Shown here: piece after piece, positions 1 to 42,429 of the stretch
Numbering within the stretch: position 1 is the stretch's first letter
How the letters are laid out: every line of letters starts with the position of its first letter
Assembly: GCA_016929255.1 (NCBI GenBank)
Contig: JAFGJH010000047.1
Coordinates: 1-42,429, forward strand
Source: Candidatus Woesearchaeota archaeon
GTDB taxonomy: Archaea > Nanobdellota > Nanobdellia > Woesearchaeales > UBA11576
Length of the DNA stretch: 42,429 nucleotides
Direction: 5' to 3'
Notes under the pieces: generated by a model
The model's input: only the letters and a program-made list of their open reading frames with translations
What the model was told of the DNA's origin: nothing
The model's database searches: none
Translations under genes and position numbers: made by a program

Positions 1-1
1 A

Positions 2-142
2 AGCCTTCAGTGGTTGATGATGCGCCGTTTGCCGGCAAAGCGCGTTAGCAGCGTGGCAGCTGCCGCCGCTCTTGCGTCAGTCGCTGATAACATCGGAAAC
101 CGGCTGAAGCCGCGTGAATATTCACGATTGCGCAAGCGATGA
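2..142 (+). CDS. possible 3' end of a truncated ORF
   Basis: An open frame runs from the window edge to a TGA at 140-142. The last residues (about 46) are Ala-rich and then basic, ending RLRKR. Its start lies outside the window, or at one of the ATGs at 17 or 20. I recognise no family. The stretch could equally be intergenic, because it is too short to judge coding character. The remaining 90 nt before the next gene show nothing beyond its ribosome binding site. Confidence 0.2.
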   Translation, partial: SLQWLMMRRLPAKRVSSVAAAAALASVADNIGNRLKPREYSRLRKR

Positions 143-232
143 AGACAAGAACTCCGCCTGATTGCCGGCAAGGCAGCTGGTAGCGCGGTGCTGCGGCAGT
201 AGAATCCCAACTGATACGAAAAGAGGTGTTCA

Positions 233-1267
233 ATGGGCGTAAATCTTAAGGATATTGTCGTGAAGAAAGAGACATCTCTTGCAGACCTTAAGAACCGGAA
301 GCTTGTTGTTGACGGCAACAATGTCCTTTACCAGTTCCTTTCTACTATCCGCCAGCCTGACGGCACGCCTCTGATGGACAGCAAGGGCGAAGTGACTTCT
401 CACCTCAACGGCCTGTTCCACAGGACCACCAGGCTTATGCATTACGGGATGAGGCTTGTCTTTGTTTTCGACGGCAAGGCCCCTGACCTCAAGTACGCTG
501 AGAGGGAGCGCAGGGCAGGCATTAAGAAGGAGGCTGAGCGGCTTTACGAGGAGGCGAAGAAAGAGGGCGACACAGAGGGCATGAAGAAGTATTCCATGCG
601 GACATCGCGTCTGTCTCCGGAGATGGTCAGAGAGGCTGTCGAGCTTATCCGTGCGCTCGGCCTGCCCGTGGTCATGGCGCCTTCAGAGGGCGAGGCGCAG
701 GCGGCCCTGATGGTCAAGAAAGGCGATGTGTTCGCAGAGATAAGCCAGGACTATGACTGCCTGCTGTTCGGCGTGCCTAGGATGGTCCAGAACCTGACCA
801 TTTCAGAGCGCAAGAAGAAGAAGGACAGGCTCTCTTATGAGACTGTGAAGCCTCAGCTCATCGAGCTTGAGCCGAACCTTAAGAATCTCGGCCTCACTCA
901 GGACCAGTTGATTGTGCTGGGGATTCTCGTCGGGACTGACTATAATGTAGGTGGTATCAAGGGCATCGGACCTAAGAAGGCGATTGAAATGGTGAAGAGG
1001 CGTGGGCAGGACTTTGATGCTCTCTTCAGAGATATGAAGTGGGATGACCATTTCAGTTACAGCTGGAAAGATGTTTTCAGGCTGTTCAAGGAGATGCCTG
1101 TCAATGATGATTATGTGCTTGATTGGAAGGCTCTTGACAGGGACAAGGTCGTTCAGGTGCTGTGCGGGAAGCACGACTTCAGCAGGGAAAGGGTGGATGA
1201 TGCCCTTGATAAGCTCGAGGCAGAGCAGTCCAGGATCTCGCAGAAAGGATTGGGGGAGTTTTTCTAG
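233..1267 (+). CDS. fen: Flap endonuclease 1 (FEN1/XPG family)
   Basis: Structure-specific 5' flap endonuclease that trims Okazaki-fragment flaps and acts in base-excision repair. The 344 aa match archaeal FEN1 length. The N-terminal XPG domain carries metal-binding D27 in VDGNN; the internal domain has PSEGEAQAA and SQDYDCLLFG acidic residues (about 150-178); the H2TH segment includes GTDYNVGGIKGIGPKKA (about 235-252). The last eight residues, QKGLGEFF, form a textbook PIP box for binding the PCNA clamp. GAGGTG at 222-227 sits six bases before the ATG and fixes the start. The next gene begins 1 nt after the stop. Confidence 0.97.
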   Translation: MGVNLKDIVVKKETSLADLKNRKLVVDGNNVLYQFLSTIRQPDGTPLMDSKGEVTSHLNGLFHRTTRLMHYGMRLVFVFDGKAPDLKYAERERRAGIKKEAERLYEEAKKEGDTEGMKKYSMRTSRLSPEMVREAVELIRALGLPVVMAPSEGEAQAALMVKKGDVFAEISQDYDCLLFGVPRMVQNLTISERKKKKDRLSYETVKPQLIELEPNLKNLGLTQDQLIVLGILVGTDYNVGGIKGIGPKKAIEMVKRRGQDFDALFRDMKWDDHFSYSWKDVFRLFKEMPVNDDYVLDWKALDRDKVVQVLCGKHDFSRERVDDALDKLEAEQSRISQKGLGEFF

Positions 1268-1268
1268 C

Positions 1269-2138
1269 ATGGAATGGCTTGTATTTATATTGCTGTCTGC
1301 GCTTTTCTTCGGTGCAAGGCAGGTCGTGTCGAAGAAGGTTCTTATGGTCGAGCACGCTACAGAGTACCTGACCGCCACCTGCCTGATGGCTTTCCTTTTC
1401 TCGCTGTTCTTCCTTCCTAAGATGGGCCTGGACTACCCTGCGATGATGTGGTTCCTCATGTACATTAAGGCACTTTCTCTTACAGTTGGCTGGCTGCTCG
1501 CCTCAAGGGCTCTGAGGCACCTGGAGATTTCATATGTGACTCCTCTGACAAACCTCACTCCTGTCTTTCTTTTGGTTTGGGGATATTTCATTCTCCATGA
1601 GGTGCCGTCCGCGACCCAGTACGTCGGTGTCGCCCTGCTTATATTCGGCGCCTATTGGCTGCAGGCAGACCATCACTTCACCAGCCTGCTCAGGCCTTGG
1701 AGCATATTCAGGAACAAGTTCTCGTTGTTCATGATCATAGCGATATTCTTCTATTCCATCTGCGCGGCGCTCGACAAGGTCATCCTGCAGGTGGTCGACC
1801 CGTACACCTTCCTTGCTTTCACTTACTTTGTTCTTTCTGCGCATTACCTCTTGGTGCAGTTCTTCAAGTATGATGGGCTCAAGGATATCAGGCACGCTTT
1901 TGTGAATGGCAGGTATCTCATCTTCATCATAGCTCTCCTGATGATATTCTCAGATGTATTCTATTACCTGGGTGTGGCGATGCCTGGTGCCATGATATCC
2001 CTGATAATCCCTGTAAAGAGGATGAGCACGCTTGTCGCGGCGATTGTCGGCGGCAGGCTCTTCCATGACCATAACGCGGTCTATAGGATAATTGCCTGCG
2101 TGGTTATGGTGATGGGTGTGATACTCTTGGTTTTATGA
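1269..2138 (+). CDS. EamA/DMT-family membrane transporter
   Basis: Integral membrane protein of 289 aa with about ten hydrophobic segments, the size and pattern of the drug/metabolite transporter (EamA) superfamily. The fold usually consists of two five-helix repeats, and the motif SYVTPLTNLTPVF in the first half fits EamA. Substrate cannot be told from sequence. The frame stays open upstream into fen, but the ATG at 1269, one base after the fen stop, gives a protein that begins directly with a membrane helix (MEWLVFILL), so it is preferred. Operon with fen and the downstream methyltransferase. Confidence 0.8.
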   Translation: MEWLVFILLSALFFGARQVVSKKVLMVEHATEYLTATCLMAFLFSLFFLPKMGLDYPAMMWFLMYIKALSLTVGWLLASRALRHLEISYVTPLTNLTPVFLLVWGYFILHEVPSATQYVGVALLIFGAYWLQADHHFTSLLRPWSIFRNKFSLFMIIAIFFYSICAALDKVILQVVDPYTFLAFTYFVLSAHYLLVQFFKYDGLKDIRHAFVNGRYLIFIIALLMIFSDVFYYLGVAMPGAMISLIIPVKRMSTLVAAIVGGRLFHDHNAVYRIIACVVMVMGVILLVL

Positions 2139-2147
2139 GGTGATGGT

Positions 2148-3176
2148 ATGGTTTTGTGTGTCAAGGTTCCCCTGAAGAAGGCGCAGGAAGTGAAAGGTTT
2201 TTTGTTAGAGCGCATGCTGTTCCACCCTGATTATGCTGTCAGGAAGACCAAGACGCACATATATTTCCCCGTCACCGCTGGTTCAGGGCTGAAGAGACGT
2301 TTCAGCTTCGCAGAAGTGACTGACGTAAGATCATTGCCAAAGGCAAGAAGGAAGGAGAACATGAGGTCTGTTGTGGTGGCGAAGCTCAATAAGGCGGAGC
2401 TGGCGCACCTGAGGCGCGCATACGACATCACAGGGTCAATTGCCATATTGGAGATACCTCCTGAGCTGGAGAGGAAAGAGGGGCTCCTTGCCGAGACAAT
2501 ACTTCGGCTGCAGAAGAATGTGAGGACCGTGGTGAAGAAGGCAGGGATACACTCTACTGACTACAGGATACAGCCGATGCAGTATCTTGCCGGCGTCGAT
2601 ACAAAGGAGACTGTGCATAAGGAGCACGGTGTGCTGCTGAAGCTTGATGTGGAGAATGTCTATTTCTCTCCGCGGCTGTCCACAGAGAGGAAGCGTGTCG
2701 CTGACCAGGTCCGGCCTGGCGAGTCTGTCCTCGTCATGTTCTCCGGCTGTGCCCCTTACCCCTGTGTGATTGCCAAGAACACGAAGGCTGAGGAGATATA
2801 CGGCATCGAGCTGAACCCTTTCGGCCATAAGTATGGCTTGGAGAGCCTGAAGCTGAACAAGATAAGGAATGTGGAGCTTTTTGAGGGGGATGTGCGAGAG
2901 TTGGTCCCCGCGTTGAAGAGGAAGTTTGACAGGATAATCATGCCCCTTCCGAAATCCGCAGGTGATTTTCTGGACATAGCGTTAATGGCTGCAAAGAAGG
3001 GGACTGTCTTCAACTTCTATGCGTTCGAGGAGGAAGGGAAGTTCGATAAGGCCCATAAGCGCATAATAAAGGCCTGTGATAAGAATGGTTTCAGGTGCAG
3101 GATCCTCAGGACTGTCAAGTGCGGCCAGCATGCCCCGAGGGTATTCAGGATATGTGTTGACTTCCAGATTGTCTAG
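2148..3176 (+). CDS. trm5: tRNA (guanine(37)-N1)-methyltransferase, Trm5 type
   Basis: Transfers a methyl group from S-adenosylmethionine to N1 of G37, next to the anticodon, preventing frameshifting. The 342 aa contain an N-terminal D1-like region, then HKEHGVLLKLDVENVYFSPRLSTER, typical of Trm5/Taw2. A Rossmann methyltransferase core follows with FSGCAPYP (motif I), GIELNPFG, and IIMPLPKSA at the position of the usual NLP catalytic motif. The N of that motif is P here. It follows the transporter by 9 nt and has GAGGTGAT just upstream. Trm5 and the wyosine enzyme Taw2 are close relatives; Trm5 is favoured because it is essential and the catalytic region looks methyltransferase-like. Confidence 0.85.
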   Translation: MVLCVKVPLKKAQEVKGFLLERMLFHPDYAVRKTKTHIYFPVTAGSGLKRRFSFAEVTDVRSLPKARRKENMRSVVVAKLNKAELAHLRRAYDITGSIAILEIPPELERKEGLLAETILRLQKNVRTVVKKAGIHSTDYRIQPMQYLAGVDTKETVHKEHGVLLKLDVENVYFSPRLSTERKRVADQVRPGESVLVMFSGCAPYPCVIAKNTKAEEIYGIELNPFGHKYGLESLKLNKIRNVELFEGDVRELVPALKRKFDRIIMPLPKSAGDFLDIALMAAKKGTVFNFYAFEEEGKFDKAHKRIIKACDKNGFRCRILRTVKCGQHAPRVFRICVDFQIV

Positions 3177-3193
3177 AATATCCGCTCTCAGGA

Positions 3194-4489
3194 TTATATC
3201 CTCGCAGGGTTCTCTCTTTTCTCAAGTCTTCGTCTGGCGTATCTTGTGAGCCTGTGGCTCTGGAATATTGCAGGCACACTGCTGAACCAGTGGTGTCTGA
3301 GGAAACTCAGGTTTGACAGTCCGCTCTCTGGCATCTCCTCGACATCCTGTCTTATCTGGAGATAGTCTCTCAGGCTGTCTTTGGTCGGCCCGACCCCGCC
3401 CGAGTAGATGCAGTCCAACACAGATTTCCTTGCCTCAGCAGCGTTTTCATACCTTCTGTCAGGGTCTGTTTCCAGAAGTCTGCAGGCGATCTCTGACAAT
3501 CTTTCATCCACGCCCTTTATGATCTCATGGGGAGGCACCAGCTTTTTCTCGAACATCTCACGGGTGCCGTGGTATACTGCCATCTCGTTGCTTTCCTCGA
3601 GGAAAGGGTCGTTGGGCCTCAGCCCTGTGAGCATCTCGTATAGTACGACTCCGACAGAATAGAGGTCTGTCCTCTTGTCTACTTTCTTTCGCGGGTCTGT
3701 GATTTCGGGTGACATGTACGGTATCTTTCCTATGACCCTCTGCCCCTCGATGCCTTCAAGATCAGAGGTGGGCACTGCTACGCCGAAGTCGCCTATCTTG
3801 ACAGAGCCTTCGTCGAGCTTTATCAGCACATTTCCTGGAGAGATATCCCTGTGCGCGACCCCTCGCTGTTTCCTGTTCTTCAGCTCTTTTCCGGTCTCGA
3901 ACTCGAAGTTGTGCGCATATGCCAGGCCGTTTAGAATCTGGAACAGTATGAATCCTGTTATCGGATCAGGTATCCTCCTTATATCTTCTCTCAGCAGGCT
4001 TTTCGGTGCGCCGTCGGCGTGCATTCTGTGGATCCACATCAGGCCGTTGAGGTCTGTGCCTTTGATGTACTCCATCATGACGAAGTAGCTGTTGCTCTGG
4101 CTGTGGTGGTGCCATCCCAGGAAGGGGACTATGTTGTCATGGTCGAGCTGGGCTATCAGTTTCGCCTCTTTTATCAGCCTCTCCTGCAGTTCAGGGATCT
4201 CGAAGAGCTGCCTGACGAACTTCAGTGCAGCATACTTCGGGACATCATCTTCGTGGCCTGGCCCGGCGAGGTAGATGCATTTAGCTTTCCACACCTCTCC
4301 CATGCCTCCTTCGCCGAGCAGATCCTCAAGTTTGAACACTATGTCTCCGGAGGTTATCTCGTTCGGCAGTGCTTCGCGTCTGCTTTCGGGATGCGTCACG
4401 GGCAGGACAAAGGGCTTTCCGTCGAGTCCAATGCCTAGGAGGGTTTTTGTGTATACTCTCCTTGCCGCCTGGTCAGGTTTATCTCTCAT
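3194..4489 (-). CDS. Hanks-type Ser/Thr protein kinase, soluble
   Basis: Eukaryotic-like protein kinase of 431 aa resembling bacterial PknB-type kinases. Visible elements are the glycine loop GEGGMGEVWKAK (about 59-70), the ATP-anchoring Lys in AALKFV (about 87-91), the catalytic loop HRDISPGNVLI (about 207-217), metal-binding DFG in KIGDFGVAV and the activation-segment MSPE. No transmembrane helix or extracellular sensor is seen, so it is probably cytoplasmic. The start has no Shine-Dalgarno sequence, but a TATA-like AATTAAAC about 28 nt upstream suggests a leaderless transcript. The target is unknown. It lies tail to tail with trm5, 17 nt apart. Confidence 0.93.
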   Translation of the reverse strand: MRDKPDQAARRVYTKTLLGIGLDGKPFVLPVTHPESRREALPNEITSGDIVFKLEDLLGEGGMGEVWKAKCIYLAGPGHEDDVPKYAALKFVRQLFEIPELQERLIKEAKLIAQLDHDNIVPFLGWHHHSQSNSYFVMMEYIKGTDLNGLMWIHRMHADGAPKSLLREDIRRIPDPITGFILFQILNGLAYAHNFEFETGKELKNRKQRGVAHRDISPGNVLIKLDEGSVKIGDFGVAVPTSDLEGIEGQRVIGKIPYMSPEITDPRKKVDKRTDLYSVGVVLYEMLTGLRPNDPFLEESNEMAVYHGTREMFEKKLVPPHEIIKGVDERLSEIACRLLETDPDRRYENAAEARKSVLDCIYSGGVGPTKDSLRDYLQIRQDVEEMPESGLSNLSFLRHHWFSSVPAIFQSHRLTRYARRRLEKRENPARI

Positions 4490-4575
4490 GGTGCAGAGTT
4501 TTTCAATCAGGGTTTAATTGGTTTTCGTTGTCTCTTTTTTTTTCGGACGAAAGAGAAAGATGACACGCATCAGGG

Positions 4576-5307
4576 TCACTTGAGCGGCTTGAAAGAATAC
4601 GTCGGTTCGCTTAGGACCTGGCTTACTATTCTGTTCTGCTTGTTCCTGAGTGTGGCGACATCCCCTTTGTCGTTCCACACAGCTTTTGGTCTCCCCCAGT
4701 ATAGTTTTGTGTTTGTGTTCCTGCCCTTTCCTGTGAATATCTTTACCGGGCCGTATGCTGTAAAGCCGGCCGGGAAATTGAATGTGTGCTTCCTTCCCTT
4801 GTCGTGCAGCTTGAATCCTGTAAGCTCTACGCCATATCCCGTCACCTCTACCCACTCTGAGTTGAGGTTTTTCTTTCCGTTGCCTTTTGCCTTGAACTGG
4901 ACGCTTGTGATCCTGGCCTGGCCTTCAGGTATGTCATAGATTGAGGGTGTTTCCTTTGTCTTCTTTTTTGAGTCTTCCCTCACGATATTCCTTATCTCAG
5001 TAAGCGCTGAGTCCCTTGTCTTGAAGACTGTCGAGACTGGCTGTATCTGCATCGGTGCCTGTTCCGGCTTTCTTTCGAGCTCGCTTATCCGCTCATTGGT
5101 CTGGTTGATGCTGTTCTGAAGCTCAGAAATAATCTTTGTCTGTGACTCAAAAGCTGTTTTTATGCTTTCTGTGGAAAAAGAAGCGAAATTAGTCTTTAGA
5201 TTCTCTATTTTGCCGTTTATATCCCTCACATCATACTTTATGTTGTTAAATGACGTGCAAAGAAGGTCATTAAGCTTCTTGAACTCGTATTCTGGGTTGG
5301 CTGCCAT
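4576..5307 (-). CDS. Coiled-coil protein with C-terminal lamin-tail domain (LTD)
   Basis: Protein of 243 aa. Residues 1-90 form a probable coiled coil (heptad-like FKKLNDLL, IENLKTNFASF, ISELQNSINQTNERISELER). After a linker of about 35 residues comes a domain with the hallmarks of the lamin-tail Ig fold: VQFKAKGNGKKNLNSEWVEV, LTGFKLHDKGRKHTFNFP, VKIFTGKGRNTNTKLYWG and VWNDKGDVATL. There is no signal peptide, whereas many prokaryotic LTD proteins are secreted, so this one is probably intracellular. A TATA box at 5330-5338 suggests a leaderless start. Function is unknown; LTDs elsewhere bind DNA, proteins or cell-surface components. Confidence 0.85.
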   Translation of the reverse strand: MAANPEYEFKKLNDLLCTSFNNIKYDVRDINGKIENLKTNFASFSTESIKTAFESQTKIISELQNSINQTNERISELERKPEQAPMQIQPVSTVFKTRDSALTEIRNIVREDSKKKTKETPSIYDIPEGQARITSVQFKAKGNGKKNLNSEWVEVTGYGVELTGFKLHDKGRKHTFNFPAGFTAYGPVKIFTGKGRNTNTKLYWGRPKAVWNDKGDVATLRNKQNRIVSQVLSEPTYSFKPLK

Positions 5308-5329
5308 AACCCTGTTTGATACCTTGCCA

Positions 5330-5338
5330 TATTTAAAC
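5330..5338 (-). promoter_or_regulatory. TATA box for the lamin-tail gene
   Basis: Minus-strand GGTTTAAAT lies about 25 nt upstream of the ATG at 5307, the spacing of an archaeal TBP site before a leaderless transcript. It is divergent from the plus-strand TATA box 45 bp away. Confidence 0.55.
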
Positions 5339-5379
5339 CTTCCGATTTGACACCACTAAAGAGGGGTAAAAAATAGATA

Positions 5380-5389
5380 TTTATATAAA
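5380..5389 (+). promoter_or_regulatory. TATA box for the 5431/5510 genes
   Basis: TTTATATAAA predicts transcription starting near 5407-5414. This gives a short leader before the possible GTG at 5431 and about 100 nt before the ATG at 5510. Confidence 0.5.
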
Positions 5390-5430
5390 TGCCACCTCTG
5401 AACTTTAGGAGTGCAACCGGCGATGATTAA

Positions 5431-5499
5431 GTGAACACCAGTGCCTCAATGGCAGATGGAGTAACTGATGAGCTGGCACAAATCCTGATGATGTATTAA
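5431..5499 (+). CDS. possible 22-aa small ORF
   Basis: GTG-initiated frame of 22 codons reading MNTSASMADGVTDELAQILM and ending in TAA. GGCGAT (5419-5424) sits six bases upstream, and the stop lies 10 nt before the next ATG, so it could be a translated leader peptide or the first gene of a two-gene unit. The sequence is amphipathic but too short for family recognition. It could instead be an untranslated leader. Confidence 0.3.
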   Translation: MNTSASMADGVTDELAQILMMY

Positions 5500-5509
5500 G
5501 GTGTTGTTT

Positions 5510-5797
5510 ATGTCCATAGACGATTGCGCTAATGGAAGCCAGATGTTCCAGCGACTAAATGATAAGTCACTCCAGACGTGGCCTCCTCAGCGTCTTGCAG
5601 GATTATATGCGAGCATAATTATGTATTGGAAGAGCCATGATCCGCATCCTGTTGATATTATGAACATGGATACGATTCAGGCGCGTCTGATGTCTATGAG
5701 CCTGCCTGAGAAGTTAAGAGTCTATCACCTGCTGGCGCCAGGAGAAGTCAGGGATATCTATAAAGCGCACATCCTCTCTCCAGAAAGTCAGAATTAA
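5510..5797 (+). CDS. Hypothetical protein, 95 aa
   Basis: I recognise no family. The 95-residue product (starting MSIDDCANGSQMFQRLND) is soluble and predicted to be mostly helical, with no metal-binding or catalytic motif. An upstream GTG at 5501 is in frame, but AAGGTG at 5498-5503 is correctly placed to drive the ATG at 5510, so the shorter start is used. It converges on rnj with a 4-bp overlap of the 3' ends. Confidence 0.6.
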   Translation: MSIDDCANGSQMFQRLNDKSLQTWPPQRLAGLYASIIMYWKSHDPHPVDIMNMDTIQARLMSMSLPEKLRVYHLLAPGEVRDIYKAHILSPESQN

Positions 5798-7131
5798 TCT
5801 ATAGTTATGAACTGTCCGTTTTGCATTATGTGCACGTTCTCTCCGACGCGGTAGCCCATCTCCATCGCGAGCTCAGATAGCGATGATGCCATGTTGATGT
5901 CGCCGTGCGCAGGTATGATGTGCTGCGGCTTGACCATGTTGATAAGGTCCCTTAGGTCTTCTTTTGCTGCGTGCCCTGACACATGTATGTCCTTGAATAT
6001 CCTCACGCCGAACTTCTTGAGCTTGCTCTCAAGTATGTCCCTGTTCGCGTGGTTGAGCGCCGTCGGTATGATTGCGCAGCTGAATATGACATGGTCTTCC
6101 TTGCCGAAATGGAACTCGAACTCCCCGTTCGCTATACGTGAAAGCACCGACTTAGGCTCGCCCTGGTGGCCTGTGCAGACTATGAGGTATTTTGACGGGT
6201 TCTTGGATATCTGCTTGAGCTTCTTCTTCACGTGCTTCCTGAATGTCGCCAGCTCCGCCTCCTTTGTGAACTTCACCAGGCCTATGTTCTCCGCGGCAGT
6301 CACGTATTTGCCGAGGCTTCTTCCCATCAGCACCACTTTCCTGCCCATCTTGTTGCCGAACTCAATTATGCTCTGCAGTCTCGCGATATGGGATGAGAAT
6401 GTGGTGATTATGACCGCCTTTCCTGTCGAGTCGCAGCCCATCATAACGTCCCTCAGCATCTCTTTCGCGACCTGTTCTGACGGCGTCTTCTGCGCCTCTC
6501 CGCTCCTGGTGCCGTCTACTATGAGGCACTTAACATTCTCTTTCATGAGCTGTTTCAGCCGCTCGTAGTTCGGCTTCTTCCCTATGACCGGGTGGTCGTC
6601 GAACTTGAAGTCGTTGCAGTAGAGGACTTTCCCGTAGGGGGTGTGCACAGCCACCATGACTGTCTGCGGCGTCGAGTGAGTGCTGTTCAGGAACTCTATC
6701 TTTATCTTCTTGGTGACATTGATAGCCGAGTTTGGGTTGAGCACCCTTATGTCATTCTCGAGCTTTATCTTCTCGTCCCTGCATATGGCCTTTATGACCT
6801 CTGCCGTGAATGGTGTGCATATCACATCCGCGTCGAACTTGTTTGACAGGTAAGGTATTGCACCCACGTGGTCGAGGTGCGCGTGCGTCGGCACGACAGC
6901 CACGACCTGCTTTCTCCAGTGCTTTATCGGCCCGATGTCAGGTATCGCGCCTATCTTTGTAAGTGTATTGGCGGTGATTTCCTTGGTCAGGTCCTCGTCC
7001 TCTGTGTACTTGATGTATGGGTCAAGGTGGAGACCCATGTCTATTATCACGACCTCATCATCTACCTTGATTGCGGTCATGTTCTTTCCGACTTCGTTGT
7101 AGCCGCCGACAGTGCATATCTCGATTGCCAT
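5794..7131 (-). CDS. rnj: Ribonuclease J (beta-CASP metallo-beta-lactamase)
   Basis: RNA exonuclease/endonuclease of the beta-CASP group; archaeal RNase J degrades RNA 5' to 3'. The 445 aa match the archaeal form, which lacks the bacterial C-terminal domain. Seen are GGYNEVGKNM near the N-terminus, the zinc motif THAHLDHVG (H83, H85, D87, H88), the substituted third motif NSTHSTP, the beta-CASP region with DGTRSG and IITTFSSHIARLQ, and terminal HVSGHAAKEDL and PAHGD histidines. The start is preceded by GGTGAC and, further up, a TATA-like TTTATAAG at 7151-7159. Confidence 0.93.
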   Translation of the reverse strand: MAIEICTVGGYNEVGKNMTAIKVDDEVVIIDMGLHLDPYIKYTEDEDLTKEITANTLTKIGAIPDIGPIKHWRKQVVAVVPTHAHLDHVGAIPYLSNKFDADVICTPFTAEVIKAICRDEKIKLENDIRVLNPNSAINVTKKIKIEFLNSTHSTPQTVMVAVHTPYGKVLYCNDFKFDDHPVIGKKPNYERLKQLMKENVKCLIVDGTRSGEAQKTPSEQVAKEMLRDVMMGCDSTGKAVIITTFSSHIARLQSIIEFGNKMGRKVVLMGRSLGKYVTAAENIGLVKFTKEAELATFRKHVKKKLKQISKNPSKYLIVCTGHQGEPKSVLSRIANGEFEFHFGKEDHVIFSCAIIPTALNHANRDILESKLKKFGVRIFKDIHVSGHAAKEDLRDLINMVKPQHIIPAHGDINMASSLSELAMEMGYRVGENVHIMQNGQFITID

Positions 7132-7179
7132 ATTTTGTCACCAGTAAATCTTACTTATAAATGTTGTGTTAAGAAAAAA

Positions 7180-7314
7180 TGAGGGGGTAGGGATTTGAAC
7201 CCTAGTAGGCACTAAGCCAACAGATGACCCACACGTTCGTCATCGCACTCATAACGAGCACTCAGCACTCAAGTGCCTTGAGTCTGTCCCGTTTGGCCGC
7301 TCCGGCACCCCCTC
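7180..7314 (-). tRNA. tRNA-Leu(CAA) with a 51-nt intron
   Basis: Minus-strand cloverleaf: acceptor GAGGGGG/CCCCCTC, D-arm GCCGGAGCGGCCAAACGGG, anticodon stem ACAGA/TCTGT with loop CTCAAG-A, long variable arm TGGCTTAGTGCCTA typical of tRNA-Leu, and T-arm TAGGG-TTCAAAT-CCCTA. Anticodon CAA occupies 7278-7280. The loop is interrupted after G37 by about 51 nt (7226-7276), the standard archaeal 37/38 intron position. The 3' CCA is not encoded. It lies between rnj and the helical-protein operon. Confidence 0.92.
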
Positions 7315-7370
7315 TCATTATGTTGGGCGGGATGAAAAATCAAGAATTAGTATATAAAATTATGCGGTTT

Positions 7371-7718
7371 TCAGGCGAGCCGCCCTATTTTGTCCTCTAT
7401 CATCCGCAGCTCGGATTCCAGCTTAGCGAGCTCATTGCCCTTGAGCTCTGCCTTCCCCTTGCGCGTAACTTTTTCTTCTTTTCCTATCCTCACCCGCATC
7501 TCTGCCGCTGGGAACTCTTTCTTCAGCTTCGCGACCAGGAGGTTGATCTCCTTGTTCAGACCCCTGAGCTGGGATATCTTCTCTAGCTTCTTGACGCGGA
7601 GTGACTTTATCCTCTCGTATCTCTGCAGGATCTGGATAATCTGTTTGGAGCTTCCGAGGATGCTTCTTCTTACATCTGCAGGGTCTCTTATCTGGACAAA
7701 GTACTGGTTATCTTCCAT
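7371..7718 (-). CDS. Hypothetical coiled-coil protein, 115 aa (third gene of helical operon)
   Basis: No family recognised. The N-terminus (YFVQIRDPADVRR) loosely resembles the start of the upstream 76-aa protein (PVFVKVDEYKDVL). A long charged helical stretch (about 20-70) and a second helix at the C-terminus follow, separated by EMRVRIGKEEKV, which looks like a short beta hairpin. The ATG lies 1 nt after the stop of the 76-aa gene, so the two are almost certainly co-transcribed and translationally coupled. It is probably a structural partner of the two preceding proteins. Confidence 0.65.
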   Translation of the reverse strand: MEDNQYFVQIRDPADVRRSILGSSKQIIQILQRYERIKSLRVKKLEKISQLRGLNKEINLLVAKLKKEFPAAEMRVRIGKEEKVTRKGKAELKGNELAKLESELRMIEDKIGRLA

Positions 7719-7719
7719 C

Positions 7720-7950
7720 TTACATGTTCTCCGGCTCGAGCAGCGTCTGGTCTATGAAGCCGACCTTCCTCTCTATGTCAGCTATCTCGCCTGACCATAT
7801 GGCGAGCTCCGAGTCTTCCTGGTTCTTCAGGATGTTAATCTCCTGGATTGTCGACTTCGCTTCCTTTATCTTATTCTTCACGAGGTCAAGCACATCCAGC
7901 ACATCCTTATACTCGTCGACTTTCACGAATACCGGTGCTTGTCTTTCCAT
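7720..7950 (-). CDS. Small helical protein, 76 aa, paralog of the neighbour's C-terminal domain
   Basis: Single-domain protein (PVFVKVDEYKDVLDVLDLV and a second helix ending ERKVGFIDQTLLEP). It aligns without gaps to residues 214-283 of the adjacent 283-aa protein, roughly 20 of 68 positions being identical by eye, including P-F near the start and the R-K-x-x-F-I-D ending. Probably a helical hairpin that pairs with its paralog. AGGTGA six bases before the ATG sets the start, 10 nt after the upstream stop. Function unknown. Confidence 0.7.
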   Translation of the reverse strand: MERQAPVFVKVDEYKDVLDVLDLVKNKIKEAKSTIQEINILKNQEDSELAIWSGEIADIERKVGFIDQTLLEPENM

Positions 7951-7960
7951 GTTGTTTCAC

Positions 7961-8812
7961 CTATTTTGCTTCGAATAATGATCGGTCTATGAAAAGGAGT
8001 TTCCTTTGCACGTCTTCAAGCGACTGCCTGAATTCCTCGAACTTCTGATCCTGCGCATTCTTGATCTCTGTTATCCTGAAGAAGGTGTCATCCTCTTCCT
8101 TGAACTTCGCCCTGACCTGTTCTATGTCGTCGATTATTGCCCTGAACCTGTCTGTCCTTATGAACAGTGGGCCTTTCGGTTCCCTTCTTCTTGGCATCGG
8201 CTCCTCAGCGGCGAAATATGCTGTTGATGGAAGCTGTTCGGGTTCTATGCGTTTCGGAGGAGAGTATCTTTGTGCTGGTCTTGGAAATGCTGTTTCTGTC
8301 CTGGATGAGAATTCCGGCGGCTCTGGCAGCCCTTCCAATGGAGGTATTCTGTCAGGCACGACCTCTTCAGATGGAGCTTCAGGTATCTCAGGGAACTCAG
8401 GTCTTGCGGGCTCTTCAGCCTCATCGGGTGTGTACTTTTCTGTCTCTGGCATCTCAGGAGGTTCAGGCATCATCATCTCCATCCCAGGGATTGGTGGCAG
8501 AGCAGTCTTTTCTTTGCCTATCTTTCTCGGCGCCCTTGATGTCAGTGCTGTGCCGATTGGCTGCAGCGCAGGAAGTTCCATCTTTGGCGCTTCAAGTTTA
8601 CTCTCAACAGGTCTTGGAGGGATGGTTCCTGGAACTTCTGTAGGCAATGGCGGCAAAGAAGTTTCGGGCAGGGGAGGCACATCATCTTTATCAGGGAATT
8701 CAGGGAACTCATCTAGACTGCCAATCCCTTCAATGCTTGGGATAGGCGGAAGTTCCATACCTGCTTCTGGAGTCTCTGATTTAGATTTCTTCAAAAAGTC
8801 GAAAACACCCAT
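7961..8812 (-). CDS. Pro/Glu-rich linker protein with C-terminal helical domain, 283 aa
   Basis: First gene of the three-gene operon. It begins MGVFDFLKKSK, a short hydrophobic-basic N-terminal tag. About 190 residues rich in Pro, Glu and Leu follow (repeats such as LPPLP, FPEIPEAP), expected to be disordered. The folded C-terminal domain (214-283: GPLFIRTDRFRAIIDD to KLLFIDRSLFEAK) is homologous to the whole 76-aa product of the next gene. A strong AGGGGGGTT lies just before the ATG. The design suggests a scaffold or tether: N-terminal anchor, flexible linker, oligomerising end. Function is unknown. Confidence 0.72.
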   Translation of the reverse strand: MGVFDFLKKSKSETPEAGMELPPIPSIEGIGSLDEFPEFPDKDDVPPLPETSLPPLPTEVPGTIPPRPVESKLEAPKMELPALQPIGTALTSRAPRKIGKEKTALPPIPGMEMMMPEPPEMPETEKYTPDEAEEPARPEFPEIPEAPSEEVVPDRIPPLEGLPEPPEFSSRTETAFPRPAQRYSPPKRIEPEQLPSTAYFAAEEPMPRRREPKGPLFIRTDRFRAIIDDIEQVRAKFKEEDDTFFRITEIKNAQDQKFEEFRQSLEDVQRKLLFIDRSLFEAK

Positions 8813-9073
8813 TGTAACCCCCCTAAGTAATCCACTGCGGAATAGCTAACTTATTTATTATTTAAACTTATATTAGTATTCCGGAATAGTGACAAAAACT
8901 ATTTTCGCAGCAGAAGCTGCTGCAGGAATTCCGCGCTTTGCGGGCTGATTCCGGGGTGTTTAAATCCGCTCCGGAATTTCTTCTTTTGTTTTCGGATATT
9001 ATGTTTTTCATGCCGCGTTTCTGCTGGATTGTTCCTGGCAATAGATATAATGGGTGGAAGAGTATTATGTCTC

Positions 9074-10147
9074 ATGAGGGTATTGATTATTACTGGTATT
9101 GCGGCTTTCCTGCTGTTGTTGGGGCTGGTCAGGGCAGCGGCAGATGTGTCGAGGAAGAGCATAGAAGTGAGCGTGGCGCTGCCATCAGAGATGGAGGACA
9201 GGAACAGGTCATACATCATCCTGGAGACTGCAGGCCCGTATTCTGCTGGCGCAGGAGAGAGCATCTCAATGCCTCTCTTTGTCTACCGTGGATCTACATT
9301 GAAGAGGACAGTCTATGTATGGCTCGAGGATGATGGTGGCGTCAGGGTATCTTCCAAGTCAAAGTATTCGCTTCCTGAACGGTTCAGGTCATACAGCATC
9401 TCTGCAGCAGTCAACCTTTCAAAGTGCGTCCAGACAGGCACATATATTATTGTGGCAGAAGGGCTGGATACCAATTCTACCAAAGAGGTGCTCATCGCTT
9501 CCGTCGGCTGCGGACCGTCTGGCTCCTTAGGAGGTTCCAATCAATCATCCGAGATTGCCGAAGGCGACATTTCTTTTGAAGTCATCAGTTCTGTTGGCAT
9601 TGCAGTATCAGGGATACCGTTCAGGACCAGATTGCTTGTATCCAACCCGACGTCGCAGGACCTCGAGGTACAGGCCTGGAGCTATGTGTACCGGTCCTCG
9701 AAGTGCTACTCCGGCGAGAGGGAGGAGAACATGAAGACTGTTAATGTCCCTGAGTTCTCGAACGTGACTTTTGACCTTGAGAACACAGTCATTGCTCCGC
9801 CAGGGGATTACAGTCTGAAGATAAAGTTCTTGCGCTCAGACAGGAAGACTCCGAAGGAGACGACTCTCCTGATAAGGGTTGAGGGGGACAGCTCATCTGA
9901 CTTTCCAGGGATTTCCGGAGGTGGGAATAGTGCTTTGTCCATTGAAAATGGAGGCGGGCCAGACTCAGGCACTGCAGAGAACTCTTCTGCTGTTAAGCGA
10001 AGACTGTTTTCCTCAGGCACATCAGACAATAACTCTTCCTCTGTTGTCTATGAGTCGAGCTCAGCGAAGGCAAGGAAGCTCACAGTGTACTTCATTATCG
10101 GGGCCCTCTCGCTGATACTGGCCGCATTGGTGTTCAAGAAGATCTGA
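9074..10147 (+). CDS. Exported, membrane-anchored protein, 357 aa
   Basis: Sec-type signal sequence at the N-terminus (MRVLIITGIAAFLLLLGLVRA), an extracellular part of about 310 aa, and a C-terminal membrane helix (KLTVYFIIGALSLILAALVF) ending in KK. The outer part looks like two beta-sandwich domains: VFVYRGSTL and FRTRLLVSNPTSQDLEVQAW resemble Ig/CARDB-like repeats. NNSS/NSS sequons and a Ser/Gly-rich stalk follow. Two cysteine pairs could form disulfides. In-frame starts exist at 9029 (TTG) and 9050; 9074 is chosen because the signal peptide begins there and an AT-rich TATA-like stretch lies at 9040-9048. A surface role is likely, ligand unknown. Confidence 0.7.
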   Translation: MRVLIITGIAAFLLLLGLVRAAADVSRKSIEVSVALPSEMEDRNRSYIILETAGPYSAGAGESISMPLFVYRGSTLKRTVYVWLEDDGGVRVSSKSKYSLPERFRSYSISAAVNLSKCVQTGTYIIVAEGLDTNSTKEVLIASVGCGPSGSLGGSNQSSEIAEGDISFEVISSVGIAVSGIPFRTRLLVSNPTSQDLEVQAWSYVYRSSKCYSGEREENMKTVNVPEFSNVTFDLENTVIAPPGDYSLKIKFLRSDRKTPKETTLLIRVEGDSSSDFPGISGGGNSALSIENGGGPDSGTAENSSAVKRRLFSSGTSDNNSSSVVYESSSAKARKLTVYFIIGALSLILAALVFKKI

Positions 10148-10183
10148 TTTTGACGTTTTAAACAGCGCAGTAAAGCACAGAAA

Positions 10184-10193
10184 GATATATAAA
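10184..10193 (+). promoter_or_regulatory. TATA box for the 10216 gene
   Basis: GATATATAAA ends 22 nt before the ATG at 10216, which has no Shine-Dalgarno sequence. This fits a leaderless transcript. Confidence 0.55.
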
Positions 10194-10215
10194 CAAACCT
10201 GGTTTTTTTCTCGCC

Positions 10216-10854
10216 ATGCCTAAAGCGCCAAAGCAGAAAAAAGACGAGAAAAAAGCAGCGGTGAAGCTTACTGACAAGGAGCGCGTCGACAAGGGCGAGG
10301 TGCTCGCCAGGACGATAATAGAGGTGCTTGGAGCTCCGAAGGATTATGTTGAGGAGGCCATACAGGTCGTTGTTGACAAGCTGCATAAGACTGAAGGTTT
10401 TGAGGTGGTCTCGGAGTCTACGTACGAGGCAGAGGAGAAAGGAAAGCTCTTTTCCACGTTCTCAGAGATGGAGATATGGTTCAAGGATGTGGATGCCCTG
10501 TCAAAGTTCATCTTCGATTTCACGCCTTCTTCAGTGGAGATAGTTCAGCCTTCAAAGCTCTCGCTCAGCGCGCTGTTCGTGTCAGGTTTCCTCAATGATT
10601 TCCTTCTGAAGATGCACGATATGGGTCTGAAGCTGAAGGACACTGCTGCGAAGTCGCAGCTGCTCCAGAAGAATACTGACGCGCTGGTCAGGAACTTCTT
10701 AAATTTCATGTTGAAAGAGCCAAGGTCAGCTGAGGAGATAGCAAATATGACTGGCATTCCCGAGGAGAATGCAGACGCGATACTCTCCAACTTCCTGAAA
10801 GCAGGCGTGGTTGAGAAGAAGGGCGAAGGCTACGTGCTCTTGAAGAAGAAATGA
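10216..10854 (+). CDS. Hypothetical protein with C-terminal winged-helix-like domain, 212 aa
   Basis: A Lys-rich N-terminus (MPKAPKQKKDEKKAAVK) is followed by an alpha/beta region and a C-terminal segment, NFLNFMLKEPRSAEEIANMT then AILSNFLKAGVVEKKGEGYVLLKK, which has the helix-turn-helix plus wing pattern of a wHTH domain. No family is recognised. It is the first gene of a probable operon with scpB, 35 nt upstream, so a chromosome-associated role is possible but unproven. Confidence 0.65.
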   Translation: MPKAPKQKKDEKKAAVKLTDKERVDKGEVLARTIIEVLGAPKDYVEEAIQVVVDKLHKTEGFEVVSESTYEAEEKGKLFSTFSEMEIWFKDVDALSKFIFDFTPSSVEIVQPSKLSLSALFVSGFLNDFLLKMHDMGLKLKDTAAKSQLLQKNTDALVRNFLNFMLKEPRSAEEIANMTGIPEENADAILSNFLKAGVVEKKGEGYVLLKKK

Positions 10855-10889
10855 TTTGTTGGCGCGATGAAAGATAAAAGAGTGTGAAA

Positions 10890-12056
10890 ATGCCGGACAA
10901 GATGTCAGACCTGAAGAAGAATGTTGAGGCTATACTTTTCGCAGCAGGCAGGTCAGTCTTGATGAGGGAGTTTCAGTCGCTTCTCCACATAAGGGAGGAA
11001 GGGCTGATAAAGGAGACGATAACAGAGATCAAGGCGGATTACGAGGCCAGCAACAGCCCGATGATGATACTTTCTGAAGGGGATGGCTGGAAGCTGACCG
11101 TGAGGGAGAAGTATCTTCCTGTTGTCCAGAGGATAAATCCCCACACTGAGCTGAGCAAGACCATTCTAGAGACATTGTCAGTGATTGCCTGGAAACACCC
11201 TGTGCTCCAGTCTGATGTTATAAAGGTGAGGACTAACAAGGCTTATGATCACATAGCTGAGCTGGAAAGGCTTGGTTTTGTATCCAAAGAAAGGCATGGA
11301 AGGAGCTTTGTATTGGGGGTGACCCAGAAGTTCTTGGATTATTTTGATCTTCCTGACGACAAGGCAATAAAGGAAATGTTCAAGGGATTTAAGGAGATAG
11401 AGGTTGCTGTCAAGAAGAAAGCCGGTGAGTTTGAGAAGGCTAAAGCAGCCCAGGAATCTGGAGGGATGGAAGCTGCGCCGGCAGAGGCGGAAGAGGCAGG
11501 GCGAAAGGAGTCAGGGAAAGAAGATGGAGGCTCTGAATTGGAGCCCTATATAGATGTCCCTCCCGAGAGGCCGAAGCCCAAGAGCGCCGCAGAGCTCGAG
11601 GTATACGAACTACCTCCGGAAGAGATTTCTAAAGATGCAGAAGAGCCTGTGAAAGTGAATGCAAAGGAGGAGAAGACCGGCCCCGTGAAGAAAAATGAGC
11701 TCAAAGAGACCCCTGAAGAGAAGGCAAAGAGGCTGGCGAGAGAGCTTCTTGGCGAGGACATGCCTAAGGAGCATCCCGTAGAGGAAGAGAACGGAAGGAA
11801 GCTCCATCCGAAACTTGAGGAGTTCATAGCAGGGTCAGTCGAGCGTCTCGCTCCGAAGAGAACAAAGCAGAAGAGAGATGTTGTCGTTGAAAAAAGAGAT
11901 GAAGAGGCTGATGAAGAAGCAGGACAGCCTGAAGAGCCAGAACAAGAAGAGGCTTCGGAAGATGATGTGTCTAAGAAAAAACCTGCAGAGGAATTTCCAG
12001 GACAGTTTTCTGATGAAGGCGAGCCTGAAAAAGAGGATTCAGACAAGGAGCAATAA
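10890..12056 (+). CDS. scpB: ScpB-like chromosome segregation protein with long charged tail
   Basis: The first ~165 residues match ScpB, the winged-helix partner of the SMC-ScpA condensin: LKKNVEAILFAAGRSVLMREF, LETLSVIAWKHPVLQSDVIKVR, YDHIAELERLGFVSKERHGRSFVLGVTQKFLDYF. Bacterial ScpB is about 190-220 aa; this one is 388 aa because of a ~220-residue Glu/Lys-rich, probably disordered tail ending in acidic repeats. A GTG at 10884 is in frame, but the ATG at 10890 is preferred. ScpA and SMC are not in the window. The tail could bind basic partners or DNA-bound proteins. Confidence 0.85.
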   Translation: MPDKMSDLKKNVEAILFAAGRSVLMREFQSLLHIREEGLIKETITEIKADYEASNSPMMILSEGDGWKLTVREKYLPVVQRINPHTELSKTILETLSVIAWKHPVLQSDVIKVRTNKAYDHIAELERLGFVSKERHGRSFVLGVTQKFLDYFDLPDDKAIKEMFKGFKEIEVAVKKKAGEFEKAKAAQESGGMEAAPAEAEEAGRKESGKEDGGSELEPYIDVPPERPKPKSAAELEVYELPPEEISKDAEEPVKVNAKEEKTGPVKKNELKETPEEKAKRLARELLGEDMPKEHPVEEENGRKLHPKLEEFIAGSVERLAPKRTKQKRDVVVEKRDEEADEEAGQPEEPEQEEASEDDVSKKKPAEEFPGQFSDEGEPEKEDSDKEQ

Positions 12057-12058
12057 CA

Positions 12059-12217
12059 ATGCCCAAATTTTATTTTCTTCTGAGGTGTCCGGGTTGCGGG
12101 CACGACATGCTTTATCATACAGACAGCAGAGTGCTTTCTGACAGGCGCAAGTCGTGTGTCTACTGCGGCTGTAGCTTCAAGGCAAAGGAGCATGTTGTCA
12201 AGGAAGTCGTGAAGTGA
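12059..12217 (+). CDS. 52-aa zinc-ribbon protein
   Basis: Small protein MPKFYFLLRCPGCGHDMLYH continuing to the stop at 12215-12217. Cysteine pairs C10-x2-C13 and C33-x2-C36 (plus C38) are arranged as a zinc ribbon, with conserved glycines after each knuckle. The start lies 2 nt after the scpB stop, so it is cotranscribed and coupled with scpB. Zinc ribbons of this size bind nucleic acid or bridge protein complexes; a specific role cannot be assigned. The dense cysteines argue strongly that it is a real gene. Confidence 0.75.
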   Translation: MPKFYFLLRCPGCGHDMLYHTDSRVLSDRRKSCVYCGCSFKAKEHVVKEVVK

Positions 12218-12340
12218 TTATTGGCTGATTGCGTATTGTTTCTTGCCTTGTTTTAGCCTTCAGAGAGCCTGAATTCCGCAGGCCTAAAACCGCGAATTCC
12301 ACATCTTGAAGGCCTATAAAGCCATTTTAAAAACAAAACA

Positions 12341-12350
12341 CATATAAATA
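12341..12350 (+). promoter_or_regulatory. TATA box for gyrA
   Basis: CATATAAATA lies 46 nt before the gyrA ATG, predicting a leader of about 25 nt. The 178-bp gap after the zinc-ribbon gene also holds an imperfect dyad around GAATTCCGC (12275) and GCGAATTCC (12293). Confidence 0.55.
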
Positions 12351-12395
12351 CATCGTATTTTCATACGCATAGTTTCTGGCGGTTTTTGGACGAGA

Positions 12396-14852
12396 ATGGC
12401 AGAAAAGATTGCAGAGAAGACACCTGAATCAGGGTCAGGGGTTGAGAAGATAATCCCTACTGTTGTAGAGGAAGAGATCAAGAGGTCTTATCTAGATTAT
12501 TCTATGTCTGTCATAGTGGGAAGGGCGCTGCCTGATGTGCGTGACGGCTTCAAGCCGGTACACAGGCGCGTGCTTTTTGCCATGAATGACCTGGGCATGT
12601 TCTCGAACAAGCCCTTCAAGAAGTCCGCGAGGATAGTCGGCGAGGTTATCGGTAAGTACCACCCGCATGGTGATGTTGCTGTTTATGACACCCTTGTCAG
12701 GATGGCGCAGGACTTCTCTCTGCGTTACCCTTTGATTCAGGGACAGGGAAATTTCGGTTCTGTCGACGGTGACTCACCCGCAGCGATGAGGTATACCGAG
12801 GCGAGGCTGTCAAGGATATCTGAGGAGATACTTGAGGACATAAAGAAGGACACTGTGGGTTTCCAGCCGAACTTCGACGGCGAGCTGCAGGAGCCGGTTG
12901 TCCTGCCTTGTAAGATACCTAACCTGCTCGTCAATGGCAGTTCAGGGATAGCTGTAGGCATGGCCACCAACATCCCTCCGCACAACATGGGTGAGGTGAT
13001 TGACGGTGCCGTGCGCCTTATCGACAGGCCTGACGCGACCCCCGACCAGCTCATGGAGCAGATAAAGGGACCTGATTTTCCGACAGGTGGCATAGTTTCA
13101 GGAGTCTCTGGAATTGTCGAGGCATACAACACGGGCAGGGGCAAGGTGAAGATAAGGGCAAAGACAGGTTTCGAGACTGTCAGGAACAGGCACAGCATAA
13201 TAGTCTCGGAGATACCTTATCAGGTGAATAAGTCGCTTCTTATCGAGCAGATAGCTGACCTTGTGAGAGACAAGCACATCACAGGGATACATGACATACG
13301 CGACGAGTCTGACAAGGACGGCATGCGTATAGTGATAGAGTTGAAGAGTGAAGCTACCGCTGAGGTTGTCCTGAACCAGCTATTCAAGCACACCAGGCTG
13401 GAGTCTACATTCGGTATCATATTCCTGGGTCTCGTGAACAATGAGCCGCGCCTCCTGAACATAAAGGAGATGCTGCAGTGCTTTATCGAGCACAGGCAGG
13501 TTGTCGTCAGGAGGAGGACTGATTTCGATCTCAAGAAGGCAGAGGAGAGGGCCCACATCCTCGAGGGGCTGATAATAGCACTCGATGACATTGATAACAT
13601 AGTGCAGAAGATAAAAAGGTCAAAGGATGTGGAGACTGCAAAAGCTGTCCTGGTGTCTGATTATTCCCTGAGCGAGGTTCAGGCCAAGGCAATCCTCGAC
13701 ATGAGGCTGCAGAAGCTCGCTTCTCTCGAGCAGGTGAAGATAAAGGATGAGCACAGGTCATTGATAGAGCTCATCGCCGAGCTTAAGTCTATACTTTCAT
13801 CTGAGGAGAGGATACTTGGCATAATAAAGAGCGAGCTCCTCGATATGAAGGAGAAGTACGCCGATGAGAGGAGGACAGAGATAAGCGCTGATGTGGGCGA
13901 AGACCTTTCTGTTGAGGACCTTATAGAAGAGGAGGACATGGTGGTCACTGTGACCCATGCAGGCTACATCAAGCGGCTCCAGGTCGACGCTTACAGGAGT
14001 CAGGGAAGAGGAGGTAAAGGTGTGATTGGGGCATCGACAAAGGAGGAGGATTTTGTCGAGCACCTGTTTGTCGCTTCGACCCACTCGAGTGTGCTGTTCT
14101 TCACGAACCAGGGTCAGGTCTATTGGGTGAAGGTTTATGATCTGCCTCTTGCGTCCAGGCAGGCGAAAGGCAAGGCGATGGTCAACCTTGTGAGTCTGAA
14201 GGAAGGTGAGAAGATTAAGGCGTTCGTTCCCGTGAGGGAATTTGATGATCAGCACTACCTGATAATGTGCACGAAGCAGGGCACTGTCAAGAAGACTTCT
14301 CTAGAGTCTTTCTCCAGGCCGAGGAAAGGGGGCATAAGAGGTATTACTATAAATGAGGGTGACGAGCTGGTCGATGTGGTGATGACTGACGGCTCTATGA
14401 ATGTCATAATAGCCACCAGCAACGGCATGGCGATAAGGTTCTCAGAGAATGATGTCAGGCCGATGGGAAGGTCTGCCGCGGGTGTCAGGGGTGTGAGCCT
14501 CAAGCAGGGTGATTCAGTTATAGGGATGGTTATCGCAGAGGATGACAAGACCCTTCTGACCGTCACCGAGAACGGTTACGGGAAGAGGACTGAAGTCTCT
14601 GAGTACAGGTTCATCAGGCGCGGAGGCGTGGGAGTCAAGAACATACTATGTTCAGACAGGAACGGCAAGGCTGTGTCTATACGCTCGGTGACCGATGATG
14701 ATGAGGTTATGTTCATGTCCCAGAACGGCATAGTGATAAGGACTCCCGTCAAGGAGATTTCTGTGATAGGGCGCGCGACTCAGGGGGTACGTCTCATGAA
14801 GCTTGAGGATGGTGACAGGCTCGTTGACGCCGCAAAGATAATCAATGAGTGA
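12396..14852 (+). CDS. gyrA: DNA gyrase subunit A
   Basis: Breakage-reunion subunit of DNA gyrase, which introduces negative supercoils using ATP bound by GyrB. The 818 aa match bacterial GyrA. The N-terminal domain has [28 protein letters not shown] and the active-site tyrosine Y133 in [10 protein letters not shown]. The C-terminal beta-pinwheel carries the GyrA-box QGRGGKG (about 538-544), which marks gyrase rather than topoisomerase IV. Gyrase in archaea is generally regarded as acquired from bacteria. No gyrB is adjacent, unlike the common gyrBA order, so the partner must be elsewhere. Confidence 0.96.
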
Positions 14853-14894
14853 GAAGCAGTAAGAGGTAGTGAGAAGTCGGTGGTGTCAGATAAT

Positions 14895-16025
14895 ATGAAT
14901 GGAGCCATAATAACCCATCCAGGACTGGAGGCTGTTTCCGGGAAGGAGGTCAAGGAGCTTATAGGTGTTGACGCTGAGATTAAGCGTTCTGTTGTGCTTT
15001 TTACCCCTGAAAAGATGGAGGATTTATGCACGCTCTGCTATCGCTCTCAGTCAGCGGTGAAGGTGCTGTGTGTTCTCTTCACATCCAGGTTCAGGAGGAT
15101 GGAGGATATTCTCCCGAAGATAGAGAGGATCGACCTCTCTGGGTGGCTTGAAGGCAAGACATTCTGTGTCAGGAGCAGGATAGTGGAGAACGAGGGTGTT
15201 GATACCATGGAATCTGAACGCCTCATCGGAGAGGTTATCCATGAGAAGTTCAAGGCAAAGGTCGATCTCGAGAAGCCTGACATCCCTCTTTTCGCTTACT
15301 TCATCGGGAATGATTTCTATTTCGGTGTTGACTTTGCAGGTTTTGACATGAGCAAGCGAAACTACAGGATATTCTCGCTGTCGGATTCTGTCAAGGCCAC
15401 AGTCTCCTATGCTCTTGTGAGGCTCGGAGGATACAAGAAGGGCATGACCCTGCTCGACCCGTTTGTCCAGTCAGGGACGGTCGCCATAGAGGCCGCTTTC
15501 TTCGCCACAAAGAAGCCGATAAATTTCTACAACAAGGACAGGTTCGCTTTTTTCAAGTTCCCGCAGCTCAAGGAGTTCAGTTTTGAGAAGTTCTTTGAGA
15601 AGCAGGATAGGTTTGACGCTGATGTCAGGGGGATAACCGCCTCTGATTCGCAGCAGAGGCACGTCAAGGCAGCTGAGAAGAACGCGAAGGTTGCCGGAGT
15701 GAACAAGATCATAAATTTCACCAGGTTTGATGTGGAGTGGATTGACACGAAGTTTGAGAAGCAGAGCGTCGACCGCATAATATCAAACCCTCCGAAGGTA
15801 TCTCGCCTTCTCACTGAGAAGGGTATTGAGAAGCTGTTTCAGGAATTGTTCTACACTGCGGATTTCATCCTAAAGAAGGATGGTCGCATCGTCCTTCTTG
15901 CGAAGAACTATAAGCAGATACTCAACCATGCCGGAAGGCACAATTTCGCGCTCAAGGCCAATTTTCCCTTCATGCAGGGAAAGGAGGAGTTCAGCGTCCT
16001 TGTATTTGAAAGGGAAAAGAAATGA
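14895..16025 (+). CDS. THUMP-domain RNA methyltransferase (Trm14/RlmKL-like)
   Basis: About 376 aa with an N-terminal THUMP-type RNA-binding region (IITHPGLEAVSGKEVKELI; FCVRSRIVENEGVDTMESERLIGEVI) and a C-terminal Rossmann methyltransferase. SAM motif I reads LDPFVQSGTVAIEAA where relatives have DPMCGSGT, and catalytic motif IV reads NPPK instead of NPPY. It probably makes N2-methylguanosine in tRNA (Trm14, position 6) or rRNA, but the motif changes leave the target open. In-frame GTGs at 14880 and 14883 exist; the ATG at 14895 fits the THPGLE start of the family. It ends only 4 nt from the convergent RNase P RNA. Confidence 0.78.
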   Translation: MNGAIITHPGLEAVSGKEVKELIGVDAEIKRSVVLFTPEKMEDLCTLCYRSQSAVKVLCVLFTSRFRRMEDILPKIERIDLSGWLEGKTFCVRSRIVENEGVDTMESERLIGEVIHEKFKAKVDLEKPDIPLFAYFIGNDFYFGVDFAGFDMSKRNYRIFSLSDSVKATVSYALVRLGGYKKGMTLLDPFVQSGTVAIEAAFFATKKPINFYNKDRFAFFKFPQLKEFSFEKFFEKQDRFDADVRGITASDSQQRHVKAAEKNAKVAGVNKIINFTRFDVEWIDTKFEKQSVDRIISNPPKVSRLLTEKGIEKLFQELFYTADFILKKDGRIVLLAKNYKQILNHAGRHNFALKANFPFMQGKEEFSVLVFEREKK

Positions 16026-16029
16026 AATT

Positions 16030-16399
16030 GTAGGGCTGCAGTAAGCCGCCTTCTGTCACACCCGAACACCAAAGTCAAGCTCTGATGCGATAGCGTGTTT
16101 TGACATTAAACTTAGCGTCCCGAAGACTTGCACAAGCCAGGGCTAGCCGTTTAATCCCTTCCTCAAGGAACGTCCGGAGGTTATCTCACCCCTCTCACGA
16201 AGGGCTTCGCATCCTTCATCCTCCCATGAGGTGGTCTCGTTTCTGAGCTGTTGCCGACTGTTTCCAGTCCTCACTTCCGTGAGTGGCTGCAAAAGTGGGC
16301 GGACTTTCCTCAGTTTCCGCAGGAAACTGAGGCCAGCAGACCGGAGGTCCGCGTTGCCTCAGCTTCATTTGGATTCCGGTTGTCAAATTGCAGTCCTAC
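16030..16399 (-). ncRNA. rnpB: RNase P RNA (archaeal type A)
   Basis: Catalytic RNA that removes tRNA 5' leaders. Read on the minus strand it contains GAGGAAAGTCCGCCC near the 5' end (CR-I/P4 strand) and ACAGAAGGCGGCTTAC near the 3' end (CR-V), the universal signature pair. The ends pair as an 11-bp P1 helix (GTAGGACTGCA with TGCAGCCCTAC, one mismatch), which sets the limits at about 370 nt. A minus-strand TATA box sits 25-35 nt upstream. The short frames overlapping it on either strand are not genes. Confidence 0.95.
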
Positions 16400-16422
16400 A
16401 GTTTTGTCTGATTACAGCCCGA

Positions 16423-16434
16423 TTTAAAAATATA
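16423..16434 (-). promoter_or_regulatory. TATA box for RNase P RNA
   Basis: Minus-strand ATATTTTTAAAT is centred about 29 nt upstream of the RNA 5' end inferred from the P1 helix. Confidence 0.6.
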
Positions 16435-16559
16435 TCCTCTGCTTGGCTCAGTAGAAATTGGTGATGCCGCCAATCTGTGGGCTCTGTCGGTCTTGTGTGC
16501 GCATCGGCAAGAGTTGACTTACTATGGTGGGCAGGGTATCAGAAAAATAAAGCAGGAGA

Positions 16560-16617
16560 GGGCGGGCGGCATCCAAGCGAAGCAAGTACTTTCTACTGGG
16601 CCCATCCGCCCACAACC
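16560..16617 (+). other. Structured intergenic segment, H/ACA-like
   Basis: Between rnpB and the Sec61-beta promoter (about 160 nt without a gene) lies a GC-rich hairpin: GGGCGG pairs with CCGCCC at 16606-16611, followed at once by ACA, and a short inner stem AGTA/TACT ends 14 nt before that ACA. This is the spacing used by H/ACA guide RNAs, but no kink-turn is visible and the inner stem is only 4 bp. It may be a guide RNA, or only a GC-rich leader. Confidence 0.25.
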
Positions 16618-16626
16618 TTTAAATAG
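16618..16626 (+). promoter_or_regulatory. TATA box for Sec61-beta/NAC
   Basis: TTTAAATAG-type site centred about 27 nt before the ATG at 16649, which lacks a Shine-Dalgarno sequence. This suggests leaderless transcription. Confidence 0.6.
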
Positions 16627-16648
16627 ATGCCATTTCTCCCTGAAGAGC

Positions 16649-16825
16649 ATGGCAAAGGATAAGGTTCATCTTCCATCAGGCATGGGCGGCCTCACCCGCT
16701 ACTTTGATGACTACACTTCTAATATAGAGTTCAAGCCAGGTCACATAATCATATTGGCTGTCATAATCATGGTTCTCGTGATATTTCTGCATATCCAGGG
16801 ATATGCTCTTTTAGGTATGGGATAA
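16649..16825 (+). CDS. secG: Preprotein translocase subunit Sec61-beta
   Basis: Third subunit of the archaeal SecYEG/Sec61 protein channel. The 58 aa have the family layout: a basic/Gly-containing cytoplasmic N-terminus (LPSGMGGLTRYFDDY), the pre-membrane segment FKPGHIIIL, and one C-terminal tail-anchor helix (AVIIMVLVIFLHIQGYALL). A long in-frame extension upstream is not coding, because the TATA box at 16618 places the transcript start near the ATG. NAC follows after 1 nt, coupling translocon and nascent-chain chaperone. Confidence 0.93.
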   Translation: MAKDKVHLPSGMGGLTRYFDDYTSNIEFKPGHIIILAVIIMVLVIFLHIQGYALLGMG

Positions 16826-16826
16826 A

Positions 16827-17165
16827 ATGATGCCTGGAATGAACCCTCGGAAGATGGCTCAGGTGATGAAGAGGATGGGTATCCAGCAGACTGAGATACC
16901 TGCTACAGAGGTCATCATACGCACACCCGACAAGGAACTGGTCATAACAGACCCCCAGGTTGCCAAGGTCAACATGATGGGGCAGGAGACCATTCAGATA
17001 GTGGGTGAGATCCACGAGAGGGAGCTTTCTTCTGCGCCTGAGATCAGTGAGGATGATGTGAAGACGGTGATGGCTCAGGCGGGTGTTTCTGAGGAAGATG
17101 CAAGATCTGCGATTGATGAGAACGATGGGGACCTTGCAGCAGCCATACTTTCTCTGCAAAAGTAA
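16827..17165 (+). CDS. nac: Nascent polypeptide-associated complex protein (NAC)
   Basis: Ribosome-associated chaperone; archaeal NAC is a homodimer of the alpha-type subunit. The 112 aa contain the NAC beta-barrel core (ATEVIIRTPDKELVITDPQV, KVNMMGQETIQIVGE) and a C-terminal UBA domain (SEDDVKTVMAQAGVSEEDAR, NDGDLAAAILSL). A Met/Lys/Arg-rich N-terminus (MNPRKMAQVMKRMG) is typical of the family. The gene begins 1 nt after secG, so both are in one operon. Confidence 0.95.
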   Translation: MMPGMNPRKMAQVMKRMGIQQTEIPATEVIIRTPDKELVITDPQVAKVNMMGQETIQIVGEIHERELSSAPEISEDDVKTVMAQAGVSEEDARSAIDENDGDLAAAILSLQK

Positions 17166-17198
17166 GCTATTTAAATGATGCTCTGCTGATACTTTAGA

Positions 17199-17675
17199 AT
17201 GGAGTCTCTTGAGGAGCTGAAGGACAGCGCGAGGAAGAGCTTGAAGGTCGCTGAGCGCGTGCTCATCCAGACCTACCCTTTTGTCAATGACCCGCGTCTT
17301 GTCCTTGCAGTTGCAGGGGATATATACTCTGCTTTGATGAGCAGTATCAGGGCATTGCTGCTTGCAGGGGAGAAAGGCCTGAAGAATTCCCTGCCTGACG
17401 ATTTTGGTTCCCTTTTCAGCTCTTTTAAGGATGTTGCAGGGGTGTATGGGTTCACAGAAGAGGATCTGAGCCTTGTGTCAGATACCTGCAGGATACTGCT
17501 CGCGCACAAGGAGAGCCCTGTGGAATTTGCCCGCAGGGACAGCATGGTTATCTGTGATTCCAGGTACGAATGTAGCAGGATTTCGGTCGATGACATGAAA
17601 AAGTATTTATTTAGGGCGAGATTATTCGTGGAGAAATCAGAATCTGTGTTGAGAGATATGGAGAAACGGGCTTAA
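17199..17675 (+). CDS. Helical-bundle protein, 158 aa (HEPN-like, first of pair)
   Basis: No family recognised with certainty. The predicted structure is all helical (LEELKDSARKSLKVAERVL, VAGDIYSALMSSIRALL, DDMKKYLFRARLFVEKSES), with the layout of a HEPN or four-helix bundle protein. I see no clear R-x4-6-H catalytic motif. The next gene starts 1 nt after the stop and looks like a diverged relative, suggesting a heterodimer. TTTAAAT at 17169 lies about 28 nt before the ATG, so a separate leaderless promoter is possible. Confidence 0.6.
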   Translation: MESLEELKDSARKSLKVAERVLIQTYPFVNDPRLVLAVAGDIYSALMSSIRALLLAGEKGLKNSLPDDFGSLFSSFKDVAGVYGFTEEDLSLVSDTCRILLAHKESPVEFARRDSMVICDSRYECSRISVDDMKKYLFRARLFVEKSESVLRDMEKRA

Positions 17676-17676
17676 A

Positions 17677-18138
17677 ATGGATGATTATCTTGATGAGGCT
17701 AATGAAGAGCTTAAACGTGCAGACCACCTGATATTCGTCAGTTTGAAGTATACCAGGACGTGTGATGTGATTAAGCACATCATTGAGCGTCTCATAAACG
17801 CCATTGACTTCACTTTTACTGCCCTGTTGGAGCACCTTAAGGAGAATAAGAAGATAGATGAGGTGCCTACTGCGCCCATACCTAAGGCCAATCTTGTCAA
17901 GAAACTGTTTCCGAAGGATGAGTTCCTGCCTGAGTTCTCTGATTTCTTCATACGTCTGAGGAAGATAAGCAAGGCGGATTTCAGCAGGGCCAGTGAGTTC
18001 AGGAGGCACGTGACCATGACAGTCACTATAGATGATGAGATCATTAAGACAGACATAGATATCATAACAGAGTACTTCAAGAGGACCAAGGATTTCTTTG
18101 CACATGTCCAGGACATGATAAAACCTGAGGCAAGCTGA
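17677..18138 (+). CDS. Helical-bundle protein, 153 aa (HEPN-like, second of pair)
   Basis: All-helical protein (YLDEANEELKRADHLIFVSLK, CDVIKHIIERLINAIDFTFTALLEHL, IDIITEYFKRTKDFFAHVQDMI). RTKDFFAH near the C-terminus has R-x6-H spacing, compatible with a HEPN RNase motif, and RTCDVIKH near the N-terminus has the same spacing, so either may be chance. It is coupled to the preceding gene with 1 nt between them. No partner MNT nucleotidyltransferase is next to it, so it is not a standard HEPN/MNT toxin pair. Confidence 0.6.
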   Translation: MDDYLDEANEELKRADHLIFVSLKYTRTCDVIKHIIERLINAIDFTFTALLEHLKENKKIDEVPTAPIPKANLVKKLFPKDEFLPEFSDFFIRLRKISKADFSRASEFRRHVTMTVTIDDEIIKTDIDIITEYFKRTKDFFAHVQDMIKPEAS

Positions 18139-18183
18139 TTGCCCTGAGAAACCTTTATTAATCCTTCTTTCTTATGGCGCTTC

Positions 18184-18723
18184 ATGCCTAAAAGCCTGCA
18201 TCATAGGTTGCTGGAAAAGGGGTGGTCAGAGGAAGAGATAGAGCGGACCATGCATCTGATGTATTCTGATCAAAAGATGGAGAAGCATGCCCACTTTGTC
18301 AGCGCCACACATCCCGTCATCTACTGGATCGGGCTTGTCGTCGCTATTGTCGGTAACTTGCTGGTCGCTGTTACTTTGATTCCTTTTCTTATGATACTTA
18401 ATTCCACGCAGCTGTACGCGATCCTCGGCATAGTAGGTTTTGTTTTCGGGTCCATGTTCAACCTCATCATAAAGGACATTGAGCATGTTGACCAGACGCA
18501 TCACGTCGTTGCAGGGGTTTTCATCCCTGCAATAGCATTGATTACTGTTTATGTGATGGCAAGTGTTGCGAACAGGTTCAATGAGGTGATCAACAATTCC
18601 AATCCTCATAACGCGGCAGTCCTGAGTGTTGTCTATCTTATCACTTTCAGCGCCCCTTATTTTGTTTACAAGATAAGGGATTTTTTGTGGGGGATGAAGC
18701 AGAAGGCTTCCGAAAGCTCTTGA
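18184..18723 (+). CDS. Four-TM membrane protein, 179 aa
   Basis: A cytoplasmic N-terminal helix-turn motif (HHRLLEKGWSEEEIERTMHLM), UBA/CUE-like in length, is followed by four hydrophobic helices (IYWIGLVVAIVGNLLVAVTL; LYAILGIVGFVFGSMFNLII; VVAGVFIPAIALITVYVM; AAVLSVVYLITFSAPYFV) and a basic tail. No known family; function unknown. TTTATTAAT about 28 nt upstream suggests a leaderless start. Confidence 0.7.
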   Translation: MPKSLHHRLLEKGWSEEEIERTMHLMYSDQKMEKHAHFVSATHPVIYWIGLVVAIVGNLLVAVTLIPFLMILNSTQLYAILGIVGFVFGSMFNLIIKDIEHVDQTHHVVAGVFIPAIALITVYVMASVANRFNEVINNSNPHNAAVLSVVYLITFSAPYFVYKIRDFLWGMKQKASESS

Positions 18724-18844
18724 ATGGATTTTGTTTATTGTCTTTCGTGATTCTTTCAGATACGATGGCTTGCCGAATATGATAAATTATTGTTACACAT
18801 ATGTAATTTTTAATTATCTAAAAACCTCGCTCACCAAGCAAAAC

Positions 18845-18855
18845 CTTTATAAAAT
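18845..18855 (+). promoter_or_regulatory. TATA box for tRNA-His
   Basis: CTTTATAAAAT lies about 30 nt before the first base of tRNA-His. Confidence 0.55.
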
Positions 18856-18882
18856 AACTATTACGTACTTTTTGTGCGATAT

Positions 18883-19000
18883 GGCGGTAGTGGTGTAACC
18901 TGGCAGCACAAAGGACTGTGGAGCATTGCGCAGTCATCCTTCGGTCCGGGTTCAAAAGCTTCGCGACACAGGCGCAGGCATGGAAGTCCCGGCTACCGCC
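18883..19000 (+). tRNA. tRNA-His(GTG) with two introns (anticodon loop and T-loop)
   Basis: The acceptor is GCGGTAG/CTACCGC with the extra G-1 (18883) opposite C73 (19000), the hallmark of tRNA-His. The anticodon stem AAGGA/TCCTT encloses CTGTGG-A with anticodon GTG at 18918-18920. A 14-nt insert (18922-18935) falls at the canonical 37/38 position. The T-stem CCGGG/CCCGG encloses 37 nt instead of 7: after TTCAA an insert of about 30 nt (18956-18985) precedes GT. Removing both inserts gives a standard cloverleaf of normal length. No 3' CCA is encoded. Confidence 0.9.
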
Positions 19001-19178
19001 CTTTTGCTCTTGATATGGGCTTTCAATAGCTTTATATATGACCCGGATTTTGGAATCATCATACAAAAACCCGAGTTCAAAGGCTTTTTGGGCGCGTTTA
19101 GGGTTTTAAGCAATCATTATTGCTAAAAACCGCCTTCTAAGCTTTTTAAACTCAAAATAAGTAAGATTAGCGATTAAA

Positions 19179-19679
19179 ATGGTTGAACAGAAACAAATAA
19201 AGGAAGATTACAGGCATATCGTGCGAATTGCTGATACAGACCTGGATGGCTCAAAGCCTATAGGACATTCTCTTAACAGGATCAAGGGCGTGAGTTTCAT
19301 GTTTGCAAATGCAGTATGCACTTTCTCAAAGATAGACAGGAAGAAGATTACAGGGCAGCTTAACGCAGACGAGGTCAGGAAGCTCAATGAGATCCTCAAA
19401 GAGCCGTCAAAATATGGTTTCCCTGTCTGGATGCTCAACAGGAGGAAAGATGCAGAGACAGGAGAGAACAAGCACATCATAGGGGCTGATTTGAGATGGC
19501 AGGTCGAGAATGATATCAAGCTCATGAAGAAGATACGCTCATATAAGGGTGTAAGGCATATGCTGGGCCTTCCTGTAAGGGGTCAGAAGACCAAGAACAA
19601 CTTCAGGAAGAAAAAAGGAAAAGGATTGGGAGTGCAGAGGAAAAAATCTGCAGCTCCTGCTGCCAAAGGCGGAAAATAA
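19179..19679 (+). CDS. rps13: 30S ribosomal protein S13 (uS13)
   Basis: Small-subunit head protein contacting tRNA and the 50S subunit. The 166 aa fit archaeal uS13. Conserved pieces include YRHIVRIADTDLDGSKPIGHSL, IKGVSFMFANAVC and the C-terminal RSYKGVRHMLGLPVRGQKTKNN. A Lys/Ala-rich tail follows. It is first in the conserved S13-S4-S11-RpoD cluster. TATA-like CTTTTTAAAC at 19141-19150 precedes the start by about 30 nt. Confidence 0.97.
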   Translation: MVEQKQIKEDYRHIVRIADTDLDGSKPIGHSLNRIKGVSFMFANAVCTFSKIDRKKITGQLNADEVRKLNEILKEPSKYGFPVWMLNRRKDAETGENKHIIGADLRWQVENDIKLMKKIRSYKGVRHMLGLPVRGQKTKNNFRKKKGKGLGVQRKKSAAPAAKGGK

Positions 19680-19693
19680 GCTGAGAGTGTAAG

Positions 19694-20356
19694 ATGGGAG
19701 ATCCTAAGAAACACAGGAAAAAGTATACCACGCCGGGGCATCCCTGGCAGAGGGCAAGGATAGAAGAAGAGAAGCAGCTTATGCAGGAGTACGGCTTCAA
19801 GAACAAGACAGAGATCTGGAAGATGGGCTCTTTCTTGAGGGAGGCTACTGCGCAGGCGAAGAAGCTTGTCACTCTCTCAGGACCGCAGGCGGATAAAGAG
19901 AAGGAGCTTTTACTAGAAAGGATGAGAAGGTACGGGCTTCTGTCCCCTGAAGCGGCTCTCGACGCTATTCTTTCAATCTCATTGAGGGATGTTCTTGAGA
20001 GGAGGCTTCAGACCATTGTATACAAGAAGAACCTTGCGAATAGCATGAAGCAGGCAAGGCAGTTCATCACACACGCTCACGTCTGCATCGGCGATAAGCT
20101 GGTGACATCACCTTCTTATCTTGTTCCTTTGAAGGAAGAGGGCCAGATAAACTTCAGGGCCCGCTCTAGGCTCAGCGATCCGGAGCATCCTGAGAGGGTT
20201 GCATCAAGGGCGGTCAAGGAGAAGGAAGAGAAGGAGAAGATAGTCAAGAAGGAAGGCAATAAAGAGGCGAAACCCGCAGAAAGGTCAAAGGAAAGACCCA
20301 AGGCCAAGAAGCCTGCAAAGAAGGCAGCAGAAGCCAAGGCTAAGAAAGAGGAATAA
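19694..20356 (+). CDS. rps4: 30S ribosomal protein S4 (uS4)
   Basis: 16S rRNA-binding assembly protein. The N-terminal region [18 protein letters not shown] is archaeal-specific, and an S4 RNA-binding domain follows ([44 protein letters not shown]). The C-terminal ~50 residues are a Lys/Glu/Ala-rich extension ([16 protein letters not shown]), longer than the typical ~180-aa archaeal form. The S11 gene begins 1 nt after its stop. Confidence 0.97.
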
Positions 20357-20357
20357 T

Positions 20358-20876
20358 ATGGCTGAAGAAAACAAGACCGCAGGACAACCTGAAGCAGCAT
20401 CTCAGGCCAGGCAGGAGAGGTCTCAGGAGGAAAGGCCGCAGCAGAGACAGCCTAGGCAGGATTATCAGAGGCCGAGGCAGGAGAGAAGGCCCATAAGATG
20501 GGGTCTTTGTCATATTTTTTCTTCGTTCAATAACACAATAATTCACATCACTGACATAACAGGTACAGAGTCTATCGCAAGGACATCCGGAGGTCAGGTG
20601 GTTAAGTCTGACAGGATGGAGTCATCTCCTACAGCTGCGATGATAGCCGCTAAGCGGGCTGCAGAGCTCGCGTTTGAACGCGGAATAACCGGCATTCATG
20701 TCAAGATAAGGGCTCCTGGAGGCCATGGAGGCCCTAGTTCACCAGGGCCTGGAGCGCAGGCTGCAGTGAGGGCATTATCAAGGATGGGCCTTAGGATAGG
20801 CATAATCCAGGATGTCACTCCTGTTCCGCACGATGGTTGCAGGAAGAAAGGTGGCAGGAGAGGAAGAAGGGTCTGA
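20358..20876 (+). CDS. rps11: 30S ribosomal protein S11 (uS11) with Gln/Arg-rich N-terminal extension
   Basis: Platform protein near the mRNA exit. The core ([60 protein letters not shown]) is unmistakable. The first ~45 residues are a low-complexity Gln/Arg/Glu extension ([19 protein letters not shown]) not found in most archaeal uS11, making it 172 aa against about 130 usual. The ATG at 20358 is 1 nt after rps4, so the extension is probably translated. Confidence 0.96.
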
Positions 20877-20885
20877 AGGTATAAC

Positions 20886-21674
20886 ATGGAAGTCGAACTG
20901 ATTGAACAAAACAAGAAGCAGAGCAGGGTTGTGTTCCTGATCAAGGGAGCGACGCCTGCTTTCGCGAACATGCTTAGGAAGACAATCATTGATGAAGTTC
21001 CTACAATGGCGATAGAGGATGTTGAGTTGAGGAAGAACAGCTCTGTGCTATATGACGAGATGATTGCGCATAGGCTCGGCTTGATTCCTTTGTCGACAGA
21101 CCTGACCGCCTACAACCTGCCTGAGGAGTGCACCTGCAAAGGTGAGGGCTGCTCCAAGTGCCAGCTTGAGCTTTCGCTCAAGGCAAAAGGGCCTGGTTAT
21201 GTTTACGCTTCAGAGCTTAAGTCAAAGGATCCTAAGGTCATGCCTGTGTACCCCAAAATGCCTATTGTGAAGCTGATAAAGGGGCACACGCTGGAGCTTG
21301 AGGCCACGGCTGTGCTCGGCAAGGGAAAGGAGCATGCTAAATGGTCTCCTGCGCTTGCTTATTACAAGTACAAGCCTGTGATTGATGTCAAGAAGGGTGT
21401 TGAGGACCCTAAGGCAGTCGCTGACTCCTGCCCTGTTGATGTCTACTCTGTCAAGAACAAGGAACTAGTGATCAACAAGGACAGCCTTCTGCGATGCCAC
21501 CTGTGCGGTGCTTGCGCAGAGGTAGACCCCCAGCACATCAAGCTCAACGAATCAAATACAGATTTCGTTTTCACTATAGAGTCTTGGGGTCAGCTCTCTG
21601 TGAAGGAGATAGTGTCAACTGCTATTGATGCTATCCAGAAGAAGTGCGATGAGGTGGTCAGCCTCGTCAAGTGA
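20886..21674 (+). CDS. rpoD: DNA-directed RNA polymerase subunit D with Fe-S domain
   Basis: Alpha-like assembly subunit that pairs with RpoL. The N-terminal dimerisation region reads ATPAFANMLRKTIIDEVPTMAIEDV, and IAHRLGLIPL is typical. An inserted ferredoxin-like domain has SCPVDVY and CHLCGAC, four cysteines suited to one [4Fe-4S] cluster as in several archaeal RpoD proteins. A further Cys cluster (CTCKGEGCSKC, about 82-92) may bind zinc. The 262 aa fit the Fe-S-containing form. Last gene of the S13 group, followed by tRNA-Leu. Confidence 0.96.
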   Translation: MEVELIEQNKKQSRVVFLIKGATPAFANMLRKTIIDEVPTMAIEDVELRKNSSVLYDEMIAHRLGLIPLSTDLTAYNLPEECTCKGEGCSKCQLELSLKAKGPGYVYASELKSKDPKVMPVYPKMPIVKLIKGHTLELEATAVLGKGKEHAKWSPALAYYKYKPVIDVKKGVEDPKAVADSCPVDVYSVKNKELVINKDSLLRCHLCGACAEVDPQHIKLNESNTDFVFTIESWGQLSVKEIVSTAIDAIQKKCDEVVSLVK

Positions 21675-21704
21675 CTCCCCCTGGCGGATCGTCAACGATC
21701 ATTT

Positions 21705-21873
21705 GCGGGGGTGCCGGAGTGGTCAATTGTTGTGAATGTCATTTCATGACATGTCAGAAACGGGTTACGTTTCTGAGCATGCTCGGAAAGTGCAGCATTC
21801 CGACAGATCAAACGGGTACGGTTGAGGGCCGTATGGCTTAGTGCCTGCGCGGGTTCAAACCCCGTCCCCCGCA
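21705..21873 (+). tRNA. tRNA-Leu(GAG) with an 85-nt D-loop intron
   Basis: Acceptor GCGGGGG/CCCCCGC plus A73; D-arm GCCGGAGTGGTCAA-ACGGG; anticodon stem TACGG/CCGTA with loop TTGAGGG (anticodon GAG, 21824-21826); variable arm TGGCTTAGTGCCTG; T-arm GCGGG-TTCAAAC-CCCGT. The anticodon loop is uninterrupted, but about 85 nt (21727-21811, movable by up to 4 nt) split the D-loop. Comparison with tRNA-Leu(CAA) in this window, whose D-loop reads GCGGCCAAACGGG, places the insert. The insert folds into three hairpins. A tRNA-Leu before L18e-L13-S9 is an old archaeal arrangement known from haloarchaea. Confidence 0.92.
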
Positions 21874-21912
21874 TTCATGTTTACATAAATCCGAACTGGA
21901 TTCGAACCAAAA

Positions 21913-22278
21913 ATGTCGACGAGAACAGGTCCAACAAACCCGCATCTCAGGAGCCTAGTTGCGGAGCTGAAGAAGAAGGCTATCGAGGACTCTTCCGCGT
22001 TCTGGAAGAGGCTCGCATCTGACCTAGAGAGGCCTACAAGGAACAGGCGTGCAGTTAACCTCTCAAGGATAAATCGGTTCACGAAGGACAATGAGACTGT
22101 TGTGGTTCCCGGGAAGGTGCTGGGTTCAGGAGTGCTTGACCACAAGGTGACTGTTGTGGCATTTGCGTTTTCAGAAGGTGCGGTCGAGAAGCTCAGGAAG
22201 CAGAACTGCGCTGCGCTTTTGATATCGGATTTGATGCAGAAGAATCTGAAACCATCCGACATAAGGATAATAGGGTAA
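21913..22278 (+). CDS. rpl18e: 50S ribosomal protein L18e (eL18)
   Basis: Archaeal/eukaryotic large-subunit protein. The 121 aa include TGPTNPHLRSLVAELKK, RRAVNLSRINRF, VVVPGKVLGSGVLDHKVTVVAFAFS and a terminal DIRIIG, all typical of eL18. It lies 39 nt downstream of tRNA-Leu(GAG), so the tRNA may be released from a common transcript. L13 starts 1 nt after the stop. Confidence 0.97.
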   Translation: MSTRTGPTNPHLRSLVAELKKKAIEDSSAFWKRLASDLERPTRNRRAVNLSRINRFTKDNETVVVPGKVLGSGVLDHKVTVVAFAFSEGAVEKLRKQNCAALLISDLMQKNLKPSDIRIIG

Positions 22279-22279
22279 A

Positions 22280-22696
22280 ATGATAGTAGACGCAACCGAT
22301 CAGATTGTTGGAAGGCTGGGAGCCATTGTTGCAAAGAAGGCTCTGCTGGGAGAGAAGATTGACATAGTCAATGCTGAGAAGGCGGTGATTTCCGGCAAGA
22401 AAGAGGTGGTCCTGGGAAAGTTCAAGCAGAATGTGTCCAGGGGGACATGGGCCAAGGGTCCGCATTACCTTCGAGCTCCGGATTTGTTGCTTAAGAGGCT
22501 TATTAGGAACATGCTCCCTTACAAGAATGCCAGGGGCATTGCCGCATTCAAGAACATAATGTGCTGGAATGGTGTTCCAGCCCAGTTTAAGGATCAGAAT
22601 CTGGTCAGGTTCAAGGAAGCAGATGCTTCGAAACTGACGGTCAGTCATGTTTCATTAAGGGATATTTCAAGGTTTTTGGGTGGTAAGGTTGACTAA
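22280..22696 (+). CDS. rpl13: 50S ribosomal protein L13 (uL13)
   Basis: Large-subunit assembly protein of 138 aa. Conserved segments: IVDATDQIVGRLGAIVAKKALLGEKIDIVNAEKAVISG, RAPDLLLKRLIRNMLPYKNARGIAAFKNI. It overlaps the next gene by 17 nt, indicating coupling with S9. Confidence 0.97.
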   Translation: MIVDATDQIVGRLGAIVAKKALLGEKIDIVNAEKAVISGKKEVVLGKFKQNVSRGTWAKGPHYLRAPDLLLKRLIRNMLPYKNARGIAAFKNIMCWNGVPAQFKDQNLVRFKEADASKLTVSHVSLRDISRFLGGKVD

Positions 22697-23093
22697 ATCA
22701 AAGGTTATTCACACGTCAGGTACAAGGAAGCGTTCGATAGCAAGGCTTACACTGACAGCAGGCAATGGGCTGGTTAGGATAAATGGGCAGATGCTTGAAT
22801 CTTTTGAGCCAAAGCTGGCCAGGATGAGGATCCAGGAGCCATTGACCCTATTGGGAGACCTTACCTCGAAGGTTCATATAGATGTCAACGTCCATGGGGG
22901 AGGGGTTATGTCCCAGGTTGATGCCATCAGGCAGGCAATGGGAAAGGCGCTCTCTGAGTTTGGCGGCGAGAAGGTCAAGAGGATGCTTTTGGATTATGAT
23001 CGTTCATTCCTTGTTGCAGATACGAGATATAAGGAGACCCGCAAGCCTAATGATTCAAAGGCAAGGGCCAAGAGGCAGAAGTCTTACAGGTGA
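22680..23093 (+). CDS. rps9: 30S ribosomal protein S9 (uS9)
   Basis: Small-subunit protein whose C-terminal Lys/Arg tail reaches the P-site tRNA. Seen: HTSGTRKRSIARLTLTAGNG, MRIQEPL, VNVHGGGVMSQVDAIRQAMGKAL, LLDYDRSFLVADTRYKETRKPNDSKARAKRQKSYR (ending in the required R). The GTG at 22680 lies inside the L13 gene, with AAGG about 8 nt upstream; a TTG at 22689 is an alternative. Confidence 0.96.
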   Translation: MVRLTKSKVIHTSGTRKRSIARLTLTAGNGLVRINGQMLESFEPKLARMRIQEPLTLLGDLTSKVHIDVNVHGGGVMSQVDAIRQAMGKALSEFGGEKVKRMLLDYDRSFLVADTRYKETRKPNDSKARAKRQKSYR

Positions 23094-23182
23094 TTCAGCC
23101 GCAACATATGCACTATTGTGTCCGGCAATAACACATTTTGCCTCACTTTTTCATGCTTTTTTGAAATAACCAAGGTGAAAAT

Positions 23183-23380
23183 ATGATAATTCCAATAAGA
23201 TGCTGGAGCTGTGGCAAGCCCATAGCGCACCTCTGGGAGGAGTTTCAGGCCCGGGTTGCCAAAGGAGAAGCCATGAAGAAGGTTCTTGATGATCTGGGTC
23301 TTGAGAGGTACTGTTGCAGGCAGCAGCTTATGGGCCATGTAGACCTTATAGACACCGCAGCCCAGTTCAAAAAGTTCTGA
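23183..23380 (+). CDS. rpoN: DNA-directed RNA polymerase subunit N (Rpb10)
   Basis: 65-aa zinc-binding polymerase subunit. IPIRCWSCGKPIAHLWEEF and RYCCRQQLMGHVDLID give the typical C-x2-C and paired CC zinc ligands. It normally follows S9 in archaea, as here. Oligo-T runs beginning 7 nt after the stop probably end the operon. Confidence 0.97.
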   Translation: MIIPIRCWSCGKPIAHLWEEFQARVAKGEAMKKVLDDLGLERYCCRQQLMGHVDLIDTAAQFKKF

Positions 23381-23386
23381 TTGTAC

Positions 23387-23416
23387 TATTTTTGATAAAA
23401 TTTTTGATTTTTTTCT
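23387..23416 (+). terminator. Oligo-T terminator after rpoN
   Basis: Three T-runs (ATTTTTG, ATTTTTG, ATTTTTTTC) within 30 nt of the rpoN stop match the intrinsic archaeal termination signal, which needs U-tracts rather than a hairpin. Confidence 0.55.
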
Positions 23417-23957
23417 TGATTTTATGGCTTTTACAGCTTTTCCACCCATCATACATATCATATGCTTTACTTTAGCCTTTACTTTAGCCTTTTTTACCAT
23501 TCCATATGGCTTTTTGCAGGCTTCCACAGCATCTAGCTCTTACCTAAAAAGGGCTGGAAGGCTGGAAATTAACTTTATGCTTTTCTGAGCCGTATTTTCG
23601 GTTTTTTGAGCATTCTGGATCTGTCACTTTTAGGTATTTTTGGACTTTTTAGGTTGTTTTTTTGAAACTATCAAAAATGCCCCGATATTCGGGGTCATGT
23701 TTTTGGGCTTTTTTCTAACCTTTTAGGATTTTTGAACCCTCACTTCAGCTCATTTTTGGATGTGATTTGACCCCTACCGAACCATATTTAACTACAAAAT
23801 ATAAATCAAAAAATAATGATTACAAAAAAATCTTTCAAAAACAATTTTTACGATATATATCTTTTGGTACTAAACAAGGCATCTGCAACTGCTGACTATG
23901 TTTTCAGCAGATCAGCCAGAACCGTTGCAGAAGAACAATTTTTTCTTCTCCGGACCA

Positions 23958-23977
23958 GGTTCGCTCCAGGTTCGGAC
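23958..23977 (+). repeat. 20-bp direct repeat, copy 1
   Basis: GGTTCGCTCCAGGTTCGGAC, identical to the copy 64 bp downstream. It contains two GGTTCG cores spaced 11 bp apart. Confidence 0.85.
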
Positions 23978-24021
23978 TCTCACGATTCGGCCAAATTCGG
24001 GCGTTTTAGGCTGTATAAATG

Positions 24022-24041
24022 GGTTCGCTCCAGGTTCGGAC
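24022..24041 (+). repeat. 20-bp direct repeat, copy 2
   Basis: Exact second copy of the 20-mer at 23958, preceded by TATA-like GTATAAAT at 24013-24020. Confidence 0.85.
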
Positions 24042-24142
24042 ACAATCCGTACCGAACTCATGTTTTGGGCGTTGTTTTTTATTCTCGTCGAGAAAACAGG
24101 CCACTGGATGTGCTGTCCAGGTTCGTACCCGTCGCGAATTCA

Positions 24143-24167
24143 GTTCAGGTTCAGTACGTACTGAACC
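24143..24167. repeat. Palindromic operator-like site, copy 1
   Basis: Contains the perfect 20-bp palindrome GGTTCAGTACGTACTGAACC (24148-24167), preceded by an extra GTTCAG half-site at 24143. Copy 2 lies 75 bp downstream. Confidence 0.85.
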
Positions 24168-24217
24168 AAAATATGCCTTTTTGCGATTTTTAAAAGCATT
24201 TTAAAGGGTTTTCTTGA

Positions 24218-24252
24218 GTTCAGGTTCAGTACGTACTGAACACGAACTGAAC
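24218..24252. repeat. Palindromic operator-like site, copy 2
   Basis: Perfect 18-bp palindrome (24224-24241) flanked by an extra GTTCAG on the left (24218) and an extra CTGAAC on the right (24247, 11 bp from the previous CTGAAC). The first 24 bp equal 24143-24166. It ends 7 bp before the TATA box of the coiled-coil/wHTH gene, a position suited to blocking or recruiting TBP/TFB. Confidence 0.85.
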
Positions 24253-24258
24253 AGCAAG

Positions 24259-24267
24259 ATTTAAATA
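24259..24267 (+). promoter_or_regulatory. TATA box for the coiled-coil/wHTH gene
   Basis: ATTTAAATA, with transcription predicted near 24290. This rules out the in-frame ATG at 24273 and supports the ATG at 24306 preceded by GGTGA. Confidence 0.6.
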
Positions 24268-24305
24268 TTTCAATGCATTTCATATCAAGATTGAAGGTGA
24301 TTTTG

Positions 24306-25391
24306 ATGGTTTTTCAGATCATAGGTGGTAAAAGGAAGAAAGAGCTAGAACGCAAATTTACCACTTTCTCAGAGCAACTAGCTCAGGCATTTGCGCAGAT
24401 AAAGACAGATATTGGTGAGATCAATAACAAGGTTGATTCCAACCAGAAAGAGATGGAAAAGCTGGGTCAGTGGATAGACTATTTGAATAGGTCTAACCAG
24501 AGGCTTTCTGAGCATAATCTGAAACTATTGCAAAAATACGAGAAAATATCAGAAAACCACCAAAAATTACATAGTTCCCATAGTGAGCTGAGCTCTAACC
24601 ATTCCAGGACTGCTCAGATGGCTGAAAACCTTGAAAACAGGCATCAGGAGCTTTCTAAAGCTCTTTCAACACATAAGGATGCGCTGAAAAGTGAGATCCA
24701 TAACAGCTTTAGAGAGCATAAGGAGGCCTCAGAACAGGAGCTAAAACGCCTTAAGACCTGGGTAGATTACCTTTCAGGGCATATAGAGCGCCAGAAGGCT
24801 AAGGAGGACGCTCTGAAGCAAGATATCACAGGGATACAGAGGAATTGGCTTGAATCTTATTCGAAGCTCAGAGAGATTGTAAATAGCCTTAAAACCGAAA
24901 ATGATGAGCTTAAGTCAGATCTGGTTTCTGTAAGGGATAATCTCTATAATTCCCAGAAAGAGCTTGAAAATGCCAAAAATCTGGCAAGATCTCATATTCT
25001 TGAGGCAAAAAGTGAGCTTTCACAGCAGATTCATGCTCTTAAGGCAGCCTCTCATCAGGTCCAGGTACAGCCCCAGCCCATACTGCAGCAGATCCAGCCG
25101 GTTGCCCAGCAGGTAAGTCCTGCCCCTAATAGCTTCCAGAGGCACATAATGTCGAGGGTCCTGCCTAACAGGAAAGGATATGTGCTGAAGTTTATACTTG
25201 ATCTCGTAGGTGAGAACAAGTACTCAACAAAGGAGCTGGAGGAGATTGTTGTCAGTGAGAAGCAGCTCTGCGGAAGGACTTCCTTCTACGCCTATCTTAA
25301 GGAGCTTAAGCTGAAGGGCAGGATAAACTATGCTGAGCTCGACGAGAGGCAGATCCTGGTGAGCACTGATCCGCAGCAGCGACTCCAGTGA
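24306..25391 (+). CDS. Coiled-coil protein with C-terminal winged-helix domain, 361 aa
   Basis: A basic N-terminus (GGKRKKELERKF) leads into about 230 residues of coiled coil containing two similar units, LGQWIDYLNRSNQRL and LKTWVDYLSGHIERQ. A Gln/Pro linker follows, then a C-terminal wHTH-like domain (KGYVLKFILDLVGENKYSTK, LKELKLKGRINYAELDERQI). The start at 24306 is set by GGTGA five bases upstream. Two large palindromes lie just upstream of its promoter, so it may bind them and regulate itself, or use them as a chromosome-organising site. No signal peptide; no known family assigned. Confidence 0.75.
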   Translation: MVFQIIGGKRKKELERKFTTFSEQLAQAFAQIKTDIGEINNKVDSNQKEMEKLGQWIDYLNRSNQRLSEHNLKLLQKYEKISENHQKLHSSHSELSSNHSRTAQMAENLENRHQELSKALSTHKDALKSEIHNSFREHKEASEQELKRLKTWVDYLSGHIERQKAKEDALKQDITGIQRNWLESYSKLREIVNSLKTENDELKSDLVSVRDNLYNSQKELENAKNLARSHILEAKSELSQQIHALKAASHQVQVQPQPILQQIQPVAQQVSPAPNSFQRHIMSRVLPNRKGYVLKFILDLVGENKYSTKELEEIVVSEKQLCGRTSFYAYLKELKLKGRINYAELDERQILVSTDPQQRLQ

Positions 25392-25460
25392 GCTTTTACC
25401 GTATCTTCCCTTAATCTGTTTTGAAAAAGTATATAAGAGAATTGTAGGTTTGTGGTGTTT

Positions 25461-28103
25461 ATGGCAGGCTTTAGTGATATCCAGAGGAAGTGGCAGAAGA
25501 AGTGGGAAGACAGCAGGGTTTTCAGGTCTGACAAAGACACCAGGAAGAAGCTGTATGTCCTTGAGATGTTTCCTTATCCTTCTGGTTCTGGCCTTCATAT
25601 GGGTCACGCATTCAACTACATCATAGGGGATATCTACACCAGATTCAAGCGTATGAATGGTTTTAACGTTATATACCCTATGGGTTATGACTCTTTTGGC
25701 CTGCCTGCGGAAAACGCCGCTATCAAGGCAGGTACGCATCCTAAGGAATACACTGACTCTTCTATTGCTAACTTCATTAGGCAGCAGAAGGAGCTCGGCC
25801 TGAGCTATGACTGGGACAGGATGCTCAAGACATCCGACTCCGAGTATTACAGGTGGAACCAGTATTTCTTCCTGAATTTCATGGATAAAGGGCTTGTCTA
25901 CCGTAAGTCATCGAGCGTGAACTGGTGCCCTAAGTGCAGGACTGTCCTTGCGAATGAGCAGGTTCACGACGGAAAATGCTGGCGCCATGAGGACACCGAG
26001 GTTATACCTAAGGACCTGGAGCAATGGTTCATCAAGACCACTGATTATGCTGATGAGCTGCAGGCTGGTCTGGATAAGCTGGACTGGCCTAAGCGCATAA
26101 AGATGATGCAGGAGAACTGGATAGGCAAGAGCCAGGGCACACTGCTTGACTTCAGGATAGTCAATGAGGACGGCTCTGACACAGGCAAGACCATCTCAAC
26201 ATTCACGACAAGGGCAGACACAGTGTACGGGATCACTTATCTTGTCTTGGCTGCCGAGCACCCTCTGGTGACCGAATTGACTGAAGGGACGCCTTTTGAG
26301 CAGGACGTGAGGTCCTTTGTCCAGGAAGTCAAGAAGATGTCTTCTATCGAGCGGACTGCAGAGGGCAAGCCCAAGAACGGCAGGTTCCTCGGCAAGTACT
26401 TCATCAACCCTTTCACAGGGGACAAGTGCCCGTTGTGGGTCGCGGATTACGCCCTGTTTGAATACGGCACGGGTGCCGTTATGGCTGTTCCTGCCCACGA
26501 CCAGAGGGATTTTGAGTTTGCAAAGAAGTATGGCCTGCCTATCAAGATTGTCATATTGCCTGCTGATTACAAGCTGGACCCCGCAAAGATGGCTCGGGCT
26601 TTTGTAGACCGCGGCGTGCTTGTCGATTCAGGGGATTTTGACGGTATGGACAACGCGGACGCAATGGCTGATATCACTAAATTCGCAGAGAAGAATGGCT
26701 GGGGCAAGGCTACTGTCAATTACAAGCTGCGTGACTGGCTGATATCCAGGCAGCGTTATTGGGGCACGCCGATACCAGTGGTTTACTGCGGTTCTTGCGG
26801 CATAGTGCCTGTGCCTGAGAAGGACCTTCCTGTGCTGCTTCCTGAAAAAGTCAAGTTTGGGGAAGGGAACCCTCTTGAGACTAGCAAGGGATTCGTGAAC
26901 TGCATATGTCCGAAGTGCGGCAAGCCTGCGCGTCGTGAGACCGACACGATGGACACATTCTTTGACAGCAGCTGGTATTTCCTCAGGTACACCGATAACA
27001 AGAACAGAAAGAAGCCTTTCGACCCTGTCAAGGCCAATTACTGGATGCCTGTAGATCTCTATATAGGAGGGGCAGAACACGCCTGTATGCATCTTATCTA
27101 TGCCCGTTTCTTCACAAAGGCTCTGAGGGACTTAGGTCTGGTCAAGTTTGACGAGCCATTCATCAGGCTTTTCAACCAGGGCATGCTGCATAAGGAAGGC
27201 GTTGTGATGTCAAAATCCAGAGGTAATGTGGTTCTGCCTGAGGAGATCAGCAAGACACACGGCATAGACACCGCGAGAATGTTTCTGGTCTCTATAGCCT
27301 CTCCTGACAAGGACCTGGAGTGGAGCGATGAAGGTATCAACGGCAGCCTGCGTTTCATCAACCGTGTTGTTTCTGTTGTGCAAGATTTCAGGCCAGGCAA
27401 GATGAGCGCCCTGAACCAGAGCAGGTTCAACAGGCTCATCAGGGGTTACACTGAAGACCTTGACAGCCTGAGGTATAATCTTGCTGTGATAAAACTGAAG
27501 GATATCTTCTATTCCGTCGAGGAGGGATGCACGAAGAAGGAGTTTGAGGTGTTCATACGGCTCCTCTCTCCTGTCTGTCCCCACCTTGCTGAGGAGTTCT
27601 GGGAGAATCTTGGCAACAAGCCTTTTGTCTCTCTTGAGGCCTGGCCAAAGGCTGATGAGAAGAAGATCGACCTTGCTGCAGAGGCTGCTGAGGAAGTCGC
27701 GGTTTCAGCGCTGAAGGATGTCCGTGACATATTGGCGCTTGTGAAAATCAAGAGACCTAAGAAGATAACGCTTATTGTCTCAGACGGCTGGAAGTATGGT
27801 TTCCTTAAGAAGCTTAAATTTGAGCTTGAGAAGACGTATAATGTGGGTGAGCTGATCAAGGCCACTATGGATAAGGAGCATAGCGCAGATGTGTCTAAGC
27901 TGGTGCCTAAGCTGGCCAGGGACAGGTCTAAGATACCTGATATGGTGACTTCCCAGGAGGAGGAGTTCGTTGCCCTTGAGCAGAACAAGCATAGGTTTTC
28001 AGATGAGTTCAAGGCAGATGTTGTCGTCGTGAAGGCAGAAGCCTGCAAGGATAAGAAGGCCCAGAACGCCATGCCTGGCAAGCCTGCGATTCTTGTAGAA
28101 TGA
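25461..28103 (+). CDS. leuS: Leucyl-tRNA synthetase, bacterial type
   Basis: Class I synthetase charging tRNA-Leu. HMGH (46-49, HIGH motif), YPMGYDSFGLPAENAA, zinc knuckle NWCPKCRTVLANEQV, CP1 editing domain with STFTTRADTVYG and GTGAVMAVPAHDQRDFEF, and MSKSRGN (KMSKS loop) are all of the bacterial LeuRS kind. The C-terminus carries an additional alpha/beta module ending NAMPGKPAILVE, which resembles archaeal LeuRS tails. At 880 aa it is close to bacterial size. In-frame GTGs at 25452 and 25455 precede the chosen ATG. It probably serves both tRNA-Leu species in this window. Confidence 0.95.
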   Translation: MAGFSDIQRKWQKKWEDSRVFRSDKDTRKKLYVLEMFPYPSGSGLHMGHAFNYIIGDIYTRFKRMNGFNVIYPMGYDSFGLPAENAAIKAGTHPKEYTDSSIANFIRQQKELGLSYDWDRMLKTSDSEYYRWNQYFFLNFMDKGLVYRKSSSVNWCPKCRTVLANEQVHDGKCWRHEDTEVIPKDLEQWFIKTTDYADELQAGLDKLDWPKRIKMMQENWIGKSQGTLLDFRIVNEDGSDTGKTISTFTTRADTVYGITYLVLAAEHPLVTELTEGTPFEQDVRSFVQEVKKMSSIERTAEGKPKNGRFLGKYFINPFTGDKCPLWVADYALFEYGTGAVMAVPAHDQRDFEFAKKYGLPIKIVILPADYKLDPAKMARAFVDRGVLVDSGDFDGMDNADAMADITKFAEKNGWGKATVNYKLRDWLISRQRYWGTPIPVVYCGSCGIVPVPEKDLPVLLPEKVKFGEGNPLETSKGFVNCICPKCGKPARRETDTMDTFFDSSWYFLRYTDNKNRKKPFDPVKANYWMPVDLYIGGAEHACMHLIYARFFTKALRDLGLVKFDEPFIRLFNQGMLHKEGVVMSKSRGNVVLPEEISKTHGIDTARMFLVSIASPDKDLEWSDEGINGSLRFINRVVSVVQDFRPGKMSALNQSRFNRLIRGYTEDLDSLRYNLAVIKLKDIFYSVEEGCTKKEFEVFIRLLSPVCPHLAEEFWENLGNKPFVSLEAWPKADEKKIDLAAEAAEEVAVSALKDVRDILALVKIKRPKKITLIVSDGWKYGFLKKLKFELEKTYNVGELIKATMDKEHSADVSKLVPKLARDRSKIPDMVTSQEEEFVALEQNKHRFSDEFKADVVVVKAEACKDKKAQNAMPGKPAILVE

Positions 28104-28154
28104 TTATTATACGAGCATCTTTTGCTGAAATTATTTAGGGGAGGGGGTTAGACA

Positions 28155-29246
28155 ATGGAAAGGATATCAGGTCGTGTAATTTGCAGCAGGAAGATCCAGG
28201 AGGATCTTGAGCATGAGCATAAGGAGCGCTGCGTAAAGCTTGGTTTTGGGCTTGCAGAGCAGTTCACTCTTTCTTCAGAGTCAAGAGGCCGTCTTAAGGA
28301 TGAGGCTGATGATGGTGACTGGCGTACAATATTCCGGCGTGATTATGACCGGCTTATCTGGTCTGATGGTCACGCAAGGCTGAGGAACAAGTCGCAGACA
28401 GCCCTCCATCCTGTGAATCAGGAGATAACCACTAGGCTGATTCACGTGATAAAGGTGGCTCAGCTTGCTGTGCGGAACTGCCAGTTCTTGTTTCTGAATC
28501 CTGATCTCGGCGGTGCTATTGGTATAGGTCATGACAACGGCCACACGCCTTTCGGGCACGCGGGCGAAAGGGCCATTACAGAGATAGTGCAGGAGATTCT
28601 ATGCAATCCTGATTATGAGTTCCATCACGCAAGATATGGTCTTGAGATAGTGGACCGCATAGAGAACAATGGAAAAGGCATTAATCTCAGTCTGGAGACC
28701 AGGGATGGCATCCTTAATCATTCAAGGGGTGAAGGCAGTGTTGACGCAGTCGCTTTGAGGCCGTTCACTCCTGAAGGAGAGGTTGCTGTGTGGGCAGACA
28801 AGTTTGCTTACACATCTAGCGATATCAGTGATTTCCTGAAGTTAGGGGTCATTTCAGAGTCTGACCTTCCTCAATCAGAGCTTAGGTTATTAGGTTGTGG
28901 GGATAGGTACAGCAAATCTCGTATTCTTGATGAGCTTAATTATGGGCTTGTCACCTCAAGCCTTGAAGAAGGGCGCGTCTGTTTTAATGGTGAAAGAAGA
29001 GAGGCTTTTGATGTCATCCGTAAATGGATGTTTAACAATGTCTACGGGCATGACAAGTTGGAGGATGAGTTCAAGAAGGCTCAGGATATGATAAAACGGG
29101 TTTTTAGTTATGTCTTGGCTACACGGTTCAAAAATCTTCCATTAAATGATGCGGTGTCAAAGACGATTGATGTTGTGGCGTGCATGACTGATGTGTCGAT
29201 GATGGAATATTTCGATGATATTTCCAAGCCGAAAAGGATTTATTGA
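28155..29246 (+). CDS. HD-domain dNTP triphosphohydrolase (dGTPase-like)
   Basis: Metal-dependent phosphohydrolase of 363 aa resembling dGTPase/SAMHD1-type enzymes that hydrolyse dNTPs to nucleosides and triphosphate. The HD signature is spread as TTRLIHVIKVAQLA (first His), IGHDNGHTPFGHAGER (HD pair plus the GHxPFGH loop) and VWADKFAYTSSDISD (last Asp). The usual first glycine/proline of LAHDIGHPPFGH is partly changed (N, T). Possible roles are dNTP pool control or defence by nucleotide depletion. GGGGAGGGGG lies about 8 nt before the ATG. It converges on the HIT pair. Confidence 0.88.
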   Translation: MERISGRVICSRKIQEDLEHEHKERCVKLGFGLAEQFTLSSESRGRLKDEADDGDWRTIFRRDYDRLIWSDGHARLRNKSQTALHPVNQEITTRLIHVIKVAQLAVRNCQFLFLNPDLGGAIGIGHDNGHTPFGHAGERAITEIVQEILCNPDYEFHHARYGLEIVDRIENNGKGINLSLETRDGILNHSRGEGSVDAVALRPFTPEGEVAVWADKFAYTSSDISDFLKLGVISESDLPQSELRLLGCGDRYSKSRILDELNYGLVTSSLEEGRVCFNGERREAFDVIRKWMFNNVYGHDKLEDEFKKAQDMIKRVFSYVLATRFKNLPLNDAVSKTIDVVACMTDVSMMEYFDDISKPKRIY

Positions 29247-29251
29247 ATTGG

Positions 29252-29872
29252 TCAAGGCATCCTTCTCAGCTGCTTGACAAGATAGCTTTCCTTGTCCTCA
29301 TGTGAATCCTCTTTCTCTTGTTTCTTCTCTGTTTTATTGTACTTTTTGCCTTCCTTGGAAAGAGGTTTCGCTTCTGCTTCAGAAGCCTTCTCTTCACTGG
29401 ATTCTAGCTTCTCAGGCTTTCTGTCAAGGTTGATGACCTCTTTCTTTTTCTTGACACCTATCATGTCGCACTTGTCTTTTATCTTGCTCTGGATCTCTTT
29501 CATCTCATCTTCTGGCAGCCGTTTCGGGCTCCAGAGAAAATTCAGCCCGTCCTCTGATTTCCTTGCGATGACATCAATGTGGAAATGCCCTCCTTTCTTG
29601 ATTATGCTGCCTGTCTTTGCTATTATGTTGGTTCCGTGGGCTTCGAGCTTATCGAAAAGGGAGGCTGCAGCGAAGCTGGCAGTATAAAATATGTGCTCCA
29701 GCTCATTATCATCGATTTCCTGGATGTTATCATGATGGTTCTTTGCGGCCACCAGGACATGCCCTTTTGCAGCTTGTTTTTCAGGTAGTACTGCCAGGAC
29801 GTCCTCATCCTCGTACAGCAGGTTTTGTTTCTTCTCTGCAATTTCACAGTATCTGCATTCTGCCATTTTCAC
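29252..29872 (-). CDS. HIT-family protein, third triad His replaced by Asp
   Basis: 206 aa. The N-terminal ~120 residues form a HIT fold: CRYCEIAEKKQNLLYEDEDVLAVL, KGHVLVAAKNH, and the histidine triad region KKGGHFHIDVIARKSEDGL. The triad reads H-x-H-x-D: the nucleophilic middle His is present, the third is Asp. A Lys/Glu-rich C-terminal tail of about 70 residues follows. HIT proteins hydrolyse nucleotide phosphoramidates, adenylylated intermediates or dinucleoside polyphosphates. It overlaps the upstream HIT gene by 4 nt, so the two products probably work together. Confidence 0.85.
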   Translation of the reverse strand: MKMAECRYCEIAEKKQNLLYEDEDVLAVLPEKQAAKGHVLVAAKNHHDNIQEIDDNELEHIFYTASFAAASLFDKLEAHGTNIIAKTGSIIKKGGHFHIDVIARKSEDGLNFLWSPKRLPEDEMKEIQSKIKDKCDMIGVKKKKEVINLDRKPEKLESSEEKASEAEAKPLSKEGKKYNKTEKKQEKEDSHEDKESYLVKQLRRMP

Positions 29873-30606
29873 TTGATGGCCTCGTCCAGGCTCAGCTTTC
29901 CGGGTTTTTTTGGTTTTGATTTCTGTCTCACTTGTTTCAGTATGTCGTCGAGGTCAAAGTCCTTGAACAGTTGGCTGAGCTGCGGGTGTTTCGGAACCAG
30001 CTGCTTGAACTGCTCAGGATTCTCCAGTATGATGTTCTTTATCTGGAGGTTTGAGTCTATCAATTGAAGCACCTGCTCTTTTGTCAGCTTCTGGCCTGTT
30101 CCCGCAGGCGCTTTGAACCCCAGCGCAGGAAGGTTTCTCGCCAGCACAGCATTGAGATGGGGCCCTATCTTTGCTGAGACCTCCTTTATCTCTTCTTTCG
30201 GAGCCTCTTTTCCGCTGATGTCCAGCATCTCAAGCCCGTCCCCTCCGTCGCGGGGGATTATGTGCAGCATAAAGTGGCTGCTCTGCTGCCCTGCTGCTGC
30301 TCCGTTAGCTATGAAGATTGTTGTCTCCTTGCATAGCAATGCCTCTTTTACGCAGCCGTCGACCTCCTTGGTCTTGTCTATGAGTTGCTTGAATGTCTCA
30401 GGAGGTATCAGCGGCATTATGGGATAATGCTCTTTTGGCATCAGCAGCACATGACCTTTTGATGCGGGGTTTATGTCCAGAATTCCTATCAGCAGCTTGT
30501 CTTCATAGACTTTTTTCGAGTCTATCTTCCCGTCTATTATCTGGCAGAATATGCATTGCGCTTTCTGCTGTTCTATGGCCTTCTGCTGTTCCGGGCTGAG
30601 TTGCAT
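29869..30606 (-). CDS. HIT-family protein, catalytic His replaced by Met
   Basis: 245 aa. The HIT domain (QCIFCQIIDGKIDSKKVYEDKLLIGILDINPASKGHVLLMPKEHY) ends in GQQSSHFMLHIIPRDGGDG. Aligned to HxHxHxx, the first and third histidines are kept, but the middle nucleophile is Met. It is therefore probably inactive by itself or regulatory. The C-terminal ~110 residues are helical with a basic Lys/Pro tail. It is upstream and translationally coupled to a second HIT gene with the complementary defect. The two N-terminal cysteines (CIFC) are a possible zinc site. Confidence 0.87.
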   Translation of the reverse strand: MQLSPEQQKAIEQQKAQCIFCQIIDGKIDSKKVYEDKLLIGILDINPASKGHVLLMPKEHYPIMPLIPPETFKQLIDKTKEVDGCVKEALLCKETTIFIANGAAAGQQSSHFMLHIIPRDGGDGLEMLDISGKEAPKEEIKEVSAKIGPHLNAVLARNLPALGFKAPAGTGQKLTKEQVLQLIDSNLQIKNIILENPEQFKQLVPKHPQLSQLFKDFDLDDILKQVRQKSKPKKPGKLSLDEAIK

Positions 30607-30643
30607 AAGATAAAAAAGAAAGGATTGACTATAATAAACTTTT

Positions 30644-31528
30644 CTAGTGCTTCTGCGGCACTATGAGCAGGTATTTCTGTACTGGGTTTGGCACATTTGC
30701 GACGAGCAGGCCGTCTGTCCTCTTGACAAAGCACATGTCTTCAGGCACATCTACAGAGTTTCCTACTATGACCAGCTGCCTGTCGCCAAGATGGTGTCTG
30801 CTGCCGAGCTTCTCTGCTCCGTATGATGTGTCGTGGCCTTGATTAGGGTTGTATATGCTGTTTCTGTGACTATTTAGTGTGGTCACTTGTATCTCCACCT
30901 CGAGGCCTTTCATGACGGCATTGCCATTCTCATATTTGGTGTTCAGGTGGTCTGAACTGTAGCCGTTGTTTTTCCTGTGCCTCTCATAATGCTCTAGCTT
31001 GAAGAATGGCATTTGTAGTATCTGTTTTACGACCATGTCAACATCTGCGGAATCCCTCACAACAACTTCCAGTCCTAACACATCTCCTACCATAAGTTTG
31101 TAATTGTCATGCCTTTCAGAGACCCTTCCGAAATAGACAGCTTTCCTAGGCACTTTCTCCGCCACGCTGCACGGGTGCTTGACCCTTGCTTTTACCAGAA
31201 TGACTGGTGATGCCGGTTCCAGGTTCTGATATATCTCTACTTTTCCATCGCGGACTATGTAGTGCGGGAGGTGGTGGTTCTGGTAGCTAAGGAGATGTTT
31301 TGGGCACAATTCAGGAAGCACCTTTGTCAGTATCTCATCGAGATAATCATGGTTCCTTTCGACTAGTACGATCTGCCGTCTCTTGCTCAAGAAATTGAGG
31401 GTCCTGTTGGCTCTTTCTATCTGGTCCATGAGCTGGCCTGTCCTCAGGTCATTCATGTTGCTGACTATCTCTACTTTTCTTGGCGTGCGTGTCCTTTCCT
31501 CTAGGCTAAGGGGGTTTTTTTGTTCCAT
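30644..31528 (-). CDS. RelA/SpoT-like nucleotidyltransferase-domain protein
   Basis: About 294 aa, assigned to the (p)ppGpp-synthetase-like fold from motif order: RVKHPCSVAEKVPRK (R-x-K and K), GDVLGLEVVVRD (metal-binding Asp; the usual Arg two residues on is Glu), HRKNNGYSSDHLNTKY (NGYxSxH loop) and GLEVEIQVTTLNSH (EIQ-T-T-H with the second catalytic Glu). There is no HD hydrolase domain. Such proteins are rare in archaea. AGGTG lies 9 nt before the ATG at 31526-31528; a GTG at 31540 is in frame. The product nucleotide is unknown; it could be an alarmone or a tRNA/protein pyrophosphorylation enzyme. Confidence 0.65.
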   Translation of the reverse strand: MEQKNPLSLEERTRTPRKVEIVSNMNDLRTGQLMDQIERANRTLNFLSKRRQIVLVERNHDYLDEILTKVLPELCPKHLLSYQNHHLPHYIVRDGKVEIYQNLEPASPVILVKARVKHPCSVAEKVPRKAVYFGRVSERHDNYKLMVGDVLGLEVVVRDSADVDMVVKQILQMPFFKLEHYERHRKNNGYSSDHLNTKYENGNAVMKGLEVEIQVTTLNSHRNSIYNPNQGHDTSYGAEKLGSRHHLGDRQLVIVGNSVDVPEDMCFVKRTDGLLVANVPNPVQKYLLIVPQKH

Positions 31529-31817
31529 CTCTCTCAACACCTGGTTTGGTTTGCTTCTCCTTGTTTGTTTTTGCCGGTTTTGCTTTCTTTAGCCTAGCCT
31601 CTTGACAAGGACCTTGTTGCTTCAGAATTGATAATCCGCGCAACAAAGTCCATGTCCGTTGAGACAAGACCTTGTTAGCGCTTGATTGTGTATGTGTTAA
31701 AGACGCCAGTGAAGACATCTCCCTTTAGTGAAATGTCCATGTTGCTGATATTGCAGTGTCCGCTCACTTCACTAAAAGACATAGTACCTTGGTATAGTGA
31801 CAAACTACTATTTAAAT
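31529..31817 (-). promoter_or_regulatory. Long leader of the RelA/SpoT-like gene
   Basis: The nearest good minus-strand TATA box (ATTTAAATA, 31809-31817) lies about 280 nt upstream of the start codon. The interval is repeat-rich: 9-bp inverted arms TTTAGTGAA (31724-31732) and TTCACTAAA (31768-31776), and two related palindromes, ACAAGGACCTTGT (31605-31617) and ACAAGACCTTGT (31664-31675). It also contains a minus-strand short ORF (separate entry). It may be a regulatory leader or the remains of a small gene. From 31818 to 31962 I see only AT-rich sequence. Confidence 0.4.
31594..31782 (-). pseudogene. Small ORF interrupted by an in-frame TAA
   Basis: From the ATG at 31780-31782, about 25 nt after the TATA box, a frame reads MSFSEVSGHCNISNMDISLK and on to a TAA at 31675-31677 (35 codons). 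The same frame then stays open with protein-like composition (QGLVSTDMDFVARIINSEA) to a TAG at 31594-31596. It may be a 35-aa gene, a gene broken by a nonsense mutation, or a non-coding leader. No family recognised. Confidence 0.3.
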
Positions 31818-31950
31818 GTTTCGTTATTTTTCTTTATTTTTTTATAATTTATAAAGTTTCATTTATAAATGTCCGTGTTTTATTCGTGTTTCTGCATTCT
31901 CACGCGAGATAGAATAATTAACTATGATAATTTATGATGATTTATGATGA

Positions 31951-31962
31951 TCAAAAAATAAA
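31951..31962 (-). terminator. Oligo-T terminator of SRP RNA
   Basis: Read on the minus strand, TTTATTTTTTG follows the last paired base of SRP RNA helix 1. Confidence 0.5.
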
Positions 31963-32240
31963 GTAGGCAGGCACGCCCAAAGATGGATCCGCCCAAAACC
32001 TGATGGTTTAACCTTGACCCTTCCTCAACTCCGCTACCCTTAGAGCACCAACCGAACTGGTTAGGGCTGCTCTGTTCCCAGCCTGACCCGATTCCCTGTA
32101 AGGCCAGTCCCTAAGGACAGAGTATCATTGTCCGGGCCAAGACCAGCAAGCCCTGGACAGACCTCTCTCCGGGCTTCAGCCCCATCGTAAGTCGGTTGAT
32201 GGTTACAGGAGACGACTAACCTCCCGGCCTAGCCTGCCCG
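31963..32240 (-). ncRNA. ffs: Signal recognition particle 7S RNA (archaeal)
   Basis: RNA scaffold of SRP. On the minus strand, GGCTAGGCCGGGAGGTTAG with CTCCTGTAACC is the 5' Alu domain, and GGGTCAGGCTGGGAACAGAG with CAGCCCTAAC is the helix-8 SRP54 site with its GGAA tetraloop. The 5' GGCAGGC pairs with the 3' GCCTGCC as helix 1, setting limits near 31963 and 32240 (about 278 nt). A TATA box lies at 32262-32271. Confidence 0.93.
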
Positions 32241-32261
32241 CAGGGCAATATGCGGAAATGT

Positions 32262-32271
32262 TTTTTAAATG
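32262..32271 (-). promoter_or_regulatory. TATA box for SRP RNA
   Basis: Minus-strand CATTTAAAAA-type site centred about 26 nt before the inferred SRP RNA 5' end. Confidence 0.55.
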
Positions 32272-32337
32272 TTTGCTCACAACCAAAACATTTTAATATA
32301 ACAATTATTTACGGATTCATAAATATTGGTGATTGTA

Positions 32338-32604
32338 TTGAAGAAGGAAAAAAAAGAAAAGAAATTCCACTCACCCACCCTCAGCACGATACTTATGGTC
32401 GAGGCGGTGCTTGAGGACAATGATGGTGTATACCTCACTATTCCAGAGCTGAAGAAAAGGCTCCCGAAGCAGGTAAACCACAACACCCTGATGCAGATAC
32501 TGGCCTATCTCGAGGAGAGCAACAAGATTTCCGTGAGCCTCAAAGGCATAACCTGGGCGCATAAGCTGAGTTCTAAGCTCAAGAAGTCCTTAGAACGGTC
32601 CTGA
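32338..32604 (+). CDS. Small winged-helix DNA-binding protein, 88 aa
   Basis: A Lys-rich N-terminus (MKKEKKEKKFHSP) is followed by a compact wHTH: LSTILMVEAVLEDNDGVYLTIPEL, KRLPKQVNHNTLMQILAYLEESNKISVSLKGITW. The start is a TTG at 32338, chosen because the anti-SD match GGTGAT (32328-32333) lies four bases upstream, so frames opening at 32326 are unlikely. It is probably a transcription regulator or nucleoid-associated protein. TTTTAATATA at 32291-32300 is the likely promoter, divergent from SRP RNA. Confidence 0.78.
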   Translation: MKKEKKEKKFHSPTLSTILMVEAVLEDNDGVYLTIPELKKRLPKQVNHNTLMQILAYLEESNKISVSLKGITWAHKLSSKLKKSLERS

Positions 32605-32631
32605 TTGATTTTTGCATATCTCGCATTCTGT

Positions 32632-33543
32632 TCAGAGGAGAAACAGCAGTCCAAGTCCTGCAAAGCACCCGGCTGTTATGAACGGCATCGCCGGGTAGAA
32701 CTTGTCTTTCTTTGCGAAATACAGAAGCAGGAACAGGGCCACTGTCACGACAGCAGGAACTACAAGGACTTTCAGGAACCCGACTGATTTCATGAGCACT
32801 CCTGCGAAAAGCAGGGGGAACCCTATATCCCCACCGCCGAGGATTGCGCTCTTCACCTCTTCCTGAGCCTTCTTTCCGCCGCTCTTCTTCTTGCCGGCAT
32901 CCTCAATTTTGTTCGGCAGCTGGTATGGTATGGAGAGTCCTGCAAATACCCTGGATTCCGTCTGGAACTTTGCCATCTTTATCATGTGCTTGCTCTGCCA
33001 GACAGCTATCATGTCATATACTGATATAAGAAGCAGCAGTATCACGATTGCGTATAGGTTCATTATCGGGACGAATATTGCCGCCAGACCCCCGTAGATG
33101 AATATCTCGCTGACGTTGTGGACTATGATGTTCGGGCGGTATATTTTTATGGTTGCGATTCCCAGCGCAAGAATGAGGGAGAGCCCGAGGCCTATGTTCC
33201 CGAGCTTTGAAAGGAACGCCCAGAATGCTATGGTCAGGCATAGCGTGACTGACAGGAAGAACCAGAACTTCCAAATCTTGAATCCCCTGAACTTGACGAG
33301 AAGCAGCACCAGCACAGTGCCTATCAGCACTGCGCCGAGTATGAAGATGTAAGATTTCGATTCCTCCACCTCTGGCCTCTGCATGTCAAATGGCAGGCCG
33401 CTGTAGGTTATGTTGATAACTTCGCCGGTCGTTTCATTCACTGTCTTCTCTGTGATGTACTGGTTTGTTATTGCCAGACCTACGATCTGTGACAGGAAGA
33501 AGACGCTGACCAGTATAAGGGTTATTGCTACAGTGTGTTTCAT
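32632..33543 (-). CDS. Presenilin/signal-peptide-peptidase-like A22 aspartic protease (PSH)
   Basis: Intramembrane aspartyl protease of 303 aa with about nine membrane helices. The two catalytic motifs are visible: YD in LLISVYDMIAVW and GxGD in ILGGGDIGFPLLF, followed by PAMPF at the place of the PAL motif. It belongs to the archaeal presenilin homologs and probably cleaves membrane-spanning segments left after signal processing. A charged cytoplasmic loop with KKKSGGKKAQEEV separates the motifs, as in presenilins. Confidence 0.93.
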   Translation of the reverse strand: MKHTVAITLILVSVFFLSQIVGLAITNQYITEKTVNETTGEVINITYSGLPFDMQRPEVEESKSYIFILGAVLIGTVLVLLLVKFRGFKIWKFWFFLSVTLCLTIAFWAFLSKLGNIGLGLSLILALGIATIKIYRPNIIVHNVSEIFIYGGLAAIFVPIMNLYAIVILLLLISVYDMIAVWQSKHMIKMAKFQTESRVFAGLSIPYQLPNKIEDAGKKKSGGKKAQEEVKSAILGGGDIGFPLLFAGVLMKSVGFLKVLVVPAVVTVALFLLLYFAKKDKFYPAMPFITAGCFAGLGLLFLL

Positions 33544-33595
33544 GCGGTCACTGTTTTCATAAAATTATATAAATCATTCGATTTTATCGGATGTC

Positions 33596-34054
33596 ATGAA
33601 GCTGGCCCATAATGTTAAGCTGAGCGTGTTTGCCCACGAGGGAGAGGACTTGAGAAAAATCAGCGAGGCGCTCAAAGGTCTTTGTCCTTTTGATCTGGAA
33701 AAAGAGAAGGTAGACCTGAAGACCAGTGTCGCGACAGGGTTCCAGGAGCGGAAGATAACCATCTTTGAGGTTTTCCTCAAGAAGGAGCGTCAGACTGCAC
33801 GGTTCCTGAGACATCTGAAGGAAAGCATTTCAGAGAGCCACTTGAATCTCATCCGTTCCCAGGCAGAGTCAAGGCTTGACAGCGAGCTCAATTTCTTCAT
33901 CCGTCTGGACAAGGCAAAGCTGTTGGGGGAGAACAGGTTCTACCTTACCGACAGCGGCGACTGCTTTCACATAAAAATAAGCCTGGCAGCATATCCGGCA
34001 AACAGGGATGCTGGGCTCAAGGTTGTCGAGGAGTGGCTTAAGCAAGCCCTGTAG
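33596..34054 (+). CDS. RNA-binding protein of the COG1325 (exosome-associated) family
   Basis: 152 aa matching the archaeal family annotated as exosome RNA-binding subunit. Features are KLAHNVKLSVFAHEGEDL, a central ATGFQERKITIFEVFLKK, SRLDSELNFFIRLDKAKLL and DCFHIKISLAAYP. The fold is probably L5-like/RRM-like. Its biochemical role is not established. The ATG at 33596 has no Shine-Dalgarno; AATTATATAAA at 33560-33570 is a good promoter about 28 nt upstream. Its last codons form the left arm of the inverted-repeat element that follows. Confidence 0.82.
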   Translation: MKLAHNVKLSVFAHEGEDLRKISEALKGLCPFDLEKEKVDLKTSVATGFQERKITIFEVFLKKERQTARFLRHLKESISESHLNLIRSQAESRLDSELNFFIRLDKAKLLGENRFYLTDSGDCFHIKISLAAYPANRDAGLKVVEEWLKQAL

Positions 34055-34205
34055 AAAACGGTGTTGCCGTCATTTGCGAGCCGCTTTTGCTGAAGAAGCG
34101 CGCCCGTTGCGGAGGTAGGCCCCTGCGGGGAGGCAGGGCTTTCAATAAAATAATCAATAGGCGAGCCTGACGGCAACCCTGCGAAGCAGGAAGTTTTCTA
34201 CAGGG
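34047..34205. repeat. 159-bp nested inverted-repeat element
   Basis: Outer arms CCCTGTAGAAAAC (34047-34059) and GTTTTCTACAGGG (34193-34205) pair perfectly over 13 bp. Inside them GTTGCCGTCA (34063-34072) pairs with TGACGGCAAC (34168-34177) over 10 bp, and a small hairpin CCTGC-GAA-GCAGG occupies 34178-34190. The interior is GC-rich with further hairpins (CGCTT/AAGCG; GCCCCTGC/GCAGGGC). The left arm contains the stop codon of the upstream gene. It looks like a structured RNA or a small inverted-repeat insertion; strand cannot be fixed. Confidence 0.75.
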
Positions 34206-34220
34206 TTATGAAGCAATAAG

Positions 34221-34229
34221 ATTTAAATA
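34221..34229 (+). promoter_or_regulatory. TATA box for trpS
   Basis: ATTTAAATA ends 22 nt before the ATG at 34252, which has no Shine-Dalgarno sequence. The trpS transcript is probably leaderless and excludes the inverted-repeat element. Confidence 0.6.
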
Positions 34230-34251
34230 CTCTAAATCTAGCGGTTCTCAC

Positions 34252-35340
34252 ATGGTAAAGATTATGGATCCATATGGTGCAGAGCTTCCAGAGGACTATG
34301 CAAAGGTGATCAAGGACTTTGGCCTGGAAGAGTTTGATGTAGATGATTTTCCGCACCCTAACTGCCTGATGAGGCGTGGTGTCGTCTTTGCTGGCAGGGA
34401 TCTGAAGATGATATCAAGGTGCATCAAGGAGAAGAAACCATTCTATGTCCTTTCAGGCATAATGCCGACGAACGACAAGATACATTTCGGCAATAAGCAG
34501 GTGGTAGAGAACATACGCTACTTTCAGGACAGGGGGGCCAAAGCCTACATACTTGTCGCTGACCTCGAGGCTGCTGCCGCAAGGGGTGTATCTCTTGAGG
34601 AAGGCCGCAGGCGCGCGCTGGAGTTCCACATCCCCGCTTATCTCGCTCTCGGCCTGGACCTCAAGAAGACAGTGTTCTATTTCCAGTCAGAGAACCGTGA
34701 CGTGGTCCATATGGCTTATGAGTTCGCCAAAAAGATAACTCTCAATGAGTTCAAGGCTATCTACGGCAGTGCTGACCCTGGCAGAATAATGTCTGCAGTG
34801 ACCCAGGTAGGGGATATACTTTACCCTCAGCTTGAGGAGCGCATGCCCGGGATAATACCTGTAGGTATTGACCAGGACCCCCACATCCGCCTTACGCGCG
34901 ATATTGTCGATAGGACAAAGGACAGGAAGTTCTTCCGTCCGTCAAGCCTTTACCACAAATACACTCCGAGCCTTGATGGCAGCTTGAAGATGTCCAAGTC
35001 CAAGCCGGAGTCCTGCATTGTTCTGCCAGAGGATGTGAAGTCTGCGCAGAAGAAGCTCAGGCGTGCCTTGACAGGCGGTCGCGAGACAGTGGATGTCCAG
35101 AAGAAGATTGGCGGTGAGCCAGAGAAGTGTATGGTGTTTGAGATGCACAAGCAGCATCTCATCGAGGATGACAAGGAACTGAAAAGCATATATGACAAGT
35201 GTAAGTCAGGTGCCATCATGTGCGGCGAGTGCAAGGACATCGCATGCAATAGGATGGAGAAGTTCATGAAGGAATTTGAGCAGGGCATAGTCAAGGCCAG
35301 GAAGCAGGTCGACAGGCTTAATTTTGTTAAATTCGCCTGA
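34252..35340 (+). CDS. trpS: Tryptophanyl-tRNA synthetase, archaeal type
   Basis: Class I synthetase charging tRNA-Trp. The 362 aa are of archaeal/eukaryotic type. Visible motifs are SGIMPTNDKIHFGNKQ (HIGH-equivalent), PVGIDQDPHIRLTRD and SLKMSKSK (about 243-250). The C-terminal domain contains MCGECKDIACNRM, four cysteines possibly binding zinc, where the archaeal family often has a similar Cys cluster. Start set by the TATA box at 34221 and a MVKIMDPYGAEL N-terminus. Confidence 0.96.
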   Translation: MVKIMDPYGAELPEDYAKVIKDFGLEEFDVDDFPHPNCLMRRGVVFAGRDLKMISRCIKEKKPFYVLSGIMPTNDKIHFGNKQVVENIRYFQDRGAKAYILVADLEAAAARGVSLEEGRRRALEFHIPAYLALGLDLKKTVFYFQSENRDVVHMAYEFAKKITLNEFKAIYGSADPGRIMSAVTQVGDILYPQLEERMPGIIPVGIDQDPHIRLTRDIVDRTKDRKFFRPSSLYHKYTPSLDGSLKMSKSKPESCIVLPEDVKSAQKKLRRALTGGRETVDVQKKIGGEPEKCMVFEMHKQHLIEDDKELKSIYDKCKSGAIMCGECKDIACNRMEKFMKEFEQGIVKARKQVDRLNFVKFA

Positions 35341-35406
35341 TTCCTGCGAAAGTTATTTAAAACAGGTTTGCCAATATTCCTTGCAATCAAAAAAGAGGTG
35401 CACAAT

Positions 35407-35667
35407 ATGGTCTATTTCAAAGTAGCTCCTTTGAAGAGCAGTTTTGCTCTTGCAGCAATCCTTGGTTTTGTTCTTACTATCATCTACACCGATAGGATAG
35501 GTGAGGACTGGGCCTTTGCTTTGGGATTTGTATTTGCCTTGATGTTTGTCGCTTCTATGATATCGATGAAGAAGGCGCCGATAGAGGCTACTCTTGAGAT
35601 GTCGCCTGACCTTACGGGTGTCAAAAAAGGCAGGCCCAAGAGGAAAGCTGGAAAAAAGAAGAAATAA
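35407..35667 (+). CDS. Small membrane protein, 86 aa
   Basis: Two hydrophobic helices (SSFALAAILGFVLTIIYTD; WAFALGFVFALMFVASMIS) followed by a soluble, strongly basic tail (KKGRPKRKAGKKKK). GAGGTG at 35395-35400 sits six bases before the ATG at 35407, overriding the in-frame ATG at 35368. The basic tail could lie on the membrane surface or bind nucleic acid. No family recognised. Confidence 0.72.
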   Translation: MVYFKVAPLKSSFALAAILGFVLTIIYTDRIGEDWAFALGFVFALMFVASMISMKKAPIEATLEMSPDLTGVKKGRPKRKAGKKKK

Positions 35668-35679
35668 ATGATTTTGGAG

Positions 35680-36057
35680 CTATCTTTTCTTTTGCCCTTT
35701 TGATTTAGTGGCAGTCTCTGCATCATCCGTGACTTGTCTTTTCTGCTTGAACTTCCCCCAGTACTTCAGGAACTTCTCTTTGCATTTCTCTTCCTTGTAG
35801 AACACTGCATGGCTTGCCCTTTTCTTGAAGAGCGACATCGCGACTGACAGGACATGGCTCTGCATGTCCATCATGTGCTCGTCCTTGAGCACGTTCCGTG
35901 CGTCTGCGATGCACTGCCTCATCAGGAATAGGTTCTCCTGGCGTGCCACCTGTTCTCTTTCACGTTCCTCTTGTGCTGAGAGGAAGATCTCTTCCCATTT
36001 CGGGAAGTTGCTCCCTTCGACTTCTCTTGCAAAGTTTTTGCTGAAAACCATGCTCAT
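35680..36057 (-). CDS. Hypothetical helical protein, 125 aa
   Basis: Soluble, predicted mostly helical (WEEIFLSAQEEREREQVARQE, LFLMRQCIADARNVLKDEHMMDMQSHVLSVAMSLFKKR) with a basic C-terminus (KSKGQKKR). No known family or catalytic motif. TTCTATTAAAAC about 25 nt upstream gives a leaderless start at 36057; an internal ATG at 36051 is possible. Confidence 0.6.
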   Translation of the reverse strand: MSMVFSKNFAREVEGSNFPKWEEIFLSAQEEREREQVARQENLFLMRQCIADARNVLKDEHMMDMQSHVLSVAMSLFKKRASHAVFYKEEKCKEKFLKYWGKFKQKRQVTDDAETATKSKGQKKR

Positions 36058-36212
36058 TGATATGCCCGCAGTTTTAATAGAATCTTCGTCCGGAAAACCA
36101 TCTTGTTTCCGACGCTGTCGTAATTTTTCTTTCTGCTCAGGAATGTTTTGCAGAAAAAAGCCATTTCTGCGGAGGTCTTCCGGTTGTTATGTGTTTATTT
36201 CCCGGATTTTTT

Positions 36213-37541
36213 TCAGAACTCTTGTTTTTTTATCTTGACTGCTGAGGGTGATTCTCCGCCGTGCCAGGTGAACCTTGGCCTCACTCTCATGGGATAGAGC
36301 TTCTCGTTGGAGTCATCGAATATGACGCCTGCTCCTTTAACCCGGGGCAGGTCATCGACAGCCTGGGTGAGCCCTTCCCTCATATAGCTCTGTGTAAGCA
36401 GTCCTAGCGCTTCGACATCCATGCGCGCGGTTATCCTGTGTGAAAGCACCACGTCTGATTGGGTCATTACATCTGTGTGTATCTTTCCAGGCTGCTGTGT
36501 CGCGAGTATCAGTGATATCCCTGGCTGCCTTCCTTCTCTCATGATTGTTATCAAGGGCATTGTGGCTGCGTTGGCATCTGCTTCCGCTCTTGGCAGGAAC
36601 TCGTGCGCTTCATCGATGACGAGCCATACCAGGGGCATCTCCTGCTTTTTCTTGGAGGCATCCTCTGTAGAAAAGTAATCTATGGTGCTGTGGACCAGGT
36701 CATACTCTTCTTTTTTCCTTGCGACCATCCTCTGCAGGAAGAGTTTCTGTGACACTAGCCCGACTATAAGATATTTTATCTTCCACCCTCCGGGCATTGT
36801 CGCGTAGCAGCTTACGTCCAGGATGGTGACCTGTCCTGGAGCTGCCAGCTCGTTCAGTGGCGTTCCTTTTATGTTGAATACTCCCCAGGCCTCTGTGCTG
36901 CGCAGCCTGTTCTCGAGGGCGTCTTTTGTGACCTGCTCTGATCTTATGTCCTGCTGGACTGCCTGGACCATGTCGTCGATGTCATATTCTCCTTTTATCT
37001 TCCTGAGCTGGTGGACTATCCTTTCTATGAGTATTCCCATCGGTTCGTTCGGGTTCAGGTCGAATGCGCTGCACCAGTCCATCGCGTCGAGCTCTGAAGG
37101 CTTTATCGAGAATGGCCTGTCGGTAGGTATGCCTTGTTCCTTGTAGTTCTCATAGTAGCTTATGGGTGTGTAGATGACGATGTCAAGTCCTTTGGGCTTG
37201 AAGCCCCACTGCTCGAGTAGTGCCTCATCTTTCTTGTTGGGGTACTTCATTGTCCAGTATACCCCCATCGTGTCCAGGAATATGAAGCTGAGGTTCTGTC
37301 TTACATCATCAGGAAGGTCTGCCATGCCTTCTGCGATGCCGCCCATGGTGTAGCTCTTTCCTCCTCCTCTTTTTCCGCAGATGAACATTACATGGGCTCC
37401 GGCTACGTCAAGGTATATGTTGTTTGATAGGCTTGTTACCCTTCCCATCTTGACGTACTGTTTACCCAGAAGTACTATGCCTTTCGTGCCGTACTTTTCC
37501 CTGTCTGATTCAAGCCTGCCTACTATTATGTCTCGCGTCAT
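36213..37541 (-). CDS. HerA/FtsK-superfamily ATPase
   Basis: 442-aa P-loop ATPase. Walker A GKRGGGKSYTMG (about 56-67), Walker B LVWLVIDEAHEFLP (about 309-322), and a following MREGRQPGISLILATQQPGKIHTDV (sensor/arginine region) match the HerA-VirB4 group of hexameric DNA pumps. HerA works with nuclease NurA in DNA end resection, but no nurA is adjacent, and the N-terminal barrel is short. It could instead be a relative used in DNA transfer or membrane processes. Promoter TATA at 37571-37580 on the minus strand. Confidence 0.85.
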   Translation of the reverse strand: MTRDIIVGRLESDREKYGTKGIVLLGKQYVKMGRVTSLSNNIYLDVAGAHVMFICGKRGGGKSYTMGGIAEGMADLPDDVRQNLSFIFLDTMGVYWTMKYPNKKDEALLEQWGFKPKGLDIVIYTPISYYENYKEQGIPTDRPFSIKPSELDAMDWCSAFDLNPNEPMGILIERIVHQLRKIKGEYDIDDMVQAVQQDIRSEQVTKDALENRLRSTEAWGVFNIKGTPLNELAAPGQVTILDVSCYATMPGGWKIKYLIVGLVSQKLFLQRMVARKKEEYDLVHSTIDYFSTEDASKKKQEMPLVWLVIDEAHEFLPRAEADANAATMPLITIMREGRQPGISLILATQQPGKIHTDVMTQSDVVLSHRITARMDVEALGLLTQSYMREGLTQAVDDLPRVKGAGVIFDDSNEKLYPMRVRPRFTWHGGESPSAVKIKKQEF

Positions 37542-37644
37542 ATTCTTGGCGTCTGTCCAGTCGTTTATAACTATTATAAACCTTTATTATAACCTACCGG
37601 TGACAATTGTGTTGTTTTCAGATTTGGTTCCATAAGTTTCACAA

Positions 37645-37654
37645 GTTTTATATA
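37645..37654 (+). promoter_or_regulatory. TATA box for the parvulin gene
   Basis: GTTTTATATA predicts a transcript start near 37680 and a leader of about 40 nt containing GGAGGGG before the TTG start. Confidence 0.55.
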
Positions 37655-37723
37655 GAATAGTCTTTCTTTTGGCTCTTCATTTACGTGTCTAACAGCTGTT
37701 ATGCTTGTTTGGAGGGGATAATT

Positions 37724-38740
37724 TTGGAAGGTAAGAAACATCACACAAAAGAGCACCATGCGCATGTGAAGCACCCTCACGCAAGGGCCAGAAAGAGCAC
37801 TGTGCAGAAATATGTCTTTGGTGCAGTGGTTTTTGTCGTTCTTGTTGCAGTTATTGCAGGACTGATATATCTCGCTTCAAAGTCTGGCGAGCTCAGGCTT
37901 TCCAGGCAGAATGACATTGCCGCGGTTGTCAATGATGAGCAGATAACGACCGCTTATCTTGATGAGCAGTATGATCGTGTCCCTGTGGAATATAGGGAGT
38001 TCATCACCAAGTCCATGTTGCTCAACCAGACCATAAATGAGGTACTTCTCTTGCAGGAAGCGAAGAAGCAGGGGATTGAGGTCACTAACTCTGATGTTGA
38101 GGATGAGATAAGATCTGCCATGGAAGCCGCTGGTGTGACAGAGGATCAGCTTGAGGAAAGGCTTAAGGAGCAGAACATCTCCAGGGATTATCTGGAAGAG
38201 CTCTACATGAAACAGCTCACTATCAATCAATTGCTTGAGAAGGTTGTCTTCACCAGCATCAAGGTTTCAGATTCAGAGATTGAAGCGTTTTTCAACTCCA
38301 GGATCAGGGCGATGCATATACTGGTCGAGACAGAAGACGAAGCGAATGATATGATTGAGCAGCTGAAGAAGGTGTCTCTCGGCAAGATTGAGTCAAAGTT
38401 CTCTGAGCTTGCCAAAGCCAATTCAATAGATCCATCTGCAGCTGAGAATGGCGGTGACTTGGGAGAGTTCAGCAGGGGGCAGATGGTTCCTGAGTTTGAG
38501 AATGCTGCATTCGCTCTCGAAGAGTACGCATTCACTGCAGAGCCCGTACAGACGCAGTTTGGCTATCATGTGATACTCAGGCTGCCGAAGACAGAGTCGC
38601 TGGAAGAGCAGTATGATGCGATAAATGAATTGCTGCTCACTCAGAAAAAGGCTCAGGCAGTGCCTCTCTATATTGAGCAGTTGAGGAGCAAGGCCAAGGT
38701 GGATGTATTATACACAGAAGAGGCAGAGCCTGAAGCTTGA
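37724..38740 (+). CDS. Membrane-anchored peptidyl-prolyl isomerase (parvulin, SurA/PrsA-like)
   Basis: 338 aa. A His/Lys-rich cytoplasmic N-terminus (KKHHTKEHHAHVKHPHARARK) precedes one signal-anchor helix (YVFGAVVFVVLVAVIAGLIYL). A SurA-N-like helical chaperone part follows (VNDEQITTAYLDEQYDRVP, LEERLKEQNISRDYLEELYM), then a parvulin domain (RAMHILVETEDEANDMIEQLK, ENGGDLGEFSRGQMVPEFENAAFAL, TQFGYHVILRL). It faces outside and helps fold exported proteins. The start is a TTG at 37724, fixed by GGAGGGG (37711-37717) six bases upstream; a GTG at 37685 is in frame but has no such signal. Confidence 0.88.
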   Translation: MEGKKHHTKEHHAHVKHPHARARKSTVQKYVFGAVVFVVLVAVIAGLIYLASKSGELRLSRQNDIAAVVNDEQITTAYLDEQYDRVPVEYREFITKSMLLNQTINEVLLLQEAKKQGIEVTNSDVEDEIRSAMEAAGVTEDQLEERLKEQNISRDYLEELYMKQLTINQLLEKVVFTSIKVSDSEIEAFFNSRIRAMHILVETEDEANDMIEQLKKVSLGKIESKFSELAKANSIDPSAAENGGDLGEFSRGQMVPEFENAAFALEEYAFTAEPVQTQFGYHVILRLPKTESLEEQYDAINELLLTQKKAQAVPLYIEQLRSKAKVDVLYTEEAEPEA

Positions 38741-38827
38741 TCTTGATTTTTGATTTTTTTTTCTCATTTATTTGTTTCTTTTCATTTTGTTTTATAAGCT
38801 CTGCTTATGGTCAGGAAAGTCCTAACC

Positions 38828-38837
38828 ATTTATATAC
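38828..38837 (+). promoter_or_regulatory. TATA box for the NFACT-N operon
   Basis: ATTTATATAC is centred 27 nt before the ATG at 38859, implying a leaderless start and ruling out the TTG at 38844. Confidence 0.6.
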
Positions 38838-38858
38838 TACTTCTTGTTTAAAAGGCAG

Positions 38859-39989
38859 ATGAAAACAGAGATATCTTCCTTGGAACTGCACTATCTTTTG
38901 GGTGAGCTGCAGGGGCTGGTCAGTGCCAAACTTGAGCAGGTCTATCAGGTTGGGAAGGAGGAGCTGATATTGCAGCTCCACGTGCCGGCCATAGGCAAGA
39001 GTATACTTCAAATTGTTCTTGGGAAGCTCATCTATCTCGCCTCCAGCAAGGGTGAAGTGCCTGAGAAGCCTTCAGGGTTCTGTCTTTATTTGAGGAAGAA
39101 GCTGAAGAACGCAAGGCTCCGCAGCATCAGTCAGCTTGGCTTTGAACGCATCATCGAGTTCATGTTTGAGACAAAGGAAGCGAAATTCAGGCTTGTTGTC
39201 GAGCTTTTCAGCAAAGGCAATGTAGTTCTCTGCAATGAGCAGAGCATCATCCTTTCTGCTCTAGAGAACCAGGAGTGGAAGGACCGTTCAGTCAGGCCGA
39301 AAGAGCCTTACAGGTATCCTGAGAAGGAGTTCAATTTCCTGACACTGACAAGAGAGGATCTGACAGCGCTTCTTTCCAAGTCAGATAAGGAGAATCTTGT
39401 CAAGGCAATGGCGATGGACCTTGGGCTCGGCGGGGTATATGCAGAGGAGCTTTGCCTTCTTGCGGGCGTTGATAAGGGACTGAAGCCTGCGCAGCTGTCT
39501 GGCAAGGAAATCTTTTCAATGCATGAAGCAGTGATAACCCTGAGGAAGAAAGATATCTCACCGACCATATACTCAGTTGCCGAAGGCCAGATAAAGGATA
39601 TAGTTCCTTTTGAGCTTAAGTTCTACAGAGACCTGCATAAAGAATCAGCAGAGTCCTTCAACAAAGCTCTTGACAGCATCCTCACGATTAAGGTGGAATC
39701 AAAGGCCATCGAGCAGGCAGAGAAGGCTACGAAGACCAAACTCGGCAAGATTGATGAGATGATATCCCAGCAGAGGCAGAGGATTGCTGGCCTGGAGACA
39801 TCCGAGGCAGAGAATCAGCGCAAAGGAGAGTTCATATACGAGAACTATCCTCTTGTTAAGAAGGCGATCGACGGGCTGAATGAGATGCGGAAGACCCTCT
39901 CCTGGAAAGACATCAGGCAGAAGTTCAAAGGCCACAATATAATAAAGGATGTTGATGAGAAGAATGGGGAGGTTACCCTCGAGCTTTAG
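38859..39989 (+). CDS. NFACT-N domain protein (RqcH/Tae2/NEMF family), lacking NFACT-R
   Basis: Relative of the ribosome quality-control factors that bind stalled 50S subunits and add C-terminal tails. The NFACT-N domain is clear (LELHYLLGELQGLVSAKLEQVYQVGKEELILQL, SGFCLYLRKKLKNARLRSISQLGFERIIEF), followed by an HhH-like part and a coiled coil (KTKLGKIDEMISQQRQRIAGL). The DR pair needed for tailing activity reads ER. The protein stops at 376 aa after the helical middle, where full-length archaeal members (about 600-700 aa) continue into the NFACT-R/DUF814 domain, which is missing here and not encoded next door. Confidence 0.87.
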   Translation: MKTEISSLELHYLLGELQGLVSAKLEQVYQVGKEELILQLHVPAIGKSILQIVLGKLIYLASSKGEVPEKPSGFCLYLRKKLKNARLRSISQLGFERIIEFMFETKEAKFRLVVELFSKGNVVLCNEQSIILSALENQEWKDRSVRPKEPYRYPEKEFNFLTLTREDLTALLSKSDKENLVKAMAMDLGLGGVYAEELCLLAGVDKGLKPAQLSGKEIFSMHEAVITLRKKDISPTIYSVAEGQIKDIVPFELKFYRDLHKESAESFNKALDSILTIKVESKAIEQAEKATKTKLGKIDEMISQQRQRIAGLETSEAENQRKGEFIYENYPLVKKAIDGLNEMRKTLSWKDIRQKFKGHNIIKDVDEKNGEVTLEL

Positions 39990-40001
39990 AGGTTTCGTAA
40001 G

Positions 40002-40562
40002 ATGGAGACTCAAGACGCACAGGAGACGGAGAGGCTTGACATCTCTCCAAGTCTTGTTCAGGCTTACCTGCTGAATGTCGGCAAAGCAATTCTTCTGGTC
40101 GCAGCGCTCATCGGAGCTTTTTATTTCGTGCAGTACATCGTCGGGGAGAACCCGTTCATAAGCATATTCGAGACTCTGGGATTGCCTTTGGTGTGGGTCA
40201 TGAGGATAGTTGTCGCCTGCATTGCAGCATATCTTGTGCTCATCATCTTCAGCACGCTCTCTCTCACTTCATACGAACTGGTCTTTGAAGGGGACAGTTT
40301 GACATATTCATACGGAAGCTTCTTTAAGGTCACAAAATCGACGCCGGTGGCGAACATAGTGCGGGTGAACTTCAAGGAGTACCATCCTCTGAAGATCGGC
40401 GACATAGTGGTTGGGTTCACAGGGACAGAGGAGAAGACATTGACTGTCCAGTTTGTCAGCGATGCCAGGCAGAGGTGCGAATTGATAAACAAGATTATAA
40501 TGATAAGGATGGAAAGGTTAGAGCAGGTGGGTGAGATTAAAATGGAGAAAGAGGTATTATGA
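40002..40562 (+). CDS. Membrane protein with bacterial PH domain (DUF304/YdbT-like)
   Basis: 186 aa. Two membrane helices (AILLVAALIGAFYFVQYIV; VMRIVVACIAAYLVLIIFSTL) are followed by a PH-like domain (SYELVFEGDSLTYSYGSFFKVTKSTPVANIVRVNF, IVVGFTGTEEKTLTVQFV). Such proteins are linked to membrane stress or envelope functions, but the role is unknown. It begins 12 nt after the NFACT gene and overlaps the epimerase by 4 nt (ATGA). Confidence 0.8.
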   Translation: METQDAQETERLDISPSLVQAYLLNVGKAILLVAALIGAFYFVQYIVGENPFISIFETLGLPLVWVMRIVVACIAAYLVLIIFSTLSLTSYELVFEGDSLTYSYGSFFKVTKSTPVANIVRVNFKEYHPLKIGDIVVGFTGTEEKTLTVQFVSDARQRCELINKIIMIRMERLEQVGEIKMEKEVL

Positions 40563-41464
40563 GGGTTTTGATAACAGGCGGGGCAGGCTTCATAGGAAGC
40601 CACTTGGTCGAGCACTTTCAGAAAGATGCAGATGTTGTGGTATTCGACAATTTTTCTACTGGTTCGAGGAAGAATATCGATGGGTTCAGGTGTTCTGTCG
40701 TAGAAGGTGATGTGGCGGATTTTGATGTGCTGGATAGTGCGATGCGAGGTTGTGATTATGTCTTTCACCTGGCGGCTTTTGTCAGTGTGCCTGGGTCAAT
40801 AAGAAATCCTGAAGCGTGTTTTGCGGTGAATGTTGGCGGAACTGAGAACGTGCTGAAGGTAGCAGTCAAGAATGGGGTGAAGAAAGTGGTCTTCTCAAGC
40901 TCTTGTGCTGTCTATGGTGATTCTTTAGAGCTTCCGAAGAAAGAGTCGATGAAGCCTTCTCCGAAGAGCCCTTACGCAGAGTCGAAGCTGAAGGCAGAAA
41001 AGCTCTTGAACAAGTATCAAAAAGAGGGGAAAGTGGATACTTGCAGCCTCAGGTTCTTCAATGTTTTTGGCCCCAGGCAGGACCTGAAGAGTCAGTATGC
41101 TGCAGTTATTCCCTTATTTATAGAGGCTGCGCTTAAAAACCGGCAGTTGTGCATATTTGGAGACGGGAAGCAGACGCGGGATTTCATTTACGTAAAGGAT
41201 GTCGTGCAGGCCTTAGTCGTTGCTATGGAAAAATTAACAGGAGTATACAATGTGGGGACAGGAGTGGAGACATCGGTTAACCTGCTTGCAGATATCATAT
41301 TGACCATTTCAGGGTCAGCATCGAGAATCGATCATCTGCCTTCAAGGGATGGGGATATAATCAGGTCGTATGGAGATATATCCGAGATATGCTCTGAAGG
41401 ATTTTCGGCAAGGTACTCTCTTGAGGATGGTTTGAAGGATACTATATATTGGATGCGAAAATGA
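40559..41464 (+). CDS. NAD-dependent nucleotide-sugar epimerase (extended SDR)
   Basis: 301-aa Rossmann enzyme of the UDP-glucose 4-epimerase/dehydratase group. GGAGFIGSHL binds NAD; HLAA, SSSCAVYG (catalytic Ser region), and YAESKLKAE (YxxxK) make the active site. LRFFNVFGPRQD and GDGKQTRDFIYVKDVV are typical of UDP-GlcNAc/glucose 4-epimerases. It probably makes sugars for surface glycans or protein glycosylation. Substrate cannot be set from sequence. Coupled by 4-nt overlaps to both neighbours. Confidence 0.92.
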   Translation: MRVLITGGAGFIGSHLVEHFQKDADVVVFDNFSTGSRKNIDGFRCSVVEGDVADFDVLDSAMRGCDYVFHLAAFVSVPGSIRNPEACFAVNVGGTENVLKVAVKNGVKKVVFSSSCAVYGDSLELPKKESMKPSPKSPYAESKLKAEKLLNKYQKEGKVDTCSLRFFNVFGPRQDLKSQYAAVIPLFIEAALKNRQLCIFGDGKQTRDFIYVKDVVQALVVAMEKLTGVYNVGTGVETSVNLLADIILTISGSASRIDHLPSRDGDIIRSYGDISEICSEGFSARYSLEDGLKDTIYWMRK

Positions 41465-42321
41465 ACTTCTTCCTCAAACGATACGCGGAACTTGGGCATG
41501 AAATAGACCCTGGCAATATCCAGTTAAAGAAATCAATAAGGATTAATACTCTGAAGATATCTGAAGAACTGCTGGTCAGCAGGTTGAAGACCAAGAAGGT
41601 GAAGCTCAAGAAGATACCTTTCACTGATTCTGGTTACTGGGTGGAATCTGATTTCGCTTTGAGCTCGACTCCGGAGTATCTTCATGGCTACTATTACATC
41701 CAGGAGGCTGCTTCACAGATGCCTGTGCAGGTCCTGTCTCCTGAGAAAGGAGAGCTTGTCCTTGACATGTGTGCAGCGCCAGGCTCGAAGACCACGCAGC
41801 TTGCGCAGCGCATGAGGAACCAGGGCAGGATAGTGGCGCTTGACAGCAGTGCCCCGCGGCTCTCTGCACTTAAGAACAATCTTGAGCGCTGTGGTGTGAA
41901 GGCCTGCCTTGTCTATCAGAAGGATGCGGCCCATGTGGATGATCTTGGGTTGATGTTTGATAGGATACTCCTTGATGCTCCCTGCTCAGGCAACTTCACG
42001 ACCGATCCTGGCTGGTTTGAGAAGCGCTCTCCTGAAGGGATAAGATTGATGGCCAAGGCCCAGAAGTCCCTCCTACAAGCGGCTGTACGCTGCCTGAGGC
42101 CCGCAGGTACGCTGGTCTACAGCACCTGCTCCCTGGAGCCTGAGGAGGATGAGGCAGTCATTGAGTGGGCTCTGGATGCCCTTCCGGCCAAGCTGGTAGA
42201 AACTGGCCTAAGTGTAGGAGAGCCTGGCCTGACGCCGAAAACAAGGCTGTGCAGGCGGTTCTGGCCTGAAAAGACAGGCACACAAGGCTTCTTTTTGGCC
42301 AAGATTAAATTAAAAGGCTAG
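41461..42321 (+). CDS. NSUN/RsmB-type RNA (cytosine-C5)-methyltransferase
   Basis: 286-aa SAM-dependent m5C methyltransferase acting on tRNA or rRNA. Motifs in order: SIRINTLK and YYIQEAASQMPVQVLSPEKGELVLDMCAAPGSKTTQLA (motif I), IVALDSSAPRLSALKNNLERCG, LLDAPCSGNFTTDPGWF (motif IV catalytic-release Cys), and TLVYSTCSLEPEEDEAVI (motif VI nucleophilic Cys). No PUA domain is attached. The ATG overlaps the epimerase stop (ATGA), so it is chosen over the TTG at 41449. Confidence 0.93.
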   Translation: MNFFLKRYAELGHEIDPGNIQLKKSIRINTLKISEELLVSRLKTKKVKLKKIPFTDSGYWVESDFALSSTPEYLHGYYYIQEAASQMPVQVLSPEKGELVLDMCAAPGSKTTQLAQRMRNQGRIVALDSSAPRLSALKNNLERCGVKACLVYQKDAAHVDDLGLMFDRILLDAPCSGNFTTDPGWFEKRSPEGIRLMAKAQKSLLQAAVRCLRPAGTLVYSTCSLEPEEDEAVIEWALDALPAKLVETGLSVGEPGLTPKTRLCRRFWPEKTGTQGFFLAKIKLKG

Positions 42322-42340
42322 AATTATAAAAGGAGGACAG

Positions 42341-42429
42341 CTTTTGGTGTTTCCCGACCTAAAGGACAGTACAGCACCAAACGTAGGCCTGCTTAACTTC
42401 GGTGTTCGGAATGGGTACCGGTGTAACCA
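42341..42429 (-). rRNA. rrf: 5S ribosomal RNA, 3' portion (cut by window end)
   Basis: The minus strand reads GGTTACACCGGTACCCATTC then CGAACACCGAAGTTAAGC, the universal 5S loop B/C region, and runs to about 42341 with GGGAAACACCAAAAG, the strand that should pair with the missing 5' end. About 89 nt of the usual 115-125 are in the window; the exact 3' end is approximate. Confidence 0.9.

Follow-up and report, generated by a model that had tools for sequence, protein, structure and literature searches.

An archaeal coiled-coil winged-helix protein and the phased DNA array at its gene: a possible centromere-like chromosome anchor, or a self-regulating switch only

Introduction

Proteins that bind repeated DNA beside their own genes are described from partition systems. 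In type III partition the tubulin-like TubZ is encoded next to the DNA-binding protein TubR. TubR is a winged-helix protein with direct-repeat blocks upstream of its operon, and also serves as a repressor (PMC5016525); TubY unites three elements, an HTH, a coiled coil and an amphipathic helix that binds membranes (PMC7762940). In type II systems the repeats of parC again lie upstream of the operon, and the ribbon-helix-helix protein ParR works with an actin-like partner, ParM (PMC5016525); ParR proteins form specificity families, each binding only the parC of its own family (PMC9426499). Among archaea, AspA of plasmid pNOB8 is a winged-helix protein encoded in an operon with parB and parA; a single 23-bp palindrome ahead of the aspA gene is its nucleation site, from which it spreads on the DNA (PMC5120986). 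Sulfolobus SegB, whose gene follows the ParA-type gene segA, binds palindromes upstream of the segAB cassette (PMC5120986, PMC11381335).

Chromosome segregation and anchoring in the tiny DPANN archaea are hardly covered in the literature that we searched. Here we analyze a 42,429-nucleotide stretch of a Woesearchaeota genome, the window, in which an array of half-sites precedes the gene of a protein, predicted to be rod-shaped and DNA-binding, that we call CcwH; the titles and abstract openings searched, a body that takes in few subscription papers or preprints, hold no published description of this family. The CcwH family pairs a defined protein with a defined DNA site and, in its three helix classes and three kinds of word, offers a specificity code made by nature. 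The locus has the look of a centromere-like chromosome anchor, but could be a self-regulating switch only. Should the centromere reading be true, a segregation site would be coded in and around the gene of the protein that binds it.

The Array in the Window

Reading of the sequence and a repeat search place the array, an unstranded lattice of GTTC-type half-sites of class I with the core GTNCGNAC, at 23957-24252, and its half-sites are kept in the related genomes G001 and G003. The initial annotation had drawn the region from 23775; the array proper bears out the part from about 23957 to 24252, but the part from 23775 to 23957 holds one isolated half-site, at 23778. Fourteen GTTC or GAAC half-sites fall within 318 bp (23941-24258). 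Over 2000 dinucleotide shuffles the mean is 4.4 (sd 1.9) and the highest count 12, and the next-densest 318-bp stretch of the window contains nine. Two identical plus-strand copies of an exact 20-bp direct repeat, GGTTCGCTCCAGGTTCGGAC, with two half-sites 11 bp apart, lie at 23958-23977 and 24022-24041; the repeat search adds a third copy, 75% identical, at 24109-24128, and the half-site unit CAGGTTCGTAC (24118-24128, plus strand) was located among the CARGTTCGNAC places of the window's own genome. The first of two palindromes is perfect over 20 bp (GGTTCAGTACGTACTGAACC, 24148-24167) and, with extra half-sites, extends over 24139-24167. The second is perfect over 18 bp (GTTCAGTACGTACTGAAC, 24224-24241) and has extra GTTC/GAAC half-sites on both sides; its region, 24214-24252, sits directly upstream of a TATA-like box. 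The twin palindromes with their flanking half-sites at 24148 and 24224, and the exact repeat at 23958 and 24022, are thus present just as initially annotated.

Nor is the 18-bp palindrome scattered: allowing up to three mismatches, it occurs in its own genome (1,207,989 bases on 60 contigs, 93% complete) at only these two array places, and its reversed control at none. For the shorter pattern CARGTTCGNAC, three of four places in that genome are inside the array (control, two places), while three of four in G001 (control, five) and two of seven in G003 (control, 17) are at the array on the contig of the orthologous gene. The suggestion that the literal palindrome stands upstream of all orthologs fails, however. 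G001 has GGTTCAGGTTCGTACTGAACT for the first palindrome and a second one identical to that of the window, so that the exact form is kept once; in G003 the first has become GTTCAAGTTCAGTTCGAACTTG, the second is also altered, and the exact form is absent. This comparison rules out the exact palindrome as the conserved unit: what is kept across relatives is the lattice of half-sites, with exact palindromes kept in part. An Rfam scan and scans for bacterial promoters and terminators returned no match in the array.

The CcwH Gene and Protein

The CcwH gene (24306-25391, plus strand) encodes 361 residues, with a long coiled coil and a C-terminal winged helix. Its most likely start is 24306, because the N-terminus is then common to the G001 ortholog and a Shine-Dalgarno-like GAAGGTGA lies at 24293-24300; an in-frame ATG further upstream, at 24273, would give 372 residues. 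By reading of the sequence, a putative TATA-like box, TTTAAATA, occupies 24260-24267 on the plus strand; it is identical in G001 and changed in G003. A cluster of ribosomal protein and RNA polymerase genes lies upstream and leuS downstream, and by eye fragments of the same neighbors flank the orthologs of G001, G005 and G009. Farther away in the window, a protein kinase-domain gene (3194-5307, minus strand) adjoins the gene of a lamin-tail-domain protein.

The initial annotation described the product as a long coiled coil with a wHTH, and the AlphaFold2 model agrees, with two long helices and a winged helix. The helices, residues 7-117 and 124-246, form a predicted coiled coil of about 240 residues (24324-25043, plus strand), to which coiled-coil-type weak matches also point. 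The winged helix, residues 276-353 (25131-25364, plus strand), was also modeled alone, and has pLDDT block means of 84-89 over residues 291-350, lower at both ends. Within it, the class I alignment and the class table place the recognition-helix segment CGRTSFYAYLKEL at 25269-25307 (plus strand), where C, G, R, T, F, Y and E are invariant in 28 aligned class I homologs. Fold comparison finds a winged helix of a common kind, like the MecI, PadR and SqrR types (Z about 9). The Foldseek match to TubR (3m9a, E 0.048) is weak and many other winged helices are equally good, and the likewise weak match to AspA bound to DNA (5k5q, E 0.12) is no evidence of kinship. CcwH has no match above the curated cut-offs in Pfam and NCBIfam, just sub-threshold matches of coiled-coil type, and weak matches only in PHROGs, which has no cut-off; the sequence of the winged helix had no match in the PDB. 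Counted from the first ATG over all classed loci, F, W or Y occurs among residues 2-7 in 21 of 26 class I and 36 of 38 class III proteins, but in seven of 28 of class II, which by this measure is without an aromatic N-terminus.

Half-Site Words Track the Recognition Helix

Arrays accompany the gene in many families, in keeping with the initial picture of a cooperative-looking protein-binding platform tied to the downstream gene, and the word of the half-site tracks the class of the recognition helix. Our class table comprises 102 loci from 99 genomes, of which G127, G148 and G167 were dropped for want of a recognizable helix; weaker matches were left out, and both the class expressions and the array threshold of four per 200 bp were fixed after the data had been seen. 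Class I helices (CGR..F[YF][ADSG]Y) go with GTNCG arrays at 24 of 26 loci, the other two having none; class II (C[SA][KR][AT].FYRY) with GTCTCA at 27 of 28, the remaining one having GTNCG; and class III (CS[KR]S.FYR[LIM]) with GTCCCA/ATTCCC at 33 of 39, the rest comprising three with GTCTCA, one with GTNCG and two with none. All six loci with other helices lack an array. Helix class and word therefore agree in 84 of 93 classed loci; for the 89 that have an array, 10,000 permutations gave a mean agreement of 30 and a maximum of 49, and control hexamers reached the array threshold in one of 594 cases. Five of the mismatches carry another class's word and four have no array, the latter including G009 and G007 of the window's own family.

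Among the classed loci that were added once the words were already known, 45 of 50 agree (class II 20/20, class III 25/30; no class I among them). The pattern can also be seen inside a single genome: of two paralogs in G017, the class II gene (L017) has GTCTCA seven times, and the class III gene (L173) has AGTCCC six times. In a phylogeny built from 99 winged helices, class I and class III come out as one clade apiece (supports 97 and 99), the class I clade enclosing three unclassed rows or weak arrays, and the word changes 14 times, versus 43.9 in shuffles. Because each of these classes is one clade, the match of helix to word rests on few deep events. Inside class III the word varies among GTCCCA, ATTCCC and GTCTCA while the helix class is unchanged.

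Placing and Helical Phase of the Arrays

Most homologs examined have a dense array at their own gene, whether upstream, inside the linker-coding region or just past the stop codon. The idea that arrays are always upstream does not hold outside the window's family: a first reading of ortholog DNA showed GTTC arrays upstream in that family, and other lineages use other words, in the linker-coding part or after the stop. Most other class I lineages, for example, have one array in the linker-coding DNA that leads up to the winged-helix codons and another immediately past the stop. The densest array of class I (n=24) is in coding DNA at 11 loci, upstream at seven and downstream at six, so that its position is not tied to the promoter; in class II it is upstream at 20 of 27 loci, and in class III at 13 of the 18 that pass.

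Across 29 named loci, 83 of 92 GT.CG.AC cores fall between -500 and +300 of the gene, a zone with 14.2% of the bases, compared with 21 of 287 occurrences of six control words of like make-up; the cores are spaced by 11/12 and 22/23 bp, and two named loci hold none. Paired words were tallied by hand across 237 genomes, and are mostly at CcwH genome-wide, a further point in favor of a platform tied to the gene. The GTCTCA pair GTCTCANNNNNGTCTCA has 83 places in 36 genomes (control 20), of which 76, in 30 genomes, are within about 0.5 kb of a CcwH match (in one case, from G013, the match is weak and covers just the coiled coil); seven are elsewhere. The GTNCG pair GTNCGNACNNNGTNCGNAC is absent from the array of the window. 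It occurs at 17 places, spread over 14 genomes, and 13 of these (10 genomes) are within 0.5 kb of a CcwH match; its reversed control occurs at 13 places, over 12 genomes: its total is no commoner than chance, and only its placing is special.

The 11-bp spacing noted initially was right, and it is general. Same-strand spacings peak at 11/12, 22/23 and 33/34 bp in class I (85, 50, 38, 34, 16 and 16 pairs), at 11, 22 and 32/33 bp in class II (64, 38, 20 and 23 pairs), and at 11, 22 and 33 bp in class III (23, 27 and 15 pairs). In essence, three different words share one lattice, as proteins would need in order to bind cooperatively along a single DNA face.

Distribution of CcwH Relatives

A search with the single protein found matches in 29 of 59 near genomes, its own included, and an alignment search in 137 of the 237 genomes of the order, a count that takes in weak, short and coiled-coil-only matches; among good genomes, 92 of 163 match. 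Since no CcwH match was found in the other 71 of those 163, CcwH is not universally needed. By title, the 29 named loci comprise 24 Woesearchaeota, one Nanoarchaeota, one DPANN, two entered as 'archaeon' and one Aminicenantes bacterium. The last (L057, entered under Candidatus Aminicenantes bacterium) shares its match with contig C54 of G052, a genome of the archaeal order, and is probably a mislabeled or mis-binned MAG. Of 279 genomes drawn from across the phylum, 163 match a class III alignment; beyond the order, among the matches listed, mostly the N-terminal part is covered. A scan of viral contigs confirmed no relative.

Another order of the same class contributes 11 loci, in 11 genomes, whose homologs have the same N-terminus and a different winged helix. 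Repeats like TGTTCAAACAGC are found in the linker-coding DNA of eight of the 11, in seven of these also before the gene, and repeats like CGTTCATGAACG at two loci, with a trace in a third. At L275 and L276 the linker-coding DNA has CGTTCATGAACG-like palindromes, and these homologs have a helix of the [L]GISIVTVRRH type; to judge from these sequences, CGTTCATGAACG would be a further word for a further helix type. At L270, L272 and L274, repeated copies of ACAGACAGACAG lie about 0.5-0.8 kb downstream of the gene end.

A Second Motif and Proteins X and Y

A second motif, CTCACTT, is found round CcwH at 2.03 per kb in class I and 1.79 per kb in class III, densities that control words, at about 0.1, do not approach, and at 0.08 per kb in class II (controls 0.11); the cluster loci are L033-L061 and L270-L280. 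Counting families that have a majority strand, from nine class I and 16 class III families with sites, upstream sites are mostly on the plus strand in eight of eight class I and 14 of 15 class III families, and so point towards the gene, and downstream sites are mostly on the minus strand in eight of eight and seven of seven. The window obeys this convergent rule weakly, with plus-strand sites at 23142-23148 and 23739-23745 (-1164 and -567 relative to the gene), and the inverse, AAGTGAG, on the minus strand at 24689-24695 and 25010-25016 (+383 and +704), inside the CcwH gene. In the other-order homologs all 31 CTCACTT sites are on the minus strand, in or past the last part of the gene; some of them, as we read the sequence, coincide with Lys-Ser-Glu codons that are conserved, and to that extent coding constraint is involved. 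We considered CTCACTT as the main CcwH target and rejected it: class II has arrays but hardly any CTCACTT, and the helix is followed by the half-site word, not by CTCACTT.

CTCACTTTT totals 216 copies in 15 whole genomes, versus 219 for its reversed control. Of ten genomes listed in full, G019, G022, G046, G052, G160 and G177 have at least three copies at CcwH, and G008, G011, G048 and G120 are without a cluster of at least three there. In G019, for instance, five of 17 copies lie within 435 bp at CcwH, and in G046 copies occur inside both coding genes neighboring it. In G120, G022 and G052 a CTCACTTTT cluster surrounds the gene of protein X, a small HTH protein of about 166 residues with AGITRQTMYDY, found in 22 of 59 near genomes; X genes with such a cluster are at L092:5243-5758 (minus strand), L093:6905-7405 (plus) and L094:5586-6173 (plus). 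X was considered as a candidate reader of CTCACTT; it was not found in the window's genome (G000), G046, G019 or G025. CTCACTT is only moderately enriched over 22 X loci, of which seven without a detected X motif yielded no number. In the window's family, extended stretches of about 5.5 kb at X (L283-L285) hold one to three CTCACTT.

Protein Y, a coiled-coil winged-helix protein with no Pfam match of note, is found in 54 of 59 near genomes and in 38 of 38 good ones, for example at L096:5862-6395 (minus strand), L122:927-1469 (plus) and, in the window's own genome, G000:C46:2207-2686 (minus). It adjoins several class III CcwH genes, often near X, and X, CcwH and Y are neighbors in G033 and G040. 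Y is a second candidate reader of CTCACTT, which is present at most of 25 Y loci, two holding none, but many of these loci adjoin CcwH or X; the Y locus of the window's genome (L281) has no CTCACTT.

Proposed Function and Its Alternatives

Sequence comparison makes it very probable that CcwH binds its phased array. CcwH dimers, joined through the long coiled coil, would set their C-terminal winged helices on half-sites, and half-sites every 11 bp would align many dimers on one DNA face for cooperative loading, with one large nucleoprotein node per chromosome, at the CcwH gene, as the outcome. The coiled coil could act as a spacer and the short aromatic N-terminus possibly as a membrane or partner anchor; dimers, cooperativity and membrane contact are weaker propositions than binding. 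Taking the array as the cognate CcwH region, our preferred function for the node, with an even chance of being right, is a centromere-like chromosome tether or segregation site, which is the most likely outcome of such loading. Array copies beside the TATA-like box would also let CcwH repress its own gene, as plasmid centromere-binding proteins do. More tentative, and in our judgment rather less probable, is a motor-less chromosomal centromere of DPANN archaea in which a membrane-tethered coiled-coil CcwH belongs to the same machine as CTCACTT, X and Y; if true, site and binding protein would travel and change specificity together, with the array even in coding sequence. The ParA-like signature KGGxGK[ST] occurs in no ORF in 445,460 bases of 36 loci, window included, nor does the tubulin-like signature GGTG[ST]G in those loci, and these signature scans thus give no sign of a classical three-part partition system; a Pfam search of 28 window proteins, covering the window up to 31.5 kb, found no actin-like family.

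The alternative closest at hand is pure autoregulation, in which CcwH is a transcription factor, the array its multi-site operator, and segregation plays no part. The second palindrome of the window does end just ahead of the TATA-like box, and the upstream position of the densest array at 20 of 27 class II and 13 of 18 class III loci is that of a plain operator. Yet in 17 of 24 class I loci the densest array is in coding DNA or past the stop, where it would be of no use as a simple promoter operator; paired sites are almost only at CcwH itself, so that a regulator would need another function; and a coiled coil of 240 residues would be unusual for a transcription factor. That the array shifts its place from lineage to lineage and has few targets elsewhere argues for more than autoregulation; that no motor was found, and that some genomes are without the gene, argues against it; on balance we consider autoregulation alone unlikely, though a serious contender. 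A by-product of repetitive linker codons, or repeat slippage without function, would fit the repetitive linker peptide of class I and other-order homologs, but these words are also present outside coding DNA, ahead of the start or past the stop, and track helix class, which leaves this explanation scarcely credible.

The array could instead control replication, with CcwH as initiator or origin regulator. Iterons are phased repeats, which the array resembles, and origin boxes can be polar and convergent, like the CTCACTT sites that flank the gene. In archaeal origins of the Orc1/Cdc6 type the boxes adjoin orc1/cdc6. G075 has a lesser orc1/cdc6-like match (165.7 bits, below cut-off) 13 kb from one of its two CcwH copies, and G004 has a second orc1/cdc6 match, above cut-off, 63 kb from CcwH. 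In eight cases with both on one contig, however, the distance from CcwH to the best orc1/cdc6 match is 96 to 401 kb (G025 96, G223 107, G073 115, G004 126, G022 131, G019 327, G113 353 and G120 401 kb), and an origin of replication is disfavored, a replication-control role being improbable overall. A chromosome-organizing site, for SMC/condensin loading or as a domain anchor in place of a segregation centromere, would suit the convergent polar CTCACTT sites, which in G046 reach inside the neighboring coding genes, and the ScpB gene 12 kb away in the window (an ScpB-like gene, PF04079, at 10884-12056, followed by that of DNA gyrase subunit A at 12396-14852, about 10-13 kb upstream of the array); we give this possibility little weight.

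Comparison with Known Systems

RacA of Bacillus has a DNA-binding domain and a coiled coil, binds multiple chromosomal sites and achieves polar anchoring without a motor of its own. CcwH is like RacA in having a predicted DNA-binding domain and coiled coil and no motor found; unlike CcwH, RacA is bacterial and its sites are spread near the origin. The CcwH system resembles SegAB in being on an archaeal chromosome, but has no ParA-type signature beside it. With AspA-ParBA it has in common an archaeal winged-helix protein and, in the window, a palindromic site upstream of the gene, but CcwH has a phased array of many sites and no ParA-like signature in 36 loci.

The likeness to TubR-tubC lies in a predicted winged helix and repeat blocks beside the gene. 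CcwH differs in being chromosomal, with no tubulin-like signature nearby, in itself having a long N-terminal coiled coil, and in that arrays are also inside coding sequence; TubY offers a parallel, since one protein there unites HTH, coiled coil and contact with the membrane. CcwH is unlike ParR in fold, which is predicted to be two long helices and a C-terminal winged helix, not ribbon-helix-helix, but like ParR-parC it has its repeats at the gene, and the match of helix class to word resembles the specificity families of ParR. The likeness to TubR-tubC, ParR-parC and AspA comes down to a DNA-binding protein whose site, repeated or palindromic, adjoins the gene that encodes it.
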